From NCBI RefSeq assembly GCF_024227715.1, contig NZ_CP100448.1:1178001-1242000 (forward strand): a stretch of DNA of 64,000 nucleotides. The letters are read 5' to 3'. This stretch comes from Halomarina litorea (GTDB lineage: Archaea > Halobacteriota > Halobacteria > Halobacteriales > Haloarculaceae). The notes under the pieces are model-generated. The model did not search any database. It saw only the letters and a program-made list of their open reading frames with translations, and was not told the origin of the DNA. Both the position numbers and the translations under genes were made by a program. This document shows positions 1-64,000 of this stretch, piece by piece; the stretch's first letter is position 1, and each line of letters opens with the position of its first letter.

Positions 1-1664
1 TCGGCAGCCGCCGTCTCCAGCGTCTCAGCCTCCTCGCGGAGCGTGGCGATGCGCTCGCGCTGGCTCTCGACGGTCGCTTCGCGCTCGGCGATGCGCTCGC
101 GCCGTGCTTCGACGTCGGACGCCGCCTGCTCGATTTCGCCCTCCAGTTCGACCAGTTCGTCGGCGCGTTCGAGGCGCGCCTCTGCGGTCTCGCGCTCCTC
201 GCGGGCGTCGTCGAGCGCGGCTTCGAGGTCCGCGACCGCCTCTCGACGCTCCTCGATGGCCTCGACGTGCGGCGACCCCTCGACGGCCTGCCCGCACTCG
301 GGGCACTTCCCCTCGGCTTTCAGGCGTTCGGCCTCCTCCAGCGACTCGCGGGCGTTCTTCAGCTCGGTCTTCCGGGTCGCCTCGGCCTGCTGGCGCTCGC
401 TGACCGTCTCGGCGACCGACTCGCGGTGGTCGCTCGCCGCGCCCAACTCGCAGGGGGCGTCCTCGAACGCCTCGCGCTTCGCCTCCAGAGTCGACTCGAG
501 GTCGGCCACCCGTTCGCGCTCCTCGACCAGTCGCTCCTCGGTGTCCTCGACGGTCGATTCGAGGTCGGCGGCCTCCTCGCGTTTGCTCGCCGCGCGCTCC
601 TCGCGCTCGTCGGCCTCGTCGACGAGGCGGTCGGCCCGGCCGCTCTCCTCCTGGGCGGTCAGGCGGAGGTCCTCGATGCGGTCGCGCAGGTCGTCCGTGC
701 GCTCGCGGAGGTCGGCGAGACGGTCGGCGGCGGCGTCCGGGTCCGCCGCGTCGAGGCCGGTCTCGGCCAGCAAATCGTCGCGCTCGTCGGCCTTCGCCTC
801 GATCGCCTCGCGGAGCGTCGAGAGGCGCTCCCGTTGCTGGTCGCGCTCGCGTTCGGTCTCCGCGATCTTCGACTGGAGGGACTCGATTCGCTCTTCGACC
901 TCCTCCAGTCGTTCGCGCTTCTCGGCGGCCTCCTCGAGGACCCCCTCGTAGTGGTCGCGGGTCCGTTCGGCCTGTTTGCGCTTCTCCTCTTTGGCCTCGA
1001 TCTTCTCGGCCAGTTCGTTGCGCTCGGTCTCCAGTTCGTTCAGCGTGGCGTGGAGGTCCTTCCCCTCCTTCTCCTCGATTCGCGAGACGGTGTCGTCCAG
1101 CAGTTCCCGCTTGCCGTCGAGGACGCGATTGACGCCGATGCGGGCGTTGCTGGCGCGCTCGCGGTACTCCTCCAGTGTCCCGAGCTGGAGGAGGTCGTCG
1201 ATCATGTCCTGTCGCTGACTCGGCGAGGCGTTGATGAGTTTGTTCACCTCGCCCTGCCGGACGTACGCGCAGTTGACGAACGCGCCCGCGTCCATCCGCA
1301 GGAGGTCGGCGACGTACCCGCGCACGTCGCGCGCCCCCTCGACGGGGTCGCCGGGCGTCTCGAGGACGCACTTCGCGGTGGTCGCCCGCTCGCCCGTGTT
1401 GCGCACCCGACGCTCGATGTGGTACTCCTCGCCGCCGTGGGCGAACCAGAGTTCGACGGTGGCCTCCTCCGCGCCGATGGTGACCACCTCGTCGAGGGTG
1501 GTGTCGAGCGCCTTCGCCCCGTACAGCGCGAAGAAACAGGCTTCGAGGAGCGAGGACTTCCCGCTCCCGTTCAGGCCGTGGATGACCGTCACGCCCGGGC
1601 CGAGGGTGAGGTCGGCGTCCGCGTAGCACTTGAAGTTCTCCAGTCGGACCCGCTCGAAGCGCAT
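1..1664 (-). CDS. rad50: DNA double-strand break repair ATPase Rad50 (N-terminal 554 codons, cut by window edge)
   Basis: SMC-like ATPase that works with Mre11 in double-strand break processing. The N-terminus begins [14 protein letters not shown] and carries the Walker A motif GLNGSGKSS near residue 30-40. A Q-loop region follows ([10 protein letters not shown]), then a long heptad-rich coiled coil. The zinc-hook motif CPECG lies near position 285-300, so the descending half of the coiled coil has started when the window ends. The C-terminal Walker B and signature motifs lie outside the window. The ATG at 1664 shares one base with the TGA of mre11 (TGATG), so the two genes are translationally coupled. 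Only the 3' truncation by the window edge limits the call. Confidence 0.95.
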
Positions 1665-2986
1665 CAGTAGTCACCCCACGTCGCCTGCCCGTCGCCGTCA
1701 CCCTCACCGTCGTCGCCGTCGCCTGCGACGTCCCCGCCGTCGGCTTCGGCCGTCGCCGCCGGGGAAGGAGCCGCCGCGGAGGGCGGGTCCTCGTCGCCAC
1801 CCTCCGGTTCGTCCGGTGGTGCGGGGTCGGACGCTCCCGGAGGCTCCTCCTCAGCGGTCTCCTCGTCCGTCTCCGGGTCGGCGCGGGCGAACGCCTCGGC
1901 ATCCTCGACGAGTTCGGCGACCCGCGACTGGACGGCCTCGGTGACGTTCGAGTCCGCCACCTTGCTCGCCCGAATGGTCTCGTCGATGTCGCGTGCGGCC
2001 GCCGAGAGGCCGAGTTCGCGGACCCGCTCGCGGACGGCCTCGTCGGGGTCGGCGAAGTTGGCCTCGATGTCCGCGGTGTCCTCGAACTCGCGGTGGTCGG
2101 TGACGCGCGCGACCAGCGCCCCGCGCTCGGCGGCGAACGACTCGACGGTCGCGGGCGCGACGCGTTCACCCTCGCCGGTGATACCGACGATGACGACGCA
2201 CTCCTCGACGTCGTGTTGACCCACCTGCTCGCGGACGCGTTCGGCGCCCTCGCCTGCGTTCAGCTCCACGTCGACGAAGACGAACTCGCGGGTGGGGAGG
2301 CCCCGCCGGGAGATGGAGACGCCGTCGCCGAAGCCGACGATGTTGTACCCCCGGTCCTCGCGCTCGTCGGCGCTCGCGCGCTCGGTGGAACCACAGTAGG
2401 TGACCCACGCCCCCTCGACCTGCTTGCGGCCGGGCTTGTGGTTGTCGCCGAGCAACATCGCGTCGAAGGCGACGGAGGACTCGCGGAGCACCTCGGCGGC
2501 GTCCCAGTCGCCGTAGTCGAACGGCTGGAACAGGCCGTGGGTCACGAGGGCGGCGTGCTCGGCGTCGTGTGACTCGAAGTCGTATTCGAGCGCGTCGCGC
2601 TGGGAGCGCGGGACGAAGTCCAGTCCGTAGAAGGCGGTGTCGCCGACGACGTGGGGCGAGGGACCGAGACGAACCGCGAGGCCGAGCGACGCGAAGAGGT
2701 CCAGCCACTGGGCGTCGCGTTTCGTCTCGTGGTTGCCGACGACGGCGAGGAAGGGGATGTCGGCGTCCGCGAGGGTCCGGAGCGCGGAGAGCGTCCCGAG
2801 GATGTCCTGCAGGTCGGGTCGCCGGTCGTGAAAGAGATCCCCGGCGTGGACGACGGCATCCACCTCGGCGTCGACGGCGTCGGCGACGACTCGCTCGAAC
2901 GCCCGGAGGAAGTCCTTCCGTCGTTCGGGTCGGTGATACTGCTGGTAGCCGATGTGTGTATCGCCCGTGTGGATGACCCGCGTCAT
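1664..2986 (-). CDS. mre11: DNA double-strand break repair nuclease Mre11
   Basis: Manganese-dependent exo/endonuclease partner of Rad50, 440 residues. The calcineurin-like phosphoesterase motifs appear in order: DTHIGY (residues 8-13), AGDLFHD, GNHE, and two later His motifs, VTHG and GDNH. The last 90 or so residues form an acidic, Pro/Ala/Gly/Asp-rich low-complexity tail ending WGDY, typical of haloarchaeal versions. ATG at 2986 was chosen because homology begins at [13 protein letters not shown]; an in-frame extension to 3091 would add 35 residues of non-conserved sequence running into the upstream gene. The stop of that gene lies 1 base away, and the 3' end overlaps rad50 by one base, so the three genes form one operon. 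Confidence 0.95.
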
Positions 2987-2987
2987 T

Positions 2988-3287
2988 TCAGTCGCCCTTC
3001 TCTTTCCGGTGCCCTCGTAAATCCCTTCCGTGACCGGAGTGGAAGTGGCAGGCGGCGCGATAGCGCTCGAACGCTCGGAGGGCGCGCTCACCGGCGGGGT
3101 CCGGCGAGGACTGCGCCGCGAGCGTCTCCCGGAGGCGTTCGACGCCGCCCGACTCGGCGAACGCGGCGGCCGCGGGGAGGTCCTCCACGGCGGCGACGGC
3201 GCGCGCGACGACGGGTCGCTCCTGCGGTGACGCTTCGCCCCGTGCGAGGCGGGCGAGGGCGCGTTTGACGGCGGCGGGGTCGGCCAT
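2988..3287 (-). CDS. Small hypothetical protein, first gene of the mre11-rad50 operon
   Basis: Ninety-nine residues, Ala/Arg/Glu-rich and predicted helical, starting MADPAAVKRALARLARGE. It ends in a basic His/Lys/Arg tail (HFHSGHGRDLRGHRKEKGD). No recognised domain, no membrane segment and no metal-binding motif apart from the scattered tail histidines. The stop codon is one base from the mre11 ATG, so it is almost certainly co-transcribed with mre11-rad50. A small gene in this position would be consistent with a role linked to break repair, but the sequence shows no function. Confidence 0.7.
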   Translation of the reverse strand: MADPAAVKRALARLARGEASPQERPVVARAVAAVEDLPAAAAFAESGGVERLRETLAAQSSPDPAGERALRAFERYRAACHFHSGHGRDLRGHRKEKGD

Positions 3288-3336
3288 GGGGCCGGTGGGT
3301 CCCCGTTCCCCCTTGAACGTTCGGTCGGTGAGCGGG

Positions 3337-3591
3337 TTACTCGTCGGGCAGCGAGTAGATGCGCTTGCGCGCGTCGGTGAACGAGACGCGCGACTCCACG
3401 GCGCCGACCTCTTCCAGACGGGTCAGGGCGTACCGGACCGTCCGGGTCGGGAGGAGCGTCTCCTCCGAGAGGTCGGACTGGGTCAGCGGCCCGTCGTACT
3501 CGAGGACCTTCGCGACGAGTTTCGCACTCGGCGGGAGGTCCGCGAGGCGGTCAGTCGGCGACGCGTCGGGGTCACGGCAGGCCGCGGTCAT
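3337..3591 (-). CDS. MarR-like winged-helix transcription regulator
   Basis: Eighty-four residues, almost entirely one winged helix-turn-helix. The recognition region reads LTQSDLSEETLLPTRTVRYALTRLEEVGAV and is followed by a beta wing containing RKRIYSLPDE. The length matches the minimal MarR/TrmB-type regulators common in haloarchaea; there is no effector domain. It is divergent from the proteasome ATPase gene across about 150 bases, so it could regulate itself, pan or both, but no operator can be assigned with certainty. The ATG at 3591 is supported by a TATA-like element about 27 bases upstream. Confidence 0.8.
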   Translation of the reverse strand: MTAACRDPDASPTDRLADLPPSAKLVAKVLEYDGPLTQSDLSEETLLPTRTVRYALTRLEEVGAVESRVSFTDARKRIYSLPDE

Positions 3592-3615
3592 GCTCCACCG
3601 TACAGGATGCTACGG

Positions 3616-3637
3616 GATAATATTTCCCATATAGAGA
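3616..3637 (-). promoter_or_regulatory. TATA-like element(s) for the winged-helix regulator
   Basis: Read on the minus strand, this stretch contains CTATATGGG followed by AATATTATCC. The second lies about 27 bases before the ATG at 3591, the spacing expected for a leaderless haloarchaeal transcript. On the plus strand the pan gene has its own AT-rich element, CTTATGAATT at 3715-3724, about 25 bases before its ATG. Assignment is by position and composition only. Confidence 0.45.
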
Positions 3638-3744
3638 TTACTGCTGTGAATAACCGTGTCGCGGACGCCGGGCGCCACGTGAACACGGCCTCCGCCGGAG
3701 TCTGACCCGAAACCTCTTATGAATTCACGTGCTACTGGTCCGCA

Positions 3745-4959
3745 ATGACCGACACTGTTGACGACGTCGATCTGCCGTACGACGACGACGCGTCACAGCA
3801 AGACAAGATCGAAGCCCTCCGGGAACGGCTGGAGATCCTCGAGCGTCAGAACGAGGAGATGCGGGACAAACTGCTGGACGCCAACGCCGAGAACAACAAG
3901 TACCAGCAGAAACTGGAGCGACTGACCCACGAGAACAAGAAGCTCAAGCAGTCCCCCCTGTTCGTCGCCACGGTCCAGGAGATCACCGACGAGGGCGTCA
4001 TCATCAAACAGCACGGGAACAACCAGGAGGCCCTCACCGAGGTCACGGACGAGATGCGCGAGGAACTCGAACCGGACGCCCGTGTCGCGGTCAACAACTC
4101 CCTCTCTATCGTCAAGAGCCTCTCCAACGAGACCGACGTTCGCGCCCGCGTCATGCAGGTCGAGCGCAAGCCCGAGGTCAGCTACGCCGACATCGGCGGC
4201 ATCGACGAACAGATCGAGGAGGTCCGCGAGACCGTCGAGATGCCCCTGACCTCCCCCGAGATGTTCGATGCGGTCGGTATCGACCCGCCGTCCGGAGTGT
4301 TGCTGTACGGGCCGCCCGGGACGGGCAAGACGATGCTGGCGAAAGCCGTCGCCAATCAGACGGACGCGACGTTCATCAAGATGGCCGGCTCCGAACTCGT
4401 CCACAAGTTCATCGGCGAGGGCGCGAAACTGGTCCGCGACCTCTTCGAACTCGCCCGCCAGCACGAACCCGCCGTCATCTTCATCGACGAGATCGACGCC
4501 ATCGCCTCCAAACGGACGGACTCGAAGACGTCGGGCGACGCCGAGGTCCAGCGCACGATGATGCAGTTGCTCAGCGAGATGGACGGCTTCGACGAGCGCG
4601 GGCAGATCTCCATCATCGCCGCCACCAACCGCTTCGACATGCTCGACCGCGCCATCCTCCGGCCCGGTCGCTTCGACCGCCTCATCGAGGTGCCCAAACC
4701 CGACCCCGAGGGCCGCGAGATGATCTTCAAAATCCACACCCGGAACATGAACGTCTCCGAGGACGTGGACTTCGCGGCGCTCGCGGAGGAGGCCGACCAG
4801 GCGTCCGGTGCCGACATCAAGGCCATCTGCACGGAGGCCGGGATGTTCGCCATCCGCGACGACCGCACCACCGTCAAGATGGAGGACTTCGAGGCCGCCT
4901 GGGAGAAGATCCAACACGAGGAGGGCGAGGACGAGGACGTGTCCAAGACCTTCGCCTGA
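3745..4959 (+). CDS. pan: Proteasome-activating nucleotidase (PAN), AAA+ ATPase
   Basis: Hexameric AAA+ unfoldase that feeds substrates to the 20S proteasome, 404 residues. An N-terminal coiled coil (about residues 18-75, heptads of Leu/Glu/Asn) is followed by an OB-fold and the AAA+ module. That module has Walker A GPPGTGKT at residues 189-196, Walker B IFIDEIDA, the sensor AATNRFD, an arginine-finger region RPGRFDR and the C-terminal helical domain. The last residues are KTFA, so the canonical hydrophobic-Tyr-any docking tail has Phe where Tyr is usual. The gene is monocistronic: it is preceded by an AT-rich promoter element and followed by two hairpins. Confidence 0.96.
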   Translation: MTDTVDDVDLPYDDDASQQDKIEALRERLEILERQNEEMRDKLLDANAENNKYQQKLERLTHENKKLKQSPLFVATVQEITDEGVIIKQHGNNQEALTEVTDEMREELEPDARVAVNNSLSIVKSLSNETDVRARVMQVERKPEVSYADIGGIDEQIEEVRETVEMPLTSPEMFDAVGIDPPSGVLLYGPPGTGKTMLAKAVANQTDATFIKMAGSELVHKFIGEGAKLVRDLFELARQHEPAVIFIDEIDAIASKRTDSKTSGDAEVQRTMMQLLSEMDGFDERGQISIIAATNRFDMLDRAILRPGRFDRLIEVPKPDPEGREMIFKIHTRNMNVSEDVDFAALAEEADQASGADIKAICTEAGMFAIRDDRTTVKMEDFEAAWEKIQHEEGEDEDVSKTFA

Positions 4960-4972
4960 AAGCCCTCAGAAC

Positions 4973-5014
4973 TGCGCGCCTGCAGCGCGCATCGGGAGCG
5001 CGGAGCGCTCCCGA
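4973..5014. terminator. Two tandem GC-rich hairpins after pan
   Basis: The first hairpin pairs TGCGCGC (4973-4979) with GCGCGCA (4985-4991). The second pairs TCGGGAGCGC (4992-5001) with GCGCTCCCGA (5005-5014) across a GGA loop. Both stems are perfect. They begin 14 bases after the pan stop and are followed by a pyrimidine-rich stretch with TTCTT and CCCTTTTC. A role in 3'-end formation or mRNA stability is inferred from position. Confidence 0.5.
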
Positions 5015-5719
5015 CACTTGGCAGCGGTTCTTCGCCCTTTTCAATTCCACCAGGCCAACTGCGCGGTCGCGCCAGTCGGCGCGACACGCTTCGAGTGCCG
5101 CTCGTTCGTTCACTCGGTTCACTCACTCGCGGTACGATTGCTGGTCATCGACAGCCCTGCCCTTCCCCGGGTCGCGCGGTCCTCGCGTCGCTCGGACACG
5201 CACTCCCGGCCACCGAGCCGTCTATCGTTCGAGGTCTCGTTGAGCGCGTGTAGTTTCCTCCTCAGGTGTGGTTGCTCGGCAGATTCCCCTACTGGTAGAC
5301 AGAGAGCGTCTGTCTTGCAGTGGTAGGTCGCTCGTATCTACTCGCCGACCCACGGAATTGTCGTGTCCGAATGGTACGTCTCCCAGCGGCCGTATTTGGT
5401 CGTCGTCCGCCGAAGCAGTTTCGAGAGGTTTCGGTCGGCGATACTTACCTTCTCGTCGAGTTCGACCGTCGTGATACGTCGGAGTACTCCCACTCGACTG
5501 CTGTCTGCAACGCTCCCCATCCCTCTGTGGGCGTAGTTCACGCCATATATCGCGACCAAACCTGAATACGATACGCTCGGGGGAACGCGACACCACTGTC
5601 CGCCGTCGGACCAGTCCCCGCCGGTGTCTTTCACTATGCACATTGACATACTACTCCCGAGTCTCACAGGGGTATCAGTTCATTTGTTTCTTGAATATAC
5701 CAAAAATATAAGAGGTGAA
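5015..5719. other. Non-coding stretch upstream of phoD, lower G+C than its surroundings
   Basis: About 700 bases without a convincing gene. Several reading frames of 60-140 codons are open on both strands, but they overlap one another in different frames, lack acidic haloarchaeal composition and show no motif I recognise. Around 5108-5132 there is a run of GTTCACTCGG-type repeats that recurs in other intergenic regions of the window. G+C falls towards 5640-5720, where AT-rich sequence leads into the phoD promoter. It may be the worn edge of an acquired segment. Confidence 0.5.
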
Positions 5720-5746
5720 ATGAAAGGGGCGACTCTGACAGGTTGC

Positions 5747-7351
5747 ATGAAATTAGAGAACCCGGCGACCCCCGACCCGACAGCACACAGCCGACGACGC
5801 TTTCTCAAACGCACCGGCGCCGCGACGGCGCTGGCTGCGGTGGGTGCGTCTGGAGCTGGCACCGCGAGCGCAAAAATGGACGATGAGGGGCGCTTCGAAT
5901 CAGACCCCTACACGCTCGGCGTTGCCTCGGGCGACCCGCTCGCGAACGCTGTTGTCCTCTGGACCCGACTGGTGCCGAACCCCCTTCAGGAGGGCTTCGG
6001 GATGCCGAACGAGGAAGTGCCCGTCCAGTGGAAAATATCAAAACGCGAGGACATGACGAAGATAGCAGGCGCCGGCGAAGTGCGCGCCCGACCTGAGAAG
6101 GCCCATGCTGTCCACGTGGACGCGACAGGCCTCGAACCAGCGACGGAGTACTATTACCAGTTTACAGCTGGCGGCCACGAAAGCCCCGTCGGGCGGACGA
6201 AGACGGCGCCCGCCCCCACCGCCAGTCCCGAAGTGCTGCGATTCGCCTTTGCCTCCTGTCAAGCGTGGGACGACGGGTTCTACACCGCTTACGACTACAT
6301 GGCTGATGACGAGCTCGATTTCATCGTCCATCTCGGTGATTACCTCTATGAGTACGCTATCGGGCCGAACGGCGGCGCTCGGGAGACATCTGTTCCACCA
6401 GTCTTTCGCTCCCAGACGGAGACACTCGACCGCTACCGCCTCCAGTATGGGCTCTATAAGTCCGACCCGAACCTGCGGGCTGCCCACGCCAGCGCGCCAT
6501 GGCTCGTCACCCGTGATGACCACGAGGTAGACAACAACTGGGCCGGCGACGTCCCGCAGGATCCCGACGACCAGACCCGAGCGGCGTTCCTCGAGCGCCG
6601 GGCTGCGGCGTTCAAAGCCTACTACGAACATATGCCGTTCCGGCAGGCTCAGCGCCCGGATGGTCCCGACCAGAAACTCTATCGAGACTTCACGTTCGGC
6701 GATCTCGCCCGATTCAATGTCCTCGACACACGCGAGTATCGGACCGACCAAGCCTGTGAGGACGCGTTTAGCGTCGTTGGCTGTGAGGAGCGGTTCGACG
6801 AGTCCCGAACGATCCTCGGCGAGACCCAGGAACAGTGGCTCGTCGAGAACCTCGAGGAATCCGACGCAACGTGGGACGTCCTCGCGAACCAGGTCCCCTT
6901 CGCTTCGATGGACTTCGAGGCCGGTGAGGAAGAGGGCTACCGCATGGACCAGTGGGACGGCTACGTCGACGACCGCGAGACGGTCCTGCGGGCGTTCGAC
7001 GAACACACGCGTAACCCCGTGGTCATCACCGGTGACTTCCACGCGAACTTCGCGAGCGACGTTAGCCGAGACTTCGAGGACCCCGACGCCGAGACGGTGG
7101 CGACGGAGTTCGTCGCGACGTCCATCACCTCCGGCGGGAACGGGGAGGTGATGAACGACTTCGGGCGGCAAGTGCTCAGAGACAATGAGAACGTCCAGTA
7201 TTACAACAATCAGCGTGGCTACGTCCACTGTACGGTGACGCCTTCTTCCTGGACCACTGACTACCGTGTCCTCGACTACGTCGACCAAGAGGGGTCGCCG
7301 ATGCGGACCCATTCGAGTTTCACTGTCGAAGACGGGTCTCCCGGCGTCTGA
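5747..7351 (+). CDS. phoD: PhoD-type alkaline phosphatase/phosphodiesterase, Tat-exported
   Basis: Exported metallophosphatase, 534 residues from the preferred start. The Tat signal has the twin-arginine core SRRRFLKR near residue 16, a hydrophobic stretch TGAATALAAVGASGA and a probable cleavage site around ASAK. A Fn3-like N-terminal PhoD domain follows, then the catalytic domain with FASCQAW, HLGDYLYEY, TRDDHEVDNNW and GDFHANF, which are the metal-binding motifs of the family. ATG at 5747 gives a normal Tat leader and sits about 40 bases after the TATA-like AAAATATAAG at 5703-5712. Earlier in-frame starts would put about 40 odd residues before the signal. Codon use is less G+C-biased than in the flanking genes, suggesting acquisition. 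Phosphate-starvation control is likely but not shown. Confidence 0.9.
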   Translation: MKLENPATPDPTAHSRRRFLKRTGAATALAAVGASGAGTASAKMDDEGRFESDPYTLGVASGDPLANAVVLWTRLVPNPLQEGFGMPNEEVPVQWKISKREDMTKIAGAGEVRARPEKAHAVHVDATGLEPATEYYYQFTAGGHESPVGRTKTAPAPTASPEVLRFAFASCQAWDDGFYTAYDYMADDELDFIVHLGDYLYEYAIGPNGGARETSVPPVFRSQTETLDRYRLQYGLYKSDPNLRAAHASAPWLVTRDDHEVDNNWAGDVPQDPDDQTRAAFLERRAAAFKAYYEHMPFRQAQRPDGPDQKLYRDFTFGDLARFNVLDTREYRTDQACEDAFSVVGCEERFDESRTILGETQEQWLVENLEESDATWDVLANQVPFASMDFEAGEEEGYRMDQWDGYVDDRETVLRAFDEHTRNPVVITGDFHANFASDVSRDFEDPDAETVATEFVATSITSGGNGEVMNDFGRQVLRDNENVQYYNNQRGYVHCTVTPSSWTTDYRVLDYVDQEGSPMRTHSSFTVEDGSPGV

Positions 7352-7398
7352 CTGACTGTCGCACACGGTACATATCCAGTGATAGATAGAGAGCGTGG

Positions 7399-7413
7399 GT
7401 CTATCGGATAGAC
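7399..7413. promoter_or_regulatory. Perfect GATAGAC inverted repeat upstream of a small membrane gene
   Basis: GTCTATC (7399-7405) and GATAGAC (7407-7413) flank a single G. Further GATAGA copies occur just before it at about 7381-7390. The site lies between phoD and the small gene at 7454. The one-base centre is too tight for an RNA hairpin, so a dimeric protein operator is more plausible. Function is inferred. Confidence 0.4.
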
Positions 7414-7453
7414 GATGTAGTTATCTCTGGAGACATTGTTGTACACATAGGTG

Positions 7454-7624
7454 ATGTCGCTCTCCACGTATGACCTCATAACCATCGCGATGGCGAATTT
7501 CGGCTCTCTGTTCGGCGGGCTGATTTATGCAGTGTTCTTCACTGACGGACTCCCGGGTGCGATTATCGGTTTATTGATAGGGGCAGCAGCAGGGGCATAT
7601 CTCTTTCAGCCCCGGTCCACCTGA
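7454..7624 (+). CDS. 56-residue membrane protein with a glycine-zipper segment
   Basis: The product starts MSLSTYDLITIAMANFG and has two hydrophobic segments: roughly residues 16-30 (GSLFGGLIYAVFF) and 35-51 (GAIIGLLIGAAAGAYLF). The second has the small-residue spacing of a glycine zipper, which suggests helix packing or oligomerisation. A GTG one codon upstream (7451) is an alternative start. It lies about 100 bases after phoD on the same strand and could be read from its own promoter near the GATAGAC repeat. No family is recognised. Confidence 0.55.
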   Translation: MSLSTYDLITIAMANFGSLFGGLIYAVFFTDGLPGAIIGLLIGAAAGAYLFQPRST

Positions 7625-7725
7625 TACACACGCAGCACGCATCTATCAGTCGAGCAGAGCTCCTACGAGGGAGGCGAGTCCCCGCGAAGTGCCTCGTCTG
7701 GCACGCACCGGCCCCGCAATCCGAC

Positions 7726-7740
7726 GACCCTTTGAGGGTC
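7726..7740. promoter_or_regulatory. GACCCT-TTG-AGGGTC inverted repeat in a promoter position
   Basis: Perfect 6-base arms (7726-7731 and 7735-7740) with a 3-base spacer, centred about 25 bases before the ATG at 7758, where a TATA element is normally expected. It could be an operator overlapping the promoter of the first plus-strand cox-side gene. No regulator is identified. Confidence 0.35.
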
Positions 7741-7757
7741 TACCCCCTCGTTCCACT

Positions 7758-8192
7758 ATGGACGACCAACCGGGACTGAGCGACCAGTACCGCATGGCCA
7801 GCCCGTGGCCACTGTTCGTCGCGCTCGGCCTCGCCATCTCCGAGGTGGGCGTCGTGTTGAACATCCTGCCCCTCTCGGTCGGCGGCCTCCTCCTCCTCGT
7901 CGGCACCACCGCCGGCATCGTCCAGGAGGCGGGCTACACCGACCGGCCGTGGGGCGTCCTCGGCGGCCTCGGCGCGGTACTCGTCGCTTTCGGCGGCGTC
8001 CTCGTCGCCACGCAGGTCTCGGCGGTCAGCGTCGCCGCCGTCACGGACACCGTCACCGGGGCGTTCTCGGGGCCGAATGCCAACGCTATCGTCCAGCGCG
8101 GTCTCTCCGTCGCCTTCGCGGGCGCCATCGCCCTCGTCGCGAGCAGGGTCGCGGTCGTGATGGAACCCCGCCGCGACCCGGGAACCGCCTGA
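7758..8192 (+). CDS. Cox-cluster membrane protein, probably the haloarchaeal DUF7541 family
   Basis: One hundred and forty-four residues with four predicted membrane helices: about residues 17-33 (PLFVALGLAISEVGVVL), 38-56, 68-88 and 115-133. The N-terminus MDDQPGLSDQYRMASPWPLFVALGLAISE resembles proteins annotated only as 'cox cluster protein' in haloarchaea. There are no metal ligands or charged intramembrane residues. The start at 7758 was preferred over an upstream in-frame ATG because the conserved part begins there. Assignment to the DUF family is from memory of similar proteins and is not certain; the enzymatic role is unknown. Confidence 0.7.
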   Translation: MDDQPGLSDQYRMASPWPLFVALGLAISEVGVVLNILPLSVGGLLLLVGTTAGIVQEAGYTDRPWGVLGGLGAVLVAFGGVLVATQVSAVSVAAVTDTVTGAFSGPNANAIVQRGLSVAFAGAIALVASRVAVVMEPRRDPGTA

Positions 8193-8239
8193 CGCCCCCG
8201 CGACGAGTCGCCGCTCGGCCTCCGCCACCGGCGCAAAGG

Positions 8240-8282
8240 TTAATAATTCATAACGACGACTGTCGGGTACGTCACGTGACGT
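8240..8282 (+). promoter_or_regulatory. TATA element followed by a 14-base perfect palindrome
   Basis: TTAATAATTCATAA at 8240-8253 is a strong AT-rich promoter element in otherwise GC-rich DNA. The palindrome ACGTCACGTGACGT occupies 8269-8282, about 25-30 bases downstream, exactly where transcription should begin. A palindrome spanning the start site is a good candidate for a repressor operator controlling the 8296-11113 membrane-protein operon. Confidence 0.55.
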
Positions 8283-8295
8283 GGTGTCTCATGTC

Positions 8296-8757
8296 ATGGT
8301 AACCGTCTCCATCCTGGCGAGTAGCGTGTTGATGGCGCTGTTGTTGGTCGCCGTCGTCTGGACCATCGTCAGGTCCGGTCGGCCCCGGGCGTACTCACCC
8401 GGGACAGACAAACCGCGCGGGTCCGGATTCGACGTGGTCAACGACCAGTACGCCCGACTCGCGAGCAGTCAGCGGGTCTGGGTCGTTGGGTTCCTCGCCG
8501 TCGTCCTCGCGGCGGGGGGGACGGCCGTCGCGTACCTCGGCGGGTGGGAGGCGTCGCCGGCGATGGTGTCGATGGGTGGCATCGCCCTCGCAGTCCTCTT
8601 CGGCGTCCTCCTCGCCGGGTTCCTCTTCGTCGCCGTCTACCGCGTCGTGCGGGTGAAGGGCCTCTACAGGCCGATGGCGGCGGCCGTCGCCCTCTGGGTG
8701 TTCGGCCTCCTGTTCGTCCTCGCGGTGTCGATACAACTGCTGACGGCGACGGGGTAG
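8296..8757 (+). CDS. Membrane protein, first gene of the 8296-11113 operon
   Basis: One hundred and fifty-three residues with four hydrophobic helices: about residues 3-22, 59-80, 87-108 and 123-147. A cytoplasmic or external loop near residues 25-52 contains SGRPRAYSPGTDKPRGSGFDVVNDQY. No known domain was recognised. A GTG at 8281 would add five residues but lies inside the palindrome, so the ATG at 8296 is preferred. The next gene begins three bases after the stop. Position beside the cytochrome oxidase genes suggests a respiratory or haem/copper-related role, but that is inference only. Confidence 0.7.
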   Translation: MVTVSILASSVLMALLLVAVVWTIVRSGRPRAYSPGTDKPRGSGFDVVNDQYARLASSQRVWVVGFLAVVLAAGGTAVAYLGGWEASPAMVSMGGIALAVLFGVLLAGFLFVAVYRVVRVKGLYRPMAAAVALWVFGLLFVLAVSIQLLTATG

Positions 8758-8760
8758 CCC

Positions 8761-9450
8761 GTGGGTCTCACGAGCGTCTCGGTGTCGGTTCCGGGTCGAG
8801 CGGAGCGTCTCCCCGCCTGGGCGTGGCTGGTCGCCGTCGTCGCCGCGGAACTCCTCCTGCTCGCCGGCTACTTCGGCGTGACGGGGGCCCGCCCGACGAC
8901 CCTCCGCTACGCGCTGTACCCCTTCGTCTGGATGAACGTCGGCGTCTGGGCGGCGATACACGTCTCCGCGCCGACGGCCGTCCGGCCTCATCGGTGGGCC
9001 GCCGCCGCCCTCGCTGCCGCCTACTTCCTCGCGCTGGCGTACCTCTCGGGCCTCGTCGGCTTCGAGTTTACCGCGGCGAGCGGTCACGCCCACGGCCACG
9101 TCGTCGGGTTCCAGTTCACGCCCTCCGCACCCGGATGGGGACCACGAATCGCCTACGCGGGGGAGGCGTTCCACCTCGCGTTCGTCCCGTATCGGGTCGT
9201 CGGCTACCTCTCGCTGTCGTACCTGCTCTACGCGGCCCTGCTCGACGCCCGCGCTAGCCCCCTCCCCGGCGTCCTCGGGGTCGCGGCCTGTATCGGCTGT
9301 GCGTTCCCCGCGGTCACTCCCCTCCTCGGCGGCGTGGTCGGCGGGTCCGCCGCGCTGACCGGGACCGCCGCCGGCTACTCGGTCGACCTCTCGACGGCCG
9401 CCTTCCTCGCCGGGATCGCACTCCTCTACTGGCGGCCCGGTACCCGATGA
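8761..9450 (+). CDS. Polytopic membrane protein with a His-rich loop
   Basis: Two hundred and twenty-nine residues with about six membrane helices, starting at a GTG (8761). After the third helix a loop carries GHAHGH near residue 117-122, a candidate metal-binding patch, followed by another His in GEAFHLAF. The family is unrecognised; it resembles membrane proteins found near cox genes in haloarchaea. The TGA overlaps the ATG of the next gene (ATGA), indicating translational coupling. A role in metal or haem handling is speculative. Confidence 0.7.
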   Translation: MGLTSVSVSVPGRAERLPAWAWLVAVVAAELLLLAGYFGVTGARPTTLRYALYPFVWMNVGVWAAIHVSAPTAVRPHRWAAAALAAAYFLALAYLSGLVGFEFTAASGHAHGHVVGFQFTPSAPGWGPRIAYAGEAFHLAFVPYRVVGYLSLSYLLYAALLDARASPLPGVLGVAACIGCAFPAVTPLLGGVVGGSAALTGTAAGYSVDLSTAAFLAGIALLYWRPGTR

Positions 9451-10832
9451 CGGTCTCGGTCCCCACCGCCGTCGCCCTCGTTCCCGCACCGGCCCTCGTC
9501 CTCCACGCCGGGTCGCTCAGCGGGTCGCTCCAGTCGGTGCCCGTCCCCTCGTGGCTCGTCGTCCTCTCCGGGGGCGGCCTCATCGGGGCCTCCTTTCTCT
9601 TCACGACGCTCGTGACCGACCACGCCCTCATTCGGGAACTCAACGACCGGCGCTTCGGACTCCCCTCGCCCGCGCTCCTCCGGGCCGCTACGCGCCGGGC
9701 CATCCGGCTGCTCGGTGTGGTCGGCCTCGCACTCGTCGTGGTCAGCGGCCTGTTCGGCCCCGAGAACCCCGTCGCCAACCTCGCCGTCCTGCTCGTGTGG
9801 GCGGGGTGGTGGGCCGGGTACACGATGAGCGTCTACCTCGTCGGCGACACGTGGCCCGCGCTCGACCCGTGGCGCACCCTCTCGGGTGGAGTCGCGTGGG
9901 TCGGCGACCGCCTCGGGACCGGACTCCCTCGGGTCGACTACCCCGAGCGACTCGGCGCGTGGCCGAGCGTCGCCGGCCTCCTCGCACTCGTCCTCCTAGA
10001 GGTCGTCAGCCCCGTCGCCGAACGCCCCCGAGTGCTCGCGTGGGTGGTCGTCGCCTACACCGTCGTCACCGTCCTCGGGGCCGTCGCGGTGGGTCGGGAC
10101 GTCTGGTTCGACCGGGTGGACCCCGTCGCGCGCGTCTTCCGGTTCTACGGGCGACTCGCGCCCCTCCAGCGCACCGACCGGGGCGTCGAACTCACGGTCC
10201 CCGGCGGTGCGCTCACGCGTGCGAACGCCCCCGAATCGAGCGACGACACGGCGTTCGTCGTCGCCCTCCTCTGGGTGACGACGTTCGACGGGTTCGTCTC
10301 CACCCCCGCGTGGCGGTCGCTCGCCCGACCGGTCGTCGATGCGGGCGTCCCCGCACTCCTCGTCTACGCGCTGGCGCTGGTGGTCGGGTTCACGGGGTTC
10401 CTCGTCGCCTACCGACTCGCCGCCCGTCGCGCCCGCGAGACGGCCGAGACGTACGTCTCGGCGCGCTTCATCGCCGGGTGGTTCGTCCCCTCGCTCCTCC
10501 CCATAGCGGCGGGCTACCACCTCGCACACTTCCTCGGGTACTTCCTGACGCTCGTCCCCGCACTCGCGGCGTCGCTCGCGACGCCCCTCGCCGTCGCCCC
10601 GGACCTCAGACTGCTCGTCCTGCCCGGGTGGTTCGGCACGCTCCAGTTGGGGTTCGTCGTCCTCGGCCACCTCGTCGCCGTCTGGGTGGCTCACTCGCTC
10701 GCCTTCGCGGTGTTCGCCGGACGACTCCAGCCCATCCGCAGCCAGTACCCGTTCATCCTCGTGATGGTCTTCTACACGATGACCAGCATGTGGATCGTCT
10801 CGCAACCCTACGTCGCCCCACCCTACGTATGA
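9447..10832 (+). CDS. Large polytopic membrane protein with paired intramembrane histidines
   Basis: Four hundred and sixty-one residues, about ten hydrophobic segments. Conserved-looking motifs are GDTWPALDPWRTL (near residue 130-145) and two histidine pairs close to the C-terminus. H358 and H361 lie in GYHLAHFLGYF, and H408 and H416 lie in GHLVAVWVAHSLA. Both pairs lie in predicted helices, the kind of arrangement that coordinates haem or a metal. It is coupled by 4-base overlaps to the genes on both sides. I have a faint resemblance in mind to actinobacterial membrane proteins labelled 'fenitrothion hydrolase', a label that is itself doubtful. No function is assigned. Confidence 0.7.
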   Translation: MTVSVPTAVALVPAPALVLHAGSLSGSLQSVPVPSWLVVLSGGGLIGASFLFTTLVTDHALIRELNDRRFGLPSPALLRAATRRAIRLLGVVGLALVVVSGLFGPENPVANLAVLLVWAGWWAGYTMSVYLVGDTWPALDPWRTLSGGVAWVGDRLGTGLPRVDYPERLGAWPSVAGLLALVLLEVVSPVAERPRVLAWVVVAYTVVTVLGAVAVGRDVWFDRVDPVARVFRFYGRLAPLQRTDRGVELTVPGGALTRANAPESSDDTAFVVALLWVTTFDGFVSTPAWRSLARPVVDAGVPALLVYALALVVGFTGFLVAYRLAARRARETAETYVSARFIAGWFVPSLLPIAAGYHLAHFLGYFLTLVPALAASLATPLAVAPDLRLLVLPGWFGTLQLGFVVLGHLVAVWVAHSLAFAVFAGRLQPIRSQYPFILVMVFYTMTSMWIVSQPYVAPPYV

Positions 10833-11113
10833 GTCACCACGTCACCCCCGAGACGGCCGTCGACGCCGGTGAGGCCCCCGTCCGGTGTCCGTACTGCGAA
10901 CGTCCGTTCCGCGTCGAGCGCACGCTGTGGCTCCACGTCGGCGAGCGTCACGTGGCGGCCTGTACGGCCGACGAACGCGAGGCCTACGAGGCGGCGCGGG
11001 AAGACGAGGAGGACGACCTGTTCGTCTTCCACCTGAAGGTGGTCGCGGCGCTCACGGTGCTGTACGCCTCGTTCGTCGTCCTCTACATGGTCGTTCTCGC
11101 GGTGAGCGGGTGA
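10829..11113 (+). CDS. C2H2 zinc-finger protein with a C-terminal membrane anchor
   Basis: Ninety-four residues. The finger is CPYCERPFRVERTLWLHVGERH (Cys-x2-Cys-x12-His-x4-His), close to a classical C2H2 finger, at about residues 20-41. An acidic linker (EAYEAAREDEEDDLF) leads to one hydrophobic helix, about residues 67-92, at the C-terminus. The zinc finger would therefore sit on the cytoplasmic face of the membrane. It overlaps the preceding gene by four bases (ATGA) and closes the operon. A role in assembling or regulating membrane complexes is possible; DNA binding from the membrane is another. Confidence 0.75.
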   Translation: MSHHVTPETAVDAGEAPVRCPYCERPFRVERTLWLHVGERHVAACTADEREAYEAAREDEEDDLFVFHLKVVAALTVLYASFVVLYMVVLAVSG

Positions 11114-11114
11114 G

Positions 11115-11312
11115 TCAGTGCGTCTCCGTCTCCGGCAACTCGCCGGTTCGCGCGATCTGTGCGGTCAACACGCCCACGAAGACGAGGACGACGACGCCCC
11201 CGCCGACGACGAACACCTCCGTCCCGCCCGTAGCCTCCCCGTAGAGGAGGACGAGCAACCCCGCCACGACGCCGAGGACGACCATCGCCACGAGTGAGGC
11301 ACCCTGCTCCAT
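11115..11312 (-). CDS. 65-residue two-helix membrane protein
   Basis: Begins MEQGASLVAMVVLGVVAGLLVLLYGEATGG and has two helices, about residues 7-24 and 32-52, then an acidic tail TGELPETETH. It converges with the zinc-finger gene: the two stops are one base apart. A TATA-like TTTATCAT (minus strand, about 11334-11341) lies roughly 25 bases upstream of the ATG at 11312. Small cox-region protein of unknown function. Confidence 0.6.
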   Translation of the reverse strand: MEQGASLVAMVVLGVVAGLLVLLYGEATGGTEVFVVGGGVVVLVFVGVLTAQIARTGELPETETH

Positions 11313-11383
11313 AGACGTGGTATCACCCCACACGATGATAAACCTTCGAGTCGGTTCGACCGGGGATCCCGATTCGCAGCGAC

Positions 11384-11659
11384 CTACGCCGCGCCCTCCC
11401 CGCTCCGGAGGGCGAGGAGGACGAAGAGGGCGATGGCGAGCGTCGTCACCAGCCCCGTCGCGAGGGAGAGTGCGCTCACCGTCTCGCCGGTCACGCTGGC
11501 GACGAACCCCGCCATCCCGACGCCGGGGGGGACGGAGAACAGGACGACGTACCAGAGCGGATTCGTCCGGGTCGGGGCGTCGAGGCCTCGGTGGTCTACC
11601 GCGCCACCGTCCCCGTCTCGGGACTGCCGGTCGGCGGTGGTGCCGTCCGCCGCCGTCAC
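11384..11659 (-). CDS. Small membrane protein, last gene of the coxB operon
   Basis: Ninety-one residues. A polar acidic N-terminus of about 32 residues is followed by two hydrophobic helices (about 34-55 and 66-86). It starts at GTG 11659, which overlaps the TGA of the upstream gene by four bases (GTGA), so it belongs to the coxB-coxAC-cox4 transcription unit. No domain recognised. Confidence 0.6.
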   Translation of the reverse strand: MTAADGTTADRQSRDGDGGAVDHRGLDAPTRTNPLWYVVLFSVPPGVGMAGFVASVTGETVSALSLATGLVTTLAIALFVLLALRSGEGAA

Positions 11660-11973
11660 ATCGGGAGCCTCCCGACGCAGGCCCTGCAGAACGCGTAGGC
11701 CGCGTCGTTACACACGCTGCAGAACCGACAGGCGACCCGACCCTCGCCGTCGGCACACCGGGGCCGGACCGTCGACTCCGCACCTCCGGCGAGGCCCGGA
11801 TACGGGGTGAGGCCGTAAGTCGGGGCCGGCGTGGGGGCGACGGCCCCCTCGTCACGGTCGACGTACCGCGAGAGGTAGATCACGCAGGGAATCTGGACGA
11901 GGGGGATGACGACGAGCGCGACCAGCCCCCAGTCCAGCGGCGTCAGCGACGGCAGGAGCGTGAGCGACGTCAT
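11656..11973 (-). CDS. Membrane-anchored cysteine-rich (zinc-ribbon-like) protein
   Basis: One hundred and five residues. A single N-terminal helix (about residues 11-33, WGLVALVVIPLVQIPCVIYL) is followed by a linker and a C-terminal Cys cluster, CRFCSVCNDAAYAFCRAC, with one more Cys before it (RPRCADGEG). The cluster could bind zinc or copper. The ATG at 11973 overlaps the stop of cox4 by four bases, and its own stop overlaps the following GTG. Location suggests a role in oxidase assembly; metal identity is unknown. Extension to 12060 is open but runs through cox4 and is rejected. Confidence 0.65.
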   Translation of the reverse strand: MTSLTLLPSLTPLDWGLVALVVIPLVQIPCVIYLSRYVDRDEGAVAPTPAPTYGLTPYPGLAGGAESTVRPRCADGEGRVACRFCSVCNDAAYAFCRACVGRLPM

Positions 11974-12230
11974 AGGATGGAGTACGACGCCGCGGTGGTC
12001 AGTGCGAGCGCCGCCAGCAGGCCGATGACCATCAGGTACGACAGCGACCGGGGTTCCCACCTGAGGTGCTGGAAGTAGGCGGCGACGAGCAACGCCTTCG
12101 CGAACGACAGCACGACGATGATTCCGAAGGCGGTCCAGTAGTCGAGACCGGCGAACTCCACGCCGACCTGTACGGTCGCGGAGACGAACAGGGTGGCGAA
12201 GATGGCGGTGTAGAATTTCGTGGATACCAT
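11970..12230 (-). CDS. Cytochrome c oxidase subunit IV-like protein (prokaryotic Cox4/CtaF type)
   Basis: Eighty-six residues with three membrane helices, starting MVSTKFYTAIFATLFVSATVQVGVEF. The central segment WTAFGIIVVLSFAKALLVAAYFQHLRWE is the hallmark of the prokaryotic cytochrome oxidase subunit IV family, including the conserved K-x4-V-A-x-Y-F-x-H-L pattern. It probably stabilises the oxidase complex. It lies two bases after the CoxA-CoxC fusion and overlaps the following gene. Confidence 0.85.
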   Translation of the reverse strand: MVSTKFYTAIFATLFVSATVQVGVEFAGLDYWTAFGIIVVLSFAKALLVAAYFQHLRWEPRSLSYLMVIGLLAALALTTAASYSIL

Positions 12231-12232
12231 GG

Positions 12233-14755
12233 TCACAGGATGTAGAACAGCGGGAACAGGAACAGCCAGACGATGTCGACGAAGTGCCAGTACAGGCCGA
12301 AGTACTCGACGGGTCTGCTGTCCTCCAGGTACGCGCCCCGGAGGGCGCGGGCGATCAGGTACAGGGTGATGACGAGGCCGGCGATGACGTGGGCGGCGTG
12401 CAGGCCCGTCGTCAGGAAGAACGTCGAGGACTGGATGTCGGTCGACAGCCAGTGGCCCTCGTGGTAGAGGTGGAGCCACTCGATGCCCTTGTTGGCGAGG
12501 AAGCCCACCCCGAGGATGAACGTCACCGCGAGGCCGCCGACGACGCCCCACTTGTTCTTCTTCTCGGCGGCGACCAGCGCCAGCACGACCGAGAAACTGC
12601 TCGTCAGCAGGATGTAGGTGTTCATCAGCCCCGGTATCGGGTTCGCCGCGATGGTGTGCCACTCGGTCCACCCGAAGGCGACCCGGATGAAGACGTACGA
12701 CCCGATGAACGCCCCGAACAGCACCACGTCGGAGGCGAGGAATATCCACATCCCGAGTTTCATGTTCTCGATGCCGGCGAACGGCCACTTCTCGCCGGCC
12801 TCCTCCACTTCCGGGCCGTGGAACCGCTCGCGGGCCATCGAGAACAGCGCCCCGAAGGTGACCACCGACCCGACGAGCAGGGACGTCGTGTAGAACATCC
12901 CCTCCATCCCGGCGGGGAACGCGGCGTCCTGCAGGCCCGAGAGACCGAGGAAGGTGAACAGCGCCCCGACGCCGACGACCAGCGGCCAGATGCTCGCGTG
13001 GCTGGCGTGTTCCTCCCTGTGGGCGTGCGCTCCACCCTCTGCGTGGACGACGCCGCCGTCGGTCCGACTCGCCCCCTCGCCGCCGTCTGCGGCCCGCGGC
13101 TGACGGAAGGAGAGCGACCCCTCGCCGTAGGTGGGCGACCCGGGGAAGTTCTCCAGCGGCGGCGGCGAGGAGACGGCCCACTCCGCCGTCGTCGAGTACT
13201 CCCACGGGTTGTCCGGGGCGGGGTCGCCCGCCCAGAGACTCGTCAGCATGTTCCAGAGCATCACCGCGAAGGAGACGGCGAGGACGAATGCCCCCACCGT
13301 CGCCAACTGGTGCCACGGCGCGAGTTCGGGCGCGTAGTCGAACACCCGGCGGGGGGTCTCCCACGCGACGAACATCGGGAAGTAGAGCAGGTTGAACCCG
13401 ACGAAGTACAGCGCGAAGTGGACCTTCCCGAGGAACTCGTCGTACATCTTCCCGGTCATCTTCGGGTACCAGTAGTACAGCGCCCCGACGAGGCCGGTGA
13501 CGCCGCCGACCATCACGTAGTGGAAGTGCGCGACGACCCAGTAGGTTCCCCGGAACTCGTAGTCGAGGACGATGGCCCCGAGGAAGACGCCCGTGATGCC
13601 CCCGATGATGAACAACAGGAGCGCCCCGAACGCGAACAGGAAGGGCGTGTCGAAGCGGATTCTCCCCTTTATCATGGTGTAGATGAGCGAGAACACCATC
13701 AGGTCGAAGGGGAGCGAGATGCCGATGGTGGTCGCCATGAACAGCGTCTTCACCTGGAGGTTGATGCCCGTCAGGAACATGTGGTGCATCCAGACGACGA
13801 ACGACTGCAGGGCGACGAGCACCATCGCGGCGATGAACCACTTGCGCCCGACGATGCGCCGCCCGGTGAACGTCTGGAACATCTCGGCCATCGCCCCCAG
13901 CGCCGGGAAGAAGACGATGTACACCTCGGGGTGCCCGAAGAACCAGAACAGGTGCGCCCACAGCAGCGATCCGCCCTCGCTCGTCGCGGCGAAGTAAGTC
14001 GTCCCGAGCAGGCGGTCCGCCGAGAGGATCATCAGCGCCGCCAGCAGTGCCGCGAACGCGAACAGCATCATCCAGACGGTCAGCAGGATGGACCACGTGA
14101 ACAGGGGGAGGTGCCGGAGCGTCAGCCCCTCCGCGCGCATGCGGTGCATCGTCGTCAGGAAGTTGACCGACGAGACGGTGACCGAGACGACGAACAACAG
14201 GAGCGCGAGGATCGCCGTGGACCCGCCGAGACTCGGCGTGTAGGTGGGGATGTTGAGCGGCGCGTACATCGTCCACCCGCCGGCGAAGGTGCCCCCCTGG
14301 AAGAACGAAATACCCAGCAGGACGCCCGAGGCGAGGTAGAGCCAGAACGAGAGGGCGTTCAGGCGCGGGAAGGCGAGATCCTTCGCGCCGATCTGCAGGG
14401 GGACGACGTAGTTCGCGAAGCCGAAGGCAAAGGGCGAGAGGAACCAGAACACCATGATGAGACCGTGCAGGGAGACGGCCTGATTGTAGGCGTTGGGCGC
14501 GAGGAACGTCGCGCCGGGCGTCCACAACTGGAGGCGCATCAGGAGGGCGAGGACGCCCCCGAAGACGAGGAAGAACAGCGCCGTCACGACGTAGAGGATG
14601 CCGACGTCCTTGTGGTTGGTCGTGACCAGCCACCGGCGTATCGAGGTGACCGGCGGGAGGCCGTGGTCGGTCTCCGTCCGGTCGCCCGTCCCGACGGGGA
14701 GGTCCCCGTCGACGCTCGCCGTCCCGCCGTCCGTCCGTGAGTGCTCGTCGGTCAT
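12233..14755 (-). CDS. coxAC: Cytochrome c oxidase subunit I-III fusion
   Basis: Haem-copper oxidase catalytic subunit fused to subunit III, 840 residues. Residues about 1-560 are subunit I: NHKDVG at the first helix, the low-spin haem ligand in SLHGLIMVFW, the CuB His and cross-linked Tyr in FFGHPEVYI, the second CuB pair in WMHHMF, and the haem ligands in AHFHYVMVGG. After an acidic/His-rich linker (about 560-600, HAEGGAHAHREEHASHAS), residues 600-840 have subunit III features: ENMKLGMWIFLASDVVLFGAF, LHAAHVIAGL and the C-terminal YWHFVDIVWLFLFPLFYIL. The residues after HPEVYI (VFFPALGAMAEM) differ from the usual proton-channel segment seen in the second CoxA of this window. The ATG overlaps the coxB stop by four bases. 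Confidence 0.95.
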   Translation of the reverse strand: MTDEHSRTDGGTASVDGDLPVGTGDRTETDHGLPPVTSIRRWLVTTNHKDVGILYVVTALFFLVFGGVLALLMRLQLWTPGATFLAPNAYNQAVSLHGLIMVFWFLSPFAFGFANYVVPLQIGAKDLAFPRLNALSFWLYLASGVLLGISFFQGGTFAGGWTMYAPLNIPTYTPSLGGSTAILALLLFVVSVTVSSVNFLTTMHRMRAEGLTLRHLPLFTWSILLTVWMMLFAFAALLAALMILSADRLLGTTYFAATSEGGSLLWAHLFWFFGHPEVYIVFFPALGAMAEMFQTFTGRRIVGRKWFIAAMVLVALQSFVVWMHHMFLTGINLQVKTLFMATTIGISLPFDLMVFSLIYTMIKGRIRFDTPFLFAFGALLLFIIGGITGVFLGAIVLDYEFRGTYWVVAHFHYVMVGGVTGLVGALYYWYPKMTGKMYDEFLGKVHFALYFVGFNLLYFPMFVAWETPRRVFDYAPELAPWHQLATVGAFVLAVSFAVMLWNMLTSLWAGDPAPDNPWEYSTTAEWAVSSPPPLENFPGSPTYGEGSLSFRQPRAADGGEGASRTDGGVVHAEGGAHAHREEHASHASIWPLVVGVGALFTFLGLSGLQDAAFPAGMEGMFYTTSLLVGSVVTFGALFSMARERFHGPEVEEAGEKWPFAGIENMKLGMWIFLASDVVLFGAFIGSYVFIRVAFGWTEWHTIAANPIPGLMNTYILLTSSFSVVLALVAAEKKNKWGVVGGLAVTFILGVGFLANKGIEWLHLYHEGHWLSTDIQSSTFFLTTGLHAAHVIAGLVITLYLIARALRGAYLEDSRPVEYFGLYWHFVDIVWLFLFPLFYIL

Positions 14756-15528
14756 GCTGGTACCCCGATGTTCGCCGTGCCGTTCGTCGCGTTCGTGCCG
14801 TTTCCGGACCCGTCGCTCGACCCGTTACCCGTCCCCGCGTACCACTCCTCGAACGCCTCCGGTTCCATCACGACGACCTGCGCGTTCATCGCGGAGTGGC
14901 CCGCCCCGCACAGCTCGTAACACTGGGCGGTGTAGGTCCCGACCTCGTCGGCGAGGAACCACGCGTCGGTGGTCTGGCCGGGGATGGCGTCCGTCTTCAC
15001 CCGGAGTCCCGGCACGCCGAAGTTGTGGAACACGTCAGCGGAGGTCACGGACAGTTGGACCCGGGTGCCCTTCGGAACGCGGAGTTCGCCGGTCGAGCGG
15101 TGGCCGTTGGGATACTCGAACTGCCAGATGAACTGTCGCCCGGTGACGGTGACGTTCATCGTCTCGGTGTCGTCCTGGAAGGCGTCGTCGGCGGGCGACT
15201 CGATGTACAGCAGGGTCCCGTAGGTCCACGTGATGAGCGAGATGACGATGATGGCGCTGATGAACAGCGAGAGGAACAGTTTGCGGCCCTTGCCCCCCCC
15301 GCTCGGCAGTTCCCCGAGGCTCGGCCGGTCGGCGCTGTCCGCGTCCACGCCGGCGCGCGCGCGGTACTTGTACGCGTTGTACACCATGTAGCTGATGACG
15401 ACGACGCCGACGAGGGTCCCGAGGACGAGGAACACCCAGTAGATCTCCTCGAACACCTCGGCGCGGGAGCCACGAGGAATCAACCCGTCGGCTTGCACCA
15501 GCACGGCGAAGACGTCAGTTCCGTACAT
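14752..15528 (-). CDS. coxB: Cytochrome c oxidase subunit II (CuA-binding)
   Basis: Two hundred and fifty-eight residues. Two N-terminal membrane helices (about 30-52 and 83-105) precede an extracytoplasmic cupredoxin domain. The CuA site is complete: His in SADVFHNFGV and the cluster CYELCGAGHSAM. It accepts electrons from a donor such as halocyanin and passes them to subunit I. The tail (about 236-258) holds four closely spaced N-glycosylation sequons (NGS, NGT, NAT, NGT), consistent with a glycosylated surface exposure. First gene of a minus-strand operon coxB-coxAC-cox4-small genes. Confidence 0.95.
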   Translation of the reverse strand: MYGTDVFAVLVQADGLIPRGSRAEVFEEIYWVFLVLGTLVGVVVISYMVYNAYKYRARAGVDADSADRPSLGELPSGGGKGRKLFLSLFISAIIVISLITWTYGTLLYIESPADDAFQDDTETMNVTVTGRQFIWQFEYPNGHRSTGELRVPKGTRVQLSVTSADVFHNFGVPGLRVKTDAIPGQTTDAWFLADEVGTYTAQCYELCGAGHSAMNAQVVVMEPEAFEEWYAGTGNGSSDGSGNGTNATNGTANIGVPA

Positions 15529-15560
15529 CGCTATCGACGTTGCTCATTAACTTTCATGGG

Positions 15561-15570
15561 CCTTATACAT
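15561..15570 (-). promoter_or_regulatory. TATA element of the coxB operon
   Basis: On the minus strand the sequence reads ATGTATAAGG. It is about 35 bases before the coxB ATG at 15528, predicting a transcript with a leader of roughly ten bases. The 212-base region to 15740 is a divergent promoter region shared with the DUF6789-like gene. Confidence 0.55.
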
Positions 15571-15740
15571 TGCGCAGGTGTACCACGGTTCTCGGTCCCA
15601 ATCCACACGACGTTCGTCCACTCGTGAGTGAAACGGGACGCCGACCGTCATCCAAACGTCGGTACCACCGCACGGAACAACAGTATCGGGAGGTGACAGG
15701 ACCAGCAAGGCTTTTGTCACTTTATTTGGTACCATGTATC

Positions 15741-16271
15741 ATGGTAGACAGTCCTTCGGAGCTCGCCGCCGACGTCGACGTGGACGTAGAGGAGGGTGCG
15801 GAACCCGACTTCGACCACCTGGCCGGCATCGTCACGGACGGTCTCATCGGTGCGGTCGGGGGCCTCGTCGGGACCGCCGCGCTCACCGTCGGACTGTTCG
15901 TCGCCTCGACGGTCGGGGCCTTCGAGTTCGAGGCGTTCTCCGAGATCGCCCAGATCGTCGCGCTCGACGTCGTGTTCCCGGCCAACGCGCCCGCGGTTGG
16001 GTTCCTCATGTTCCTCGCGGGCGGGATGATAACGTGGCCGCTCCTGTTCGCCGCGACGGGGGCGTACCTCCCCGGCAGGACCTACGCGCTCAAGGGACTC
16101 CCGTACGGGGCCGTCCTCTGGACGGGGTTCGCGATGGCGTTCTACACCTCCCAGTCGGGTATCGCGCTGGTGCTCTACCTCGTGTTGACGTTCGTCGCGC
16201 ACCTCGCCTACGGCTTCACCCTCGGCGCCGTCTTCGACTACCTCGGCAACCGGCCCGAGACGCTCGTCTGA
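15741..16271 (+). CDS. DUF6789-like membrane protein, divergent from coxB
   Basis: One hundred and seventy-six residues with about four or five helices after an acidic N-terminus (MVDSPSELAADVDVDVEEGAEPDFDHLAGI). The body contains GLIGAVGGLVGTAALTVGLF, a conserved-looking TWPLLFAATGAYLPG and FVAHLAYGFTLGAVFDYL. This matches a haloarchaeal family (DUF6789, from memory) found next to cytochrome oxidase genes. The ATG at 15741 starts the acidic leader; the in-frame extension upstream is not archaeal-like. Function unknown; possible assembly factor. Confidence 0.75.
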   Translation: MVDSPSELAADVDVDVEEGAEPDFDHLAGIVTDGLIGAVGGLVGTAALTVGLFVASTVGAFEFEAFSEIAQIVALDVVFPANAPAVGFLMFLAGGMITWPLLFAATGAYLPGRTYALKGLPYGAVLWTGFAMAFYTSQSGIALVLYLVLTFVAHLAYGFTLGAVFDYLGNRPETLV

Positions 16272-16364
16272 GGCACCTCGCGGTCCCTCGCGGAAGCGAG
16301 GTGGACGACGGCGTGGCGAGCGCAAATGGACAGCCTATTTATCGCTGCCCCGTAACGGTCGGAT

Positions 16365-16742
16365 ATGGCACCGGACGTGTTCGACCGGGAGACGATGCTC
16401 GACCTCTCGGTCAACGTAATCCCGCTGTTCATCATCCTGTTCTTCATCGTCCTCTTCGCGGCAGTCGCGCCGTTCGGCTACAGCCTCGTGGACACGACGA
16501 TTCAGATGGCGTTGCTCGTCATCCCGTTCATCGGGCTGGCCATCCTGACGTACTTCTCGGGGAAGGCCATCGCCGAGGCCGAGGCGAAGATGGAAGAGCG
16601 CGGCGACCTCGCGCACGCCGAGAACGACACCCCGGGCGCACACGCGGGCGAGTCGACGCCCGACGCGCCCGACGCGCCCGACGCGACGGAGGGCGACGCC
16701 GAGAGCGCCGTCGAGACCCGCTCGACCTCCGACCAGGACTGA
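16365..16742 (+). CDS. DUF6684-like cox-cluster membrane protein
   Basis: One hundred and twenty-five residues. It opens MAPDVFDRETMLDLSVNVIPLFIILFFIVLF, the signature of a small haloarchaeal cox-associated family (DUF6684, from memory). Two helices (about residues 19-41 and 50-70) are followed by a charged amphipathic helix and an acidic tail with a triple DAP repeat. TATA-like CCTATTTATCG at 16333-16343 sits about 27 bases upstream, fitting a leaderless message. It precedes coxA on the same strand and probably belongs with it functionally. Confidence 0.78.
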   Translation: MAPDVFDRETMLDLSVNVIPLFIILFFIVLFAAVAPFGYSLVDTTIQMALLVIPFIGLAILTYFSGKAIAEAEAKMEERGDLAHAENDTPGAHAGESTPDAPDAPDATEGDAESAVETRSTSDQD

Positions 16743-16883
16743 CGACAGCACCACCGACCGCCCGTCCCCGGCCACCGTCGCGGCCGCGGAATCTGACCCC
16801 GAGCCTCCGGCACGAACCGCCCGACGCCTCCTCTCTCGAGACGCGAACACAACCTTTCTAACGGACCAACCCGGAGGGGTACC

Positions 16884-18692
16884 ATGGACCTATCAAGAGA
16901 GTTGCTCGCTGGGATGCCAGCCCAGGGAGCCGGCATGGACCTGTCGGGACAACTGGCGCTTACGGTCCTCATGGGGGTGTTCCTCGTCGGCGTCGCGGTG
17001 TTGCTCACCCGCGTCGAGGACTGGCGCTCGTACACGCCGCTCGCGAGCGGCGGCGTCTACGGCGACGAGACGGGTCACGCCGTCCAGCACAAGCCCTCCG
17101 GGATCACTCGCTGGCTGACGACGGTCGACCACAAGGACATCGGGATGCTGTACGGCGCGTACGCCATCATCGCGTTCGTCTGGGGCGGACTGGCCGTCCT
17201 CATCATGCGGACGGAACTGGCCGACCCCGCGGCGACGCTCATCGAAGCCGGCTTCTACAACGGGCTGTTGACGAGCCACGGCATCACGATGCTGTTCCTC
17301 TTCGGGACGCCCATCATCGCCGCGTTCTCGAACTACTTCGTCCCGCTGCTCATCGGCGCGGACGACATGGCGTTCCCGCGCATCAACGCCATCGCGTTCT
17401 GGCTCCTGCCGCCGGGTGCCCTGCTCATCTGGGCCGGCTTCCTCATCCCGGGGATGGCACCGTCCCAGACGTCGTGGACGATGTACACGCCGCTGTCCAT
17501 CGAGCAGACCCACGCCGCGACGGACCTGATGCTCCTCGGCTTGCACCTCACCGGCGTCTCCGCGACGATGGGTGCCATCAACTTCATCGCGACCATCTTC
17601 ACCGAACGCGGCGACGACGTGAACTGGGCGAACCTCGACATCTTCTCGTGGACCATCCTCACGCAGTCGGGGCTCATCCTGTTCGCGTTCCCCCTGCTCG
17701 GGAGCGCGCTCATCATGCTCCTGCTCGACCGCAACTTCGGGACGACGTTCTTCACCGTCGACGGGGGGTCGCCCATCCTCTGGCAACACCTGTTCTGGTT
17801 CTTCGGCCACCCCGAGGTGTACATCCTCGTCCTGCCCCCGATGGGCATCGTCAGCTACGTGCTGCCGAAGTTCTCCGGCCGAAAGCTGTTCGGCTTCAAG
17901 TTCGTCGTCTACTCGACGCTCGCAATCGGCGTCCTCTCCTTCGGCGTGTGGGCCCACCACATGTTCAGTACGGGCATCGACCCCCGCGTCCGCGCCTCGT
18001 TCATGGCCGTCTCGATGGCCATCGCCATACCGAGCGCGGTGAAGACGTTCAACTGGATCACGACGATGTGGAACGGGAAGATTCGCCTGACGACGCCGAT
18101 GCTGTTTTGCATCGGCTTCGTCAGTAACTTCATCATCGGCGGCGTCACCGGCGTCTTCCTCGCCGCCATCCCCATCGACCTCGTCCTCCACGACACCTAC
18201 TACGTCGTCGGCCACTTCCATTACATCGTCATGGGGGCCATCGCGTTCGCCGGGTTCGCGGGCCTCTACTACTGGTATCCCATCTTTACCGGGAAGATGT
18301 ACCAGCGTACGCTGGCGAAGGCCCACTTCTGGCTGTGGATGGTGGGGACGAACCTCACGTTCCTCGCCATGCTCCTGCTGGGCTACGAGGGGATGCCTCG
18401 CCGGTACGCCACCTACACCTTCGACGCAGGAATCGTGAACCTCGACGTCATCACGGCGCTCCATCAGGTGGCGACCCTGGGCGCGTTCCTCATCGCCTTC
18501 GGCACCATCGTCTGGGTGTTCAACTTCGTCCAGTCGTGGTACGAGGGCCCCGACGTCGGCGAGGACCCGTGGGGCCTCGAGGACAGCACGCTGTACGGCC
18601 GCGAGTTCGAGTGGCACCGCAACCGCCTCCGGACCGCCGTCGCCGACGGTGGTGAGGAGGACGTCGTGACCGACGGCGGCAACGAAGAGTAA
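16884..18692 (+). CDS. coxA: Cytochrome c oxidase subunit I, stand-alone
   Basis: Catalytic haem-copper oxidase subunit, 602 residues, A-type. An extra N-terminal helix (about 22-42) is followed by TVDHKDIG, SHGITMLFLF (low-spin haem ligand), FWFFGHPEVYILVLPPMGIVSYV (CuB His, cross-linked Tyr, and a near-canonical proton-channel segment), WAHHMFSTGIDP (CuB pair), KTFNWITT and VGHFHYIVMG (haem ligands). The ATG at 16884 has a clear Shine-Dalgarno GGAGGGG 6-12 bases before it, unusual in this window. No subunit II or III gene adjoins it, so it either shares CoxB and the fused subunit III or forms a second oxidase with distant partners. The C-terminus is acidic. Confidence 0.95.
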   Translation: MDLSRELLAGMPAQGAGMDLSGQLALTVLMGVFLVGVAVLLTRVEDWRSYTPLASGGVYGDETGHAVQHKPSGITRWLTTVDHKDIGMLYGAYAIIAFVWGGLAVLIMRTELADPAATLIEAGFYNGLLTSHGITMLFLFGTPIIAAFSNYFVPLLIGADDMAFPRINAIAFWLLPPGALLIWAGFLIPGMAPSQTSWTMYTPLSIEQTHAATDLMLLGLHLTGVSATMGAINFIATIFTERGDDVNWANLDIFSWTILTQSGLILFAFPLLGSALIMLLLDRNFGTTFFTVDGGSPILWQHLFWFFGHPEVYILVLPPMGIVSYVLPKFSGRKLFGFKFVVYSTLAIGVLSFGVWAHHMFSTGIDPRVRASFMAVSMAIAIPSAVKTFNWITTMWNGKIRLTTPMLFCIGFVSNFIIGGVTGVFLAAIPIDLVLHDTYYVVGHFHYIVMGAIAFAGFAGLYYWYPIFTGKMYQRTLAKAHFWLWMVGTNLTFLAMLLLGYEGMPRRYATYTFDAGIVNLDVITALHQVATLGAFLIAFGTIVWVFNFVQSWYEGPDVGEDPWGLEDSTLYGREFEWHRNRLRTAVADGGEEDVVTDGGNEE

Positions 18693-18876
18693 CCTCGCAG
18701 CCCTCGTCTTCCGCGGTTCTCACTCACCTCGCTACCCGCTCGCGTCCGACTCGTTTTCGGTTCGACGAACGTTCGCGTTCTCACGACCTCCGACTGACGA
18801 GCGGTCGCGCCGGCCCGACGTCGACGCGGGGACGCGACGACGCCGTCGCTCGGCGGCGCGTGATCTCGGAGGGCGA

Positions 18877-18895
18877 CTCCTGACCCGGTCAGGAG
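18877..18895. terminator. Hairpin over the stop of the 31-residue gene
   Basis: CTCCTGAC (18877-18884) pairs perfectly with GTCAGGAG (18888-18895) across a CCG loop. It lies about 190 bases after the coxA stop and overlaps the TGA of the minus-strand 31-codon gene, so it could serve transcripts arriving from both sides. Confidence 0.35.
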
Positions 18896-18984
18896 ATGGT
18901 ACTGATGACGAGGACGATACCGGTGACGAACATGAGCGCCGCTACCCCGGTCAGAATCAGCAGGAGTAGCTCTTTCTCCTCCAT
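18889..18984 (-). CDS. 31-residue single-pass membrane protein
   Basis: ATG at 18984 to TGA at 18889. The product is MEEKELLLLILTGVAAL followed by MFVTGIVLVISTIS, with a charged cytoplasmic start and one hydrophobic helix. Such mini-subunits are common in haem-copper oxidases. It is divergent from the DUF7520-like gene at 19044, with an AT-rich CCCTTTTGTCTCG (minus strand) about 25-35 bases upstream. Its short length makes the call tentative, but the composition and clean start/stop argue for a real gene. Confidence 0.5.
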   Translation of the reverse strand: MEEKELLLLILTGVAALMFVTGIVLVISTIS

Positions 18985-19043
18985 GTCTCGGGTTGGGGAC
19001 CGCGAGACAAAAGGGTAATCGTCCGCGCGTCCCTAGCCCGGCC

Positions 19044-19331
19044 GTGAGCGAGAACGCGCGCGAACTCGGCGGTCGCTGGTTCGTCCTCATCCTCTACCTG
19101 ACGGTCGTCGGCATCACCGGCGTCGTCGGCTACCTCCTCGGCGTGTTCAACTCGAACGTGGACCCCGTACTGTTCGGGTTCATCCAGCTCCCGCCGACGC
19201 CCCTCGGCATGGCCGCGTTCGGCGCCATCACGCTGGCGACGATTCTCGGCGTGTTCGTCGGTGCCGTCGTCCTCGTCTCGCGGCGCTACGTCGACGGCGG
19301 GGCGGGACCGGGCGGTCAGTCCGGCCCGTAG
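19044..19331 (+). CDS. Cox-cluster two-helix membrane protein (DUF7520-like)
   Basis: Ninety-five residues from a GTG start at 19044, beginning (M)SENARELGGRWFVLILYLTV. Two helices lie at about residues 11-34 and 53-78, separated by a loop with FNSNVDPVLFGFIQLPPTP. It resembles a haloarchaeal family labelled 'cox cluster protein'. The 3' end overlaps the minus-strand thioredoxin-fold gene by 16 bases, a convergent overlap. Function unknown. Confidence 0.7.
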   Translation: MSENARELGGRWFVLILYLTVVGITGVVGYLLGVFNSNVDPVLFGFIQLPPTPLGMAAFGAITLATILGVFVGAVVLVSRRYVDGGAGPGGQSGP

Positions 19332-20029
19332 GCCCGTTCGGCGGCCGCGGCGACCTGCTCCGGCGAGACGTACCCCCGGAGGCCCTCGCGCGCCTCGCCG
19401 TCGGCGAAGAGGAGTATCGACGGCGCGGCCTCCACCTCGAACTCGCGGCGGAACGCGTCCACGGACTCCCCGTCGACGCCCGCGACGGCGACCGACTCGG
19501 GCAGATCGGCCAGAATCTCGTCGAGGTCGCGCTTCAGCGAGTCACACGGCGCGCAGTTGCGCTTCCAGACGAACATGGCCGCCCGGTCGTGCTCTGCGAG
19601 GAACTCGCCGTAGCCCTCGTCGTCCAGTTCCGCCATGCCCTCGGGGACGGGGGTGTCCGGCGCGACTTCGCCGACGAGCATCGCCATCCGGGCGCGGTCG
19701 ACCCGCGAGTGGCCGTCGTCGAGGTGGGAGGTGACCGAAAGGTAGTCGACGAACATCTCGCGGGTGACGCCCTCTCGCTCGATGCGCGCCTCGGCGTCCT
19801 CCGTCGAGAGGTCGAAGGAACTCGCGACGGACTCGCGGAACACCGTGTCGGTCGCGTTCCCGTACGTGTCGTAGTAGATGCCCCGCGTCTGCTCGAACTC
19901 GGCCGTCGTGGCGAGGGTGCCGTCCGCACGCTCCGTGAGGACGCCGCCCTCGACGAGCGAGTCGACGAGGGCGTCCACGTCGGCCTCCGTGAGGTCGGGC
20001 GCGTCGGCGGTGGCGTCGTCGCCCGTCAT
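19316..20029 (-). CDS. Thioredoxin-fold protein with an N-terminal helical domain, last gene of the liv operon
   Basis: Two hundred and thirty-seven residues. About 1-130 is an acidic helical region of unknown fold (DLTEADVDALVDSLVEGGVLTERADG looks like a winged-helix start). About 135-235 is a thioredoxin domain with the active site CAPC in RNCAPCDSLKRDL and the cis-Pro region AAPSILLFADG. It is predicted cytoplasmic, with no signal peptide. The ATG at 20029 overlaps the stop of livF by four bases, so it is co-translated with the transporter. Redox protection or sensing linked to uptake is possible, but the substrate is unknown. Confidence 0.8.
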   Translation of the reverse strand: MTGDDATADAPDLTEADVDALVDSLVEGGVLTERADGTLATTAEFEQTRGIYYDTYGNATDTVFRESVASSFDLSTEDAEARIEREGVTREMFVDYLSVTSHLDDGHSRVDRARMAMLVGEVAPDTPVPEGMAELDDEGYGEFLAEHDRAAMFVWKRNCAPCDSLKRDLDEILADLPESVAVAGVDGESVDAFRREFEVEAAPSILLFADGEAREGLRGYVSPEQVAAAAERAYGPD

Positions 20030-20775
20030 ACGCCGAGGTACCGCTGTCTGGTCTCCTCGTCCGAGCGGAGGTCGTCGGCGCTCCCCTCGAAGACGACCTC
20101 GCCCTGGTCGACGACGTAACACCGGTCTGCGATCTTCATCGCGGCCACCGCGTTCTGTTCGACGAGGAGGATGGTGGTCCCCTCCTCGCGGATGCGTTCG
20201 ACGACGTCCTCGACCGCCTGGATGATCTGCGGGGCGAGTCCCTCGTAGGGTTCGTCGAGCATCAACAGCGTGGGGTTCTGCTTCAGCGCGCGGGCGATGG
20301 CGAGCATCTGCTGTTCGCCTCCCGACAGCGTCCCCGCCTTCTGCCCCCGGCGTTCGTCCAGTCGCGGGAACACCTCGTACACCTCCTCGTCGTCCATCTG
20401 GTCGCGCTCGAACGAGAGCGACCGTCCCATCGTGTTCGAGGAGTTGCGCACCACCTCCGCGATGTGGAGGTTCTCCGCGACGGTGAGGTCGGGGAACACC
20501 CGTCGCTCCTCGGGGACGAGCGAGATACCCTGTACCGCTACGTCCTCGGGCGGGAGGTCGGTGATGTCCTCGCCCTCGAAGGTGATGCGCCCGTCGCGCA
20601 CCTCGGGTTCGTCGGTCCCGGCGACCGACCGGAGGGTCGTGGTCTTGCCCGCGCCGTTGCGTCCGAGCAGGGCGCAAATCTCGCCCTCTTCGACGTGCAT
20701 CGAGAGGTCCCTGAGGATGTGGCTCTCGCCGTAGGAGGCGTCCACCGCGTCCAGCTCGAGTTGGCTCCGGCTCAC
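20026..20775 (-). CDS. livF: Branched-chain amino acid-type ABC transporter ATPase LivF
   Basis: Two hundred and forty-nine residues from a GTG start at 20775 that overlaps the livG stop (GTGA). Walker A is GRNGAGKTT, the signature LSGGEQQMLAIARAL, and Walker B LLMLDEPYEGLAPQ. The sequence LVEQNAVAAMKIADRCYVVDQG and the C-terminal RQRYLGV are typical of LivF. It powers the LivH-LivM permease from the cytoplasmic face. Confidence 0.92.
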   Translation of the reverse strand: MSRSQLELDAVDASYGESHILRDLSMHVEEGEICALLGRNGAGKTTTLRSVAGTDEPEVRDGRITFEGEDITDLPPEDVAVQGISLVPEERRVFPDLTVAENLHIAEVVRNSSNTMGRSLSFERDQMDDEEVYEVFPRLDERRGQKAGTLSGGEQQMLAIARALKQNPTLLMLDEPYEGLAPQIIQAVEDVVERIREEGTTILLVEQNAVAAMKIADRCYVVDQGEVVFEGSADDLRSDEETRQRYLGV

Positions 20776-21530
20776 AGGTCCGCACCTCCGAGGTAGGCCT
20801 CCTGGACCGTCGGATCCTCGCGTATCTCGTCGGGCGTCCCCTCCGCGATGACCGCCCCCCGGTTGAGGACGATGATGCGGTCCGAGACGTTGAAGACGAT
20901 CTCCATGTCGTGTTCGACCAGCAGGAAGGTCAGCCCGCGTTCCTCCTTGACCGCCTCGATGAGGTTCACCGTCGCCTCCGTCTCCTCGGGGGACATCCCA
21001 GCAGTCGGTTCGTCCATGAGGAGCATGTCGGGTTCGGCGGCCAGCGCGATGCCGATTTCGAGGCGGCGCTTGTCGCCGTAGGGGAGGTCCTGTGCCTCCA
21101 CGTCGCGCTGGTCCCAGAGGCCGACCGATTCGAGGGTCTCGCGGGCCACCTCGTTCACCTCCGGGTAGCGGTTGCGGTGGCGCAGGAAGTTGAACCGGAA
21201 CGAGCCGTGTTCGGCCGCTAGCGCCGCTATCTGGGCGTTCTTTCGCACGCTCAACTGCGGGAAGATGGAGGCCGTCTGGAAGGACTTGCTCACCCCGCGT
21301 TGGACCACCTCGTGCGGTTTCAACCCGACGATGGACTCGCCCTTGAAGCGGATGTCGCCCTCGGAGGGGTCCAGCCGTCGGGTGATGAGGTTGATGAGGG
21401 TGGACTTCCCGGCCCCGTTCGGGCCGATGAGGCTCACGCGCTCGTTCTCCTCGATGCCGATCGTCACGTCGTCCGTCGCGACGAGGCCGCCGAAGCGCTT
21501 GACGAGGTTCTCCGTCTCCAGCAACGCCAT
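20772..21530 (-). CDS. livG: Branched-chain amino acid-type ABC transporter ATPase LivG
   Basis: Two hundred and fifty-two residues with Walker A GPNGAGKST and Walker B MLLMDEPTAGMSPEE. The expected signature LSGG is replaced by LPYGDKRRLEIGIAL, the form typical of LivG. LLVEHDM and the C-terminal VQEAYLG are also present. It pairs with LivF as a heterodimer. Its start shares one base with the livM stop. Confidence 0.93.
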   Translation of the reverse strand: MALLETENLVKRFGGLVATDDVTIGIEENERVSLIGPNGAGKSTLINLITRRLDPSEGDIRFKGESIVGLKPHEVVQRGVSKSFQTASIFPQLSVRKNAQIAALAAEHGSFRFNFLRHRNRYPEVNEVARETLESVGLWDQRDVEAQDLPYGDKRRLEIGIALAAEPDMLLMDEPTAGMSPEETEATVNLIEAVKEERGLTFLLVEHDMEIVFNVSDRIIVLNRGAVIAEGTPDEIREDPTVQEAYLGGADL

Positions 21531-22708
21531 CAGCGGTCACCTCGCAGTCGTTCCGCGACGGTCCGTCGGAGGTCCTTGATACCGCCCCAGACTCCGCCGC
21601 GCGGGAAGAACACGACGATGGCGACGAACAGCACCCCGAGGATGAGGTGCCAGTAGGGCGCCGGGTTGGCCCACTCGGGGAGCACGACGGCCTGCGGACC
21701 GGGGAAGAGCTTGTCGATCTGCGTGAACAGCATCACTTCGCGAATCCCCGGGATGACGTTCGCGATGTAGAGGTACACCGCCGCGCCGAGTGGCGCGCCG
21801 AACAGCGACCCGACGCCGCCGATGACGCTCATGATGACCACCTCGCCGCTGGTCGTCCAGAACAGCGACTCGACGGGCACGCGCGCGTTGTGGATGGCGA
21901 ACAGCGCACCCGCGAGGCCCGCGATGGCCCCCGAGATGACGAACGCCATCAGCTTGTAGCGCCAGACGTTCAGCCCGACGAACTCCGCGCGCTGTTCGTT
22001 CTCGCGAATGGCGCGAAACACCATCCCGTACGGTGAGTTGAGCACGCGGTAGGCGACGGCGACGGTGAACACCATCGCCCCGCCGATGAGCATGTACATC
22101 CACGTGCTCACCAGTTCGGTGATGACGGGCACGCCCGCCTCGAGGGGAATGAACCCCAGCAGCGGGTCAATGGTCCTTCGACCGATGCCGAGGCCGTTGT
22201 CCCCGCCCGTAATCGAGGCGAGCGGCTGGAGCGCCATGTAGTACAGCATCTGGGCGAACGCCAGCGTGAGGATGGCAAAGTAGATACCCCCGCGCCGAAG
22301 TGAGAGAAAGCCGAGCACCCACGCCAGCAGGGCGGCGAAGACGGTGCCGACGACGAGCATCGCCAGCGGCGACCCCGAGACGTTCGCGGCGAACACGCCC
22401 GCGGCGTACGCGCCGCCGCCCCAGAAGGCGGCGTGCCCGAACGACAGCAGGCCGGTGTAGCCGTGCAAGAGGTCGTACCCGATGACGAAGATGCCCCAGA
22501 TGAGGATGAGTTCCGCCAGCGACTGGTAGCCCTGAAGCGCGTCGCTGACGACCGGCGCGCGGGCGAACAGGTACGGGAACAGGAGGACGGCGAGGGCCGT
22601 CCCCGCGACGACGACGCTCTCCCGTTCTCGCAGTTCGGCCCACGTCGCGAGCAGTCCTTCCCGCTCGGTGGCGACGCCCTCGCGTTCGACCCGCGTCTCG
22701 TCGCTCAC
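21530..22708 (-). CDS. livM: Branched-chain amino acid-type ABC transporter permease LivM
   Basis: Three hundred and ninety-two residues with about nine or ten membrane helices after a charged N-terminal leader of 35 residues. Family motifs include YDLLHGYTGLLSFGHAAFWGGGAYAAG, AIRENEQRAEFVGLNVWRYKLMAFVISGAIAGLAGAL and SVIGGVGSLFGAPLGAAVY. It overlaps livH by four bases. It forms the membrane channel with LivH. Confidence 0.92.
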   Translation of the reverse strand: MSDETRVEREGVATEREGLLATWAELRERESVVVAGTALAVLLFPYLFARAPVVSDALQGYQSLAELILIWGIFVIGYDLLHGYTGLLSFGHAAFWGGGAYAAGVFAANVSGSPLAMLVVGTVFAALLAWVLGFLSLRRGGIYFAILTLAFAQMLYYMALQPLASITGGDNGLGIGRRTIDPLLGFIPLEAGVPVITELVSTWMYMLIGGAMVFTVAVAYRVLNSPYGMVFRAIRENEQRAEFVGLNVWRYKLMAFVISGAIAGLAGALFAIHNARVPVESLFWTTSGEVVIMSVIGGVGSLFGAPLGAAVYLYIANVIPGIREVMLFTQIDKLFPGPQAVVLPEWANPAPYWHLILGVLFVAIVVFFPRGGVWGGIKDLRRTVAERLRGDR

Positions 22709-23709
22709 GCGACCACCTCGTCACCGAGCAGTCCCTCGGGACGCACCAGCAGGACGATAGCGGCCATCGCGTAGATGCCCACCTCGGACCACGCCGCGAA
22801 CCCGAACTGGATGAGTCCGGCCTGGACGAGGCCGAACAGGAGGCCGCCGAGGACCGCCCCGCGTATCGACCCGACGCCCCCGACGACGACGGTGAGGAAG
22901 GCGGGGACGAGGATGTTGCCGCCGTAGTCCGGGTTGAAGTTGACCAGCGGGCCGCCGACGAGGCCGGCGACGCCCGCCAGCGCCGCGCCGATACCGAACA
23001 CCACGAGGTACGGCCGCGAGAGGCGGATGCCGAGCAGTTCGACCATCTCCGCGTCCACCGTCCCCGCGCGCACCGTCAGGCCGAAGTCGGTGTACTCGAT
23101 GAGCAGGTAGACGATACCGACGAGGACGGCGGTGATGAGGATGATGACCAGCCGCCACGTCGAGACCCCGCTCACGCCGAAAAAGCGCAGGACGTCCCCG
23201 ACCAGCGGGAGGCCGAGTGCGGACCCTTCTGCCCACGGCGGTTGGGCGATGGACTGGCTCTGTCCGCCGAACAGCACGCGGAACAGCTCCTGGAGGATGA
23301 GCGCGAGGCCGAACGTGAGGAGAATCTGGTCGGTGTCGGGCCGGTCGTAGAACGGCTGAGCGACGAAGCGCTCCATCAACAGTCCGACGACGAAGACGAC
23401 GACGGGGACGACGACCAGCGCCGCGAGGTAGCCCCAGCCGAGGCCGACGGTGGCCCCGTCGATGAGTCCGAGGTCCTGGAGCCACTCCGGGAGCTTCCCG
23501 CCGAACCGGGGCTGCTGTGCGATGATGAGCCCCAGATACGCGCCGACGATGTAGAGCGCACCGTGGGCGAAGTTGACGAACTTGAGCGTCCCGAGGATGA
23601 TGGAGAGACCGACGGCCAGCAGGATGTAGATGGACCCGGTCGTGATGCCGTTGATGACCAGTCGGACGAGGTCGCCGGCGACCTGGAGGGGGACGACGGG
23701 CAGGGTCAC
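22705..23709 (-). CDS. livH: Branched-chain amino acid-type ABC transporter permease LivH
   Basis: Three hundred and thirty-four residues and about eight helices. Diagnostic motifs are LVINGITTGSIYILLAVGLSIILGTLKFVNFAHGALY, RAGTVDAEMVELLGI and VVGGVGSIRGAVLGGLLFG. It starts at GTG 23709; no ATG is nearby and homology starts within the first ten residues. Eighty-eight bases separate it from the binding-protein gene. Confidence 0.92.
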   Translation of the reverse strand: MTLPVVPLQVAGDLVRLVINGITTGSIYILLAVGLSIILGTLKFVNFAHGALYIVGAYLGLIIAQQPRFGGKLPEWLQDLGLIDGATVGLGWGYLAALVVVPVVVFVVGLLMERFVAQPFYDRPDTDQILLTFGLALILQELFRVLFGGQSQSIAQPPWAEGSALGLPLVGDVLRFFGVSGVSTWRLVIILITAVLVGIVYLLIEYTDFGLTVRAGTVDAEMVELLGIRLSRPYLVVFGIGAALAGVAGLVGGPLVNFNPDYGGNILVPAFLTVVVGGVGSIRGAVLGGLLFGLVQAGLIQFGFAAWSEVGIYAMAAIVLLVRPEGLLGDEVVA

Positions 23710-23797
23710 GGTCCGGGCCTCCGCGGTTCGCTGTCTTGCGAGTGGATGTGTCGTGGATGCATCGTGTCGAACGTGGTGTGGTGGGGGATGTCGTGGA

Positions 23798-25246
23798 CTA
23801 CTCGTCGCCGTACGGGCCGAGTTCGCACTCGGCAGCCGGCCCCTCGTCGCAGGCGTACCAGAGGTCGTCCCGGCTGGTGATGTTCACGATCTCGAAGTAC
23901 GACCCCTTCGACTGCTGGTCGGCGGGGAGGCCGCGGACGACGGGCACGTCCCGGATGGCCTGGTGGTCGCAGGCGCGCATCGTCTCCGCGCCCATCCCGA
24001 TGTTGTCGTACTCGTAGTCCTCCAGTTGCCGGATGACCTCTGGCGGGTAGAACGTTCCCGCTCGCTCGACGGCCGCCGCGTACTGGAGCGTCTGGGCGTA
24101 CGCCAACTGCGCCGGTCCGGACGGGATGCGCCCGTCGAACTCCTGACCGAAGGCCTCGGTGAACTCCTTCGAGGGGGTGTTGTCTATCTGGGAGTCCCAC
24201 GCGGCGGTGCCGAAGACGCCCTCGATGGCACCCCCGGCGGCCTCCGCCATCGGGCGGTTGTACAGCGGGACGAGCAGCTCCATGTTCTGGTCGAGGCCGG
24301 CGTCGATTGCCTGCTGGAGCGACGTCGCCCCGTCCAGCCCGTAGTGGTTGAGGACGAGCACGTCCGCCCCCGAGTCAGCCGCCTGCGAGAGGTACGAGCC
24401 GTAGTCGTCCGTTCCCAGCGGCGTCGGGACGCTGTCGGCCTGTTCCCACCCTGCGACCTCCGTGAGGAACTGGTTCATCGACTCCTGCTGGGTCTGGCCC
24501 CACGAGTAGTCGGCGTACAACTGGTAGAACGTCAGCCCCTCACCGTATTCCTCCTTGAGGACGGGTGCCAGCGCCTGTCCGGTCGTGTAGGCGTTGAACA
24601 TCTCCCGGAAGCCGTACCGGCGACACTCGATGCCCGTCGTCTCGTTGGAGTGGGTGAGACAGCACATGAACAGCACCTTGTTGTCCTGTGCGACCTGTTG
24701 CTGGGCGATGGCCGTCGCACTGGACGACCCGCCGCTGAACATGATGACGCCGTCGCGGCTGATCATCCGGTTCGCCGACTGGGTCGCCGTGTTGGGATCG
24801 GTCGCCGTGTCGCCCTCCACGTAGTCGATCTCGTAGCCGAGGACGCCGTCGCCCGACAGATCGTCGAACTGCGAATCAACCCAGCCGCCGCCCTCGTTGA
24901 GGTGCTTGACGGCCATCTCGTACCCCCGAAGTTCGTCCTCGCCCTCCGAGGAGTACGGTCCCGTGGTCGGGACGTTGAACCCGAACAGCGCCGTGTTCCC
25001 CTCGATGGGGTAGTTGCCGAGGGCGGGATAGTCGTCCCCGCCGCCACCGCCGGAGCCGTTGCCGCCCGACCCGTTGTCGCCACCGCCGCCACCGCCGCCA
25101 CCGTCGCCTCCGCCACCACCGCCACCACCCCCACCGGCGGTGTCCTCGGTCGTACACCCGGCGAGGCCGACGAGTCCCGCCGTTCCCGCTACCCCTGCGC
25201 CTTTCAGAACGTCCCGCCTCGTTAGTCGGTTGCTACCGTCTGACAT
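23798..25246 (-). CDS. livK: Substrate-binding lipoprotein of the Liv-type importer (LivK-like)
   Basis: Four hundred and eighty-two residues. The Tat lipoprotein signal has TRRDVLKGAG at residues 9-18 and the lipobox LAGC, so the mature protein is lipid-anchored outside the cell. A long Gly/Asp-rich spacer follows (about residues 37-75). The rest is a type I periplasmic-binding fold with NANRMISRDG-like and SSATAIAQQQVA motifs and an NHYGLDGA region. The ligand cannot be read from sequence: branched-chain amino acids, other amino acids, amides or short-chain acids are all seen in this family. ATG at 25246 is the only start giving a normal Tat leader. A TATA-like GTTAATG (minus strand, about 25273-25279) is suitably placed. 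Confidence 0.9.
   Translation of the reverse strand: MSDGSNRLTRRDVLKGAGVAGTAGLVGLAGCTTEDTAGGGGGGGGGGDGGGGGGGGDNGSGGNGSGGGGGDDYPALGNYPIEGNTALFGFNVPTTGPYSSEGEDELRGYEMAVKHLNEGGGWVDSQFDDLSGDGVLGYEIDYVEGDTATDPNTATQSANRMISRDGVIMFSGGSSSATAIAQQQVAQDNKVLFMCCLTHSNETTGIECRRYGFREMFNAYTTGQALAPVLKEEYGEGLTFYQLYADYSWGQTQQESMNQFLTEVAGWEQADSVPTPLGTDDYGSYLSQAADSGADVLVLNHYGLDGATSLQQAIDAGLDQNMELLVPLYNRPMAEAAGGAIEGVFGTAAWDSQIDNTPSKEFTEAFGQEFDGRIPSGPAQLAYAQTLQYAAAVERAGTFYPPEVIRQLEDYEYDNIGMGAETMRACDHQAIRDVPVVRGLPADQQSKGSYFEIVNITSRDDLWYACDEGPAAECELGPYGDE
25036..25135. repeat. Low-complexity CCG/CCA repeat encoding the Gly-rich spacer of LivK
   Basis: About 100 bases of imperfect CCGCCACC-type triplets inside the gene. 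They encode two glycine runs interrupted by Asp, Ser and Asn, with possible N-glycosylation sequons (NGS). Such tracts vary in length by slippage and probably form a flexible tether between lipid anchor and binding domain. Confidence 0.8.
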
Positions 25247-25498
25247 ACTAACACACCACGAGTAGCCGACTACATTAACTGTTGTGATTAAAAGCATCGT
25301 TAAACGGTGTCGTCGTTTCACGACGCCATCGCCCGATTGTCCGGACATCGCTCTCGCGGATGGTAGTTTGTTCCTCACCTCTCGAGAGATGTACGAATCC
25401 GCTATTTGGGCCGAGGACGCTCGACGCGCCGGTTTCCCCGGAGACCGGTCGTCGTCGGTCCCGACTGCGACCAGGAGGGGGAGAAACCCGGCGCCCGT

Positions 25499-27487
25499 TC
25501 AGTCTCCCTGAACCTGCCGACGAATCTGCTCGGGCACGTCGGGGTCCCGCAGGGTGGTCGTGTCCCCGAGGTCCTCGTCGTTCGAGATGTTCTCGAGGAT
25601 GCGTCGCATGATCTTCCCCGACCGCGTCTTCGGCAGGTCGTCGACGAAGGCGACGTTCGCGGGGCGGGCGAACTTCCCGATCTCGTCTTCGACCGCCTCC
25701 ACGATGCGCCCGCGGACCTCGTCGCTCGCCTCGACCCCCTCCCGGAGGACGACGTACACCTCGGGCACCTCGCCCTTCTCGGGGTGGTCGCGGGCGACGA
25801 CGGCCGCCTCCGCGACGTCCTCCACCTCGGCGACGGCCGACTCGAGTTCCATCGTCCCCAACCGGTGGCCCGCGACGTTCATCACGTCGTCCAGTCGCCC
25901 GAGGATGCGCCAGTAGCCGTCGCGCTCGTGGACGGCCCCGTCGCCCGCCTTGTAGTTCCAGTCGCGCCAGTCGTCGCTCCCCGTGTCGGAGAACTCCTCC
26001 CAGTAGGTCGAGACGAACCGGTCGTCGTCGCCGTACACCGTCTGGAGCATCCCCGGCCACGGCTTCCGGATGACGAGGTTGCCCGCCCGCCCCGATGCGG
26101 GGTCGATCTCCTCGCCCCGGTCGTCGACGATGGCCGGGTCGATGCCCGGCGCGGGGAGGCCGGCGCTCCCGGGTTTCATGTCCGCCAGCGCGGGCAGGTT
26201 CGTGATGAGGTGGCCGCCCGTCTCCGTCTGCCACCACGTGTCGACGATGACCGCCTTCTCCCGCCCGATGTGCGTGTAGTACCAGAGCCACGCCTCCGGC
26301 TGGATGGGTTCGCCCACCGTCGTCATGTGCCGGAACGAGAAGTCGTAGCCCTCGACGTGTTCGGGGCCCCACTTCATGAACTGGCGGACCGCCGTCGGCG
26401 AGGTGTGGAAGATGTCGACGTCGTACTTCTCGGCTAGCTCCCAGATACGCGACTTGTGCGGGAAGTCGGGCGCGCCCTCGTACATCACGCTCGTCGTCCC
26501 GAGTGCGAGCGGGCCGTAGACGATGTAGCTGTGCCCCGTTATCCAGCCGATGTCGGCGGCACACCAGTAGGTGTCCTCGGGCTTGATGTCGAGGACGTAC
26601 TTCGAGGTGCCCGCCGCGTACGCGAGATACCCCCCGGTGCGGTGCTGACAGCCCTTCGGCTTGCCCGTCGTCCCCGACGTGTACATCAGGAACAGGGGGT
26701 CCTCGGCGTCCCGCGAAACCGGTTCGACCCGTTCGCGTTCGTGGTCGGCCAGCACCTCGGAGACGAGGGTGTAGTCGTCGCTGATGCTCACCGACTCGTG
26801 GACCTCGTCGTGTCTGGTCCAGACCAGCACCTCGGGGTCGCGGTCGGTCTCTTCCATCGCGGCGTCCGCCTTCTGGACGTGGTCGAGGAACTCGCCGCGC
26901 CGGTAGTAGCCGTCGATGGTCACCACGAAGTCCGACCCGGCGTCGTCGACCCGTTCGGCCAGCGCACTCGCCGAGAACCCCCCGAACACCACCGAGTGCG
27001 GCGCGCCGATGCGGGCACAGGCGAGCATCGTGATGGGGAGGGCGGGCACCATCGGCAAGTGGACAGTCACCACGTCGTCCTCGTCGACGCCCTCGCTCCG
27101 GAGGGCGGCCGCGAACTCGTTGACCTCGCGGTAGAGGTCCCGATACGTGAGGGTACGCCGGTCGCCGTGCTCGCCCTCCCAGACGAGGGCGGCCTGGTTC
27201 TTCCGGTCTGCGAGGTGGCGGTCCACGCAGTTGTACGAGGCGTTCAGCCGCCCCCCGGTGAACCACCGGAAGAAGGGCGGGTTCGAGGCGTCGAGGACCG
27301 CGTCCCAGTGGTCGTCCCAGTCGAGGAGGACGGCGTACTCCTCGAACCCGTCGGGGAACTCGTCGAACCGGTCGTACACCGCCGGGTCCGAGACGTTCGC
27401 CTGCCCGACGAACCGCGCCGGGGGTCGGAAGTACTCCTGTTCGCGCAGTCGTGCCTCGAGTTGGACGTCCTCGTCGGAATCGCTCAT
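25499..27487 (-). CDS. acs: Acetyl-CoA synthetase, AMP-forming
   Basis: Activates acetate (and possibly propionate) to the CoA thioester, 662 residues. ANL-family motifs are complete: YTSGTTGKPKGCQHRTGGY (about residues 265-283), DIGWITGHSYIVYGPL, WWQTETGGH, YWRILGRLDDVMNVAGHRLGTMELE and the C-terminal PKTRSGKIMRR with the catalytic, acetylatable Lys. A TATA-like CTATTAC (minus strand) lies about 40 bases before the ATG at 27487. It stands alone between the importer and the mutase, and would supply acetyl-CoA to central metabolism. Confidence 0.95.
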   Translation of the reverse strand: MSDSDEDVQLEARLREQEYFRPPARFVGQANVSDPAVYDRFDEFPDGFEEYAVLLDWDDHWDAVLDASNPPFFRWFTGGRLNASYNCVDRHLADRKNQAALVWEGEHGDRRTLTYRDLYREVNEFAAALRSEGVDEDDVVTVHLPMVPALPITMLACARIGAPHSVVFGGFSASALAERVDDAGSDFVVTIDGYYRRGEFLDHVQKADAAMEETDRDPEVLVWTRHDEVHESVSISDDYTLVSEVLADHERERVEPVSRDAEDPLFLMYTSGTTGKPKGCQHRTGGYLAYAAGTSKYVLDIKPEDTYWCAADIGWITGHSYIVYGPLALGTTSVMYEGAPDFPHKSRIWELAEKYDVDIFHTSPTAVRQFMKWGPEHVEGYDFSFRHMTTVGEPIQPEAWLWYYTHIGREKAVIVDTWWQTETGGHLITNLPALADMKPGSAGLPAPGIDPAIVDDRGEEIDPASGRAGNLVIRKPWPGMLQTVYGDDDRFVSTYWEEFSDTGSDDWRDWNYKAGDGAVHERDGYWRILGRLDDVMNVAGHRLGTMELESAVAEVEDVAEAAVVARDHPEKGEVPEVYVVLREGVEASDEVRGRIVEAVEDEIGKFARPANVAFVDDLPKTRSGKIMRRILENISNDEDLGDTTTLRDPDVPEQIRRQVQGD

Positions 27488-27588
27488 GAGGTCAGCTCAC
27501 CACGTGGCGTGTTCTCACGGGTCGTAATAGCGTTACCGCCGAGAGGACGGAATCGGATGCGGTCGGCGAGAGAAGGCGAGTTCCGGAC

Positions 27589-29292
27589 TCAGGCGACGCT
27601 CGCCGTCTCGGTGTAGCTGCCGTGTTCGGCCTCGTAGACCTCCATGATCTCGCCCATCGTCGCGTAGGCCTTCACCGCGTCGATGACGTACGGCATCGTG
27701 TTCTCGCCGTTCTGGATGGCCTCGTCGAGGGCCGCGAGGGTCTCCTCGACGCGGTCGTCGTCGCGTTCCTCCTTGACCGATTCGAGGCGGGCCAACTGGC
27801 GGTCGCTCACCTCGTCTTCCACCTTGAGAATCTCCGTGTCGTCGGCGTCGCCGCCGGAGGTGTACTTGTTGACCCCGACGACGACCTCCTCGCCCTCGTC
27901 GACGCGCTCCTGATACTCGTAGGCCGCGTCCTGAATCTCGCGGTGGAAGTACCCCTCCTCGATGCCCCGGAGGACACCGTCGAGGATGGAGCCGTCGCCC
28001 ATCTCGGCGATGTGGTCGATGTAGGCCATCGTCTCCTCCTCGACCTCGTCGGTCAGCGCCTCCACCGCGTAGGACCCGCCCATCGGGTCGGCGGTGTCGG
28101 CGAGTCCCGACTCCTCGGCGAGTATCTGCTGGGTCCGGAGCGCGATCCGGACCGCCTCCTCGCTGGGCAGGGCGAGCGCCTCGTCGTAGCTGTTGGTGTG
28201 GAGGCTCTGTGTCCCGCCCATCACCGCGGCGGCCGCCTGCAGGGTGACGCGGATGATGTTGTTGAGCGGTTGCTGGGCGGTCAGCGACTGCCCCGCCGTC
28301 TGCGTGTGGAACTTCAGGCGCTTGGACTCGGGTTTCTCCGCGCCGTAGCGCTCGCCCATCACGTTCGCGTAGATGCGCCGGGCAGCCCGGAACTTCGCGA
28401 CCTCCTCCAGCACCGAGTTGTGCGAGTTGAAGAAAAAGGAGAGGAGGGGTGCTACGTCGTCGACGTCCAGTCCGCGTTCCTCGGCGGCCTCCACGTACGC
28501 GAAGCCGTCGGCGAGCGTGAACGCGAGTTCCTGAACCGCGGTCGACCCGGCCTCGCGGATGTGGTAGCCCGACACGGAGACGGGGTAGATCTTCGGCGTC
28601 TCCTCGACGGCGAACTCGATGGTGTCGGTGACGATATCGACCGACGGTTCGGGCGGGATGACCCACTCCTTCTGTGCGATGAACTCCTTCAGCATGTCGT
28701 TCTGGAAGGTCCCCCGAATCTGGTCGCGGGGGACGCCCTGCTCGTCGGCGAGGGCGACGTACATCGCGTAGATGACGATGGCGCTCGGGTTGATGGTGAA
28801 ACTCGTCGACACCTCGCTGATGTCGATGCCGTCGAAGAGAATCTCCATGTCCCGCAGGGTGTCGACGGCGACCCCCTCCTTGCCCACCTCGCCGAGGCTC
28901 ATCGGGTCGTCCGAGTCGAGGCCCATCAGCGAGGGCATGTCGAACGCCGTCGACAGGCCGGTCTGGCCCTCGTCGACGAGGTACTTGAAGCGCTCGTTGG
29001 TCTCCTCGGCGGTGCCGAAGCCGGCGAACTGGCGCATCGTCCACGTCCGCCCGCGGTACATCGTCGGGTACGGCCCGCGGGTATACGGCTCCTCGCCGGG
29101 GAACCCGAGGTCCTCGTCGAAGTCCTCCGGGGCCACGTCGTCGGGCGTGTAGAGGCGGTCGACCTGGTGGTTCGAGACGGTGGCGAACCGGTCTTTCCGC
29201 TCGCCGTGGGCGTCGAGCACCGGGTCGAGGGTGTCGTCCTCCCAGCGCTCGCGCTCTTGGCGTATCTCCCGGAGGTCGTCCTCGTCGAACAT
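27589..29292 (-). CDS. mcmA1: Methylmalonyl-CoA mutase, catalytic (substrate-binding) chain
   Basis: Five hundred and sixty-seven residues, matching the catalytic barrel without the C-terminal cobalamin-binding domain; in haloarchaea that domain is a separate gene, which is not in this window. Strong motifs are YPTMYRGRTWTMRQFAGFGTAEETNERFKYL, GQTGLSTAFDMPSLMGLDSDDP, GTFQNDMLKEF, FHTQTAGQSLTAQQP and GGTQSLHTNSYDEALALPSE. ATG at 29292 (MFDEDDLREIR) matches haloarchaeal relatives; an upstream in-frame ATG would add only MARRGKACG or a longer non-conserved leader. It interconverts methylmalonyl- and succinyl-CoA in propionate or branched-chain amino acid breakdown. Confidence 0.94.
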   Translation of the reverse strand: MFDEDDLREIRQERERWEDDTLDPVLDAHGERKDRFATVSNHQVDRLYTPDDVAPEDFDEDLGFPGEEPYTRGPYPTMYRGRTWTMRQFAGFGTAEETNERFKYLVDEGQTGLSTAFDMPSLMGLDSDDPMSLGEVGKEGVAVDTLRDMEILFDGIDISEVSTSFTINPSAIVIYAMYVALADEQGVPRDQIRGTFQNDMLKEFIAQKEWVIPPEPSVDIVTDTIEFAVEETPKIYPVSVSGYHIREAGSTAVQELAFTLADGFAYVEAAEERGLDVDDVAPLLSFFFNSHNSVLEEVAKFRAARRIYANVMGERYGAEKPESKRLKFHTQTAGQSLTAQQPLNNIIRVTLQAAAAVMGGTQSLHTNSYDEALALPSEEAVRIALRTQQILAEESGLADTADPMGGSYAVEALTDEVEEETMAYIDHIAEMGDGSILDGVLRGIEEGYFHREIQDAAYEYQERVDEGEEVVVGVNKYTSGGDADDTEILKVEDEVSDRQLARLESVKEERDDDRVEETLAALDEAIQNGENTMPYVIDAVKAYATMGEIMEVYEAEHGSYTETASVA

Positions 29293-29347
29293 ACCACAAG
29301 CCTTGCCGCGCCGCGCCATGAAGATTCCGGGCCGTTCCCCGCCGAAC

Positions 29348-30151
29348 TCAGTACTGCCCGAGCGTCCCGCGCCTGCGCGCCTCCCGTGAGAGGCGTCGGA
29401 AGAGGACGTAGCCACAGCCGAGGTAGCCCGCCGCCGTCAGACAGAGGAGTGCGAGGTCACCCGTCGGGAGGTCCCACAGCGCCACCCCCTCGCCCATCGC
29501 CCGCCGGAGGAGGTGACTCCCCAGCGAGAGCGGGAGCAGTTTCAGGACCGGTGCCTCCTCGACGGGAAGGGCCACGAGGGCGACGAACGCGAACTGGACG
29601 AGTTGAAAGAGGTTCTCGATGCGCTTGAACACCAGCGCGAGGCCGCCGAGCGCGAACCCGACGCCGACGGCGGAGGCGAGCGTCAGCAGTCCCAGCGGGA
29701 CCACGGTCAGCGGGTCGAGGGCGAGCGAGACGCCCGTGGTGGCGACCATCAGCGCGAGCAACACGGCCCCGTAGCCGAAGCTCACCAGCAGGTTCACGCC
29801 CGTCTTCACCGCGACGACGCGCCCGAAACCCTGTGGCGACATGTACAACTGTTCGAGCGTCCCCCACTGCGCCTCGCGGGTGAGGTCCCACGAGAGGTCG
29901 GCGTAGGCCACCGTCGCCATCAGGAGGAGGAAGAACCCGACGACGATGCCGTCCAGCGTGTTCGCGATGGCCTGCGGGGCGAGTTCCCGCCCGCCAAACA
30001 CCAGCAGCGCGAAGAAGACGTAGATGGTGACGAGGCTCGTCACGGTGTTGAACGCGTAGCGCACCCGCAAGACGAGCGACTTGTACGCGACGGCCCGGGC
30101 GAGGACGACCGTCTCCCGCACCGCACGCCGGGAGGGAGTCCCGAGGCTCAC
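29348..30151 (-). CDS. ABC-2 type transporter permease
   Basis: Two hundred and sixty-seven residues from a GTG that overlaps the ATPase stop by four bases. Six hydrophobic helices are arranged as in ABC-2 exporters. A cytoplasmic loop carries REAQWGTLEQLYMSP, which matches the coupling region of the family. The substrate is unknown; drug, lipid or peptide export are possible. Confidence 0.85.
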   Translation of the reverse strand: MSLGTPSRRAVRETVVLARAVAYKSLVLRVRYAFNTVTSLVTIYVFFALLVFGGRELAPQAIANTLDGIVVGFFLLLMATVAYADLSWDLTREAQWGTLEQLYMSPQGFGRVVAVKTGVNLLVSFGYGAVLLALMVATTGVSLALDPLTVVPLGLLTLASAVGVGFALGGLALVFKRIENLFQLVQFAFVALVALPVEEAPVLKLLPLSLGSHLLRRAMGEGVALWDLPTGDLALLCLTAAGYLGCGYVLFRRLSREARRRGTLGQY

Positions 30152-31125
30152 GCCGCCCCCCGGTCGTTCGTCAGCCGAAGGAACGCGTCTTCGAGGTTGG
30201 GTTCGACGGCGGTCACGGACAGGAGGTCGGTGTCGAGGGCGCGGACCGCGTCCACGAGGTCGTAGAAGGCCGCCGCGTCGTCGAGCGTCACCTCGAAGCG
30301 GACGCCCTCGGGGAGCCACTGCCAGCGCTCGACGCCGTGGTCGGCGGCGAGTCGCTCACGTTCGCGCGCGGCGAGCGGCCCCGCAAGCGTGACGCGGTAG
30401 GCCCGCGTCCGGAGCGCCCCCGTCAGGTCGTCGACGCTCCCGTCGGCGACGACCCGTCCCTCGTTGAGGACGACGAGGCGGTCGCACACCTCCTGGAGCA
30501 CGTCCATGTCGTGACTGGAGACGAGGACCGTCCGGCCCTCCTCCTCGGCCAGCGAGCGGAGTCGCTGGCGGAGGGCGTACGACGCCTCGACGTCCAGACC
30601 GAGCGTCGGTTCGTCGAGGAAGACGACGGGCGTCTCGCGCGCGAGGGTGCACGCGAGCGCCGCCTGCTGTTTCATCCCGCGCGAGAGGTCGTTGACCGCG
30701 GTGTCGGCGTACGCGCCGAGTCCCAGCGAGTCCAGCAGGTGGGCGTGTTCCTCCCGGCGCTCGCGCGAGTCGATGCCCTGCAGGCTGGCGAAAAAGCGGA
30801 CGTTCTCGCGGACCGTGAGCCGCCAGTAGAGGTTGCGCGCGCCCTCGAGCATCGCCCCGACGTGGCGGTAGACCGCCGGGTCGCGGACGTCGACGCCGTC
30901 GACGCGCACCGTCCCCTCGTCGGGGACCAGCAGGCCGAGGGCGCACTTGATGAGCGTCGTCTTCCCCGCGCCGTTCGGCCCGAGCAGTCCCACGACCGAC
31001 CCGGGGTCGACGCTGAACGAGACGCCGTCGACGGCCCGCACCTCCCCGTAGCGCTTCACGAGGCGGTCGACGGCCACGGCTGTCGGTGGCTCCTGTCGCT
31101 CCCGGTTGGCCGTTGTCAGACGCAT
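30148..31125 (-). CDS. ABC transporter ATP-binding protein (ABC-2 exporter)
   Basis: Three hundred and twenty-five residues. Walker A is GPNGAGKTT, the signature LSRGMKQQAAL (a variant of LSGGM), Walker B VVFLDEPTLGLD and the switch SSHDM. A C-terminal accessory domain of about 90 residues is typical of export ATPases. The ATG at 31125 is preferred to one 15 codons upstream because the longer form would run through an inverted repeat that looks like its operator. Partner of the downstream permease. Confidence 0.9.
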   Translation of the reverse strand: MRLTTANRERQEPPTAVAVDRLVKRYGEVRAVDGVSFSVDPGSVVGLLGPNGAGKTTLIKCALGLLVPDEGTVRVDGVDVRDPAVYRHVGAMLEGARNLYWRLTVRENVRFFASLQGIDSRERREEHAHLLDSLGLGAYADTAVNDLSRGMKQQAALACTLARETPVVFLDEPTLGLDVEASYALRQRLRSLAEEEGRTVLVSSHDMDVLQEVCDRLVVLNEGRVVADGSVDDLTGALRTRAYRVTLAGPLAARERERLAADHGVERWQWLPEGVRFEVTLDDAAAFYDLVDAVRALDTDLLSVTAVEPNLEDAFLRLTNDRGAA

Positions 31126-31132
31126 CTGTCGG

Positions 31133-31149
31133 GTGGTACCAAGTACCAC
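31133..31149. promoter_or_regulatory. GTGGTAC-CAA-GTACCAC inverted repeat just upstream of the exporter operon
   Basis: Perfect 7-base arms (31133-31139 and 31143-31149) around a 3-base centre, 8-24 bases before the ATG at 31125. A third GGTAC half-site follows at 31151-31155. The position over the expected transcription start is typical of a repressor operator. No regulator gene adjoins it. Confidence 0.5.
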
Positions 31150-31252
31150 AGGTACAGCACCGGACTCCAAAAGTTCGCCGGTTGCTACAATCCCCGCCTC
31201 GAGTTCTCTCGCGGGGGTTCACCCCCTCGGGGCCGAACGTCTCCGCGCGCCG

Positions 31253-32062
31253 TCAGTCCCGGTCCTGTTTCTGGAGGCGCTTGGTCGTCTCCACGAGGGG
31301 GTGGTGGGCGTAGTCGACCTCCTGAATGTCGTCGATGTCGACGAGGTTCTCCTTGCGGGCGGTCTCTGCGATGCCGAGGGGGACCCGTTCGTCGAGGACG
31401 ATGACGTAGGCGTCCATCTCCTCGATGCCCTGCCGGTTGGCGGCCTTCACGCGGTGGTGGCCGTCCGCGAGGAGCAGTCGGTCCCCGCCGTTGTCGATGA
31501 CGACGAGCGGTTCCGCCAGCCCGTTCTGGAGTTCGTACGAGCGTCCCTCCAGTTCGTCCGTGTAGACGCGCGACTGCGTTGGGGTGAGTCGCGAGAGCGC
31601 CACCTTGCGGCGCTCCTGACGCATGTCGACCCCGTGGATGTTCCGCAGAGTCTCGATGAGTTTCTCCACCTTGCTCGGCGTCGCGCGCTCGATCTGCGAG
31701 CGCACCACGTCGGCGTTCGAGATGATCCCGACGAGGTTGCCCGTGTCGTCGACGACGGGGAGTTTCTGGATGCCCGACCGCAGGATGACGCGCGCGGCGT
31801 CGGTGATGTCCATGTCCGGGTGCGCGACGATGAGGTCGTCGTTCATCACCTTGAACATCGGCTCGTAGTCCTCCGCCAGGAGGAGGTCGCGGGCGCTGAC
31901 GAACCCGTGGACGCGCCGCCCGTCACACACCGGGAACCCGGAGTGCTCCTTGCTCTCGGAGATGCGACGCTTCACGTCGTCGACCGTCTCGTCGACGCCC
32001 ACCGTGACCACGTCGCGGGTCATGTAGTCCTTGACGCGCGGCTTGTGCTCGCCCTCGGCCAT
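31253..32062 (-). CDS. CBS-domain protein with a C-terminal ParB-like domain
   Basis: Two hundred and sixty-nine residues. Two CBS motifs (about residues 10-65 and 75-130) contain VKDYMTRDVVTVGVDETV, SGFPVCDGRRVHGFVSARDLLL, LRSGIQKLPVVDDTGNLVGIISNADVV. The C-terminal part contains LLLADGHHRVKAANRQG, the DGHHR core of ParB/sulfiredoxin-fold domains. CBS pairs bind adenine nucleotides, so the protein probably senses ATP, AMP or a cyclic dinucleotide and switches the ParB-like domain. The ATG at 32062 begins MAEGEHKPRVKDYM; nine extra residues upstream are possible. It lies about 200 bases downstream of the TrkA-N/DHH gene on the same strand. Confidence 0.88.
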   Translation of the reverse strand: MAEGEHKPRVKDYMTRDVVTVGVDETVDDVKRRISESKEHSGFPVCDGRRVHGFVSARDLLLAEDYEPMFKVMNDDLIVAHPDMDITDAARVILRSGIQKLPVVDDTGNLVGIISNADVVRSQIERATPSKVEKLIETLRNIHGVDMRQERRKVALSRLTPTQSRVYTDELEGRSYELQNGLAEPLVVIDNGGDRLLLADGHHRVKAANRQGIEEMDAYVIVLDERVPLGIAETARKENLVDIDDIQEVDYAHHPLVETTKRLQKQDRD

Positions 32063-32267
32063 TACTCTGTGGAGGGAACTGCCGGGCAAAAGCCTCCCGG
32101 TGGGGGTGACCGTCCGCGCCCACGGGTCGTCAGGGCGGCATTCGGCCGTTCGGAGCCGTTCGACTGGTCGGTGCCGTTCACTCGCTTCGCTCGCTCACGT
32201 CTCCCTGTCCTCGCGGCTCCCTTCGGTCGTCGCTCGGAATCGGGAGACCTTCAGCCGCGTTGCGGCC
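32063..32267. other. Intergenic region between the CBS-ParB gene and the TrkA-N/DHH gene
   Basis: About 205 bases, non-coding. It contains a run with CACTCGCTTCGCTCGC at about 32180-32195, a motif seen in other intergenic spots of the window. It also contains a partial copy of the 3' end of the DHH gene (CGTCTCCCTGTCCTCG at about 32199), probably from a short duplication. The CBS gene promoter must lie here, but no strong TATA element stands out. Confidence 0.5.
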
Positions 32268-33767
32268 TCAGGTCTCCCTGTCCTCGTTCGCCCCGACGGG
32301 CAACCCCCCGATGCCCTCCCGGTACAACTCGGTCACGTCCCAGTCGGGCCGCGACCGGAGCGTCTCGAAGAAGCGGTCGTTGATCACGTCCTCAATGATG
32401 CCGGTGAGTTCCTCGCCGCTCTCGTCGTCGACGCTCCCGAGCAACCCGAGGGAGATCTGCGCGCCCGCCATGTCGGCGTGCCCGCCCGCGTCGCCGATCT
32501 GCGAGAACGCCTCGCGGAGCGTCTCGCCGACGTCGAGGTCCGTCCCGCGGGTCCGCGCGGAGGCGTAGATGGTCCCGTCGCGGTAGCCGTAGACGAGCGT
32601 CGTGGCCACGTCCTCCAGGTCGAGCAGGCGGTCTGCGGCCTGTGCGAGGGCGTCGCGCGACCGGAGCCGACCGACACAGGAAGTCAGCACGCTCCCCCGG
32701 ACCTGCCGGTTGCGGATGGCCCGACCGACCGTCTCGATGGTGTCGACGCTGATGCTCGGTGACTCGACGCGTTCGAGCGTCGCCGTGTCGACGTACGGGA
32801 GGAGGTAGGCGGCGGCCTCGAAGTCCTCGACGGACACCTCGCGGCTGAAGTCCTTGGTGTCCACCCGGATACCGTAGAGGAGGCCCGTCGCCACCGACTG
32901 GGACGGTGTGAGACCGAAGGCGTCGAGGTAGTCCGCGAGCAGGGTGCTCGTCGCCCCCACGTCGCTCCTGAGGTCGACGAACGTCGCCTCGATGGGTTCG
33001 CGCGGCGGGTGGTGGTCGATGACGATGTCGATGGGCGTGTCCTCCGGCAACTGGTCGTTGACGCCGGGGCGGGAGTGGTCGACCAGCGCGAACCCGGCGA
33101 ACCGCGAGAGGTCGTCGTCCGCTTCGAGGTTCGTCAGGTCGTACTCCAGTAAGTTGACCAGCGCGCGGTTCTCCTGGTGGGTGATGTCGCCGTAGTAACA
33201 GGGTTCGGCCTCGCACCCGGCGGCGGCCGCGATGGCGACCAGCGCCGTCGCGCTCGCGATGGCGTCCGGGTCGGGGTTGTCGTGCATCACGACCGCCAGC
33301 GGGCCGTCGAGCCCCCGGAGGACCCGCCGGAGCTGGCGCAGGCGGAGGTTTCCCCGCCCGGCGGTCCCGAGTACCTCGTCGGCGACGAGCGCGATGGGGT
33401 CGACCACGGTGTCGGCCACCGACGCGATGGCCGCGCGCTGGTCGTCCGTTGGGTCCTCCCCTAAGCACACGAGGACTACCGCGTCGGGGAAGGCCTGCTT
33501 CGCGGCGAGGGCCGCCTGGTGGTTCTGGTCGGATTCGCGCCCCGCGACGACGACGCTCTCGACGGACGGGTCGTCGCCCCCGTGCGACCGCGTGATGGCC
33601 GCCGGGTCGGTACAGTCGCCCAGTTGCGCCGGGATGTTCTCCCCGCGGAGGGTTTCGACTCGGTTCTCGTTGTCGGTGATGACCAGCATCTCGCCGGGCA
33701 CCTCCCGTAGCTCGTCGATGAGCGTGTGCCCGAGCGGCCCACAGCCGAGGACGAGCCGAGTCGTCAT
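32268..33767 (-). CDS. TrkA-N (RCK) domain fused to DHH-DHHA1 phosphoesterase
   Basis: Four hundred and ninety-nine residues. Residues 1-140 form a nucleotide-binding Rossmann domain (LVLGCGPLGHTLIDEL; VITDNENRVETLRGENIPAQLGDCTDP), as in K+ channel regulators. Residues 150-350 form the DHH domain with MHDNPDPDAIASATAL, LVDHSRPG and IDHHPP, and about 400-470 the DHHA1 domain with GGHADMAGAQISLG. The DHH-DHHA1 pair resembles NrnA/GdpP-type phosphodiesterases that degrade oligonucleotides or cyclic di-AMP. Fusion to an RCK-like domain suggests a link with potassium or osmotic control. All catalytic Asp/His motifs appear intact. The extreme 3' end (GGTCTCCCTGTCCTCG on the plus strand) has a near copy about 70 bases further downstream, at around 32199-32214. 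Confidence 0.88.
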   Translation of the reverse strand: MTTRLVLGCGPLGHTLIDELREVPGEMLVITDNENRVETLRGENIPAQLGDCTDPAAITRSHGGDDPSVESVVVAGRESDQNHQAALAAKQAFPDAVVLVCLGEDPTDDQRAAIASVADTVVDPIALVADEVLGTAGRGNLRLRQLRRVLRGLDGPLAVVMHDNPDPDAIASATALVAIAAAAGCEAEPCYYGDITHQENRALVNLLEYDLTNLEADDDLSRFAGFALVDHSRPGVNDQLPEDTPIDIVIDHHPPREPIEATFVDLRSDVGATSTLLADYLDAFGLTPSQSVATGLLYGIRVDTKDFSREVSVEDFEAAAYLLPYVDTATLERVESPSISVDTIETVGRAIRNRQVRGSVLTSCVGRLRSRDALAQAADRLLDLEDVATTLVYGYRDGTIYASARTRGTDLDVGETLREAFSQIGDAGGHADMAGAQISLGLLGSVDDESGEELTGIIEDVINDRFFETLRSRPDWDVTELYREGIGGLPVGANEDRET

Positions 33768-33892
33768 ACGTCACCTTTCTGACCCGGACAGCTAAAGCTT
33801 CTCCTCTGTCGGAACCGGCGGCGGCGGTCGGTTCCGGGTGGCCGTCGCCGTCGGCGGAGACTTCGAACCGAAAACGAGCGTACCGGTCGGCG

Positions 33893-35398
33893 TTACGCGC
33901 CGACCATCGTCGCGGCCGCCTCGAACGCCGTGTCCGAAAAGAACCCGAGGGCGGGCAGGAGGAGCACCGTCACGACGGCCGCGGCGACGATGGCCGCGTA
34001 CAGGCCCGTCGGGTAGCCGTCGATGGCGAACTCGCCCGCGGCCTCCTCGAACCAGAGTGCCTTGACGATGCGCGAGTAGTAGAACAGCGACAGCGCGCTG
34101 TTGACGATGAGCGCGGCGGCGAGGATGAGCGTCCCCACCGTCGCCCCGCTGACCGCACCGAGCAACAGGAAGTACTTCGAGAGGAAGCCCGCCCCGATGG
34201 GCAGGCCGGCCAGGTTGAACAGGAACACCGTCATCGCCACGCTGGCGACCGGTGCCTTCGACCCGAGACCGTTGTAGTCCTCGAAGGTGCGCCCGACGCC
34301 CCAGTACTCCGCTAGCGCGATGAACAGGAACGCGCCGGTGTTCATGAAGCCGTAGACGACGAGATGAATCATCCCGGCACCGAGCACGAGCGCCGTGTCC
34401 GCGTTCCCGGTGAGCGCCGCCAGTGCGATGAGCACGTAGCCCGCGTGCCCGATAGAGGAGTACGCGAGCATCCGCTTGACGTTCTCCTGGGTCGCCGCCG
34501 CGAAGTTCCCGAGCGTCATCGTGACGAGCGCGAGAATCTGGAAGGTGAGCACCCAGTCGACGCCGCCGAGCGCCCCCTGGGGGAACGCGACGGTGAACGC
34601 CCGGAAGGCGATGACGAACCCGGCGGCCTTACTCGCAGAGGAGAGAAACGCCGAGATCGGCGCGGGCGCGCCCTCGTAGGCCTCCGGCGCCCAGAAGTGG
34701 AACGGGACGCTCGCGGTCTTGTAGGCGAATCCGCCGATGATCATCAGCACGCCGATGCCGAGGACGCCGACGAGCCCCTCGTCAACGCCACCCTGCAGCG
34801 CCTCCGCGATGGCGGGCAGCGAGAGGTGGCCCGTGACCCCGTACACCAGCGAGATGCCGTAGACGAACACCGCCGACGACAGCGCGCCGATGAGGAAGTA
34901 CTTCAGTCCCGCCTCGACGCTCCCGCGGTTCCCCTTGAGGAACGCGACGAGCGCGTACGACGGGAGCGAGGCGAGTTCGAGGCTCACGAAGATGGTCGCG
35001 AGCGAGTTCGCCGCCGCCATCAGCGACATCCCCGTCGCCGCCAGCAGGACGAGGCTGTAGTACTCGGCCTTGTAGCGCTGGCCGGCGAGGTAGTCGTACG
35101 AGGCGAGACAGACCAGCGCCGTCACGCTCGTGAAGATGAGCGTGAAGAACAGGCTCATCCCGTCGACGACCAGCTGGCCGCCGAACAGGTCGACGGCCTG
35201 TCCCGCGTTGGTCACGAGGACGACGCCCGTCGCGACCAGCGCGACGAGCGCTCCACCGACGGAGAGGCCGGCGAGGAGCGTCGGGCGCGACGAGTCGGGG
35301 TCGATACTGTCGACGACCAGGACGAGCAGCGCCGCCACGCCGAGGACGATGGTCGGCGCGAGCGCGAGCGTCCCGCTGACTTGGAGTGACTGGAACAT
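33893..35398 (-). CDS. nuoN: NADH-quinone oxidoreductase-like subunit N
   Basis: Antiporter-like membrane subunit of complex I, 501 residues and about 14 helices, last gene of the nuo operon. Typical segments are ELASLPSYALVAFLKGN (with the conserved Glu), KYFLIGALSSAVFVYGISLVYG, GFAYKTASVPFHFWAPEAYEGAPAP and NVKRMLAYSSIGHAGYVLIAL. Lys and Glu residues of the proton path are present. Its ATG directly abuts the nuoM stop. Confidence 0.95.
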   Translation of the reverse strand: MFQSLQVSGTLALAPTIVLGVAALLVLVVDSIDPDSSRPTLLAGLSVGGALVALVATGVVLVTNAGQAVDLFGGQLVVDGMSLFFTLIFTSVTALVCLASYDYLAGQRYKAEYYSLVLLAATGMSLMAAANSLATIFVSLELASLPSYALVAFLKGNRGSVEAGLKYFLIGALSSAVFVYGISLVYGVTGHLSLPAIAEALQGGVDEGLVGVLGIGVLMIIGGFAYKTASVPFHFWAPEAYEGAPAPISAFLSSASKAAGFVIAFRAFTVAFPQGALGGVDWVLTFQILALVTMTLGNFAAATQENVKRMLAYSSIGHAGYVLIALAALTGNADTALVLGAGMIHLVVYGFMNTGAFLFIALAEYWGVGRTFEDYNGLGSKAPVASVAMTVFLFNLAGLPIGAGFLSKYFLLLGAVSGATVGTLILAAALIVNSALSLFYYSRIVKALWFEEAAGEFAIDGYPTGLYAAIVAAAVVTVLLLPALGFFSDTAFEAAATMVGA

Positions 35399-36973
35399 CT
35401 AGCGAACACCTCCGAGGACCGAGGCGAGGGAGTCGAGTCCGGCCTGTTCACCCTCGACCAGCTGGACGATGGGGTCCGAGGCGTCCCGGATCATCGCGAA
35501 GAAGATGTCCGGGGCGGTGCCCAGCGCGATGATGAACAGGACGAGCACGAACAGCGGCACGAGGTCGTGGACCGCCGCGCGCTCGACCGGGTAGTCAGTC
35601 GCCGAGAAGAAGTCGCCGAACAGCGTGCGCTGCATGGCGAAGAGCAGGTAGCCGGCGACGACGACGATGCCGAACATCGCGACGGCCGTGAAGATGGGCG
35701 CACCCTCCAGCACCGTCGAGGCGAACGCGCCCTTGAAGATGAAGAACTCGCCCGCGAAGCCGGCCATCAGCGGCAGGCCCATGTAGGCGAACGACCCGGC
35801 GACGAACGCCCCCACGGTGTAGGGCATCCGGTCGGCGAGGCCGGACATGTCGCCGACCATCCGCGTGTGCGTCGTGTTGTAGATGACGCCGACACAGAGG
35901 AACATCAGGCCGGAGATGAGGCCGTGGGCGACCATCTGGAACGTCGCGCCGCCGACGCCGTACAGCGTGTAGGCGACGAGTCCGAGGATGACGTAGCCCA
36001 TCGACGAGACGGAGGAGTACGCGACGATGCGCTTCAGGTCCTGCTGTGCGAGCGCGAGCAGGGAGCCGTAGATGACGCTCACGACCCCGAGCGCCGCGAT
36101 GAACGGCGCGAGGTCGGCCGCGACGTTCGGCAGCATCGTGAAGTTGAATCGGAGCAGCGCGTACGTCCCCATCTTCAGCATGACGCCCGCCAGCATGACC
36201 GACGCCGGCGTGGGCGCCTCGACGTGGGCGTCCGGCAGCCACGTGTGCAGCGGCGCGACGGGCACCTTCACCGCGAACCCGAAGAACATCAGGACGAACG
36301 CGACCAGCGCGAGGGTGTCGGGGGCGAGGCCCGCGAGCGACCCGAGCTGGCCGTCGTTGAGTGCCTGTGCGATCTCGGGCAGCCCGAGACTGGAGATGGA
36401 GTCGCCGAGACCGAAGACGAGGGCGAAAAAGCCCACGAACATGATCAGCGAGGCGACGTTCGTGTAGACGAAGAACTTGATGGCGGCGTACTTCCGGCGG
36501 GGGCCGCCCCAGACGCCGACGAGGAAGTACATCGGGATGAGGACGGCCTCCCAGAAGACGAACCAGACGAAGAAGTCGAGCGCCGCGAAGACGCCGATGA
36601 GGCTCGCCTCCATGAACAGCATCAGGCCGTAGAACTGGCTCTCGCGCGCGTCGATGGGTGTCCACGCGCTCAGGATGGCGAGCGTCGTGAGCACCGTCGA
36701 GAGCACGACCAGCGGCATCGAGATGCCGTCGAGGCCGGTGTGGTACATCAGCTGATAGCCGCCGACCGTGAGCCACTCGACGGTGGTCTCGAACGCCAGC
36801 GTCCCACCGAGCAGGGCGTTGCCCTGCCCGTCGAAGGTGGCGTACATGTAGAGGCTCCCGAGGACCGGGAGCAGGCTGATGGCCGCCGCGAGCTTCCCGG
36901 CGACGCGGTCGGGCGCGAGAAAGACGATTCCCGCCCCGAGCAGACAGAGCGCGATGAGGACCTCGACGAGCAT
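35399..36973 (-). CDS. nuoM: NADH-quinone oxidoreductase-like subunit M
   Basis: Five hundred and twenty-four residues, antiporter-like. Diagnostic segments are FFVWFVFWEAVLIPMYFLVGVWGG (key Glu), KFFVYTNVASLIMFVGFFAL, FAVKVPVAPLHTWLPDAHVEAPTP and LKRIVAYSSVSSMGYVILGL. ATG at 36973 overlaps the TAA of nuoL by one base; an in-frame GTG four codons upstream is less likely. Confidence 0.95.
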   Translation of the reverse strand: MLVEVLIALCLLGAGIVFLAPDRVAGKLAAAISLLPVLGSLYMYATFDGQGNALLGGTLAFETTVEWLTVGGYQLMYHTGLDGISMPLVVLSTVLTTLAILSAWTPIDARESQFYGLMLFMEASLIGVFAALDFFVWFVFWEAVLIPMYFLVGVWGGPRRKYAAIKFFVYTNVASLIMFVGFFALVFGLGDSISSLGLPEIAQALNDGQLGSLAGLAPDTLALVAFVLMFFGFAVKVPVAPLHTWLPDAHVEAPTPASVMLAGVMLKMGTYALLRFNFTMLPNVAADLAPFIAALGVVSVIYGSLLALAQQDLKRIVAYSSVSSMGYVILGLVAYTLYGVGGATFQMVAHGLISGLMFLCVGVIYNTTHTRMVGDMSGLADRMPYTVGAFVAGSFAYMGLPLMAGFAGEFFIFKGAFASTVLEGAPIFTAVAMFGIVVVAGYLLFAMQRTLFGDFFSATDYPVERAAVHDLVPLFVLVLFIIALGTAPDIFFAMIRDASDPIVQLVEGEQAGLDSLASVLGGVR

Positions 36974-39009
36974 TAGACGAACCACCCCCCGAGGACGCCG
37001 ACGACGACGAGCAGGGTCACGAGGCCCAGCGTCAGCAGCGCCGCGTAGTTAGACACGATACCCGTCTGGATGCGGCGAACGCGACTCCCCGAGAAGAGGG
37101 AGACGGAGGAGATGCCGTTGACGACGCCGTCGACGACGCCCTGGTCGAACTTGTCCGCGCCGCGGGCGACGTTGGCCGTCAGGCCCTCCGCGAGCCACAC
37201 CTGATACTCGTCCTGGTAGTAGTTGTTGAACAGCACTGTCTTTGCCGAACCGAGTTTGTCCGTGTGCTCCTCGGGCGACGGGCCACTGTAGAGCACCCAC
37301 GCGAGGCCCGCGCCCGCGAGAGCGAGGCCGAGCGACACCGCGGCGGAGGCGAGCATCGTCCCGACCTCGCCGAAGAGGTACACCGCCTCGTAGCCGGCGG
37401 ACTCCTCGAGGAGCACCTCGTAGTGGTGCAGCCCCGTGAACAGCTCCTCGGGCGTGCCGAGAAGCCACGTGTGCAGGAAGTCGATGTGCGCGCCGGTGAG
37501 CTTGGCGACCGGGACCATGTTGATGAACCCGATCGTGGCCGCCAGCACACCGAGCACCGCGAGCGGCCCCTTGACGTTCCAGCCGACGCCGTGGGGGTCG
37601 CGCGCCGTCTCCGTCCGGGGTTCGCCGTGGAAGGTCAGGAGGACCATCCGGAAGGTGTAGAACCCGGTGAGGAAGACGGCGAGCAGACCCATCGCCCACG
37701 CGCCGAGCAGGAGCGGCGAGCCGAGGCCGTGGACGAGCGCCTCGAACAGCACCTCGTCTTTCGACCAGAAGCCGGCGAAGGGGACGATACCCGCGAGCGC
37801 CAGCGACCCGGAGAGGAACGCGTAGTAGGTGACGGGCATCCGCTCTTTCAGCCCGCCCATGTCCCACATGTCCTCGTTGTGGTGCATGGCGATGATGACC
37901 GACCCTGCGCCGAGGAACAACAGCGCCTTGAAGATGGCGTGGGTGGTCAGGTGGAAGACCGCCGCGACGTACCCACCGGTCCCCAGCGCGAGCATGATGT
38001 AGCCGTACTGTGAGATGGTGGAGTACGCGAGGACCTGCTTGATCTCGCGCTTGACGACGGCCATCGTCGCCGCGAACAGGGCGGTGAAGCCGCCCACGAA
38101 CGCGATGACGGCGAGTACGGTCGGCAAGAGCGCGTAGAAGCCGTACATCCGGGCGACGAGGTAGACGCCCGCCGCGACCATCGTCGCCGCGTGGATGAGC
38201 GCCGACACGGGGGTCGGACCCTCCATCGCGTCGGGGAGCCACGTGTGGAAGGGGAACTGCGCCGACTTGCCCATCACGCCGCCGAGGACGAGCAGTCCGA
38301 TGACGCTGAACCACGCCTGCGGGTCCAGTCCGAAGAACGTTCGAATCTCGCCCTCGCCCGCGAGCGCCTGTTCGGCGAGGTGCGGGAAGCTCTCGGGACC
38401 GGCGAACGCCGCCGTCCCGAAGGTCCCGAAGACGGCGACGACGCCGACGAGGAAGAAGTAGTCCCCGAAGCGGGTGACGAGGAACGCCTTCTTCGCCGCG
38501 CTCGGCGGGCCGGCCTCGCGGAACCAGAAGCCGATGAGGAGGTACGAACAGAGGCCGACGAGTTCGAAGAACATGAACGCCATCAGCAGGTTCGAACTCA
38601 TGACGAACCCGAGCATGCTCGCCGTGAACAGGCCGAGTTCGGCGTAGTAGCGGGGCAGACCCGTCTCGCCCTCGTCGTTCATGTAGCCGAGCGAGAAGAC
38701 GTGGACGAGGACCGCGATGAGCGAGACGATGACGAGCATCAGCGCGCTCAACTGGTCGAGCAGGAGGCCGAACTGGAGGCCGACGGGGTCCTCCGCGGCC
38801 ACCCACTGGTAGATGACCTCGTTGTAGGTCTCACCGGTGTAGACGGTGAACAGGACCCACAGCGAGAGCAGGAGCGACCCGAGCGTGGCGGTGATGCCCG
38901 CGAGGGCACCGCGCTTCGGGAGGTACTTCCCCGCGAAGAGCGCCACGACGAACGAGGCGAACGGGAGCAGTGCGATAGCCGGTGCGAATGCGAATGCGCC
39001 TTCTGCCAT
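36973..39009 (-). CDS. nuoL: NADH-quinone oxidoreductase-like subunit L
   Basis: Largest antiporter-like subunit, 678 residues. Conserved segments include LMAFMFFELVGLCSYLLIGFW (key Glu), KKAFLVTRFGDYFFLVGV, GKSAQFPFHTWLPDAMEGPTPVSALIHAATMV and IKQVLAYSTISQYGYIMLALG. The C-terminal region with the lateral helix (about 560-678) carries EHTDKLGSAKTVLFNNYYQDEYQVWL. Start at 39009 (MAEGAFAF) sits two bases from the nuoK stop. Confidence 0.95.
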   Translation of the reverse strand: MAEGAFAFAPAIALLPFASFVVALFAGKYLPKRGALAGITATLGSLLLSLWVLFTVYTGETYNEVIYQWVAAEDPVGLQFGLLLDQLSALMLVIVSLIAVLVHVFSLGYMNDEGETGLPRYYAELGLFTASMLGFVMSSNLLMAFMFFELVGLCSYLLIGFWFREAGPPSAAKKAFLVTRFGDYFFLVGVVAVFGTFGTAAFAGPESFPHLAEQALAGEGEIRTFFGLDPQAWFSVIGLLVLGGVMGKSAQFPFHTWLPDAMEGPTPVSALIHAATMVAAGVYLVARMYGFYALLPTVLAVIAFVGGFTALFAATMAVVKREIKQVLAYSTISQYGYIMLALGTGGYVAAVFHLTTHAIFKALLFLGAGSVIIAMHHNEDMWDMGGLKERMPVTYYAFLSGSLALAGIVPFAGFWSKDEVLFEALVHGLGSPLLLGAWAMGLLAVFLTGFYTFRMVLLTFHGEPRTETARDPHGVGWNVKGPLAVLGVLAATIGFINMVPVAKLTGAHIDFLHTWLLGTPEELFTGLHHYEVLLEESAGYEAVYLFGEVGTMLASAAVSLGLALAGAGLAWVLYSGPSPEEHTDKLGSAKTVLFNNYYQDEYQVWLAEGLTANVARGADKFDQGVVDGVVNGISSVSLFSGSRVRRIQTGIVSNYAALLTLGLVTLLVVVGVLGGWFV

Positions 39010-39011
39010 AG

Positions 39012-39314
39012 TTACCACCTCATCGTCGTCGCGTCAGTCACGTCCACGTCCTTGAAGTTGCGGTACAGCACGAGGATGATGCCGATACCCACCGCGACCT
39101 CGGCGGCCGCCAGCGCCATCGTGAACAGGCTGAACACCTGTCCCGTCAGGTTGCCGGTCTGGTAGGAGAACGCGACGAAGTTGACGTTCGCCGCGTTCAG
39201 CATCAGCTCGACGCTCATCAGGAAGAACAGGGCGTTGCGGCGCGTCAACACGCCGAACAGCCCGATGCAGAACACCGCCGCCGAGAGCAGCAGGTAGTAC
39301 TGGACGGGGACCAT
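39012..39314 (-). CDS. nuoK: NADH-quinone oxidoreductase-like subunit K
   Basis: One hundred residues and three helices. It contains YYLLLSAAVFCIGLFGVLTRRNALFFLMSVELMLNAANVNFVAF with the conserved Glu in helix 2 and AAAEVAVGIGIILVLYRN with the second Glu in helix 3. Its ATG overlaps the nuoJ2 TGA by one base. Confidence 0.95.
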   Translation of the reverse strand: MVPVQYYLLLSAAVFCIGLFGVLTRRNALFFLMSVELMLNAANVNFVAFSYQTGNLTGQVFSLFTMALAAAEVAVGIGIILVLYRNFKDVDVTDATTMRW

Positions 39315-39706
39315 CAGTGCTCGTCCTCCGTCTCCGCTTCGTCCTCGCTGCGCCCCAGCACGCGACCGCCGTCGGTCGCGACGCGCCGTTTGACGCGCTG
39401 GCTGAGCTGTCGGAACGGGCTATCCTCGTCGCGCGTCCCGAGCATCACGGCCGCTACCAGCGCGGCGACGAGCACGAGGTCGATGATCTCGAAGACCACG
39501 AGGAACGGTTCGGACTCGTGGGACGCCTGCCCGACGAGGTCGAACATCGCGTAGCCGATGGACGCGGTGATCGAGCCCTCGCCGAACCCGGCAGGTTGGC
39601 CCCACTGGGAGGTGACGAAGACGAGCGCCATCACGACGAACAGTGCGACGGCCGCCAGCCCGGGGAGGAAGCTCCCTTCGGTCTTGAGTCGCGGGCGGGA
39701 GGTCAT
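39314..39706 (-). CDS. nuoJ2: NADH-quinone oxidoreductase-like subunit J, C-terminal part
   Basis: One hundred and thirty residues with two helices (about 13-33 and 68-88) corresponding to the C-terminal half of bacterial NuoJ. It has a typical basic then acidic tail ending EDEAETEDEH. In haloarchaea NuoJ is split into two genes, as here. Overlaps both neighbours by one base. Confidence 0.88.
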   Translation of the reverse strand: MTSRPRLKTEGSFLPGLAAVALFVVMALVFVTSQWGQPAGFGEGSITASIGYAMFDLVGQASHESEPFLVVFEIIDLVLVAALVAAVMLGTRDEDSPFRQLSQRVKRRVATDGGRVLGRSEDEAETEDEH

Positions 39707-39981
39707 CAGGTCATTACCTCCTTGTCGACGTCCGCGTCGGGGTTGCGGACCAGCATCACGGCGAACGTGATGAGGATGAGAACCCCGCCGACGTAGACGA
39801 GGACTTGCATCGTCGCCAGGAACTCAGCCTGCAGCATGACGTAGTGCACGGCCACGGAGAGCAACGCGACGCCGAGTAAGAGCGCCGCGTGCCACGTGTC
39901 GCGCACCAGCACCACCCCGAGGCTGCTCCCCACCGTGATGATGGCGAACAGGGCGAACGCTAGTGTTTCTGCGACTGCCAT
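39706..39981 (-). CDS. nuoJ1: NADH-quinone oxidoreductase-like subunit J, N-terminal part
   Basis: Ninety-one residues with three helices: MAVAETLAFALFAIITVGSSLGVVLVRDTWHAALLLGVALLSVAVHYVML, then AEFLATMQVLVYVGGVLILITFAVMLV, which is the most conserved part of NuoJ. A GGAGAG motif lies about 9-14 bases before the ATG. It is the first gene after the 448-base break in the operon. Confidence 0.92.
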   Translation of the reverse strand: MAVAETLAFALFAIITVGSSLGVVLVRDTWHAALLLGVALLSVAVHYVMLQAEFLATMQVLVYVGGVLILITFAVMLVRNPDADVDKEVMT

Positions 39982-40429
39982 TGGTGGCTCTCCTTTCGCG
40001 GCGGGTTTCAACGTTTCGAGAACCGTCCGCGAGCGCGCGTGCGTGAGTGGGATTTCCGCCGCGGCTCGACGCGCCACCCCGGTCCGAGCGGCGAATAGTA
40101 CCAGTTCGTATCGCCTGTCGTGAACGAACGACCCCGGTTCGGGGGTTGGTGGGCGGGGCTGATGCTCGGGCGCGCCTCGTCGAGAGTCGACGATGACGCT
40201 ACCGCCCACGGTTGCACGGTGCCGAGGAGGGTCCCTCACCCACCGTTACTCACTCGGGGGCTGGCCGTCTCCTCATCAGGTCCGTAGAACACACAGCGTC
40301 CGCACGAACGAGCGAAGCGAGTGAGTGCGGTTCCCCGTGAGTCGCGCCACGCGTGACTCACGGCAGCTTTTAGCGTAGCTTTTTGCGCCGAGTGGTGCGC
40401 CGAAGGCGCACCCGGGGTGGAAAAAGGTA
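39982..40429. other. Non-coding break inside the nuo operon with inverted repeats
   Basis: No convincing gene on either strand. The plus-strand sequence CCGTGAGTCGCGC (40335-40347) pairs with GCGTGACTCACGG (40351-40363; one G-U pair) across a CAC loop and is followed by T-rich sequence. A second hairpin pairs GGTGCGCC (40394-40401) with GGCGCACC (40405-40412). CGCACGAACGAGCGAAGCGA at 40301-40320 belongs to the recurring GCTTCGCTC motif family. A possible minus-strand promoter element GTACTATTCG near 40093-40102 could start a nuoJ1-N transcript, so the operon may be read as two units. Confidence 0.5.
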
Positions 40430-40891
40430 CTACTGGTAGTCCACTTCGCCCTCGCCCTCGCCGATCCACGAACCCCGGTCGGGTTCGCGCGACGCGAGCG
40501 GGTCGATGTCCTTGTACCACGGGACGTTCTTCAACTGCTCTTTGTTGTAGGCGAACTCGTCTTTCGTGTCCGCCGTGAACTCGAAGTTCTGGGTGAGCAG
40601 GATGGCGTCGACGGGGCAGACTTCCTCGCACAGTCGGCAGTAGATACACTGGCCGACGTGGAGGTTGTACTGCTCGCCGTTCCGCTGGTCGTCCGTGACG
40701 ATCTGTATCGTGTCGTTCGGGCAGACGTTCTCACACTGGCGGCACCAGATACAGCGCTCCTGGCTGAACTTGTGGATACCGCGGAACCGAGGGCTGACCT
40801 CGGGTGCGGCGTCCGGGTACTCGACGGTGAACGTCGAGCCGTCCAGGGCGTGTTTCATGGTGGTCGCCATGCCCTTGAGGATTCCAATCAT
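40430..40891 (-). CDS. nuoI: NADH-quinone oxidoreductase-like subunit I, 8Fe ferredoxin type
   Basis: One hundred and fifty-three residues. Two [4Fe-4S] motifs, CIWCRQCENVCP (about residues 47-58) and CIYCRLCEEVCP (about 82-93), carry electrons towards the terminal N2 cluster. The N-terminal amphipathic region MIGILKGMATTMKHALDG would associate with the membrane. Forty-nine bases separate it from nuoH. Confidence 0.95.
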   Translation of the reverse strand: MIGILKGMATTMKHALDGSTFTVEYPDAAPEVSPRFRGIHKFSQERCIWCRQCENVCPNDTIQIVTDDQRNGEQYNLHVGQCIYCRLCEEVCPVDAILLTQNFEFTADTKDEFAYNKEQLKNVPWYKDIDPLASREPDRGSWIGEGEGEVDYQ

Positions 40892-40940
40892 TGTTGTGGT
40901 CTGATGGGGGTGTAACGCCGGGCGGTCCCGGCGGCCGGGT

Positions 40941-42083
40941 TCAGACGATCACCCCGACGATGACGGCCGTCAGCAGCAGGTTGGCGAACGAGAGCACGAG
41001 CATCCCCTTCCAGCCGATCTCGATGAGCTGGTCGATGCGCACGCGGGGCACCGCCGACCGGGCCCACTGCGTGAAGAGGTACACCGCGAGCATCTTGATG
41101 ACGAACCAGACGAACCCGGGCAGGATGGGTCCGGCCGGGCCGCCGAGGAACACCGTCGCGATGATGGCCCCACCGAGGAAGATGTGCAGGAACTCCGCGA
41201 GGTACATCAACACGAAGTACACCGAGGAGTACTCGGTCTGGTACCCGGCGACGATTTCGGTCGGCGCCTCGGGCACGTCGAACGGGTTGCGTCCGACCTC
41301 CGCCAGGTTCGCCGCCATGAACAGCACGAACGCGAACGGGTTGACGAACGCGTACCACGCGGGAATCGAGAGGCCCGCGATGGTGAATAGTGGCTCCGTC
41401 TGTGCGGCGACGATCTCGCTCATCTGGAGGCTCCCCGCGAACAGCACCACCGACGCGCCGGTGATGACGAGGGGAATCTCGTAGGCGATGTTCTGTGCGA
41501 CGGCACGCAGGCCGCCGAGGAGCGAGTACTTGTTGTTCGAGGAGTACCCGCACATGAGGATGCCGAGGCTGGCGATGGAGGAGACGGCGAACACGTAGGC
41601 GAGTCCCGTCTCGGGGTCCGCCAGGTGGATGCCGTTGCCCATCGGGATGACCGCGAAGCCGAGGACGGCCGAACTGGCCATGACGATGGGACCGATGTCG
41701 TACGCCGGGCGGTCGGCCCCCTCGGGGATGATGAGTTCCTTCGACAGCAGTCGGACCGCGTCGGCCACGATGATGAGCAGGCCGAACGGCCCGATGCGGT
41801 TGACGGCGATGCGGTCGGTGAACGCCGCGGTGATCTTCCGCTTGCCCCAGATGCCGGAGACGGCGACGAGGGTGAGCAGGAAGGTGGCGACGAGCGCCGC
41901 GCCGATGACCGCGGCGACGAACGTCTCGAACGGCCCCATCTGGCCGAAGCCGAGCAGTCCGCCGATGGTGTCGGGGAGCGTCCCCGTCGCGGTCCCGTTC
42001 GCCGACGCGTTCGCCGAGGCGTTCCCCGCTGTGGCGTTCGACCCGTTCGTCGCGTTGCCCTGCTGGAAGAACGCCCCGCTCAT
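40941..42083 (-). CDS. nuoH: NADH-quinone oxidoreductase-like subunit H
   Basis: Quinone-binding membrane subunit, 380 residues, about eight helices. Family hallmarks are DRIAVNRIGPFGLLIIVADAVRLLSKE, VYFVLMYLAEFLHIFLGGAI, NLAEVGRNPFDVPEAPTEIVAGYQTEYS and ARSAVPRVRIDQLIEIGWK. The first 35 residues are an extra extracytoplasmic head with about six N-glycosylation sequons (NAT, NGS, NAT, NAS, NAS, NGT), not found in bacterial NuoH. Overlaps nuoCD by four bases. Confidence 0.95.
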   Translation of the reverse strand: MSGAFFQQGNATNGSNATAGNASANASANGTATGTLPDTIGGLLGFGQMGPFETFVAAVIGAALVATFLLTLVAVSGIWGKRKITAAFTDRIAVNRIGPFGLLIIVADAVRLLSKELIIPEGADRPAYDIGPIVMASSAVLGFAVIPMGNGIHLADPETGLAYVFAVSSIASLGILMCGYSSNNKYSLLGGLRAVAQNIAYEIPLVITGASVVLFAGSLQMSEIVAAQTEPLFTIAGLSIPAWYAFVNPFAFVLFMAANLAEVGRNPFDVPEAPTEIVAGYQTEYSSVYFVLMYLAEFLHIFLGGAIIATVFLGGPAGPILPGFVWFVIKMLAVYLFTQWARSAVPRVRIDQLIEIGWKGMLVLSFANLLLTAVIVGVIV

Positions 42084-43762
42084 CTGTCGACCTCACCGAG
42101 CACGATGTCGAGACTGCCGAGCGAGGCGACGAGGTCCGGGATGTACTCGCCTTCGGCCATCTCGGGGAGCGTCTGCAGGTTCGAGAAGCACGGACTCCGG
42201 ATCTTGAACCGGGCCGGCTTGTCCGTCCCGTCCGAGCGGATGTAGATGCCGAGTTCGCCCTTGGCGGCCTCGACGGCGCGGTAGATCTCGCGGTCCACGT
42301 CCGGCTTGAGCGTCCGCGGGACGTTCGACTGGATCTCGCGTTCCTCTTCCGGCCAGTCTTCGAGCAGGTCGACGCACTGCTCGACGATCTTCGCCGACTC
42401 CTCGACTTCCTTCATCCGGACGAGGACGCGCGAGTAGTTGTCACAGCCGTCCTCGGTGACGACGTCCCAGTCGAGTTCGGGGTAGTAGCCGTAGGGGTCG
42501 TCGCGGCGCAGGTCGTAGTCGATGCCCGACCCGCGGGCGACCGGCCCCGTCGCCCCGTAGCTCTTGGCGACGTCGGGTTCGAGGACCCCCGTGTTGACAC
42601 ACCGGAGCTGGAAGATCTCGTTCGAGGAGATCATGTCGTGGTACTCCTCCAGTTTGGCCGGGAGGCCGTCGAGGAAGTCCCGCGTCTTGTCGAAGAACTC
42701 CTCGCGGGGTTCGGGCAGGTCCCACGCGACCCCACCCAGCCTGAAGTAGTTGAACATCAGGCGCTGGCCCGTCAGGTCCTCCAGGATGTTCTGGACGACC
42801 TCGCGGTCCCGCGTGCTGTACATGAAGATGGCCGTGAAGTCCCCGTAGACGTCGAGCGCGAACGTCCCCAGCGCGAGGAAGTGCGCCGCCATCCGGCAGA
42901 GTTCCGCGGACATGGTCCGGATGACCTGCGCGTACTCGGGCACCTCGAGGTCCGCGAGGTCCTCGGCGGCCCGCGCGTACGCCCACTCGTTGAGCAGGCC
43001 CGCCGAGATGTAGTCCCAGCGGTCGGGGTACGGCATGATCTGGTGGCGGTACGTCCCCTGCTGGCACATCTGCTCCTCGCAGCGGTGGAGGTAGCCGATG
43101 TCGGGGTCCACGTCCGCGACTGTCTCGCCGTCGAGCGTCGTCTTCAGGTGGAGGACGCCGTGGGTCGCCGGGTGGTGCGGCCCGATGTTGAGGAACATCG
43201 TGTCCGGGTCGTCCTCGCTGCGCGTGTCGTCCTGCAGGGGGTTGGCGTGTTCGCGGAGCGTGGCGATCTGTGGCTGCTCGACGTCGTAGTCCAGCCGGAG
43301 CGGGTGGCCCTGCCACGTCTCGGGCAGGAGGATCCGCCGCGGGTCCGGGTGGTCGTCGTACTTGATGCCGAGGAGGTCGTAGGCCTCACGCTCGTGCCAG
43401 TCCGCCGTCCGGAAGGCCGCGTTGCCCGACTGGCTGCGCGGGTCGTCCTTCGCCGCGGGGACGACGACGCTCAGTTCCTGTGTCGGGTCGGCGTACTTCT
43501 TCAGGTGGTAGATGCTCTCGAAGCGGTCGTCGTACTCCTGTGCCGTGACACACGACAGGTGGTCGAAGCCCGCCCGCTGTTTGAGCGTCGTGAGCACGTC
43601 GGCGACCGCCTCGGGTCGGACGACGAACCCTTCGGCGTTGACGTGGCTCTCGCGACCGATGACGTGGTCGCCGAGCAGGTCCGCGAGGGCGTCGTGGTCG
43701 AGGCCGTCGCTCGTGACGCCGACCTGTTCTCGTGTGCCCGGTTCGGGTTCTTCCAGACTCAT
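42080..43762 (-). CDS. nuoCD: NADH-quinone oxidoreductase-like subunit C/D fusion
   Basis: Five hundred and sixty residues. Residues about 20-170 are the NuoC domain, ending EREAYDLLGIKYDDHPDPRRILLPETWQGHPLRLDY. Residues 190-560 are the NuoD domain, with FLNIGPHHPATHGVLHL, DVDPDIGYLHRCEEQMCQ and the C-terminal SDGTDKPARFKIRSPCFSNL. The fusion sits at the quinone pocket next to NuoB. ATG at 43762 is chosen; a GTG three codons upstream is possible. Confidence 0.95.
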   Translation of the reverse strand: MSLEEPEPGTREQVGVTSDGLDHDALADLLGDHVIGRESHVNAEGFVVRPEAVADVLTTLKQRAGFDHLSCVTAQEYDDRFESIYHLKKYADPTQELSVVVPAAKDDPRSQSGNAAFRTADWHEREAYDLLGIKYDDHPDPRRILLPETWQGHPLRLDYDVEQPQIATLREHANPLQDDTRSEDDPDTMFLNIGPHHPATHGVLHLKTTLDGETVADVDPDIGYLHRCEEQMCQQGTYRHQIMPYPDRWDYISAGLLNEWAYARAAEDLADLEVPEYAQVIRTMSAELCRMAAHFLALGTFALDVYGDFTAIFMYSTRDREVVQNILEDLTGQRLMFNYFRLGGVAWDLPEPREEFFDKTRDFLDGLPAKLEEYHDMISSNEIFQLRCVNTGVLEPDVAKSYGATGPVARGSGIDYDLRRDDPYGYYPELDWDVVTEDGCDNYSRVLVRMKEVEESAKIVEQCVDLLEDWPEEEREIQSNVPRTLKPDVDREIYRAVEAAKGELGIYIRSDGTDKPARFKIRSPCFSNLQTLPEMAEGEYIPDLVASLGSLDIVLGEVDR

Positions 43763-43841
43763 GCGAGACACCTCCGGTGTCGAGTGTGAGCAGATGAGTC
43801 GCAGCCCGCGCAGCAGCGCGAGCAGGAACGTCTTAGCGTGC

Positions 43842-44528
43842 TCATGGTGACTCAGCCCAGTCGTAGCGCATGACGAGGTCCTCCTCGTCGATCTGGTCGG
43901 CGAGGTGCTGGACGAGTTCGTCGCGTTCGAGGTCCCCGAACTGCTCCAGTTCGTAGGGCTTGACCGTCACGGGAGAGGTCTCGCCGTTGGCGATTCGCTC
44001 CTGCAACTTGGCGACGCCGTAGATGAGCGCCTCGGGGCGGGGCGGACAGCCGGGGACGTGGATGTCCACCGGGATGACCTCCTCCGCGCCCTTGATGACG
44101 TTGTACCCCTCGTGGAAGGGACCGCCGGAGATGGTACACGACCCCATCCCGACGACGAACTTCGGCTCGGGCATCTGGTCGTAGACGCGCTTCATCCGCG
44201 GGGCGAACTTCGAGACGATGGTCCCCGGGACGATGATGACGTCGGCCTGTCGCGGGGAGGCCCGCGGCACACCCGCGCCGAAGCGGTCGAGGTCGTGTTT
44301 GACCGCGTAGGTGTGCATCATTTCGATGCTGCAGCAGGCGATGCCGAACTGCAGCATGAACATCGAGGAACCCCGCACCCAGTTCATGAACTTGTCGAAC
44401 TTGGTGAGAATGAACGGGGAGGAGCCGAACGCCTCCCTGAGTTTGGAGTTGAACCGGTTGTCCACTCCCTCGCCCATCCGGGCTTCCTGCGTACTCGGTG
44501 CGCCGGTGTGCTGCTTGTCGCTGCTCAT
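43842..44528 (-). CDS. nuoB: NADH-quinone oxidoreductase-like subunit B (N2 cluster)
   Basis: Two hundred and twenty-eight residues. The ligands of the terminal [4Fe-4S] cluster are visible: GIACCSIEMM, GMGSCTISGG and VPGCPPRPEALIYG. The first 40 residues are a polar extension. ATG at 44528 overlaps the nuoA stop by four bases. Seventy-nine bases of non-coding sequence follow before nuoCD. Confidence 0.95.
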   Translation of the reverse strand: MSSDKQHTGAPSTQEARMGEGVDNRFNSKLREAFGSSPFILTKFDKFMNWVRGSSMFMLQFGIACCSIEMMHTYAVKHDLDRFGAGVPRASPRQADVIIVPGTIVSKFAPRMKRVYDQMPEPKFVVGMGSCTISGGPFHEGYNVIKGAEEVIPVDIHVPGCPPRPEALIYGVAKLQERIANGETSPVTVKPYELEQFGDLERDELVQHLADQIDEEDLVMRYDWAESP

Positions 44529-44932
44529 GTTTCTTGCGGGTTCGATTCGGTTGCTGCGGGCCGCACCCAGCGGACCGCTCCGTTGCGCCACGCCCAGCCG
44601 AGACCGACGACGAGGACGCCGATGAAGATCAACATCGGCACGAGGGCCTTCGCGAGACCGACCTGCGCGACGGCATCACGGTAGATGACCGTCCACGGGA
44701 AGATGAGGACCGTCTCGATGTCGAAGACGACGAACAACAGCGCGACCATGTAGTACTGGATGTTGAACCGGATGCGCGTGTTCCCCGTCGGGACCTCGCC
44801 GCTCTCGTAGACGGCGGCTTTCCCTTGCTCCGGCACGGTGGGACGCAGCAGGCTCGATGCCGCCATCATCCCGAGTGGGACGAGGAGTGCCACGAGCCCC
44901 AGCGCGCCGATCGCTATCCACGGGTTGCTCAT
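44525..44932 (-). CDS. nuoA: NADH-quinone oxidoreductase-like subunit A
   Basis: One hundred and thirty-five residues and three helices. Family motifs are YESGEVPTGNTRIRFNIQYYMVALLFVVFDIETVLIFPW; the Cys usual in the YECG motif of bacterial NuoA is Ser here (YESG). First gene of the operon. ATG at 44932 follows a good TATA element; a longer frame to 45034 contains that promoter and is rejected. Confidence 0.94.
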   Translation of the reverse strand: MSNPWIAIGALGLVALLVPLGMMAASSLLRPTVPEQGKAAVYESGEVPTGNTRIRFNIQYYMVALLFVVFDIETVLIFPWTVIYRDAVAQVGLAKALVPMLIFIGVLVVGLGWAWRNGAVRWVRPAATESNPQET

Positions 44933-44964
44933 TGTGCTTGTATCGTATTGCGGGTTAGATGGGG

Positions 44965-44975
44965 CCGCATATAAG
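44965..44975 (-). promoter_or_regulatory. TATA element of the nuo operon
   Basis: Minus strand reads GTCTTATATGC in GC-rich surroundings, about 35-40 bases before the nuoA ATG, predicting a start of transcription near 44945 and a short leader. Confidence 0.6.
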
Positions 44976-45076
44976 ACTTGATTCTTGCGCGTCAGGCAGT
45001 CTTCGGTCGGTTTCGTGCGCGTTGCCGGGTCCACACCCTCGGGACCGGATACACTGGGGATGCGACCGTCTCACGC

Positions 45077-45100
45077 GCGACGGCGGCGGCCCGCCGTCGC
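45077..45100. terminator. Hairpin immediately after purE
   Basis: GCGACGGCGG (45077-45086) and CCGCCGTCGC (45091-45100) form a perfect 10-base stem with a CGGC loop, directly adjoining the purE stop at 45101. On the minus strand it follows the gene and may mark the end of the purK-purE message. Confidence 0.5.
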
Positions 45101-45730
45101 TCACTCCCTACCCTCGCGGAACGCCGCCGTCCCCGACTCGTGGAGCGCCCGCGACACTCGCCCCACGTCGGCCTGGAGGTCCTCGTGGTAGTCGACGAGG
45201 CGGTCCTCCAGTTCGCCGTGTTCTCGGGCGAGCATCTGGACCGCCGACAGCGCCGCGTTGAACGACTTGCCCGCGTCCACCGCGACGATGGGCGCGCCCG
45301 TCGGCATCCCGATGACCGAGTCGACCGACTTCTCCTGAACCGGGACCCCGACGACCGGGAGCGGGTAGGCCAGCGAGGCGGTCATGTTCGGTAGGTCCGC
45401 CGACTTCCCGCCCGCACCGGCGATAATTACGTCCAGACCTCGGTCGCGCGCCGTCGTCGCGTACGCGTACATCAACTCGGGGGTGCGGTGAGCGCTGACG
45501 ACGTACGTCTCGAAGGTGAAACGCGCCTCCGGCGGGTCGTCGTCGTCGGTGACCTCCGCGAACCCGAGTTCCGTCAGGGCCTCGTAGGCCCCGTACATCG
45601 TGTCGAGGTCCGAATCGGACCCCATCACGATGCCCACCTCGGGGGTGTCCTCGGTCGGCCGGTCTCGGTCGGCCTCGGCGTGCAGGTCGTCGACGAGCGA
45701 CTGGACTTCCTCGGGGAGCGCTGGCGTCAT
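45101..45730 (-). CDS. purE: 5-(carboxyamino)imidazole ribonucleotide mutase PurE
   Basis: Class I PurE, 209 residues; converts N5-CAIR to CAIR in purine synthesis. Motifs are GIVMGSDSDLDTM (about residues 33-45), VVSAHRTPELMYAYA, IAGAGGKSADLPNMTASLAYPLPVVGVPV and GMPTGAPIVAVDAGKSFNAAL. About 30 N-terminal and 20 C-terminal residues extend the usual core. It follows purK by 57 bases on the same strand. Confidence 0.94.
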   Translation of the reverse strand: MTPALPEEVQSLVDDLHAEADRDRPTEDTPEVGIVMGSDSDLDTMYGAYEALTELGFAEVTDDDDPPEARFTFETYVVSAHRTPELMYAYATTARDRGLDVIIAGAGGKSADLPNMTASLAYPLPVVGVPVQEKSVDSVIGMPTGAPIVAVDAGKSFNAALSAVQMLAREHGELEDRLVDYHEDLQADVGRVSRALHESGTAAFREGRE

Positions 45731-45787
45731 GCAAGAGGGCGGGAGGGGAGGGCGCTTCGGGATTGCGGTCTCCAGCGATGCTCGATA

Positions 45788-46942
45788 TCAGCGGAACGTC
45801 ACACCCTTCCGCAGGTCGCGCGCCCGCGAGAGGAGTCCGTCCGCGTCCTCGTCGTCCGTCCCGACGACGGTTACGTGGCCCATCTTCCGCAGGGGGCGGG
45901 CCTCGCGCTTGCCGTACCAGTGCAGCGACGCGCCCGCCGTCTCCAGTACGGATTCGACCCCCGAGAGGACGGCGGGTTCCGGCGCGTCGACGTCGCCGAG
46001 GAGGTTCGTCGTCACCGCCGGGCCACGAGGGTCGGAGGACCCGAGGGGCCACCCGAGCACCGCGCGGAGGTGCTGTTCGAACTGCGAGGTGTGTGCGCCC
46101 TCGATGGTCCAGTGCCCGGAGTTGTGCGGGCGCGGGGCGATCTCGTTGACGAGCACCTCACCGTCCTCCGTCTCGAACAGTTCGATGCCGAAGATACCCC
46201 GTCCGTCCAGCGAGTCCAGTACGTCCTCCGCCACCTCGCGTGCGCGCGCGAGTACGTCGCTTTCGGCACGTGGTGGGGCGACCATCTCCCGCAGTATCTC
46301 CTCTTCGTGGACCGTCTCGGTGACGGGGAACGTCGTCGTCCCGTCCGCGCCGCGGACGCCCATCACGGCCAATTCGCGCTCGTAGGGGACGAACGCCTCG
46401 GCGAGGGCTGGCCCGCCGAGTTCGTCCAGCGCGGCCTCCGCCTCGTCGGGTCCCTCGACGGGCAGGTTCCCGCGCCCGTCGTAGCCGCCCTCGCGGGCCT
46501 TCAGCATGACCGGCCAGCCCAGTTCCTCGCCGGCCTCGCGCAGGTCCTCGGCGTCGTCCACGCGTCGGAACGCGGGCACCGGGATTCCCGCCCCGTCCAG
46601 CCACTCCTTCTCGCGGAGTTTGTCCTGCGTCGTCCGCAGGGTGTCGGTGTCGGGGTGGACGGGCGTGTCCGTCGCCTCGCTCACCTCGTCCAGTAGGTCC
46701 GCGTCGGCCAGTTCTATCTCGTAGGTGAGCACGTCCGCGCGTTCGGCGAGTTCGCGCAGTCCCTCCCGGTCGTCGAAGTCGGCGGCGATGGTGTCCCGGA
46801 CGACCGGTGCGGCCGGCGGGTCCTCGGTCGGGTCGAGGGCGACGACCTCGATTCCGAGTGGACCGGCGGCCTCTCCGAGCATCCGTCCAAGCTGTCCCGC
46901 GCCGACCACGCCGACGGTCGGGCCGGGCGTCGTCAGTTCCAT
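45788..46942 (-). CDS. purK: 5-(carboxyamino)imidazole ribonucleotide synthase PurK
   Basis: ATP-grasp ligase, 384 residues, forming N5-CAIR from AIR, bicarbonate and ATP. It contains VGVVGAGQLGRMLGEAA, WPVMLKAREGGYDGRGN, FGIELFETEDGEVLVNEIAPRPHNSGHWT and HWYGKREARPLRKMGHVTV. Upstream partner of purE; together they give the bacterial-type two-step route. Confidence 0.95.
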   Translation of the reverse strand: MELTTPGPTVGVVGAGQLGRMLGEAAGPLGIEVVALDPTEDPPAAPVVRDTIAADFDDREGLRELAERADVLTYEIELADADLLDEVSEATDTPVHPDTDTLRTTQDKLREKEWLDGAGIPVPAFRRVDDAEDLREAGEELGWPVMLKAREGGYDGRGNLPVEGPDEAEAALDELGGPALAEAFVPYERELAVMGVRGADGTTTFPVTETVHEEEILREMVAPPRAESDVLARAREVAEDVLDSLDGRGIFGIELFETEDGEVLVNEIAPRPHNSGHWTIEGAHTSQFEQHLRAVLGWPLGSSDPRGPAVTTNLLGDVDAPEPAVLSGVESVLETAGASLHWYGKREARPLRKMGHVTVVGTDDEDADGLLSRARDLRKGVTFR

Positions 46943-46967
46943 ACGCGGGGTGTGCTACCGCGGGCGG

Positions 46968-48800
46968 TTAACCGCTCCGAAGGGCGGCGGTGGTTGTCCC
47001 GTTCTCGCTCCCGTTCCCGGTCGTGTTCCGGGGGACCGGCGTCGCCGTCGGGATGTGACTCGTGTCGAAGTCCGCGGGCAGGCGCGACGGGTCGTAGAAG
47101 AACGCCACCCGCGTGTCGGTCGTCCGGAGCTTCTGGACGACCACATCATAGTTGGGGTAGCGCTCCGCGATGAGCGACCGGCTCTCGAGCGTGGTGATGA
47201 CGACCGGCGGGTCCCCCTCCTCCTCGACGAGCGAGAGCGCGGAGGTGTTGTACGCGCAGGCCACCTCCGCGTCGCTGCGTTCGAGGTACCACGGGAGCGG
47301 GAGGGAGTTGAACCAGCCGTCGCTGCCCGCACAGGAGGGCTGCTGTCTGATGGGGTCGCCCTGCACGAGGAAGGTGCCGTAGAGCACCACGTCGGTCCCC
47401 TCGTTCCGGTCGGCGAGCGCCTCCATCGCGGCGATGGTCCCGTGCAGGTCTCCCGAGGGCTGGGCGTACTGGACGAGTTCGTTGTCGGGGGAGGCGGGGT
47501 TCGCGTAGACGGTCTGGTAGCCCGTGAAGCCGACGAAGCCCGCGCTCACGACGGCGAGCGCGAGTGCGAGCGCGCCGACCGTCGCCATCGCGTCGTCCGC
47601 GCTCCGGTAGCGCGCCCACCCGCCGGTGACGAGGTGGGAGACTCCCGCGGCGGCGGGAATCGCCAGCGGGAGGACGACGTGAACGGCCGCCCACGGCGCC
47701 TTGATGTCGGTAATGATGGGGTAGCCGAGCAGGGAGGCGACACCCCACGCGAACGCCCCGAAGACGAGGGGTCGGGGGCCGCCCTCCCGGTAGCTCTCGA
47801 GGGCGAACCCGAGCAGCGCGAACAGACAGAGGACGACCGCGCCCGCCCCGAGCGTCTGGAGGAGGTCACCGAGGTAGGGGAGGTAGGCGTGTTCGGACAT
47901 GCCGCCGTCGCCCCACAGCGAGTAGAACTCGTTGAACGACCCGACGGTCGCCGCCTCCACGAGTTCGAGGCCGCTCTTGGCCGTCCCCCGCGGCGCGTAG
48001 AAGAACACGATTATCGCGAAGAACTCGACGACCGCGAGCAGGAGGACGCCGGCGGCGAGGAGGACGGTCCGGGGCGTCACCGTCGGCGACGCGCCGCCGT
48101 TCGCCTGCGGCGCGGACGACCAGTCGTGGCCTCCCCTCTGGACGCTGGTCCCTCGGAGCCGCGCGCGCAGTCCCGTGAGAGGGTACTCCCCGTGTGCGCG
48201 GGCGACGACGACCTTCAGGTAGCCGACGACGGCCGCCGCGCCCAGCCAGCACACCACGTAGACGGGGGCGTTCTCCTTGACGGTGAACCCGAGGGCGACG
48301 AACCCGACGGCGGCGAAGAGGTGGCGCAGGTTCCGGGTGTCGAGCAGGCGAATCAGGAAGGCGAACCCGGCGAACATGAACGCGCCGACGAGGGGGTCCC
48401 CGCGCATGAACCGCGAGTAGTAGAGCAAGATGGGGTTGGCCGCGAGGAAGAAGGCGAGGGCGGCCACCTCGACGCGGTCCAGTCGGTCGCGGAAGAGCAG
48501 CGCCGTGAGGGGGAGGAGGCCGCCGGCGAGGGCGGGGACGTAGCGCATCGTGGCGTCCGTCGCGCCGAAGACGGAGAAGACGGCGCGGTTGACGTGCTGG
48601 AGGAACGGACCGTGGATGATGGGACGGTAGGAGAACTCCCCGGTCCGCATGAAGTCGAGTATCCAGTAGCCGACCCGCCCCTCGTCCCAGTGGGCGACCC
48701 GGTGGCCGAGGAAGAGGAACCGCGCGAGGAGCGCGAGGAGGGCGATTGCACCGACGACGGCGAGGGTGGCCCGCAGTCGGTCCGGACGGTCTGCTGTCAT
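46968..48800 (-). CDS. Agl23-like GT-C membrane glycosyltransferase (TIGR03663 type)
   Basis: Six hundred and ten residues with about 11-13 helices and a C-terminal soluble domain. The first loop has HWDEGRVGYWILDF, with the acidic residues that mark GT-C glycosyltransferases. FSYRPIIHGPFLQHVN follows, as in haloarchaeal proteins called 'flippase activity-associated protein Agl23'. A role in lipid-linked sugar transfer for surface glycosylation is probable, but the substrate is unknown. The C-terminal 170 residues (from about 440) are extracytoplasmic with NTSAL and other sequons. It is divergent from ribH across 144 bases. Confidence 0.82.
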   Translation of the reverse strand: MTADRPDRLRATLAVVGAIALLALLARFLFLGHRVAHWDEGRVGYWILDFMRTGEFSYRPIIHGPFLQHVNRAVFSVFGATDATMRYVPALAGGLLPLTALLFRDRLDRVEVAALAFFLAANPILLYYSRFMRGDPLVGAFMFAGFAFLIRLLDTRNLRHLFAAVGFVALGFTVKENAPVYVVCWLGAAAVVGYLKVVVARAHGEYPLTGLRARLRGTSVQRGGHDWSSAPQANGGASPTVTPRTVLLAAGVLLLAVVEFFAIIVFFYAPRGTAKSGLELVEAATVGSFNEFYSLWGDGGMSEHAYLPYLGDLLQTLGAGAVVLCLFALLGFALESYREGGPRPLVFGAFAWGVASLLGYPIITDIKAPWAAVHVVLPLAIPAAAGVSHLVTGGWARYRSADDAMATVGALALALAVVSAGFVGFTGYQTVYANPASPDNELVQYAQPSGDLHGTIAAMEALADRNEGTDVVLYGTFLVQGDPIRQQPSCAGSDGWFNSLPLPWYLERSDAEVACAYNTSALSLVEEEGDPPVVITTLESRSLIAERYPNYDVVVQKLRTTDTRVAFFYDPSRLPADFDTSHIPTATPVPRNTTGNGSENGTTTAALRSG

Positions 48801-48944
48801 TGTCCCACAGAGCGATGTGCCCGGGTAGAAGGTTTGTGGTTCGTGTCACACGACGGACCCTCGCGGACCGCCGGCCCCGGGCCGTCCCCGCGGAATCTGG
48901 CCCACAACGGTACTTCTTTGGAGTGCGCTCGCCTCGCCGCGGGT

Positions 48945-49346
48945 ATGGTAGCACTCGGACTGGTGGTCGCGCGGTTCAACCGCGAGGTCACCAAGGAGAT
49001 GGAGGAGGCCGCCCTCGACGCGGCCGCAGAACAGGGCGCGGACGTCGTGGAGACGGTCCACGTGCCGGGCGCGTACGACGCACCGCTCGCCGCCGACCGA
49101 CTCGCACGGCGCGAGGACATCGAGGCCGTCGCCGTCGTCGGGGCCATCGTCACCGGCGACACCGACCACGACCAGGTCATCGCCAGCGCCGCCGCACAGG
49201 GACTGACCGACGTGAGCCTCGACCGCGACACCCCCGTCATGCTCGGCATCACCGGGCCGGGGATGAGCGCCGCCGAGGCCCGCGAACGGGTCGGCAACGC
49301 CGGGAAGGCCGTCGAGGGGGCGGTCGACATGGTGAGTGCGCTATGA
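48945..49346 (+). CDS. ribH: 6,7-dimethyl-8-ribityllumazine synthase RibH
   Basis: Penultimate enzyme of riboflavin synthesis, 133 residues, usual length for archaeal RibH. It begins MVALGLVVARFNREVTKEM and has VPGAYDAPLAADRLA, VAVVGAIVTGDTDHDQVI and VMLGITGPGMSAAEARER. ATG at 48945 is the first in line with the family; a very long open frame upstream is on the coding-complement of the glycosyltransferase and is not real. The stop overlaps the next start (ATGA). A TTCTTTGG element about 27-33 bases upstream may be the promoter. Confidence 0.92.
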   Translation: MVALGLVVARFNREVTKEMEEAALDAAAEQGADVVETVHVPGAYDAPLAADRLARREDIEAVAVVGAIVTGDTDHDQVIASAAAQGLTDVSLDRDTPVMLGITGPGMSAAEARERVGNAGKAVEGAVDMVSAL

Positions 49347-50494
49347 ACCGCGAGTTCGCGGACCGCGTCACCAGAATCGAACCCAGTGCCACCGTCGCCG
49401 TCAGCAACCTCGCCAGCCAACTGGAGGCCGACGGCGTGGACGTCGTCGACCTCTCGGTCGGCGAACCCGACTTCCCGACGCCCGACGTGGTCGTCGAGGC
49501 CGCCAAGGACGCGATGGACGCGGGCCACACCGGCTACGCCCCCTCGAAGGGCATCCCGGAACTCCGCGCCGAGATCGTCGACCGCCTCGGCGAGCGCGGC
49601 CTGCCGTACGACGAGGACCAGATCATCGTCACGCCCGGCGGCAAGCAGGGACTCTTCGAGGTCTTCCAGGCGCTCGTCGACGAGGGGAGCGAGGTCGTCC
49701 TCCTCGACCCCGCGTGGGTGTCCTACGAGGCGATGGCGAAGATCGCCGGCGGCGACCTGACCCGCGTCGACCTGACGGACCACGAGTTCCAGCTCGAACC
49801 CGCCCTCGACGACCTGGCCGAAGCCGTGAGCGACGACACGCAACTGCTCGTCGTGAACTCGCCGAGCAACCCGACGGGCGCGGTGTACTCCGACGCCGCC
49901 CTCGAAGGGGTGCGCGACCTCGCCGTCGAACACGATATCACAGTGATCTCCGACGAGATCTACGACCGCATCACCTACGACGGCGTCAAGGCGACCAGCC
50001 TCGGATCGCTCGACGGGATGGAAGACCGGACGGTCACGCTCAACGGCTTCTCGAAGGCCTACTCGATGACGGGGTGGCGACTGGGCTACATCGCCGCGCC
50101 CGACGACATCGTCGACGAGGCGGGGAAACTCCAGAGCCACTCCGTGACGTGCGCGACGAACTTCGTCCAGCACGCGGGCGTGACCGCGCTCCGGGAGTGC
50201 GACGAGTTCGTCGCCGAGATGCGCGATGCGTTCGCCGACCGACGCGAGATGCTCGCGGACCTGTTCGCCGACCACGACGTGGACGTGCCCGTCGGTGACG
50301 GCGCGTTCTACATGATGGTCCCGGTGGACGACGACGACCAGCAGTGGTGCGAGGACGCGATTCAGGAGGCCCACGTCGCGATGGTGCCCGGGAGCGCCTT
50401 CGGCGCGCCCGGCTACGCCCGGCTCTCCTACGCGGCGAGCGAGGAGCGACTCCGGGAGGCGGTCGAGCGACTGGCCGAGAACGACTTCCTCTGA
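49343..50494 (+). CDS. Pyridoxal-phosphate aminotransferase, aspartate aminotransferase type
   Basis: Fold-type I aminotransferase, 383 residues. SVGEPDFPTPDVV, YAPSKGIPELR, VVNSPSNPTGAVY, ISDEIYDRITYDG and the PLP lysine K238 in NGFSKAYSMTGWRLGY are all present, as is the C-terminal RLSYAAS carrying the substrate-carboxylate Arg. Coupled to ribH by a 4-base overlap. Substrate specificity (aspartate, aromatic or other) cannot be read directly. Confidence 0.9.
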   Translation: MNREFADRVTRIEPSATVAVSNLASQLEADGVDVVDLSVGEPDFPTPDVVVEAAKDAMDAGHTGYAPSKGIPELRAEIVDRLGERGLPYDEDQIIVTPGGKQGLFEVFQALVDEGSEVVLLDPAWVSYEAMAKIAGGDLTRVDLTDHEFQLEPALDDLAEAVSDDTQLLVVNSPSNPTGAVYSDAALEGVRDLAVEHDITVISDEIYDRITYDGVKATSLGSLDGMEDRTVTLNGFSKAYSMTGWRLGYIAAPDDIVDEAGKLQSHSVTCATNFVQHAGVTALRECDEFVAEMRDAFADRREMLADLFADHDVDVPVGDGAFYMMVPVDDDDQQWCEDAIQEAHVAMVPGSAFGAPGYARLSYAASEERLREAVERLAENDFL

Positions 50495-50509
50495 GGTCTC
50501 CCCCGACCG

Positions 50510-50752
50510 CTATCCGCGGTTCGCGGCCCGCTGAACGGCGTTGACGGCCGCCACCGGGTCGACGTGGTCGGACGAGTCGACCGACCACACTACTTCGTCG
50601 CCCACGCGGACGCGGAACGCTGGGTCGGGACACGGCTGGAGGGAGACGCCGCACTCGTCGGTGGTGAGCCAGTCGAGCAGGAGTCGCTGGGTCGTCGTCG
50701 CCTTCGAGAGCTGCCCGTAGTTCGCGCAGTACTCTATCGACACGTCGTCCAT
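50510..50752 (-). CDS. Rdx/SelW-like thioredoxin-fold protein lacking the second active-site cysteine
   Basis: Eighty residues. VSIEYCANYGQLSKATTTQRLLLDWL at the N-terminus and FRVRVGDEVVWSVDSSDHVDPVAAVNAVQ at the end match the SelT/SelW/SelH-like Rdx family. The usual C-x-x-C (or Sec) is CANY here, so only the first Cys remains; two further Cys occur in ECGVSLQPC. It converges with the aminotransferase gene and lies downstream of nothing obvious. A monothiol redox role is possible. Confidence 0.7.
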   Translation of the reverse strand: MDDVSIEYCANYGQLSKATTTQRLLLDWLTTDECGVSLQPCPDPAFRVRVGDEVVWSVDSSDHVDPVAAVNAVQRAANRG

Positions 50753-50843
50753 AATCGGTCATCAACGACCGTGTAGAAAAACCCCCGTCCCCGTGGCAGT
50801 ATCTGCGGGCGACCGGTCGCGGTGTCCGGGTCGGGTCCCGGCG

Positions 50844-52727
50844 TCACTCCCCGCCCGTCGGGACGGGCAGTCGCTCGGCGAGGTACTCCGCGAGCAGGCG
50901 GTACGAGCGGGTCTTCTGGTCGATGTCCGAGGAGCCGTGGCCCTGTTCGCCCAGTTCCTCGTAGGCGAAGTCCTCGCCCGCGACCCAGCCCCGGTCTTCG
51001 AGGGCCTCGCGGAAGCGCCGGGCCTGCGAGACGGGACAGCGCGGGTCGTTGACGCCGTGGATGACGAAGATGGGCGCGGTCATGTCTCCGACGTGGGTGA
51101 CGGGCGAGCGCTCGCGCCAGAGGTCCGCGTTCTCCTCGGGGTCGCCCATCTGCTCTTCGAGGGTGGCCTTGAAGTGCGGCATCGACTCCTCGTAGAGGAG
51201 GGGGAGGTCGGTGATGCCGACGTTGGCGACGCCCGTCGCCCACGGCTCGGGGTGCATCGTGAGCTGACAGTACGCCGAGTAGCCGCCGTAGGAGCCGCCG
51301 AAGACGGCGATTCGGTCGGCGTCGACACCGTCCCGTCCCGCGAGCCAGCGCGCCCCCTCGCGGATGTCGACCTGTTCCATCCCGCCCCAGTCGCCGTGGA
51401 TGCGGTTCTTGAACTCGCGCCCGCGGCCGATTGAGCCCCGGTAGTTGGGCTGGAAGACGGTGTAGCCCCGCGAGACGAGGAACTGCGCGTAGGGGTCGAA
51501 CGAGCGCAGGGCGGCGCCGTGTGGCCCGCCGTGGACCATCACGACGGCGGGGACGGACTCCGGTGGGTCGTCGGAGTCGTACGCCGGCCCCCCGCGGGCG
51601 TCGTAGTGGAGCGCCTCGACGTCGAGGCCGTCCGTCGACTCGTAGGTGACGAACTCGCAGTCGACGAAGGCCCCGGGGTCGATGGCGCCATACTCCGCCT
51701 CGACGAGCGGCTCGTACTCGTCGGTCGAGAGGTCGTAGCGGAGGAGTTCGGCCCGCGTCGCCGGGGTGGACTGACTCAGGAGGACGGTGCCGTCGCCGAC
51801 GACGGGTTCGTCTCCGGGGAAGGCGGCGACGCCCGTGGGCGCGTCGAGTTCCCGACCCTCGCTCGCCCCGTCAGTGTCGAACACGACAGGCACGACGGCG
51901 GACTCGCGGAACCTGATACCGAGGAACCCGTCGCCCGCGAACGCGACGGGTCGCTCCTCGTACTCCTCGGTCCCGAACCACTCGACGGTGTCCGCGTCGA
52001 GGTCGTAGACGCCCACGCGGTCGGTGTCGGGGGAGTTGTCCCCGACAAGCAGTCGAGCGCCATCCGCCGACCAGTCGGCGACGGAGGCCTCCGCGCCCGC
52101 CTCGCCGATGTCGAGGCGGCGGGCGTCGGAGCCGTCTCGACCGGCCAGCGGCCGGTCGTCCGTCGAGCGCGACTCGACGCTCGCGAGATACACGTCGCGG
52201 TTCTCCCGGTCTGCGGACTCGTTGGTCACGTAGGCGATTCGCTCGCCGTCCGGGGCGACTTCGGCCGCCCACACCGGCTGGTCGTACGCCGTCACCTGCT
52301 CGCGCTCGCCCGACGCGCGGTCCAGTCGGTGCAGGTCGTAGCGCCCGCCGTCCGTGCTGGTGAAGTAGAGCCAGCGGCCGTCGTCGGTCACGCCCTGTAG
52401 CGTGTTCTGTCCGTCGCTCTCGACCAGTGCCTCGGTGGTGCCGTCGAGGTCCATCCGGTGGACGTCGGTCTGTTCGTCGCCGCCCTCGTTGCTGTGGAAG
52501 AGGACGCCCGCCCCGTCGGCGTCCCACGCGATGCCGTGGCGGGCGTCGCGGGGGACGGTCCCGTCGCTGACCCGCGTGCGTTCGCCCGACGCGAGGTCCT
52601 GGACGTACAGTTCGTTTCGCCCGGAGCCGTCGTAGTAGAACGCGACTCGCTGCCCGTCCGGCGAGACGGTGGGATGATAGAACGACGGGAGGCTGGCGAG
52701 GGCTTCGAGCGGGTACTGCTCCGACAT
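50844..52727 (-). CDS. S9-family (acylaminoacyl/prolyl oligopeptidase) serine peptidase
   Basis: Six hundred and twenty-seven residues. An N-terminal seven-bladed propeller region (about 1-370, WD40-like repeats such as SPDGQRVAFYYDGSG and APDGERIAYVTNES) is followed by an alpha/beta hydrolase domain. The nucleophile is in FGGSYGGYSAY, the acid in VIHGVNDPRCPVSQ and the base His in GEQGHGSS. No signal peptide, so cytoplasmic. It trims short peptides, perhaps proteasome products. Confidence 0.92.
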   Translation of the reverse strand: MSEQYPLEALASLPSFYHPTVSPDGQRVAFYYDGSGRNELYVQDLASGERTRVSDGTVPRDARHGIAWDADGAGVLFHSNEGGDEQTDVHRMDLDGTTEALVESDGQNTLQGVTDDGRWLYFTSTDGGRYDLHRLDRASGEREQVTAYDQPVWAAEVAPDGERIAYVTNESADRENRDVYLASVESRSTDDRPLAGRDGSDARRLDIGEAGAEASVADWSADGARLLVGDNSPDTDRVGVYDLDADTVEWFGTEEYEERPVAFAGDGFLGIRFRESAVVPVVFDTDGASEGRELDAPTGVAAFPGDEPVVGDGTVLLSQSTPATRAELLRYDLSTDEYEPLVEAEYGAIDPGAFVDCEFVTYESTDGLDVEALHYDARGGPAYDSDDPPESVPAVVMVHGGPHGAALRSFDPYAQFLVSRGYTVFQPNYRGSIGRGREFKNRIHGDWGGMEQVDIREGARWLAGRDGVDADRIAVFGGSYGGYSAYCQLTMHPEPWATGVANVGITDLPLLYEESMPHFKATLEEQMGDPEENADLWRERSPVTHVGDMTAPIFVIHGVNDPRCPVSQARRFREALEDRGWVAGEDFAYEELGEQGHGSSDIDQKTRSYRLLAEYLAERLPVPTGGE

Positions 52728-52775
52728 GCCACGACGTGCGTGGACGGCCCCCTTAGGCGTTACCGGGTGCCGCCC

Positions 52776-53270
52776 TCACTCCCCGGGCGGGCAGCGCTCC
52801 TCGCAGATGCGGTCGATGATGGCGCCCGTCGAGTACAGTTCGCCCTCGAAGTTCGGCTCCCGACCCGAGGCCCGGCGCACCTCGCAGTCGATGCCGCGTT
52901 CGGCGAGGGCGCCCTCGATGGCCGCCTCGTCGTGGTGCTGGTCGTGGCCGAGGAGGATGACGTCGGGGCGGATGGCCTCGATGGGGACGAAGATGTCCTC
53001 CAGGTGGCCGAGGTGGGCGTCGTGGACGCAGTCGAGGGCGGCCACCATGTCACGGCGCTGGCGGTCCGCGAGGACGGGTTTGGGCTTGTGGGTGACGTTC
53101 TCCCGCCGGGCGACGATGACGTGGAGTTCGCCCAACTGGGCGGCCTCGCGGAGGTAGTGGAGGTGGCCCGGATGCAACAGGTCGAAGGTGCCCTGCGCGA
53201 CGACGCGCCGCGTCTCCGGGTCCACCGCCTCGACGTCCGGACCGTCCGCGGCGGACTCGTCCCCGTTCAT
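52776..53270 (-). CDS. ribL: FAD synthetase RibL (archaeal FMN adenylyltransferase)
   Basis: Cytidylyltransferase-like protein of 164 residues. It contains [21 protein letters not shown] with the nucleotidyltransferase Hx[19 protein letters not shown] and [13 protein letters not shown]-terminal cysteine in [10 protein letters not shown] is typical of RibL. ATG at 53270 overlaps the stop of the JAMM gene by four bases; six more upstream residues are possible. Together with ribH, the window holds two separate flavin genes. Confidence 0.9.
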
Positions 53271-53794
53271 GGGCCCTCCCGTTCCCACCCGCGGTCGTGG
53301 GGGGACTCGGATTCGAGTTCCTCGTCGATGTCTTCCTGGGTGAAGTCGAAGAAGCGCTCCTGTGGGTCCTCGAGGCCGACCGAGAGCACGTCGAGGTCAC
53401 GGGGCTCCCCCTCGCGGTCGAACGCCCGCCAGTCGTCGCGGCCGTAGGGCGCGCCGACGATGATGTGGACCTTCCCGGAGCCGAAGGTGGCGAGGTCGGC
53501 GTCGCTCGGGCGCAGGACGCCGTTGGGATGGGAGTGGACCGACCCGGCCGCACGGAGGTCGTTGGGGACCATGCTCGTCTTGACCGTGGCGCTGACAGGG
53601 TTCGATTCGGTGCCGGGGATAACCAGCACGTCGGTGATGACCGTCCCCTCCTCGTCGAGGCCCAGCGAGCGGGCGTCCTCGCCGCGCAGGAGGCCCATGT
53701 ACTCGTTGGGGTGGGTCCGGGCGGAGGCCTCGATGACGAACTCGAGGGTCGCCTCGGCGATGCCGAGGACCTCGCCGGAACGGAACAGCCGCAT
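53267..53794 (-). CDS. JAMM/MPN+ metalloprotease, desampylase-like
   Basis: One hundred and seventy-five residues, a bare JAMM domain. The zinc site is complete: E31 in HPNEYMGLL, and H87/H89 with downstream Ser and Asp in [16 protein letters not shown]. Archaeal enzymes of this type remove SAMP ubiquitin-like modifiers. Haloarchaea usually have two paralogues and I cannot tell which this is; a neighbouring FAD synthetase gene would favour the less-studied one. The tail (about 150-175) is very acidic. Translationally coupled to ribL. Confidence 0.85.
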
Positions 53795-53865
53795 GTGTTG
53801 GGAGAGTCGCGGTTTCCATCTAAGGGTTCCGGAACCGCGGGGCGGGCCCCCGGCGGGACTGCTTG

Positions 53866-53880
53866 CCAAAAGTTAAAAAC
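53866..53880 (+). promoter_or_regulatory. TATA-like element of the S1-OB-DHH gene
   Basis: AAAAGTTAAAAAC stands out in GC-rich DNA about 27-35 bases before the ATG at 53903, consistent with a leaderless transcript. The region is the divergent promoter between this gene and the JAMM-ribL operon. Confidence 0.55.
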
Positions 53881-53902
53881 GGGCGGGACCGAGAGTTGGC
53901 AA

Positions 53903-55798
53903 ATGTCTCCATCGCATGCCGGAAGTTCCGGCACGGTCTCTACTACCACGGTCTACGACCTCGCTCCCGACTGCACAACAGAGTCGGTCGACGTCGGTGA
54001 ACACTACCACGCCGCGGTCAACGGCGTCGTCCCCTACGGCGTCTTCGTGGACGTCTCGGACCACGTCTCCGGACTCGTCCACGAGTCGGTCCTGCAGGGC
54101 GAGTACGGCGTGGGCGACTCGCTCATCGTCCGCCTCGACGAGGTGCGCGAGAACGGCGACCTCAGCTTCAGCGAGGCCACCCTCGAGGACTACCAGACCG
54201 AGGCGATATCCGACGAGAGCGACGTCACCGTCGACGCCCTCGCCGACCATCAGGGCGGGACCGTGCGGCTGACGGGTGAAATCGTCCAGATCCGACAGAC
54301 GGGCGGCCCGACCATCTTCCAGGTCCGCGACGAGACGGGCATCGCCCCCAGCGCGGCCTTCGAGGAGGCAGGCGTCCGCACGTACCCCGAGTTCGACGTC
54401 GGCGACCTCGTCACCCTCGTCGGCGAGGCGGAGAAACACGACGGTTCGGTGCAGGTCGAAGTCGAGTCGATGTCCCCCGTCGACGACCCCGGGGCCGTCC
54501 GCGAACGCCTCGACGCCGCCCTCGACGAGGCCGCCGAACCGCACGACGTCGCCCCCCTCGTCGAGTGGGAGGCCTTCGAGCCGGTCTTCGAGGACCTCCG
54601 GACCGTGGCGAAGGCCCTCCGCCGGGCCGTCCTCGACGGCAGACCAATCCGGATGCGCCACCACGCGGACGGCGACGGAATGTGCGCCAGCGTCCCCCTC
54701 CAGCACGCGCTGGAACGCTACATCGAGAGCGTCCACGCGGACGTCGGCGCCCCGCGCCACCACCTCCGTCGCCTCCCGTCGAAGGCCCCCTTCTACGAGA
54801 TGGAGGACGTCACGCGCGACCTGAACTACGCGCTGGAAGACGAGGAGCGCCACGGCCAGAAACTCCCCCTCCTCCTGATGCTCGACAACGGGTCGACCGA
54901 GGAGGACACGCCCGCCTACCGCACCCTCGCGGAGTACGACATCCCCATCGTCGTTGTCGACCACCACCACCCCGACCCCGAGGCGGTCGAACCCCTCGTG
55001 GCCGAACACGTCAACCCGTACCTCCACGGCGAGGACTACCGCATCACCACGGGGATGATGTGCGTCGAACTCGCGCGGATGATCGACCCCGACATCACCG
55101 ACGAGGTACGCCACGTCCCCGCCGTCGCGGGCCTCTGTGACCGCTCGCGCGCCGAGGTCATGGACGACTACCTCGCGCTGGCCGCCGAGGAGGGCTACGA
55201 CGAGGACGCCCTCGACGACGTCGGCGAGGCCCTCGACTACCTCGCCTTCCGCCTGCGCTACAACGACGGCACCGACCTCGTCAACGACGTGCTGAACGTC
55301 GCCTGCGACGACAGGGAGCGCCACGAGGAACTCGTCGAGTTCCTCGCCACGCGTGCCGAACGCGACCGGGACCGCCAACTCGACGTCACCCTCCCGCACC
55401 TGGAAGCGGAGACGCTCGACAACGGGGCGAACCTCTATCGAATCGACGTGGAGAACCACGCCCACCGCTTTACCTACCCCGCACCGGGGAAGACGACCGG
55501 CGCGGTCCACGACCACAAGGTCCGCGAGCACGACGGCGACCCCGTCATCACCATCGGCTACGGCCCGGACTTCGCCGTCCTCCGCTCGGACGGCGTCCGA
55601 CTGGACATCCCCGAGATGGTGACGGAACTGACCGACGAGCATCCCGGCGCGGGCGTCAGCGGCGGCGGCCACCTCGTCGTCGGGTCCATCAAGTTCGTCC
55701 CCGGCAAGCGCGAGGCGGTCCTCGACGCCCTCGTCGAGAAGATGAGCGAGGCCGAAATCGACGAGGACCTGCGCTCGACACTCCTGCGCGACGACTGA
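53903..55798 (+). CDS. S1/OB/DHH-DHHA1 RecJ-like nuclease
   Basis: Six hundred and thirty-one residues. About 20-85 is an S1 domain (HYHAAVNGVVPYGVFVDVSDHVSGLVHES). About 110-185 is an OB-fold (GGTVRLTGEIVQIRQTGGPTIFQVRDETG). The DHH domain follows with RHHADGDGMCASVPL, LMLDNGSTEED and VVVDHHHPDPE, and the DHHA1-like end has SGGGHLVVGSIKFVPG. This is the architecture of archaeal RecJ-like exonucleases, including Hef-associated types. Catalytic residues look intact. The ATG at 53903 fits the promoter; a longer frame upstream is antisense to the JAMM gene. Confidence 0.88.
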   Translation: MSPSHAGSSGTVSTTTVYDLAPDCTTESVDVGEHYHAAVNGVVPYGVFVDVSDHVSGLVHESVLQGEYGVGDSLIVRLDEVRENGDLSFSEATLEDYQTEAISDESDVTVDALADHQGGTVRLTGEIVQIRQTGGPTIFQVRDETGIAPSAAFEEAGVRTYPEFDVGDLVTLVGEAEKHDGSVQVEVESMSPVDDPGAVRERLDAALDEAAEPHDVAPLVEWEAFEPVFEDLRTVAKALRRAVLDGRPIRMRHHADGDGMCASVPLQHALERYIESVHADVGAPRHHLRRLPSKAPFYEMEDVTRDLNYALEDEERHGQKLPLLLMLDNGSTEEDTPAYRTLAEYDIPIVVVDHHHPDPEAVEPLVAEHVNPYLHGEDYRITTGMMCVELARMIDPDITDEVRHVPAVAGLCDRSRAEVMDDYLALAAEEGYDEDALDDVGEALDYLAFRLRYNDGTDLVNDVLNVACDDRERHEELVEFLATRAERDRDRQLDVTLPHLEAETLDNGANLYRIDVENHAHRFTYPAPGKTTGAVHDHKVREHDGDPVITIGYGPDFAVLRSDGVRLDIPEMVTELTDEHPGAGVSGGGHLVVGSIKFVPGKREAVLDALVEKMSEAEIDEDLRSTLLRDD

Positions 55799-55837
55799 TA
55801 GCCGCCTTCGCCTTTCGGCCCGCGTCGCTCCTCCGAC

Positions 55838-57517
55838 TCACGTTCCGCCCTCGAACTCGATGCCCCTGGCCAGTGCCATCGCCCCGAGGCCGGCGACGCC
55901 GAGGGCACCGACCAGTCCGACCGGGACGCCCCCGGGTGGCCCCGCATCGTTACCCTTCCAGTCGGCCGCGAACACGTCACCGTAGTACCCCGCCACAGCC
56001 TCGCCGGTCAGTACGAGGACCACCTCGCGGTTCTCGCGGGCGCTGTGGGCGTTGAAGTTCAGACTCCCGACGACGGCGTGACGGTCGTCGACGACGAGGC
56101 CCTTCGCGTGGACCTTCCCGAAGCGCTCGCCGGGCACGGCGAGTCGGACCGTCAGCGGGAGGTCCTCCCGGTCGGCCAGTGCGTTCAGACGGTCGGCCAG
56201 CGCCCGGTTGTCCTCGCGGACGTACCACGCCCCCGAGAGCAGGATTCGGGTCTCGACGCCGCGGCGGGCGGCACGAACCAGCGCCCGGGTGAACGGGCCG
56301 TCCGGCCCGCCGAGGGACACCTGTAGCACGTCCAGCGACCGGTTCGCGCCGTCGACGAGGCCGACCACGCCCGACTCGGCGTTGTCCGGGGCGACCAGCA
56401 GGCGGACGGACTCCGCCCGGACCCGTTCGGGCGGGTGGCGCGTCTGGAACGTCCCGTTCGCCGCCCGCTCGCGGACGAACGACCGGCCGCGACGGAACTT
56501 GGCCCAGCGAACGGCGTCGCGCCACCTCCAGTCGACGCGGAAGGTGTCCGCCAGTCCCTCGGCGACGGTCGGGTCGTCCACCACCGCGCCCCACCCGCGA
56601 CTGGACCGCCCGCCGACGCCCGACGGTTTCCAGTTCTCCGTCAGCACGAGCGCCCGGTTGTCGGCGACGGCGTACTTCGCGTGGTGGAAGCGGTAGCGCG
56701 CCCACGGCCCGCCGACCGCGCGGACCTCGACACCGGCCGCGACGAGTCGGTCGAGGACGGCCGCCTGCCGGGTCGTCGTCCCGCCGACGGGACTCCCCTC
56801 CACCAGCACCCGGACGGCGACCCCCCGGTCGTGGGCGGCGACGAGGGCGTCCGCGACTCGCTCCGAAGAGAAGGTATAGCCGGCGAGGAGGAGTCGCTCC
56901 TCCGCGGACTCGACGGTCCGGAGGGGTACCCCGGGCGCGTCGGGGAGGACGAACGCCTCGACGCTCGCCGGCCCGCTCTCCACGACGGGGCGGTCAGTCG
57001 AACCGATGGGTCGCCACGTCCACCGGGGATGCGCTCCGGGAGCGGTCGTCCGCGCGTACACCTCCCCTTCGGGGGCGTCCTCGTAGCGGGCGGTCGAGAC
57101 GGTGGTGTCGCCTCGGCGCAGTCGGACCGTCTCGCCCCCGTTGGCGAGGTCGAGTGGGGTCGGGAGGCTGGTGACGGGAGTGTCGGTCAGATTCCCGACC
57201 CGGTCGGGAGCGGCCGACAGGACGACCCTCCCCGTCTCGGCAGTTCGGTTCGGGAGGGAGACGCACCGCTCGCCGTCGCAGAGGCGGTAGTCGCCCAGTT
57301 CCGCACCTCCACGAACGTCGAGGACGACGAACTCGCCGCGGTCATCGGTCGCGTGTGGGTTGGGGTACAGGCCGACGAGGGTCGGTGCCGGGGTGGATAG
57401 GGCCGACCCGTCGGCGGGCACCCCGGCGGCCGAAGCGTCGAGCGCCGTGGCCCCGCCCGCGACGGGGCCACAGAGCAACAGCGTCAGGAGTGCGACGGTG
57501 AGGACCCTGTGGGACAC
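55838..57517 (-). CDS. Secreted, membrane-anchored phospholipase D-fold protein with a lamin-tail-like domain
   Basis: Five hundred and fifty-nine residues. A Sec-type signal peptide (about 1-26, LTVALLTLLLCGPVAGGATA) precedes an Ig-like lamin-tail region (about 45-140, ATDDRGEFVVLDVRGGAELGDYRLCDG). Two phospholipase D modules follow, each with HxKx4D: HHAKYAVADNRALVLTEN (about 278-295) and HAKGLVVDDRHAVVGSLNFN (about 463-482). A C-terminal helix (about 530-550) anchors it, leaving the enzyme outside. Substrate could be phospholipid or extracellular DNA. The family and both motifs are clear; the biological role is not. Confidence 0.85.
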   Translation of the reverse strand: MSHRVLTVALLTLLLCGPVAGGATALDASAAGVPADGSALSTPAPTLVGLYPNPHATDDRGEFVVLDVRGGAELGDYRLCDGERCVSLPNRTAETGRVVLSAAPDRVGNLTDTPVTSLPTPLDLANGGETVRLRRGDTTVSTARYEDAPEGEVYARTTAPGAHPRWTWRPIGSTDRPVVESGPASVEAFVLPDAPGVPLRTVESAEERLLLAGYTFSSERVADALVAAHDRGVAVRVLVEGSPVGGTTTRQAAVLDRLVAAGVEVRAVGGPWARYRFHHAKYAVADNRALVLTENWKPSGVGGRSSRGWGAVVDDPTVAEGLADTFRVDWRWRDAVRWAKFRRGRSFVRERAANGTFQTRHPPERVRAESVRLLVAPDNAESGVVGLVDGANRSLDVLQVSLGGPDGPFTRALVRAARRGVETRILLSGAWYVREDNRALADRLNALADREDLPLTVRLAVPGERFGKVHAKGLVVDDRHAVVGSLNFNAHSARENREVVLVLTGEAVAGYYGDVFAADWKGNDAGPPGGVPVGLVGALGVAGLGAMALARGIEFEGGT

Positions 57518-57603
57518 ACGGCGGGGTGGTCCCGTCCTCGGGTAAAAAGGTCAGGAGACGCCCGGTGTCGGACTCGGGGGTGAGGTCCGTGGAACGTCCG
57601 GAC

Positions 57604-58920
57604 TCAGGCCGTCGCCTCGGGCTCGGGTTCGTCGGAGCCGAGGGCGTCACGGGCCTTCCGCGCCTCGTTCTGGACGATAAACGAGCGGTCGTCGTCGTAC
57701 TCGGCGGCGGTCTCCAGGGCCTTCTCGGTCCCGATCTGGTTGAGCGCCCACGCGGCGCTGGTGCGGACGGAGTCGTCCTCGTCGTCCGCGAGCAGGTTCG
57801 CGAGGGGGTCGACGGCGCGCGTGTCGCCGATGAGACCGAGCGCGCGGGCCGCGTTCGTCCGCACCTCGGGTTCCTCGGCGACGAGGCGGTCGGCGACGGC
57901 CTGCGTGGCCTCGTCGTCGCCGATCTCGCCGATGGTCTGGAGGGTCACCCGCTGGAGCGCGGGGTCGGAGTCGCCGTCGATGTACGGCAGGAGCGTCTCC
58001 AGCGCGCGCGGGTCGCCGATCTTCCCGAGGACCTTGATGGGCTCCTTGTTGCGCTTCTGGGCGCGGGCGTTCATCTCGTCGAACGCCTCGGGCGCGCCCA
58101 GTCGTCGGAGCGCGGCGATGCAGTTCTCCTGCATGAAGTCGGAGGTCAGGTTGTCGAGGGCCAGCAGGATGCGCTCGGCGTTGCGCTCGGACTCCGCGAT
58201 GCGGACGACGCTCAGTTCCGGCGGGAAGTCCTTCCGGGTCTTGCCGGTCAACTGGTCGTAGAACCCCTGGTAGTCGAGTTGTTCGACGACGGTGAGGTCG
58301 GACCACTCCTGGGCGTCGTCGAGGTCCGACTGGAGGGTCTCGGCGGCTTCGAGGAGCGTCGCGATGGTCTCGGCGTCCTCGTCGGCGTCGTAGCCCGCGC
58401 TCTCGATGGCTCCTGCGGCGTCCTCGAGGGCGGCGGCGTGGTCCTCCAGGTCCTCGGGCGCGGTGCCGTCGAAGCCCACGTCCTGGTCGACCGTCTCGTC
58501 GGCCGTCTCGAGGAAGTCCTCGACGGCGGCGCGGACCTCGACCTCGCCGGTGTCGGTCCAGCGCGTGTCACGGACGGTTCCGGCGGCCTCCGTCACCAGT
58601 TCGGCGACGTCCTCGGCGTACGGGCCGCGCCGGTCCTCGATGGTCGCGCGGACCTCCTCGATGCGGTCCTCGAGGTCGCCGCGCGGGTCCTCCTCGTCGT
58701 CCTCCTCGGCCTCGGGGAGGGTCTCGACGCGGCGTTCGATGGACTCGACCTGCGACTCCACCTCGTCCAGGTCGTCCTCGGTCTCGGCGTCCTCCAGTTC
58801 GGCCTCGACCTCGTCGAGTTGCGAGTCGAGTTCCTCTGGCGAGGCCGCCGGTTCCGTGGACTCGGCCTCGTCGGCCGACTCCTCGGGCGTCTCCTCGGGT
58901 TCGTCATCCCCGTCGCTCAT
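57604..58920 (-). CDS. HEAT-repeat protein with an acidic coiled-coil N-terminus
   Basis: Four hundred and thirty-eight residues. About 1-100 is extremely acidic and coiled (SPEELDSQLDEVEAELEDAETEDDLDEVESQVESIERRV). About 100-250 is a helical domain. From about residue 250 there are PBS-lyase/HEAT-like repeats: GDPRALETLLPYIDGDSDPALQRVTLQTIGEIGDDEATQAV, EEPEVRTNAARALGLIGDTRAVDPLANLL and DDSVRTSAAWALNQIGTEKAL. Probably a protein-protein scaffold. ATG at 58920 begins MSDGDDEPEE; nine upstream residues are possible. Confidence 0.85.
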   Translation of the reverse strand: MSDGDDEPEETPEESADEAESTEPAASPEELDSQLDEVEAELEDAETEDDLDEVESQVESIERRVETLPEAEEDDEEDPRGDLEDRIEEVRATIEDRRGPYAEDVAELVTEAAGTVRDTRWTDTGEVEVRAAVEDFLETADETVDQDVGFDGTAPEDLEDHAAALEDAAGAIESAGYDADEDAETIATLLEAAETLQSDLDDAQEWSDLTVVEQLDYQGFYDQLTGKTRKDFPPELSVVRIAESERNAERILLALDNLTSDFMQENCIAALRRLGAPEAFDEMNARAQKRNKEPIKVLGKIGDPRALETLLPYIDGDSDPALQRVTLQTIGEIGDDEATQAVADRLVAEEPEVRTNAARALGLIGDTRAVDPLANLLADDEDDSVRTSAAWALNQIGTEKALETAAEYDDDRSFIVQNEARKARDALGSDEPEPEATA

Positions 58921-58959
58921 GTGGGAGACTCCGGCAGTGCGAGTCAAGAGCGTTTCCTT

Positions 58960-59706
58960 TCAGGTGCCCTCGCCGGGACCGTGCGTCTCCGCCCGCGACC
59001 GGTCGGCGGGTCCCGACTCGGACCGGGTCGGGACGTCCCGCCAGTAGAACCGCGGCCCGAGGACGAGGTAGCCGAGTGCGCCCGCGAGGAGGATTCGGGG
59101 GAACGCACGCCCGAGGACGCCCGGGACGGCGACGGCGAGGACCTGCACCGCACCCATCACGAGGGCGTCGCGGGCGTAGAGGTCGGGGTACTCGACGCTC
59201 GTCACCATCAGGTAGGCGAACACGCCCGTCAGACCGAGCAGGACGGTCGGGTTCGTCACGCCCGCGAGGTAGAGCGCGGCGAGGACCGTCGCGGCGAGCG
59301 TCGTGGGGACTCCGACCGTGACGGGTCCCGCCGGGTCGTGGATGGTGTACATCCCGAGGCGGACGACGCCCATCGCGACGAACAGCGCGGGTACCGCGAC
59401 GGCGGCGACGACGGCGGGCGGGGCGGCCCCCCACGCGTCCGCGGCGACGGCGAAGACGAACAGCGCGGGCGCGACGCAGAAGGAGGCCACGTCCGCCAGT
59501 GCGTCGAGATACGGACCGATTTCGGTGCCCCCCGTCTCGCGGGCGAGAACTCCGTCCAGACCGTCGGCGACGGCGGCGAGCAAGACGAGTCGCGCCGCGA
59601 GTCCCGGGTCGACGAGGACGGCCGCGGCGGCGGCGAAGCCGAGTGCGGCGTTCGCCACGGTCACCGCGTCGGCGGGACCGAGTCGCCCGACGAACCGGGG
59701 CATCAT
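58960..59706 (-). CDS. pssA: CDP-alcohol phosphatidyltransferase, probably archaetidylserine synthase
   Basis: Two hundred and forty-eight residues and about eight helices. The family motif D-G-x2-A-R-x8-G-x3-D-x3-D is complete in ADGLDGVLARETGGTEIGPYLDALADV. Length, the N-terminal GPADAVTVANAALGF and the location near the rps3ae operon suit the haloarchaeal PssA, which feeds archaetidylethanolamine synthesis and PGF-CTERM protein anchoring. Other archaetidyl transferases are possible. The C-terminus is a polar acidic tail. Either of the first two Met codons could be the start. Confidence 0.85.
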   Translation of the reverse strand: MMPRFVGRLGPADAVTVANAALGFAAAAAVLVDPGLAARLVLLAAVADGLDGVLARETGGTEIGPYLDALADVASFCVAPALFVFAVAADAWGAAPPAVVAAVAVPALFVAMGVVRLGMYTIHDPAGPVTVGVPTTLAATVLAALYLAGVTNPTVLLGLTGVFAYLMVTSVEYPDLYARDALVMGAVQVLAVAVPGVLGRAFPRILLAGALGYLVLGPRFYWRDVPTRSESGPADRSRAETHGPGEGT

Positions 59707-59814
59707 GTGTCGGCACTCGGACGACGGCGGGTTAGGTCGTTTCGGTTCGGGACTTCGAACTGACGGGAGTGGAGAATCGCGGCGGCTATACGTCCGACCC
59801 GACTACGCGCACGC

Positions 59815-60225
59815 ATGAAGCGGCGAACGTTCCTCGCGACGGCCGCCGGCCTCTCCACCGTCTCGCTCGCTGGATGTATCGGGAGTAGCCTCTCGGCGAG
59901 TCAGTACGACGTCGGGATGGAGACCAACGCCTTCCGGCCCGAACAGTACACCGTCGAGGTGGGCGACGCCGTCGTCTGGGGCAACAGCGGATCGCGCCCG
60001 CACACCGTAACTGCGTTCCAAGACGGCCTCCCCGAGGGTGCGTCGTACTTCGCCTCCGGCGGCTACGACTCCCAGCAGGCGGCGGACGACGCATGGCCCA
60101 ACGGCGGCGGCATCCAGCCCGGCGAGACGTACGAACACGTCTTCGAGGTGGCCGGGACGTACAACTACTACTGCATCCCCCACCTGCGCGGCGGGATGGT
60201 CGGCAGCATCACCGTCGAGGAGTAG
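59815..60225 (+). CDS. Halocyanin-like blue copper lipoprotein
   Basis: One hundred and thirty-six residues. Tat lipoprotein signal MKRRTFLATAAGLSTVSLAGC with lipobox LAGC at 18-21. The cupredoxin domain has the type 1 copper ligands His (SRPHTVTAF), Cys and His (YNYYCIPHLRGGM) and Met. Lipid-anchored outside the cell, it could donate electrons to CoxB. A TATA-like GGCTATACG lies about 27 bases upstream of the ATG at 59815. Stand-alone gene, divergent from pssA. Confidence 0.9.
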   Translation: MKRRTFLATAAGLSTVSLAGCIGSSLSASQYDVGMETNAFRPEQYTVEVGDAVVWGNSGSRPHTVTAFQDGLPEGASYFASGGYDSQQAADDAWPNGGGIQPGETYEHVFEVAGTYNYYCIPHLRGGMVGSITVEE

Positions 60226-60300
60226 TCCGACCGCTCCGAGTCGCGCCGCTCGGGCGCGGCGGACGTGAAGAAAGCTGCCGTGGTGCGGCGTGTGGCCGAA

Positions 60301-60936
60301 TCAGACCTCGGCGTCTTCCTCGTCGACGTCGACGCTGGTCTCCTCCTCCTCGGCGACCTCGTCGGGTCGCGCTTCGAGGGAGAGCTTCTGAATCTCGACG
60401 CGGCGCAGCGGGTAGATGGTCTTCGCCTCGCCGTAGATGGCCGACGAGAGGCGGCCCTCGACGACGCTGTCGACGAGGTCGGCGAAGGACCGCTCCTCTG
60501 CGGCCTCCTCGACGATCTCCGTCATCAGCTTGCGGATGGCGCGCTCCTGGCTGTGGTCGGCCTTCTTCGTCGTGAAGGCGACGGGCTGGACCTGCACGCG
60601 GTAGTCGTCGGTCGTCAGGACGGTGACGAACGACTCGACCTTCGAGGAGCCGCGGCGCACGAGGCTGCGGAGGTAGTCGCGGGTCAGCGCGTGCTCTACG
60701 AACTCCGTGTACGCCGAGTCCGAGCCCACGTCGTTGATCTTGAACGTGAGTTTCGTGCTGTTCTCGCCGGCGTCGTCCTTCAGGTCGCCGAGCGTCGTTT
60801 CGATGGTTCGGCCGTAGACCTGTTCGGGGTCGTTGGCCGTGGTCTCACCGAGTTCGGCCCGGTCGAACTGCTCGGGCGCGAGCACGGTGTACCAGCGTTT
60901 CTCCTGTTTTCGTCGTGAGACTGATCGTTCACTCAT
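60301..60936 (-). CDS. rps3ae: 30S ribosomal protein S3Ae (eS1)
   Basis: Two hundred and eleven residues. It begins MSERSVSRRKQEKRWYTVLAPEQF and contains GRTIETTLGDL, KLTFKINDVGSDSAYTEFV, RRGSSKVE and IRKLMTEIVEEAAEERSFADLV, as in archaeal eS1. Acidic tail VAEEEETSVDVDEEDAEV. Last gene of the rps15 operon; the pcc1 stop lies within its first codons (8-base overlap). Confidence 0.95.
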   Translation of the reverse strand: MSERSVSRRKQEKRWYTVLAPEQFDRAELGETTANDPEQVYGRTIETTLGDLKDDAGENSTKLTFKINDVGSDSAYTEFVEHALTRDYLRSLVRRGSSKVESFVTVLTTDDYRVQVQPVAFTTKKADHSQERAIRKLMTEIVEEAAEERSFADLVDSVVEGRLSSAIYGEAKTIYPLRRVEIQKLSLEARPDEVAEEEETSVDVDEEDAEV

Positions 60937-61225
60937 GGTTGGTGTCTGTGTCGGTCAACTGCTGTGCTACTTGCAAATTCGTGACGTAGTCGTCGGCCGT
61001 CGAGCGCAGGCCGCCGGTCGTCTCGCGCGTGATAGCCGCCGTGACGGTGTCGCCGTCGACGGCGACGCGCATCTCGGCGGTGTTGTCCGGCGCGAGGGCG
61101 TCGGCGACGGCCCGTGCCGTCTCGGGGTCCGCGAACGACGTGCGGACGGTGGCCCGGCGCTCGCCCGCCGCGGGCGGCGTCGGGTCCGTGCCTGCGTCGG
61201 GGGTCGACTCCGGGCCGGACGTCAT
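60929..61225 (-). CDS. pcc1: KEOPS complex subunit Pcc1
   Basis: Ninety-eight residues. A disordered Pro/Thr/Asp leader of about 20 residues is followed by the Pcc1 fold: TVRTSFADPETARAVADALAPDN, MRVAVDGDTVTAAITRETTGGLRSTADDYVTNLQVAQQL. KEOPS makes the t6A modification at position 37 of ANN-decoding tRNAs, and Pcc1 is its dimerising subunit. Overlaps the DHH-like gene by four bases and rps3ae by eight. Confidence 0.85.
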   Translation of the reverse strand: MTSGPESTPDAGTDPTPPAAGERRATVRTSFADPETARAVADALAPDNTAEMRVAVDGDTVTAAITRETTGGLRSTADDYVTNLQVAQQLTDTDTNHE

Positions 61226-62367
61226 AGCGCCCCCCGGACCGCCGCGACGAAGGCGTCCGTCTCGCTGGCGTCTACGCGTGCGGTCGCTCGCTCACCGCGA
61301 GCGACGGCCGTCCCGCCGACGGCGGTGGCCGCCTCGCGGGCCAGCGTCGAGACGTCGCGGTCCGCCGCGCACGCGACGTGCGTCGTGGACTCGTCGTCCC
61401 CGGTGTCGCCGTCGTCGGCGCTCTCGTCCTCCCGAGCCTCGACGGCGAGGACGACCGGTTCCGGCGACCGGAAGTCCCGGAGCAGTCGGGCGGCCGTCTC
61501 CAGTGCGCCGGGTGCGGCGTCGACGTGCGCCACGACACAGCCGTCGTGGCGGGCGAGGGTCGCATCGCGGACGGCGGCGTGGGCGGCGACGGCGTGGTCG
61601 CGCCACGCGTCGAGGGCGGCCTCGCGGTACGTCTCGGGCGTCCCGAGGACGAGCGCGACGCCGGTTCCCGGCCGCTCCCGGGCGACGGCGTCCAGCACGT
61701 CCGCGTACCCTTCGAGGGTGGTGAACGGCCCGTCGAGCGGATGCGCGCCGAGCGCTCTCTCGACTGCCTCGGCGGCCCGGGGCGGCGCCTCGTCGCTCTC
61801 GACTGCGGCCAGCGCCAGCAGCGAGGCGAGCGTCCGACCGTCGCGGTCGACACCGGCCAGTGCCGAGGCGGCCGCCTCGGGGTCCCCCGAGAACGCCGCG
61901 TGCGCGAACGTGGTGTGCGCGAGGCCCTCTGCGACGTCGTCGGTCGGCACGCCGAGACCGGGCGCGGACTCGATACCCGCGGCCTCCAGCACGTCGGCGT
62001 GCGTCCCGGGGATGTCGCCCGCGGCCACGGCACCCGCGAGCGCGAGCACCGGGTCGGGCGCGGCGTCGAGTTGCTCGGCCGTCGCGTGGGCGGTGATCGA
62101 GAGCGGGGGGGCGACCGAGCAGTCGCCTCCCGCGTGGCCGACGGTCACGGTGAGGTCGGCCTCCGTGGTCGGGTCGGGGTGCCGGGTGACGCTCGCGTGG
62201 AACGCGACGCCGTGGCTGGCGAGCGCGTCGGCGAGCAGTCCCGTCGCCGCGAGGGCGTCGCCGTCGGGCGTCGCGAGCAGGCGAACGAACTCGCTGTCGC
62301 GACACCGGTCGGCGACGCTGGCGGCGGTGGCGTCCGGCTCCGATTCCGACTCACGGGCGGCCGACAT
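61222..62367 (-). CDS. RecJ/GAN-like DHH-family protein with degenerate catalytic motifs
   Basis: Three hundred and eighty-one residues. Motif I appears as LLATPDGDALAATGLL (D35, D37) instead of a full H-x-D-x-D-G. The position of motif II reads VGHAGGDCSVAP, and no D-H-H triad is present (LSITAHATAEQL at the expected place). The rest is a helical, Ala-rich body and a DHHA1-like end with AREAATAVGGTAVARGERATARVDASETDAF. Placement between rps15 and pcc1-rps3ae matches the locus of RecJ-like GAN in other archaea. It is therefore probably a haloarchaeal GAN relative that has lost nuclease residues, comparable with Cdc45. This is inference. Confidence 0.75.
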   Translation of the reverse strand: MSAARESESEPDATAASVADRCRDSEFVRLLATPDGDALAATGLLADALASHGVAFHASVTRHPDPTTEADLTVTVGHAGGDCSVAPPLSITAHATAEQLDAAPDPVLALAGAVAAGDIPGTHADVLEAAGIESAPGLGVPTDDVAEGLAHTTFAHAAFSGDPEAAASALAGVDRDGRTLASLLALAAVESDEAPPRAAEAVERALGAHPLDGPFTTLEGYADVLDAVARERPGTGVALVLGTPETYREAALDAWRDHAVAAHAAVRDATLARHDGCVVAHVDAAPGALETAARLLRDFRSPEPVVLAVEAREDESADDGDTGDDESTTHVACAADRDVSTLAREAATAVGGTAVARGERATARVDASETDAFVAAVRGAL

Positions 62368-62370
62368 CCC

Positions 62371-62835
62371 TTATTCGAGGAGCCGCTGTGCGGCGGCGTA
62401 GGAGTACTTGAAGTCCTCGGCGAGGACGTCGCCGCGGTAGTAGTCCACTAGCCGGCGGACCTTCGACTCCGTGTTCTGGAGCGCGCGCTTGTTCTGACTG
62501 TCGCCGGGGTGCTCCTCCATGTGTTCGCGGAGGCGGACGGCCCGGGCCAGCAGGTTGCGGAGGTCCTCGGGGAGGTCCTCGCCGGCGTCGTGCTCGTCGA
62601 GAATCTCGGTGACCTTCTTGCCCGTCGCGAGCTTCACGTTCGGGACCGGCGTGCCCTGAACGCCCTCGTCGCGCAACTTCATGCCGATCTGGCTCGGGTC
62701 GTGGCCCTGCTCTGCCAGTTCGACGACGCGCTCTTCGACGGCGCCGCTGTCTACGTCGCTCCACTCCGGTGGTTCGTCTGCCGCGGGGCGGTCCGAACCG
62801 GACGACCCTCGACGGCGGGTGTGCATTCGTGCCAT
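62371..62835 (-). CDS. rps15: 30S ribosomal protein S15 (uS15)
   Basis: One hundred and fifty-four residues, archaeal length. It starts MARMHTRRRGSSGSDRPA and contains VEERVVELAEQGHDPSQIGMKLRDEGVQGTPVPNVKLATGKKV, NLLARAVRLREHMEEHPGDSQNKRALQNTESKVRRLVDYYR. First gene of the operon; three bases separate it from the DHH-like gene. Confidence 0.96.
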   Translation of the reverse strand: MARMHTRRRGSSGSDRPAADEPPEWSDVDSGAVEERVVELAEQGHDPSQIGMKLRDEGVQGTPVPNVKLATGKKVTEILDEHDAGEDLPEDLRNLLARAVRLREHMEEHPGDSQNKRALQNTESKVRRLVDYYRGDVLAEDFKYSYAAAQRLLE

Positions 62836-63113
62836 AGCTAGGATTGGAACCGCACGAACCGCTGCGGGCCTGTCGGCCCAGTGCACTTCCGCACTCCCAG
62901 AGCCGCGGGGTGGGGCGGAGCCCCGAAACGAGTCACCCGCGGCGATGTCGGATATGCGGCCGTACTGTTCCCACCGAACGCTGGGGCCGAGGCGCACAAA
63001 ACGGTTACTATGTGGTCGATAGATTTCGCGGAGAGCCCCGGACGGCACGCCCTCGCACGGCCCCCGTCGCTTCGATGGGGTTAAGTGAGGGGATTGGGTA
63101 GAGAGGGTTGCGA
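62836..63113. other. Intergenic region between rps15 and tRNA-Ala
   Basis: Non-coding, about 280 bases. It must contain the minus-strand promoter of the ribosomal operon; CATAGTAACC (minus strand, about 63004-63013) is the best AT-rich candidate but would give a long leader. On the plus strand GGTTAAGTGAGG at 63079-63090 lies about 30 bases before the tRNA and is its likely promoter. Confidence 0.4.
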
Positions 63114-63185
63114 GGGCTCGTAGATCAGTGGTAGATCACTCCCTTGGCATGGGAGAGGCCCCGGGTTCAAATCCCGGCGAGTCCA
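63114..63185 (+). tRNA. tRNA-Ala (anticodon GGC)
   Basis: Seventy-two bases fold into a standard cloverleaf. The acceptor arm pairs GGGCTCG (63114-63120) with CGAGTCC (63178-63184), including the G3-U70 pair that identifies alanine tRNA. The anticodon arm is CTCCC-TTGGCAT-GGGAG, giving anticodon GGC. The T arm is CCGGG-TTCAAAT-CCCGG and the discriminator is A. CCA is not encoded and there is no intron. A TTAAG promoter element lies about 30 bases upstream. Confidence 0.96.
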
Positions 63186-63411
63186 CTTCCTTTCGTTCGC
63201 TTCGCTCACTTCGGTCAGTGGACTCGCCTGAGTCCCGTTCGCTGACGCTCACGTGACTCCCGGCGAGTCCATCGGGTTTTCCGACGAACCACCTTGCGAG
63301 CACCGCGGAGCGTGTGCTCGCCACCTCGTGAGTCGGAAATCGATAACGCGAGACGGGGAACCCCAGTCGCTCACTCTGTTCGCTCCCTGCTTCAAATCCC
63401 GGCGAGTCTAC
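63166..63411 (+). repeat. Three partial copies of the tRNA-Ala 3' end (att-like)
   Basis: The tRNA end TTCAAATCCCGGCGAGTC at 63166-63183 recurs as TTCAAATCCCGGCGAGTC at 63391-63408; over 21 bases only one differs. A shorter copy, TCCCGGCGAGTCCA, is at 63258-63271. Direct repeats of a tRNA 3' end are the usual scar of site-specific integration. The enclosed 90 and 120 base segments hold no gene. Confidence 0.7.
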
Positions 63412-63483
63412 TGACGTTCTCACGGGCACGATACGAGCGAGCGCCAGCGAGACGCACGGCGTCTCGTTTTCCAACGGCGCGCG
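63186..63483. other. Gene-free segment after tRNA-Ala
   Basis: Contains the two downstream tRNA-end copies, CGTTCGCTTCGCTCAC at 63194-63209 (recurring intergenic motif), and a hairpin CGAGACG (63448-63454) with CGTCTCG (63460-63466) followed by TTTT, which looks like a plus-strand terminator. A 112-codon minus-strand frame here is antisense to the tRNA and is not a gene. Confidence 0.5.
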
Positions 63484-63624
63484 TCACTTCCGCTGCTCGG
63501 AGACCTCCGCGATTCCGGCGGTCGCCGAGCAGTTTGGGCAGGCGAACACCCGCCCGTCGGCGTCACTGAACACCGTCACGAACCGCTGCGAGACGTGCGC
63601 GTCGCAGTGTCCACACTTCGGCAT
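63484..63624 (-). CDS. 46-residue zinc-ribbon protein
   Basis: MPKCGHCDAHVSQRFVTVF begins the product; CGHC and CPNC (about residues 4-7 and 29-32) form a four-Cys zinc ribbon. Such mini-proteins are common and mostly uncharacterised in haloarchaea. It lies four bases after the next small gene on the same strand, so they are co-transcribed. A longer frame to 63834 is non-archaeal in composition. Confidence 0.7.
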   Translation of the reverse strand: MPKCGHCDAHVSQRFVTVFSDADGRVFACPNCSATAGIAEVSEQRK

Positions 63625-63628
63625 CGCG

Positions 63629-63838
63629 TCAGTCCTCCTCCACCCTCGCGCTGGTGGTCCCCGCCCCGTCCCGGTCGGCGGCCGTGACCCAGAGACGCAG
63701 ACACGTCTGGGTGCAGAACGAACGGAGCGTGGTACCGCCCTCGTTCCACGACGTGTGAACGGGGTACCAGACGTCCTTCTCCAGCGGACGGTGACATCGA
63801 GCGCACTCGTCGAGCCACGAGTCCGGGCCCTCACCCAT
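63629..63838 (-). CDS. 69-residue Cys-rich zinc-binding protein
   Basis: Contains ECARCHRPL and FCTQTCLRLW, two Cys pairs (C-x2-C and C-x3-C) separated by about 30 residues that include WYPVHTSWNEGG. Probably a treble-clef or ribbon-like zinc site. Acidic C-terminus ARVEED. It overlaps the end of the HalOD1 gene by eight bases. Confidence 0.68.
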   Translation of the reverse strand: MGEGPDSWLDECARCHRPLEKDVWYPVHTSWNEGGTTLRSFCTQTCLRLWVTAADRDGAGTTSARVEED

Positions 63839-64000
63839 CGACGACCTCGGCCGTGACGAGTCCCGTCGACGACACCGTCACGTACAGCGGTTCGTAGGGG
63901 AACCCGACCTCGACGCGCGATTCGGCGTTCCGGAGGAGGGTGACTAGAGCGTCGAGGTCGACCGCGGAACCGAGCGGTTCCATGGTCAGCGCGCTCTCGT
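63831..64000 (-). CDS. HalOD1 output-domain protein (C-terminal part, cut by window edge)
   Basis: At least 55 residues in frame to a TGA at 63831. EPLGSAVDLDALVTLLRN followed by VEVGFPYEPLYVTVSSTGLVTAEV matches the HalOD1 domain found in haloarchaeal signalling proteins and as stand-alone small proteins. An ATG at 63983 could be an internal start, so the whole protein may be very short or may extend beyond the window. It is the first gene seen of a three-gene unit with the two zinc mini-proteins. Confidence 0.65.
   Translation of the reverse strand, partial: ESALTMEPLGSAVDLDALVTLLRNAESRVEVGFPYEPLYVTVSSTGLVTAEVVDG

Follow-up and report, generated by a model that had tools for sequence, protein, structure and literature searches.

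The window analysed, a stretch of 64,000 nucleotides from Halomarina litorea, harbors on its minus strand a TrkA_N-DHH-DHHA1 gene (32268..33767), an open reading frame of 499 amino acids with an ATG start. The TrkA_N/RCK_N-like Rossmann domain comprises approximately residues 4-131 (33375..33758, minus strand) and contains the glycine motif GCGPLG and Thr31. The DHH catalytic domain (residues 156-300; 32868..33302, minus strand) carries HDNPDPDA, VDHS and DHH, and motif IV (VDT, residues 302-304) is located just downstream of it. The DHHA1 substrate-binding domain (residues 357-440; 32448..32699, minus strand) contributes the SAR and GGH motifs. Matches to Pfam TrkA_N (residues 4-98, E 2.2e-11), DHH (residues 157-299, E 3.4e-10) and DHHA1 (residues 358-439, E 1.7e-11; numbering without Met1) were each above the gathering cut-off. 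They were the only Pfam domains detected; RCK_C (TrkA_C) and nucleic-acid-binding domains were absent. The motifs HDNPDPDAIAS, ALVDHSR, IDHHPP, GIRVDTKDF and GGHADMAG are readable in the translation. All DHH metal ligands of motifs I-IV are present and the 11-residue catalytic set is intact, so the protein is catalytically intact as far as motifs can indicate. The GGH of the DHHA1 domain occurs in 106/106 window-type orthologues. An AlphaFold model built on relatives was confident in both halves (mean pLDDT 86), with values below 50 solely past residue 475. Open reading frame, Pfam matches and motifs agree with the original prediction, which had read a Rossmann domain of the K+-channel-regulator type joined to a DHH-DHHA1 phosphodiesterase with intact DHH motifs. 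Chance does not account for the architecture, since one orthologue each is found in 114 of the 116 haloarchaeal genomes sampled, with an identical catalytic set in all 106 aligned.

Downstream on the same strand follows a gene for a protein with CBS repeats (31253..32061, minus strand). This gene adjoins the DHH gene in the same orientation in 69/69 haloarchaeal loci, with a median gap of 40 bp; in the window, 206 bp separate the DHH gene from the probable CBS start codon (ATG at 32061). As adenine nucleotides are common ligands of CBS domains, the CBS protein is a plausible partner. One CBS repeat gave a weak NCBIfam match (E 5e-5, below cut-off) to CbpB, which binds c-di-AMP. This match makes the CBS protein a candidate effector. 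Its C-terminal DGHHR region resembles the ParB/SerK type, as judged by eye only. Upstream lies the gene for a NuoN-like NADH dehydrogenase subunit (Proton_antipo_M; 33893..35398, minus strand), which ends the nuo operon; the same arrangement was observed in 60 of the 69 loci. The window encodes a further, RecJ-like DHH protein on the plus strand (53297-55798, L090:3298-5799; start codon provisional) with OB-fold and weak S1 matches. An anti-phage role of the DHH gene was discarded after PADLOC gave no match.

The catalytic half is most closely related to c-di-AMP phosphodiesterases. With the family profile, the best match in the PDB was the c-di-AMP phosphodiesterase 9n0l (E 1e-19), spanning DHH and DHHA1. 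Matches to NrnA and Rv2837c were much weaker (about 5e-8 to 9e-8). Family II pyrophosphatases ranked behind 9n0l and matched the DHH part alone, although for the DHH domain by itself the profile scores of GdpP and pyrophosphatase were close. In Foldseek searches with the window model, the GdpP catalytic domain took the top four places (E 4e-20 to 9e-20), followed by two enzymes of c-di-AMP/pApA, DhhP and the Thermotoga maritima phosphodiesterase TmPDE, and then by a Deinococcus RecJ-like protein and Rv2837c. By profile and by fold, the closest solved relative is thus a c-di-AMP phosphodiesterase. Membrane helices, a PAS domain and a degenerate GGDEF domain were not found in the window protein with Pfam. 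Lacking the domain plan of GdpP, it is expected to work like GdpP without being one. The genome of H. litorea encodes a DacZ-type cyclase (DACZ_N and DAC), so enzyme candidate and cyclase occur together in this organism.

Beyond the haloarchaeal order, the family is almost always single-copy. A member was found in 109/119 genomes of the phylum sample, which takes in 22 genomes of the haloarchaeal order, and in 84/85 genomes of the Thermococcus phylum. With the diadenylate cyclase (DAC) domain also searched for in these 119 genomes, the gene proved absent in 10, the DAC domain in 12, and both in 8. Both are missing in all six sampled members of one family, f26 (G149, G162, G170, G190, G194, G198), and in two of the four sampled genomes of the genus g57 (G160, G180), whose two congeners have both. 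Fisher's exact test yielded a naive p of 2.7e-8, which rose to 0.0014 when f26 entered as a single case and to 0.014 when g57 was collapsed as well. Exceptions occur in both directions: G121, G152 and G219, the last belonging to the Thermococcus phylum, have a cyclase without the gene, and G130, G135, G181 and G193 have the gene without a cyclase. The co-loss provides moderate support for a link of the family to c-di-AMP. The members of f26 and the two g57 genomes may have lost c-di-AMP signalling altogether. Many haloarchaea possess a third paralogue consisting of DHH-DHHA1 only (L223-L232, mostly open frames of 340-490 amino acids), which is absent from the H. litorea genome.

The N-terminal half matches the N-domains of KtrA and TrkA (residues 4-139) and PDB 3llv by profile. 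The latter is the N-domain of an 'exopolyphosphatase-related protein' from Archaeoglobus fulgidus; the architecture has therefore been present in databases for years, and searches of the open-access literature for it found nothing. The window protein has kept GxGxxG, but has Thr31 in place of the acidic, ribose-binding residue with which beta-2 ends.

A second TrkA_N-DHH-DHHA1 protein of H. litorea (L088, C1:1572943-1574331), 39% identical to the window protein, is catalytically degenerate. Its motif I reads SPSPSPDS, DHH is changed to DHA, and the Asp of motif IV to Glu. This paralogue is present in 116/116 haloarchaeal genomes and is more conserved than the window type, with identities of 63-79% except in two divergent small genomes (47% and 58%). 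In Halobellus salinus, window type and paralogue (L060, L192) are divergent genes side by side, and a second genome of the same group (G096) has them likewise as divergent neighbours. An alignment of 187 proteins comprised 106 of the window type, 51 paralogues and 30 single-copy relatives. Among the window-type sequences, 37 came from a whole-protein search without motif patterns; this subset guards against bias, since motif I was part of one search pattern and the beta-2 region part of another. The 11-residue catalytic set is identical in 106/106 window-type proteins (37/37 unbiased), and GxGxxG with the beta-2 acid is found in 13/106 (12/37 unbiased). The paralogue has the reverse pattern, with the Rossmann signature in 51/51 and the full catalytic set in 0/51. 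The single-copy archaeal relatives retain the signature in 29/30 and the catalytic set in 30/30, exactly in 21 and with Glu for the Asp of motif IV in 9. That exchange alone does not mean inactivity, given its presence in the nine single-copy relatives. Mean pairwise identities in the same 19 species were 0.36 for the Rossmann domain of the window type versus 0.70 for that of the paralogue, a divergence about twice as fast, and 0.59 versus 0.74 for the catalytic half.

Of the 51 paralogues, 46 have lost the second His of DHH. Exchange of this residue (H79A) inactivated a DHH pApase from an archaeon, whereas H78A left it active (PMC8268124). The ligand residues D168, D230, D251, H252, R405 and H430 are kept in 49-51 of 51 paralogues, and the predicted fold of the Halobellus salinus paralogue still has GdpP as best match. 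Judged by sequence and model, the paralogue site looks like one retained for binding and not like a ruin. Simple decay was rejected in view of the presence in every genome, the higher conservation and the kept ligand residues. A uniform loss of DHH was likewise dismissed, as 5/51 paralogues retain it, three of these with a motif-I His to Gln exchange. The other two (L169, L176) are changed only in the GGH glycine and by Asp to Glu in motif IV. The latter also occurs in intact relatives, so that residual activity is possible in both. In the phylogenetic tree, window type and paralogue each form one clade with support of 100. A tree holding both clades together is better (p-AU 0.82), and a single duplication is not rejected. 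A duplication exactly in the haloarchaeal stem is favoured by the tree, which is not proof.

For Haloferax volcanii, cyclic di-AMP has been reported to be essential, at a level that requires tight control. The organism contains c-di-AMP and pApA, and the phosphodiesterases are given as unknown (PMC8646023). HVO_0756, HVO_0990 and HVO_1690 have been listed as predicted c-di-AMP phosphodiesterases of H. volcanii, in a paper that describes the phosphodiesterase as not identified and cites PMID 32095817 for the three (PMC8305020). The original prediction of the 'missing haloarchaeal c-di-AMP phosphodiesterase' is thus supported in its substrate reading but is not new; the substrate idea is old and the enzyme had been proposed. 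Assays of an archaeal c-di-AMP phosphodiesterase, or of any TrkA_N-DHH protein, were not found in the open-access literature searched. New here are the opposite decay of the paralogues and the joint loss of gene and diadenylate cyclase, of which we did not find an earlier description. Haloferax relatives have exactly three family homologues. In Haloferax massiliensis, a single contig holds them at 436, 1136 and 1365 kb, and dacZ lies 43 kb away from the ablated one. At about one gene per kb, the spacing fits an assignment of the ablated copy to HVO_1690 (near dacZ, HVO_1660), the window type to HVO_0990 and the DHH-DHHA1-only protein to HVO_0756. The positions in Haloferax relatives suggest that the window gene is the counterpart of HVO_0990. 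A proteome study of H. volcanii placed HVO_0990 and HVO_1690 under DNA recombination/repair and found both increased with hypochlorite (PMC10294847); if the assignment is right, the intact and the ablated protein rise together.

That grouping, and the hypochlorite response of both proteins, would accord with a RecJ-type nuclease of DNA repair, where some annotations place the protein. A RecJ identity is nevertheless highly improbable and was rejected: the H. litorea genome encodes separate RecJ-like proteins (the DHH_CID aRecJ L091 and the OB/S1-DHH protein L090), the window protein has no nucleic-acid-binding domain, and its best fold match is a cyclic dinucleotide phosphodiesterase. Less remote, yet still unlikely, is an enzyme of the NrnA or DhhP kind acting chiefly on pApA, nanoRNA or pAp, with another enzyme opening c-di-AMP. 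TmPDE, DhhP, Rv2837c and NrnA score only slightly below GdpP in fold, and one archaeal NrnA-type DHH enzyme cuts pAp, but neither c-di-AMP nor pApA (PMC8268124). However, the profile match to GdpP is far better than that to NrnA, and a housekeeping nanoRNase is not expected to vanish together with diadenylate cyclase. In addition, nearly all Thermococcales, one of which has the pAp-specific enzyme (PMC8268124), also carry a TrkA_N-DHH-DHHA1 gene.

A different question is whether the same polypeptide senses NAD(H) or ATP in its Rossmann pocket and thereby gates its own phosphodiesterase site, as originally predicted. The RCK_N domain with its GxGxxG agrees with such gating, and the single-copy relatives, retaining both sites, indicate that the ancestral protein was probably self-gating. 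Thr31, the full signature in only 12/37 clade members versus 51/51 paralogues, and the fast divergence of the Rossmann domain weaken the proposal for the window protein, for which it is rather doubtful; in the single-copy relatives from other archaea, self-gating is more probable. A split pair of enzyme and sensor is favoured over gating by the window protein's own nucleotide pocket.

The best explanation, with a probability of about 0.6 for the substrate, is a GdpP-like c-di-AMP phosphodiesterase. As originally suggested, c-di-AMP is the most likely substrate, which we infer from homology to GdpP and phyletic co-loss with diadenylate cyclase. The domain architecture, the intact catalytic set, the GdpP-like fold and the complementary degeneration of the paralogues were established at the level of sequence comparison. 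The window protein would be a two-metal DHH-DHHA1 phosphodiesterase converting c-di-AMP to pApA, perhaps further to AMP. Within a pair of haloarchaeal paralogues that goes back to a single-copy sensor-enzyme of archaea, it would be the catalytic member. Against c-di-AMP stand the variable substrates of DHH-DHHA1 enzymes, the third paralogue of many haloarchaea (not of H. litorea), which could carry the activity, and the exceptions to the co-loss in both directions. A tentative scheme starts from an ancient single-chain sensor-phosphodiesterase of archaea, which would have been duplicated in the stem of the haloarchaea, with its two functions divided between the copies. The window type would have kept c-di-AMP hydrolysis and lost the nucleotide sensor; the paralogue would have lost catalysis while retaining the sensor and the majority of the residues in contact with ligands. 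It may now act as a receptor of nucleotide and c-di-AMP controlling its active twin, probably as a hetero-oligomer, and the operon-linked CBS protein may be a further adenine-nucleotide sensor. Regulation of, or complex formation with, the window protein by the ablated paralogue is itself a tentative step. If true, the split would be a clear-cut case of subfunctionalisation in the second-messenger control of archaea. The analysis singles out the intact candidate with full architecture among the three published H. volcanii candidates and predicts for the HVO_1690 type a role as conserved receptor or regulator in place of an enzymatic one. Both predictions are open to direct tests in a tractable archaeon.

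Among known systems, the GdpP/YybT catalytic domain shares all metal ligands, DT(K)xF, SAR, GGH and the overall fold with the window protein. GdpP carries membrane, PAS and GGDEF domains, whereas the window protein has no membrane part and carries an RCK_N-like Rossmann domain at its N-terminus. NrnA, Rv2837c and DhhP, acting on pApA, nanoRNA and pAp, have the same DHH-DHHA1 fold and catalytic motifs, but are stand-alone enzymes with a weaker profile match. The RCK N-domains of KtrA and TrkA match the Rossmann fold of residues 4-139; the window protein lacks their acidic ribose ligand and RCK_C, the c-di-AMP-binding part of KtrA. The archaeal TrkA_N-DHH-DHHA1 proteins, i.e. the HVO candidates and the A. 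fulgidus protein of 3llv, have the same architecture. HVO_0756, HVO_0990 and HVO_1690 were earlier listed as equal candidates, whereas the motif states found here distinguish one intact protein, one ablated protein and one without the Rossmann domain.
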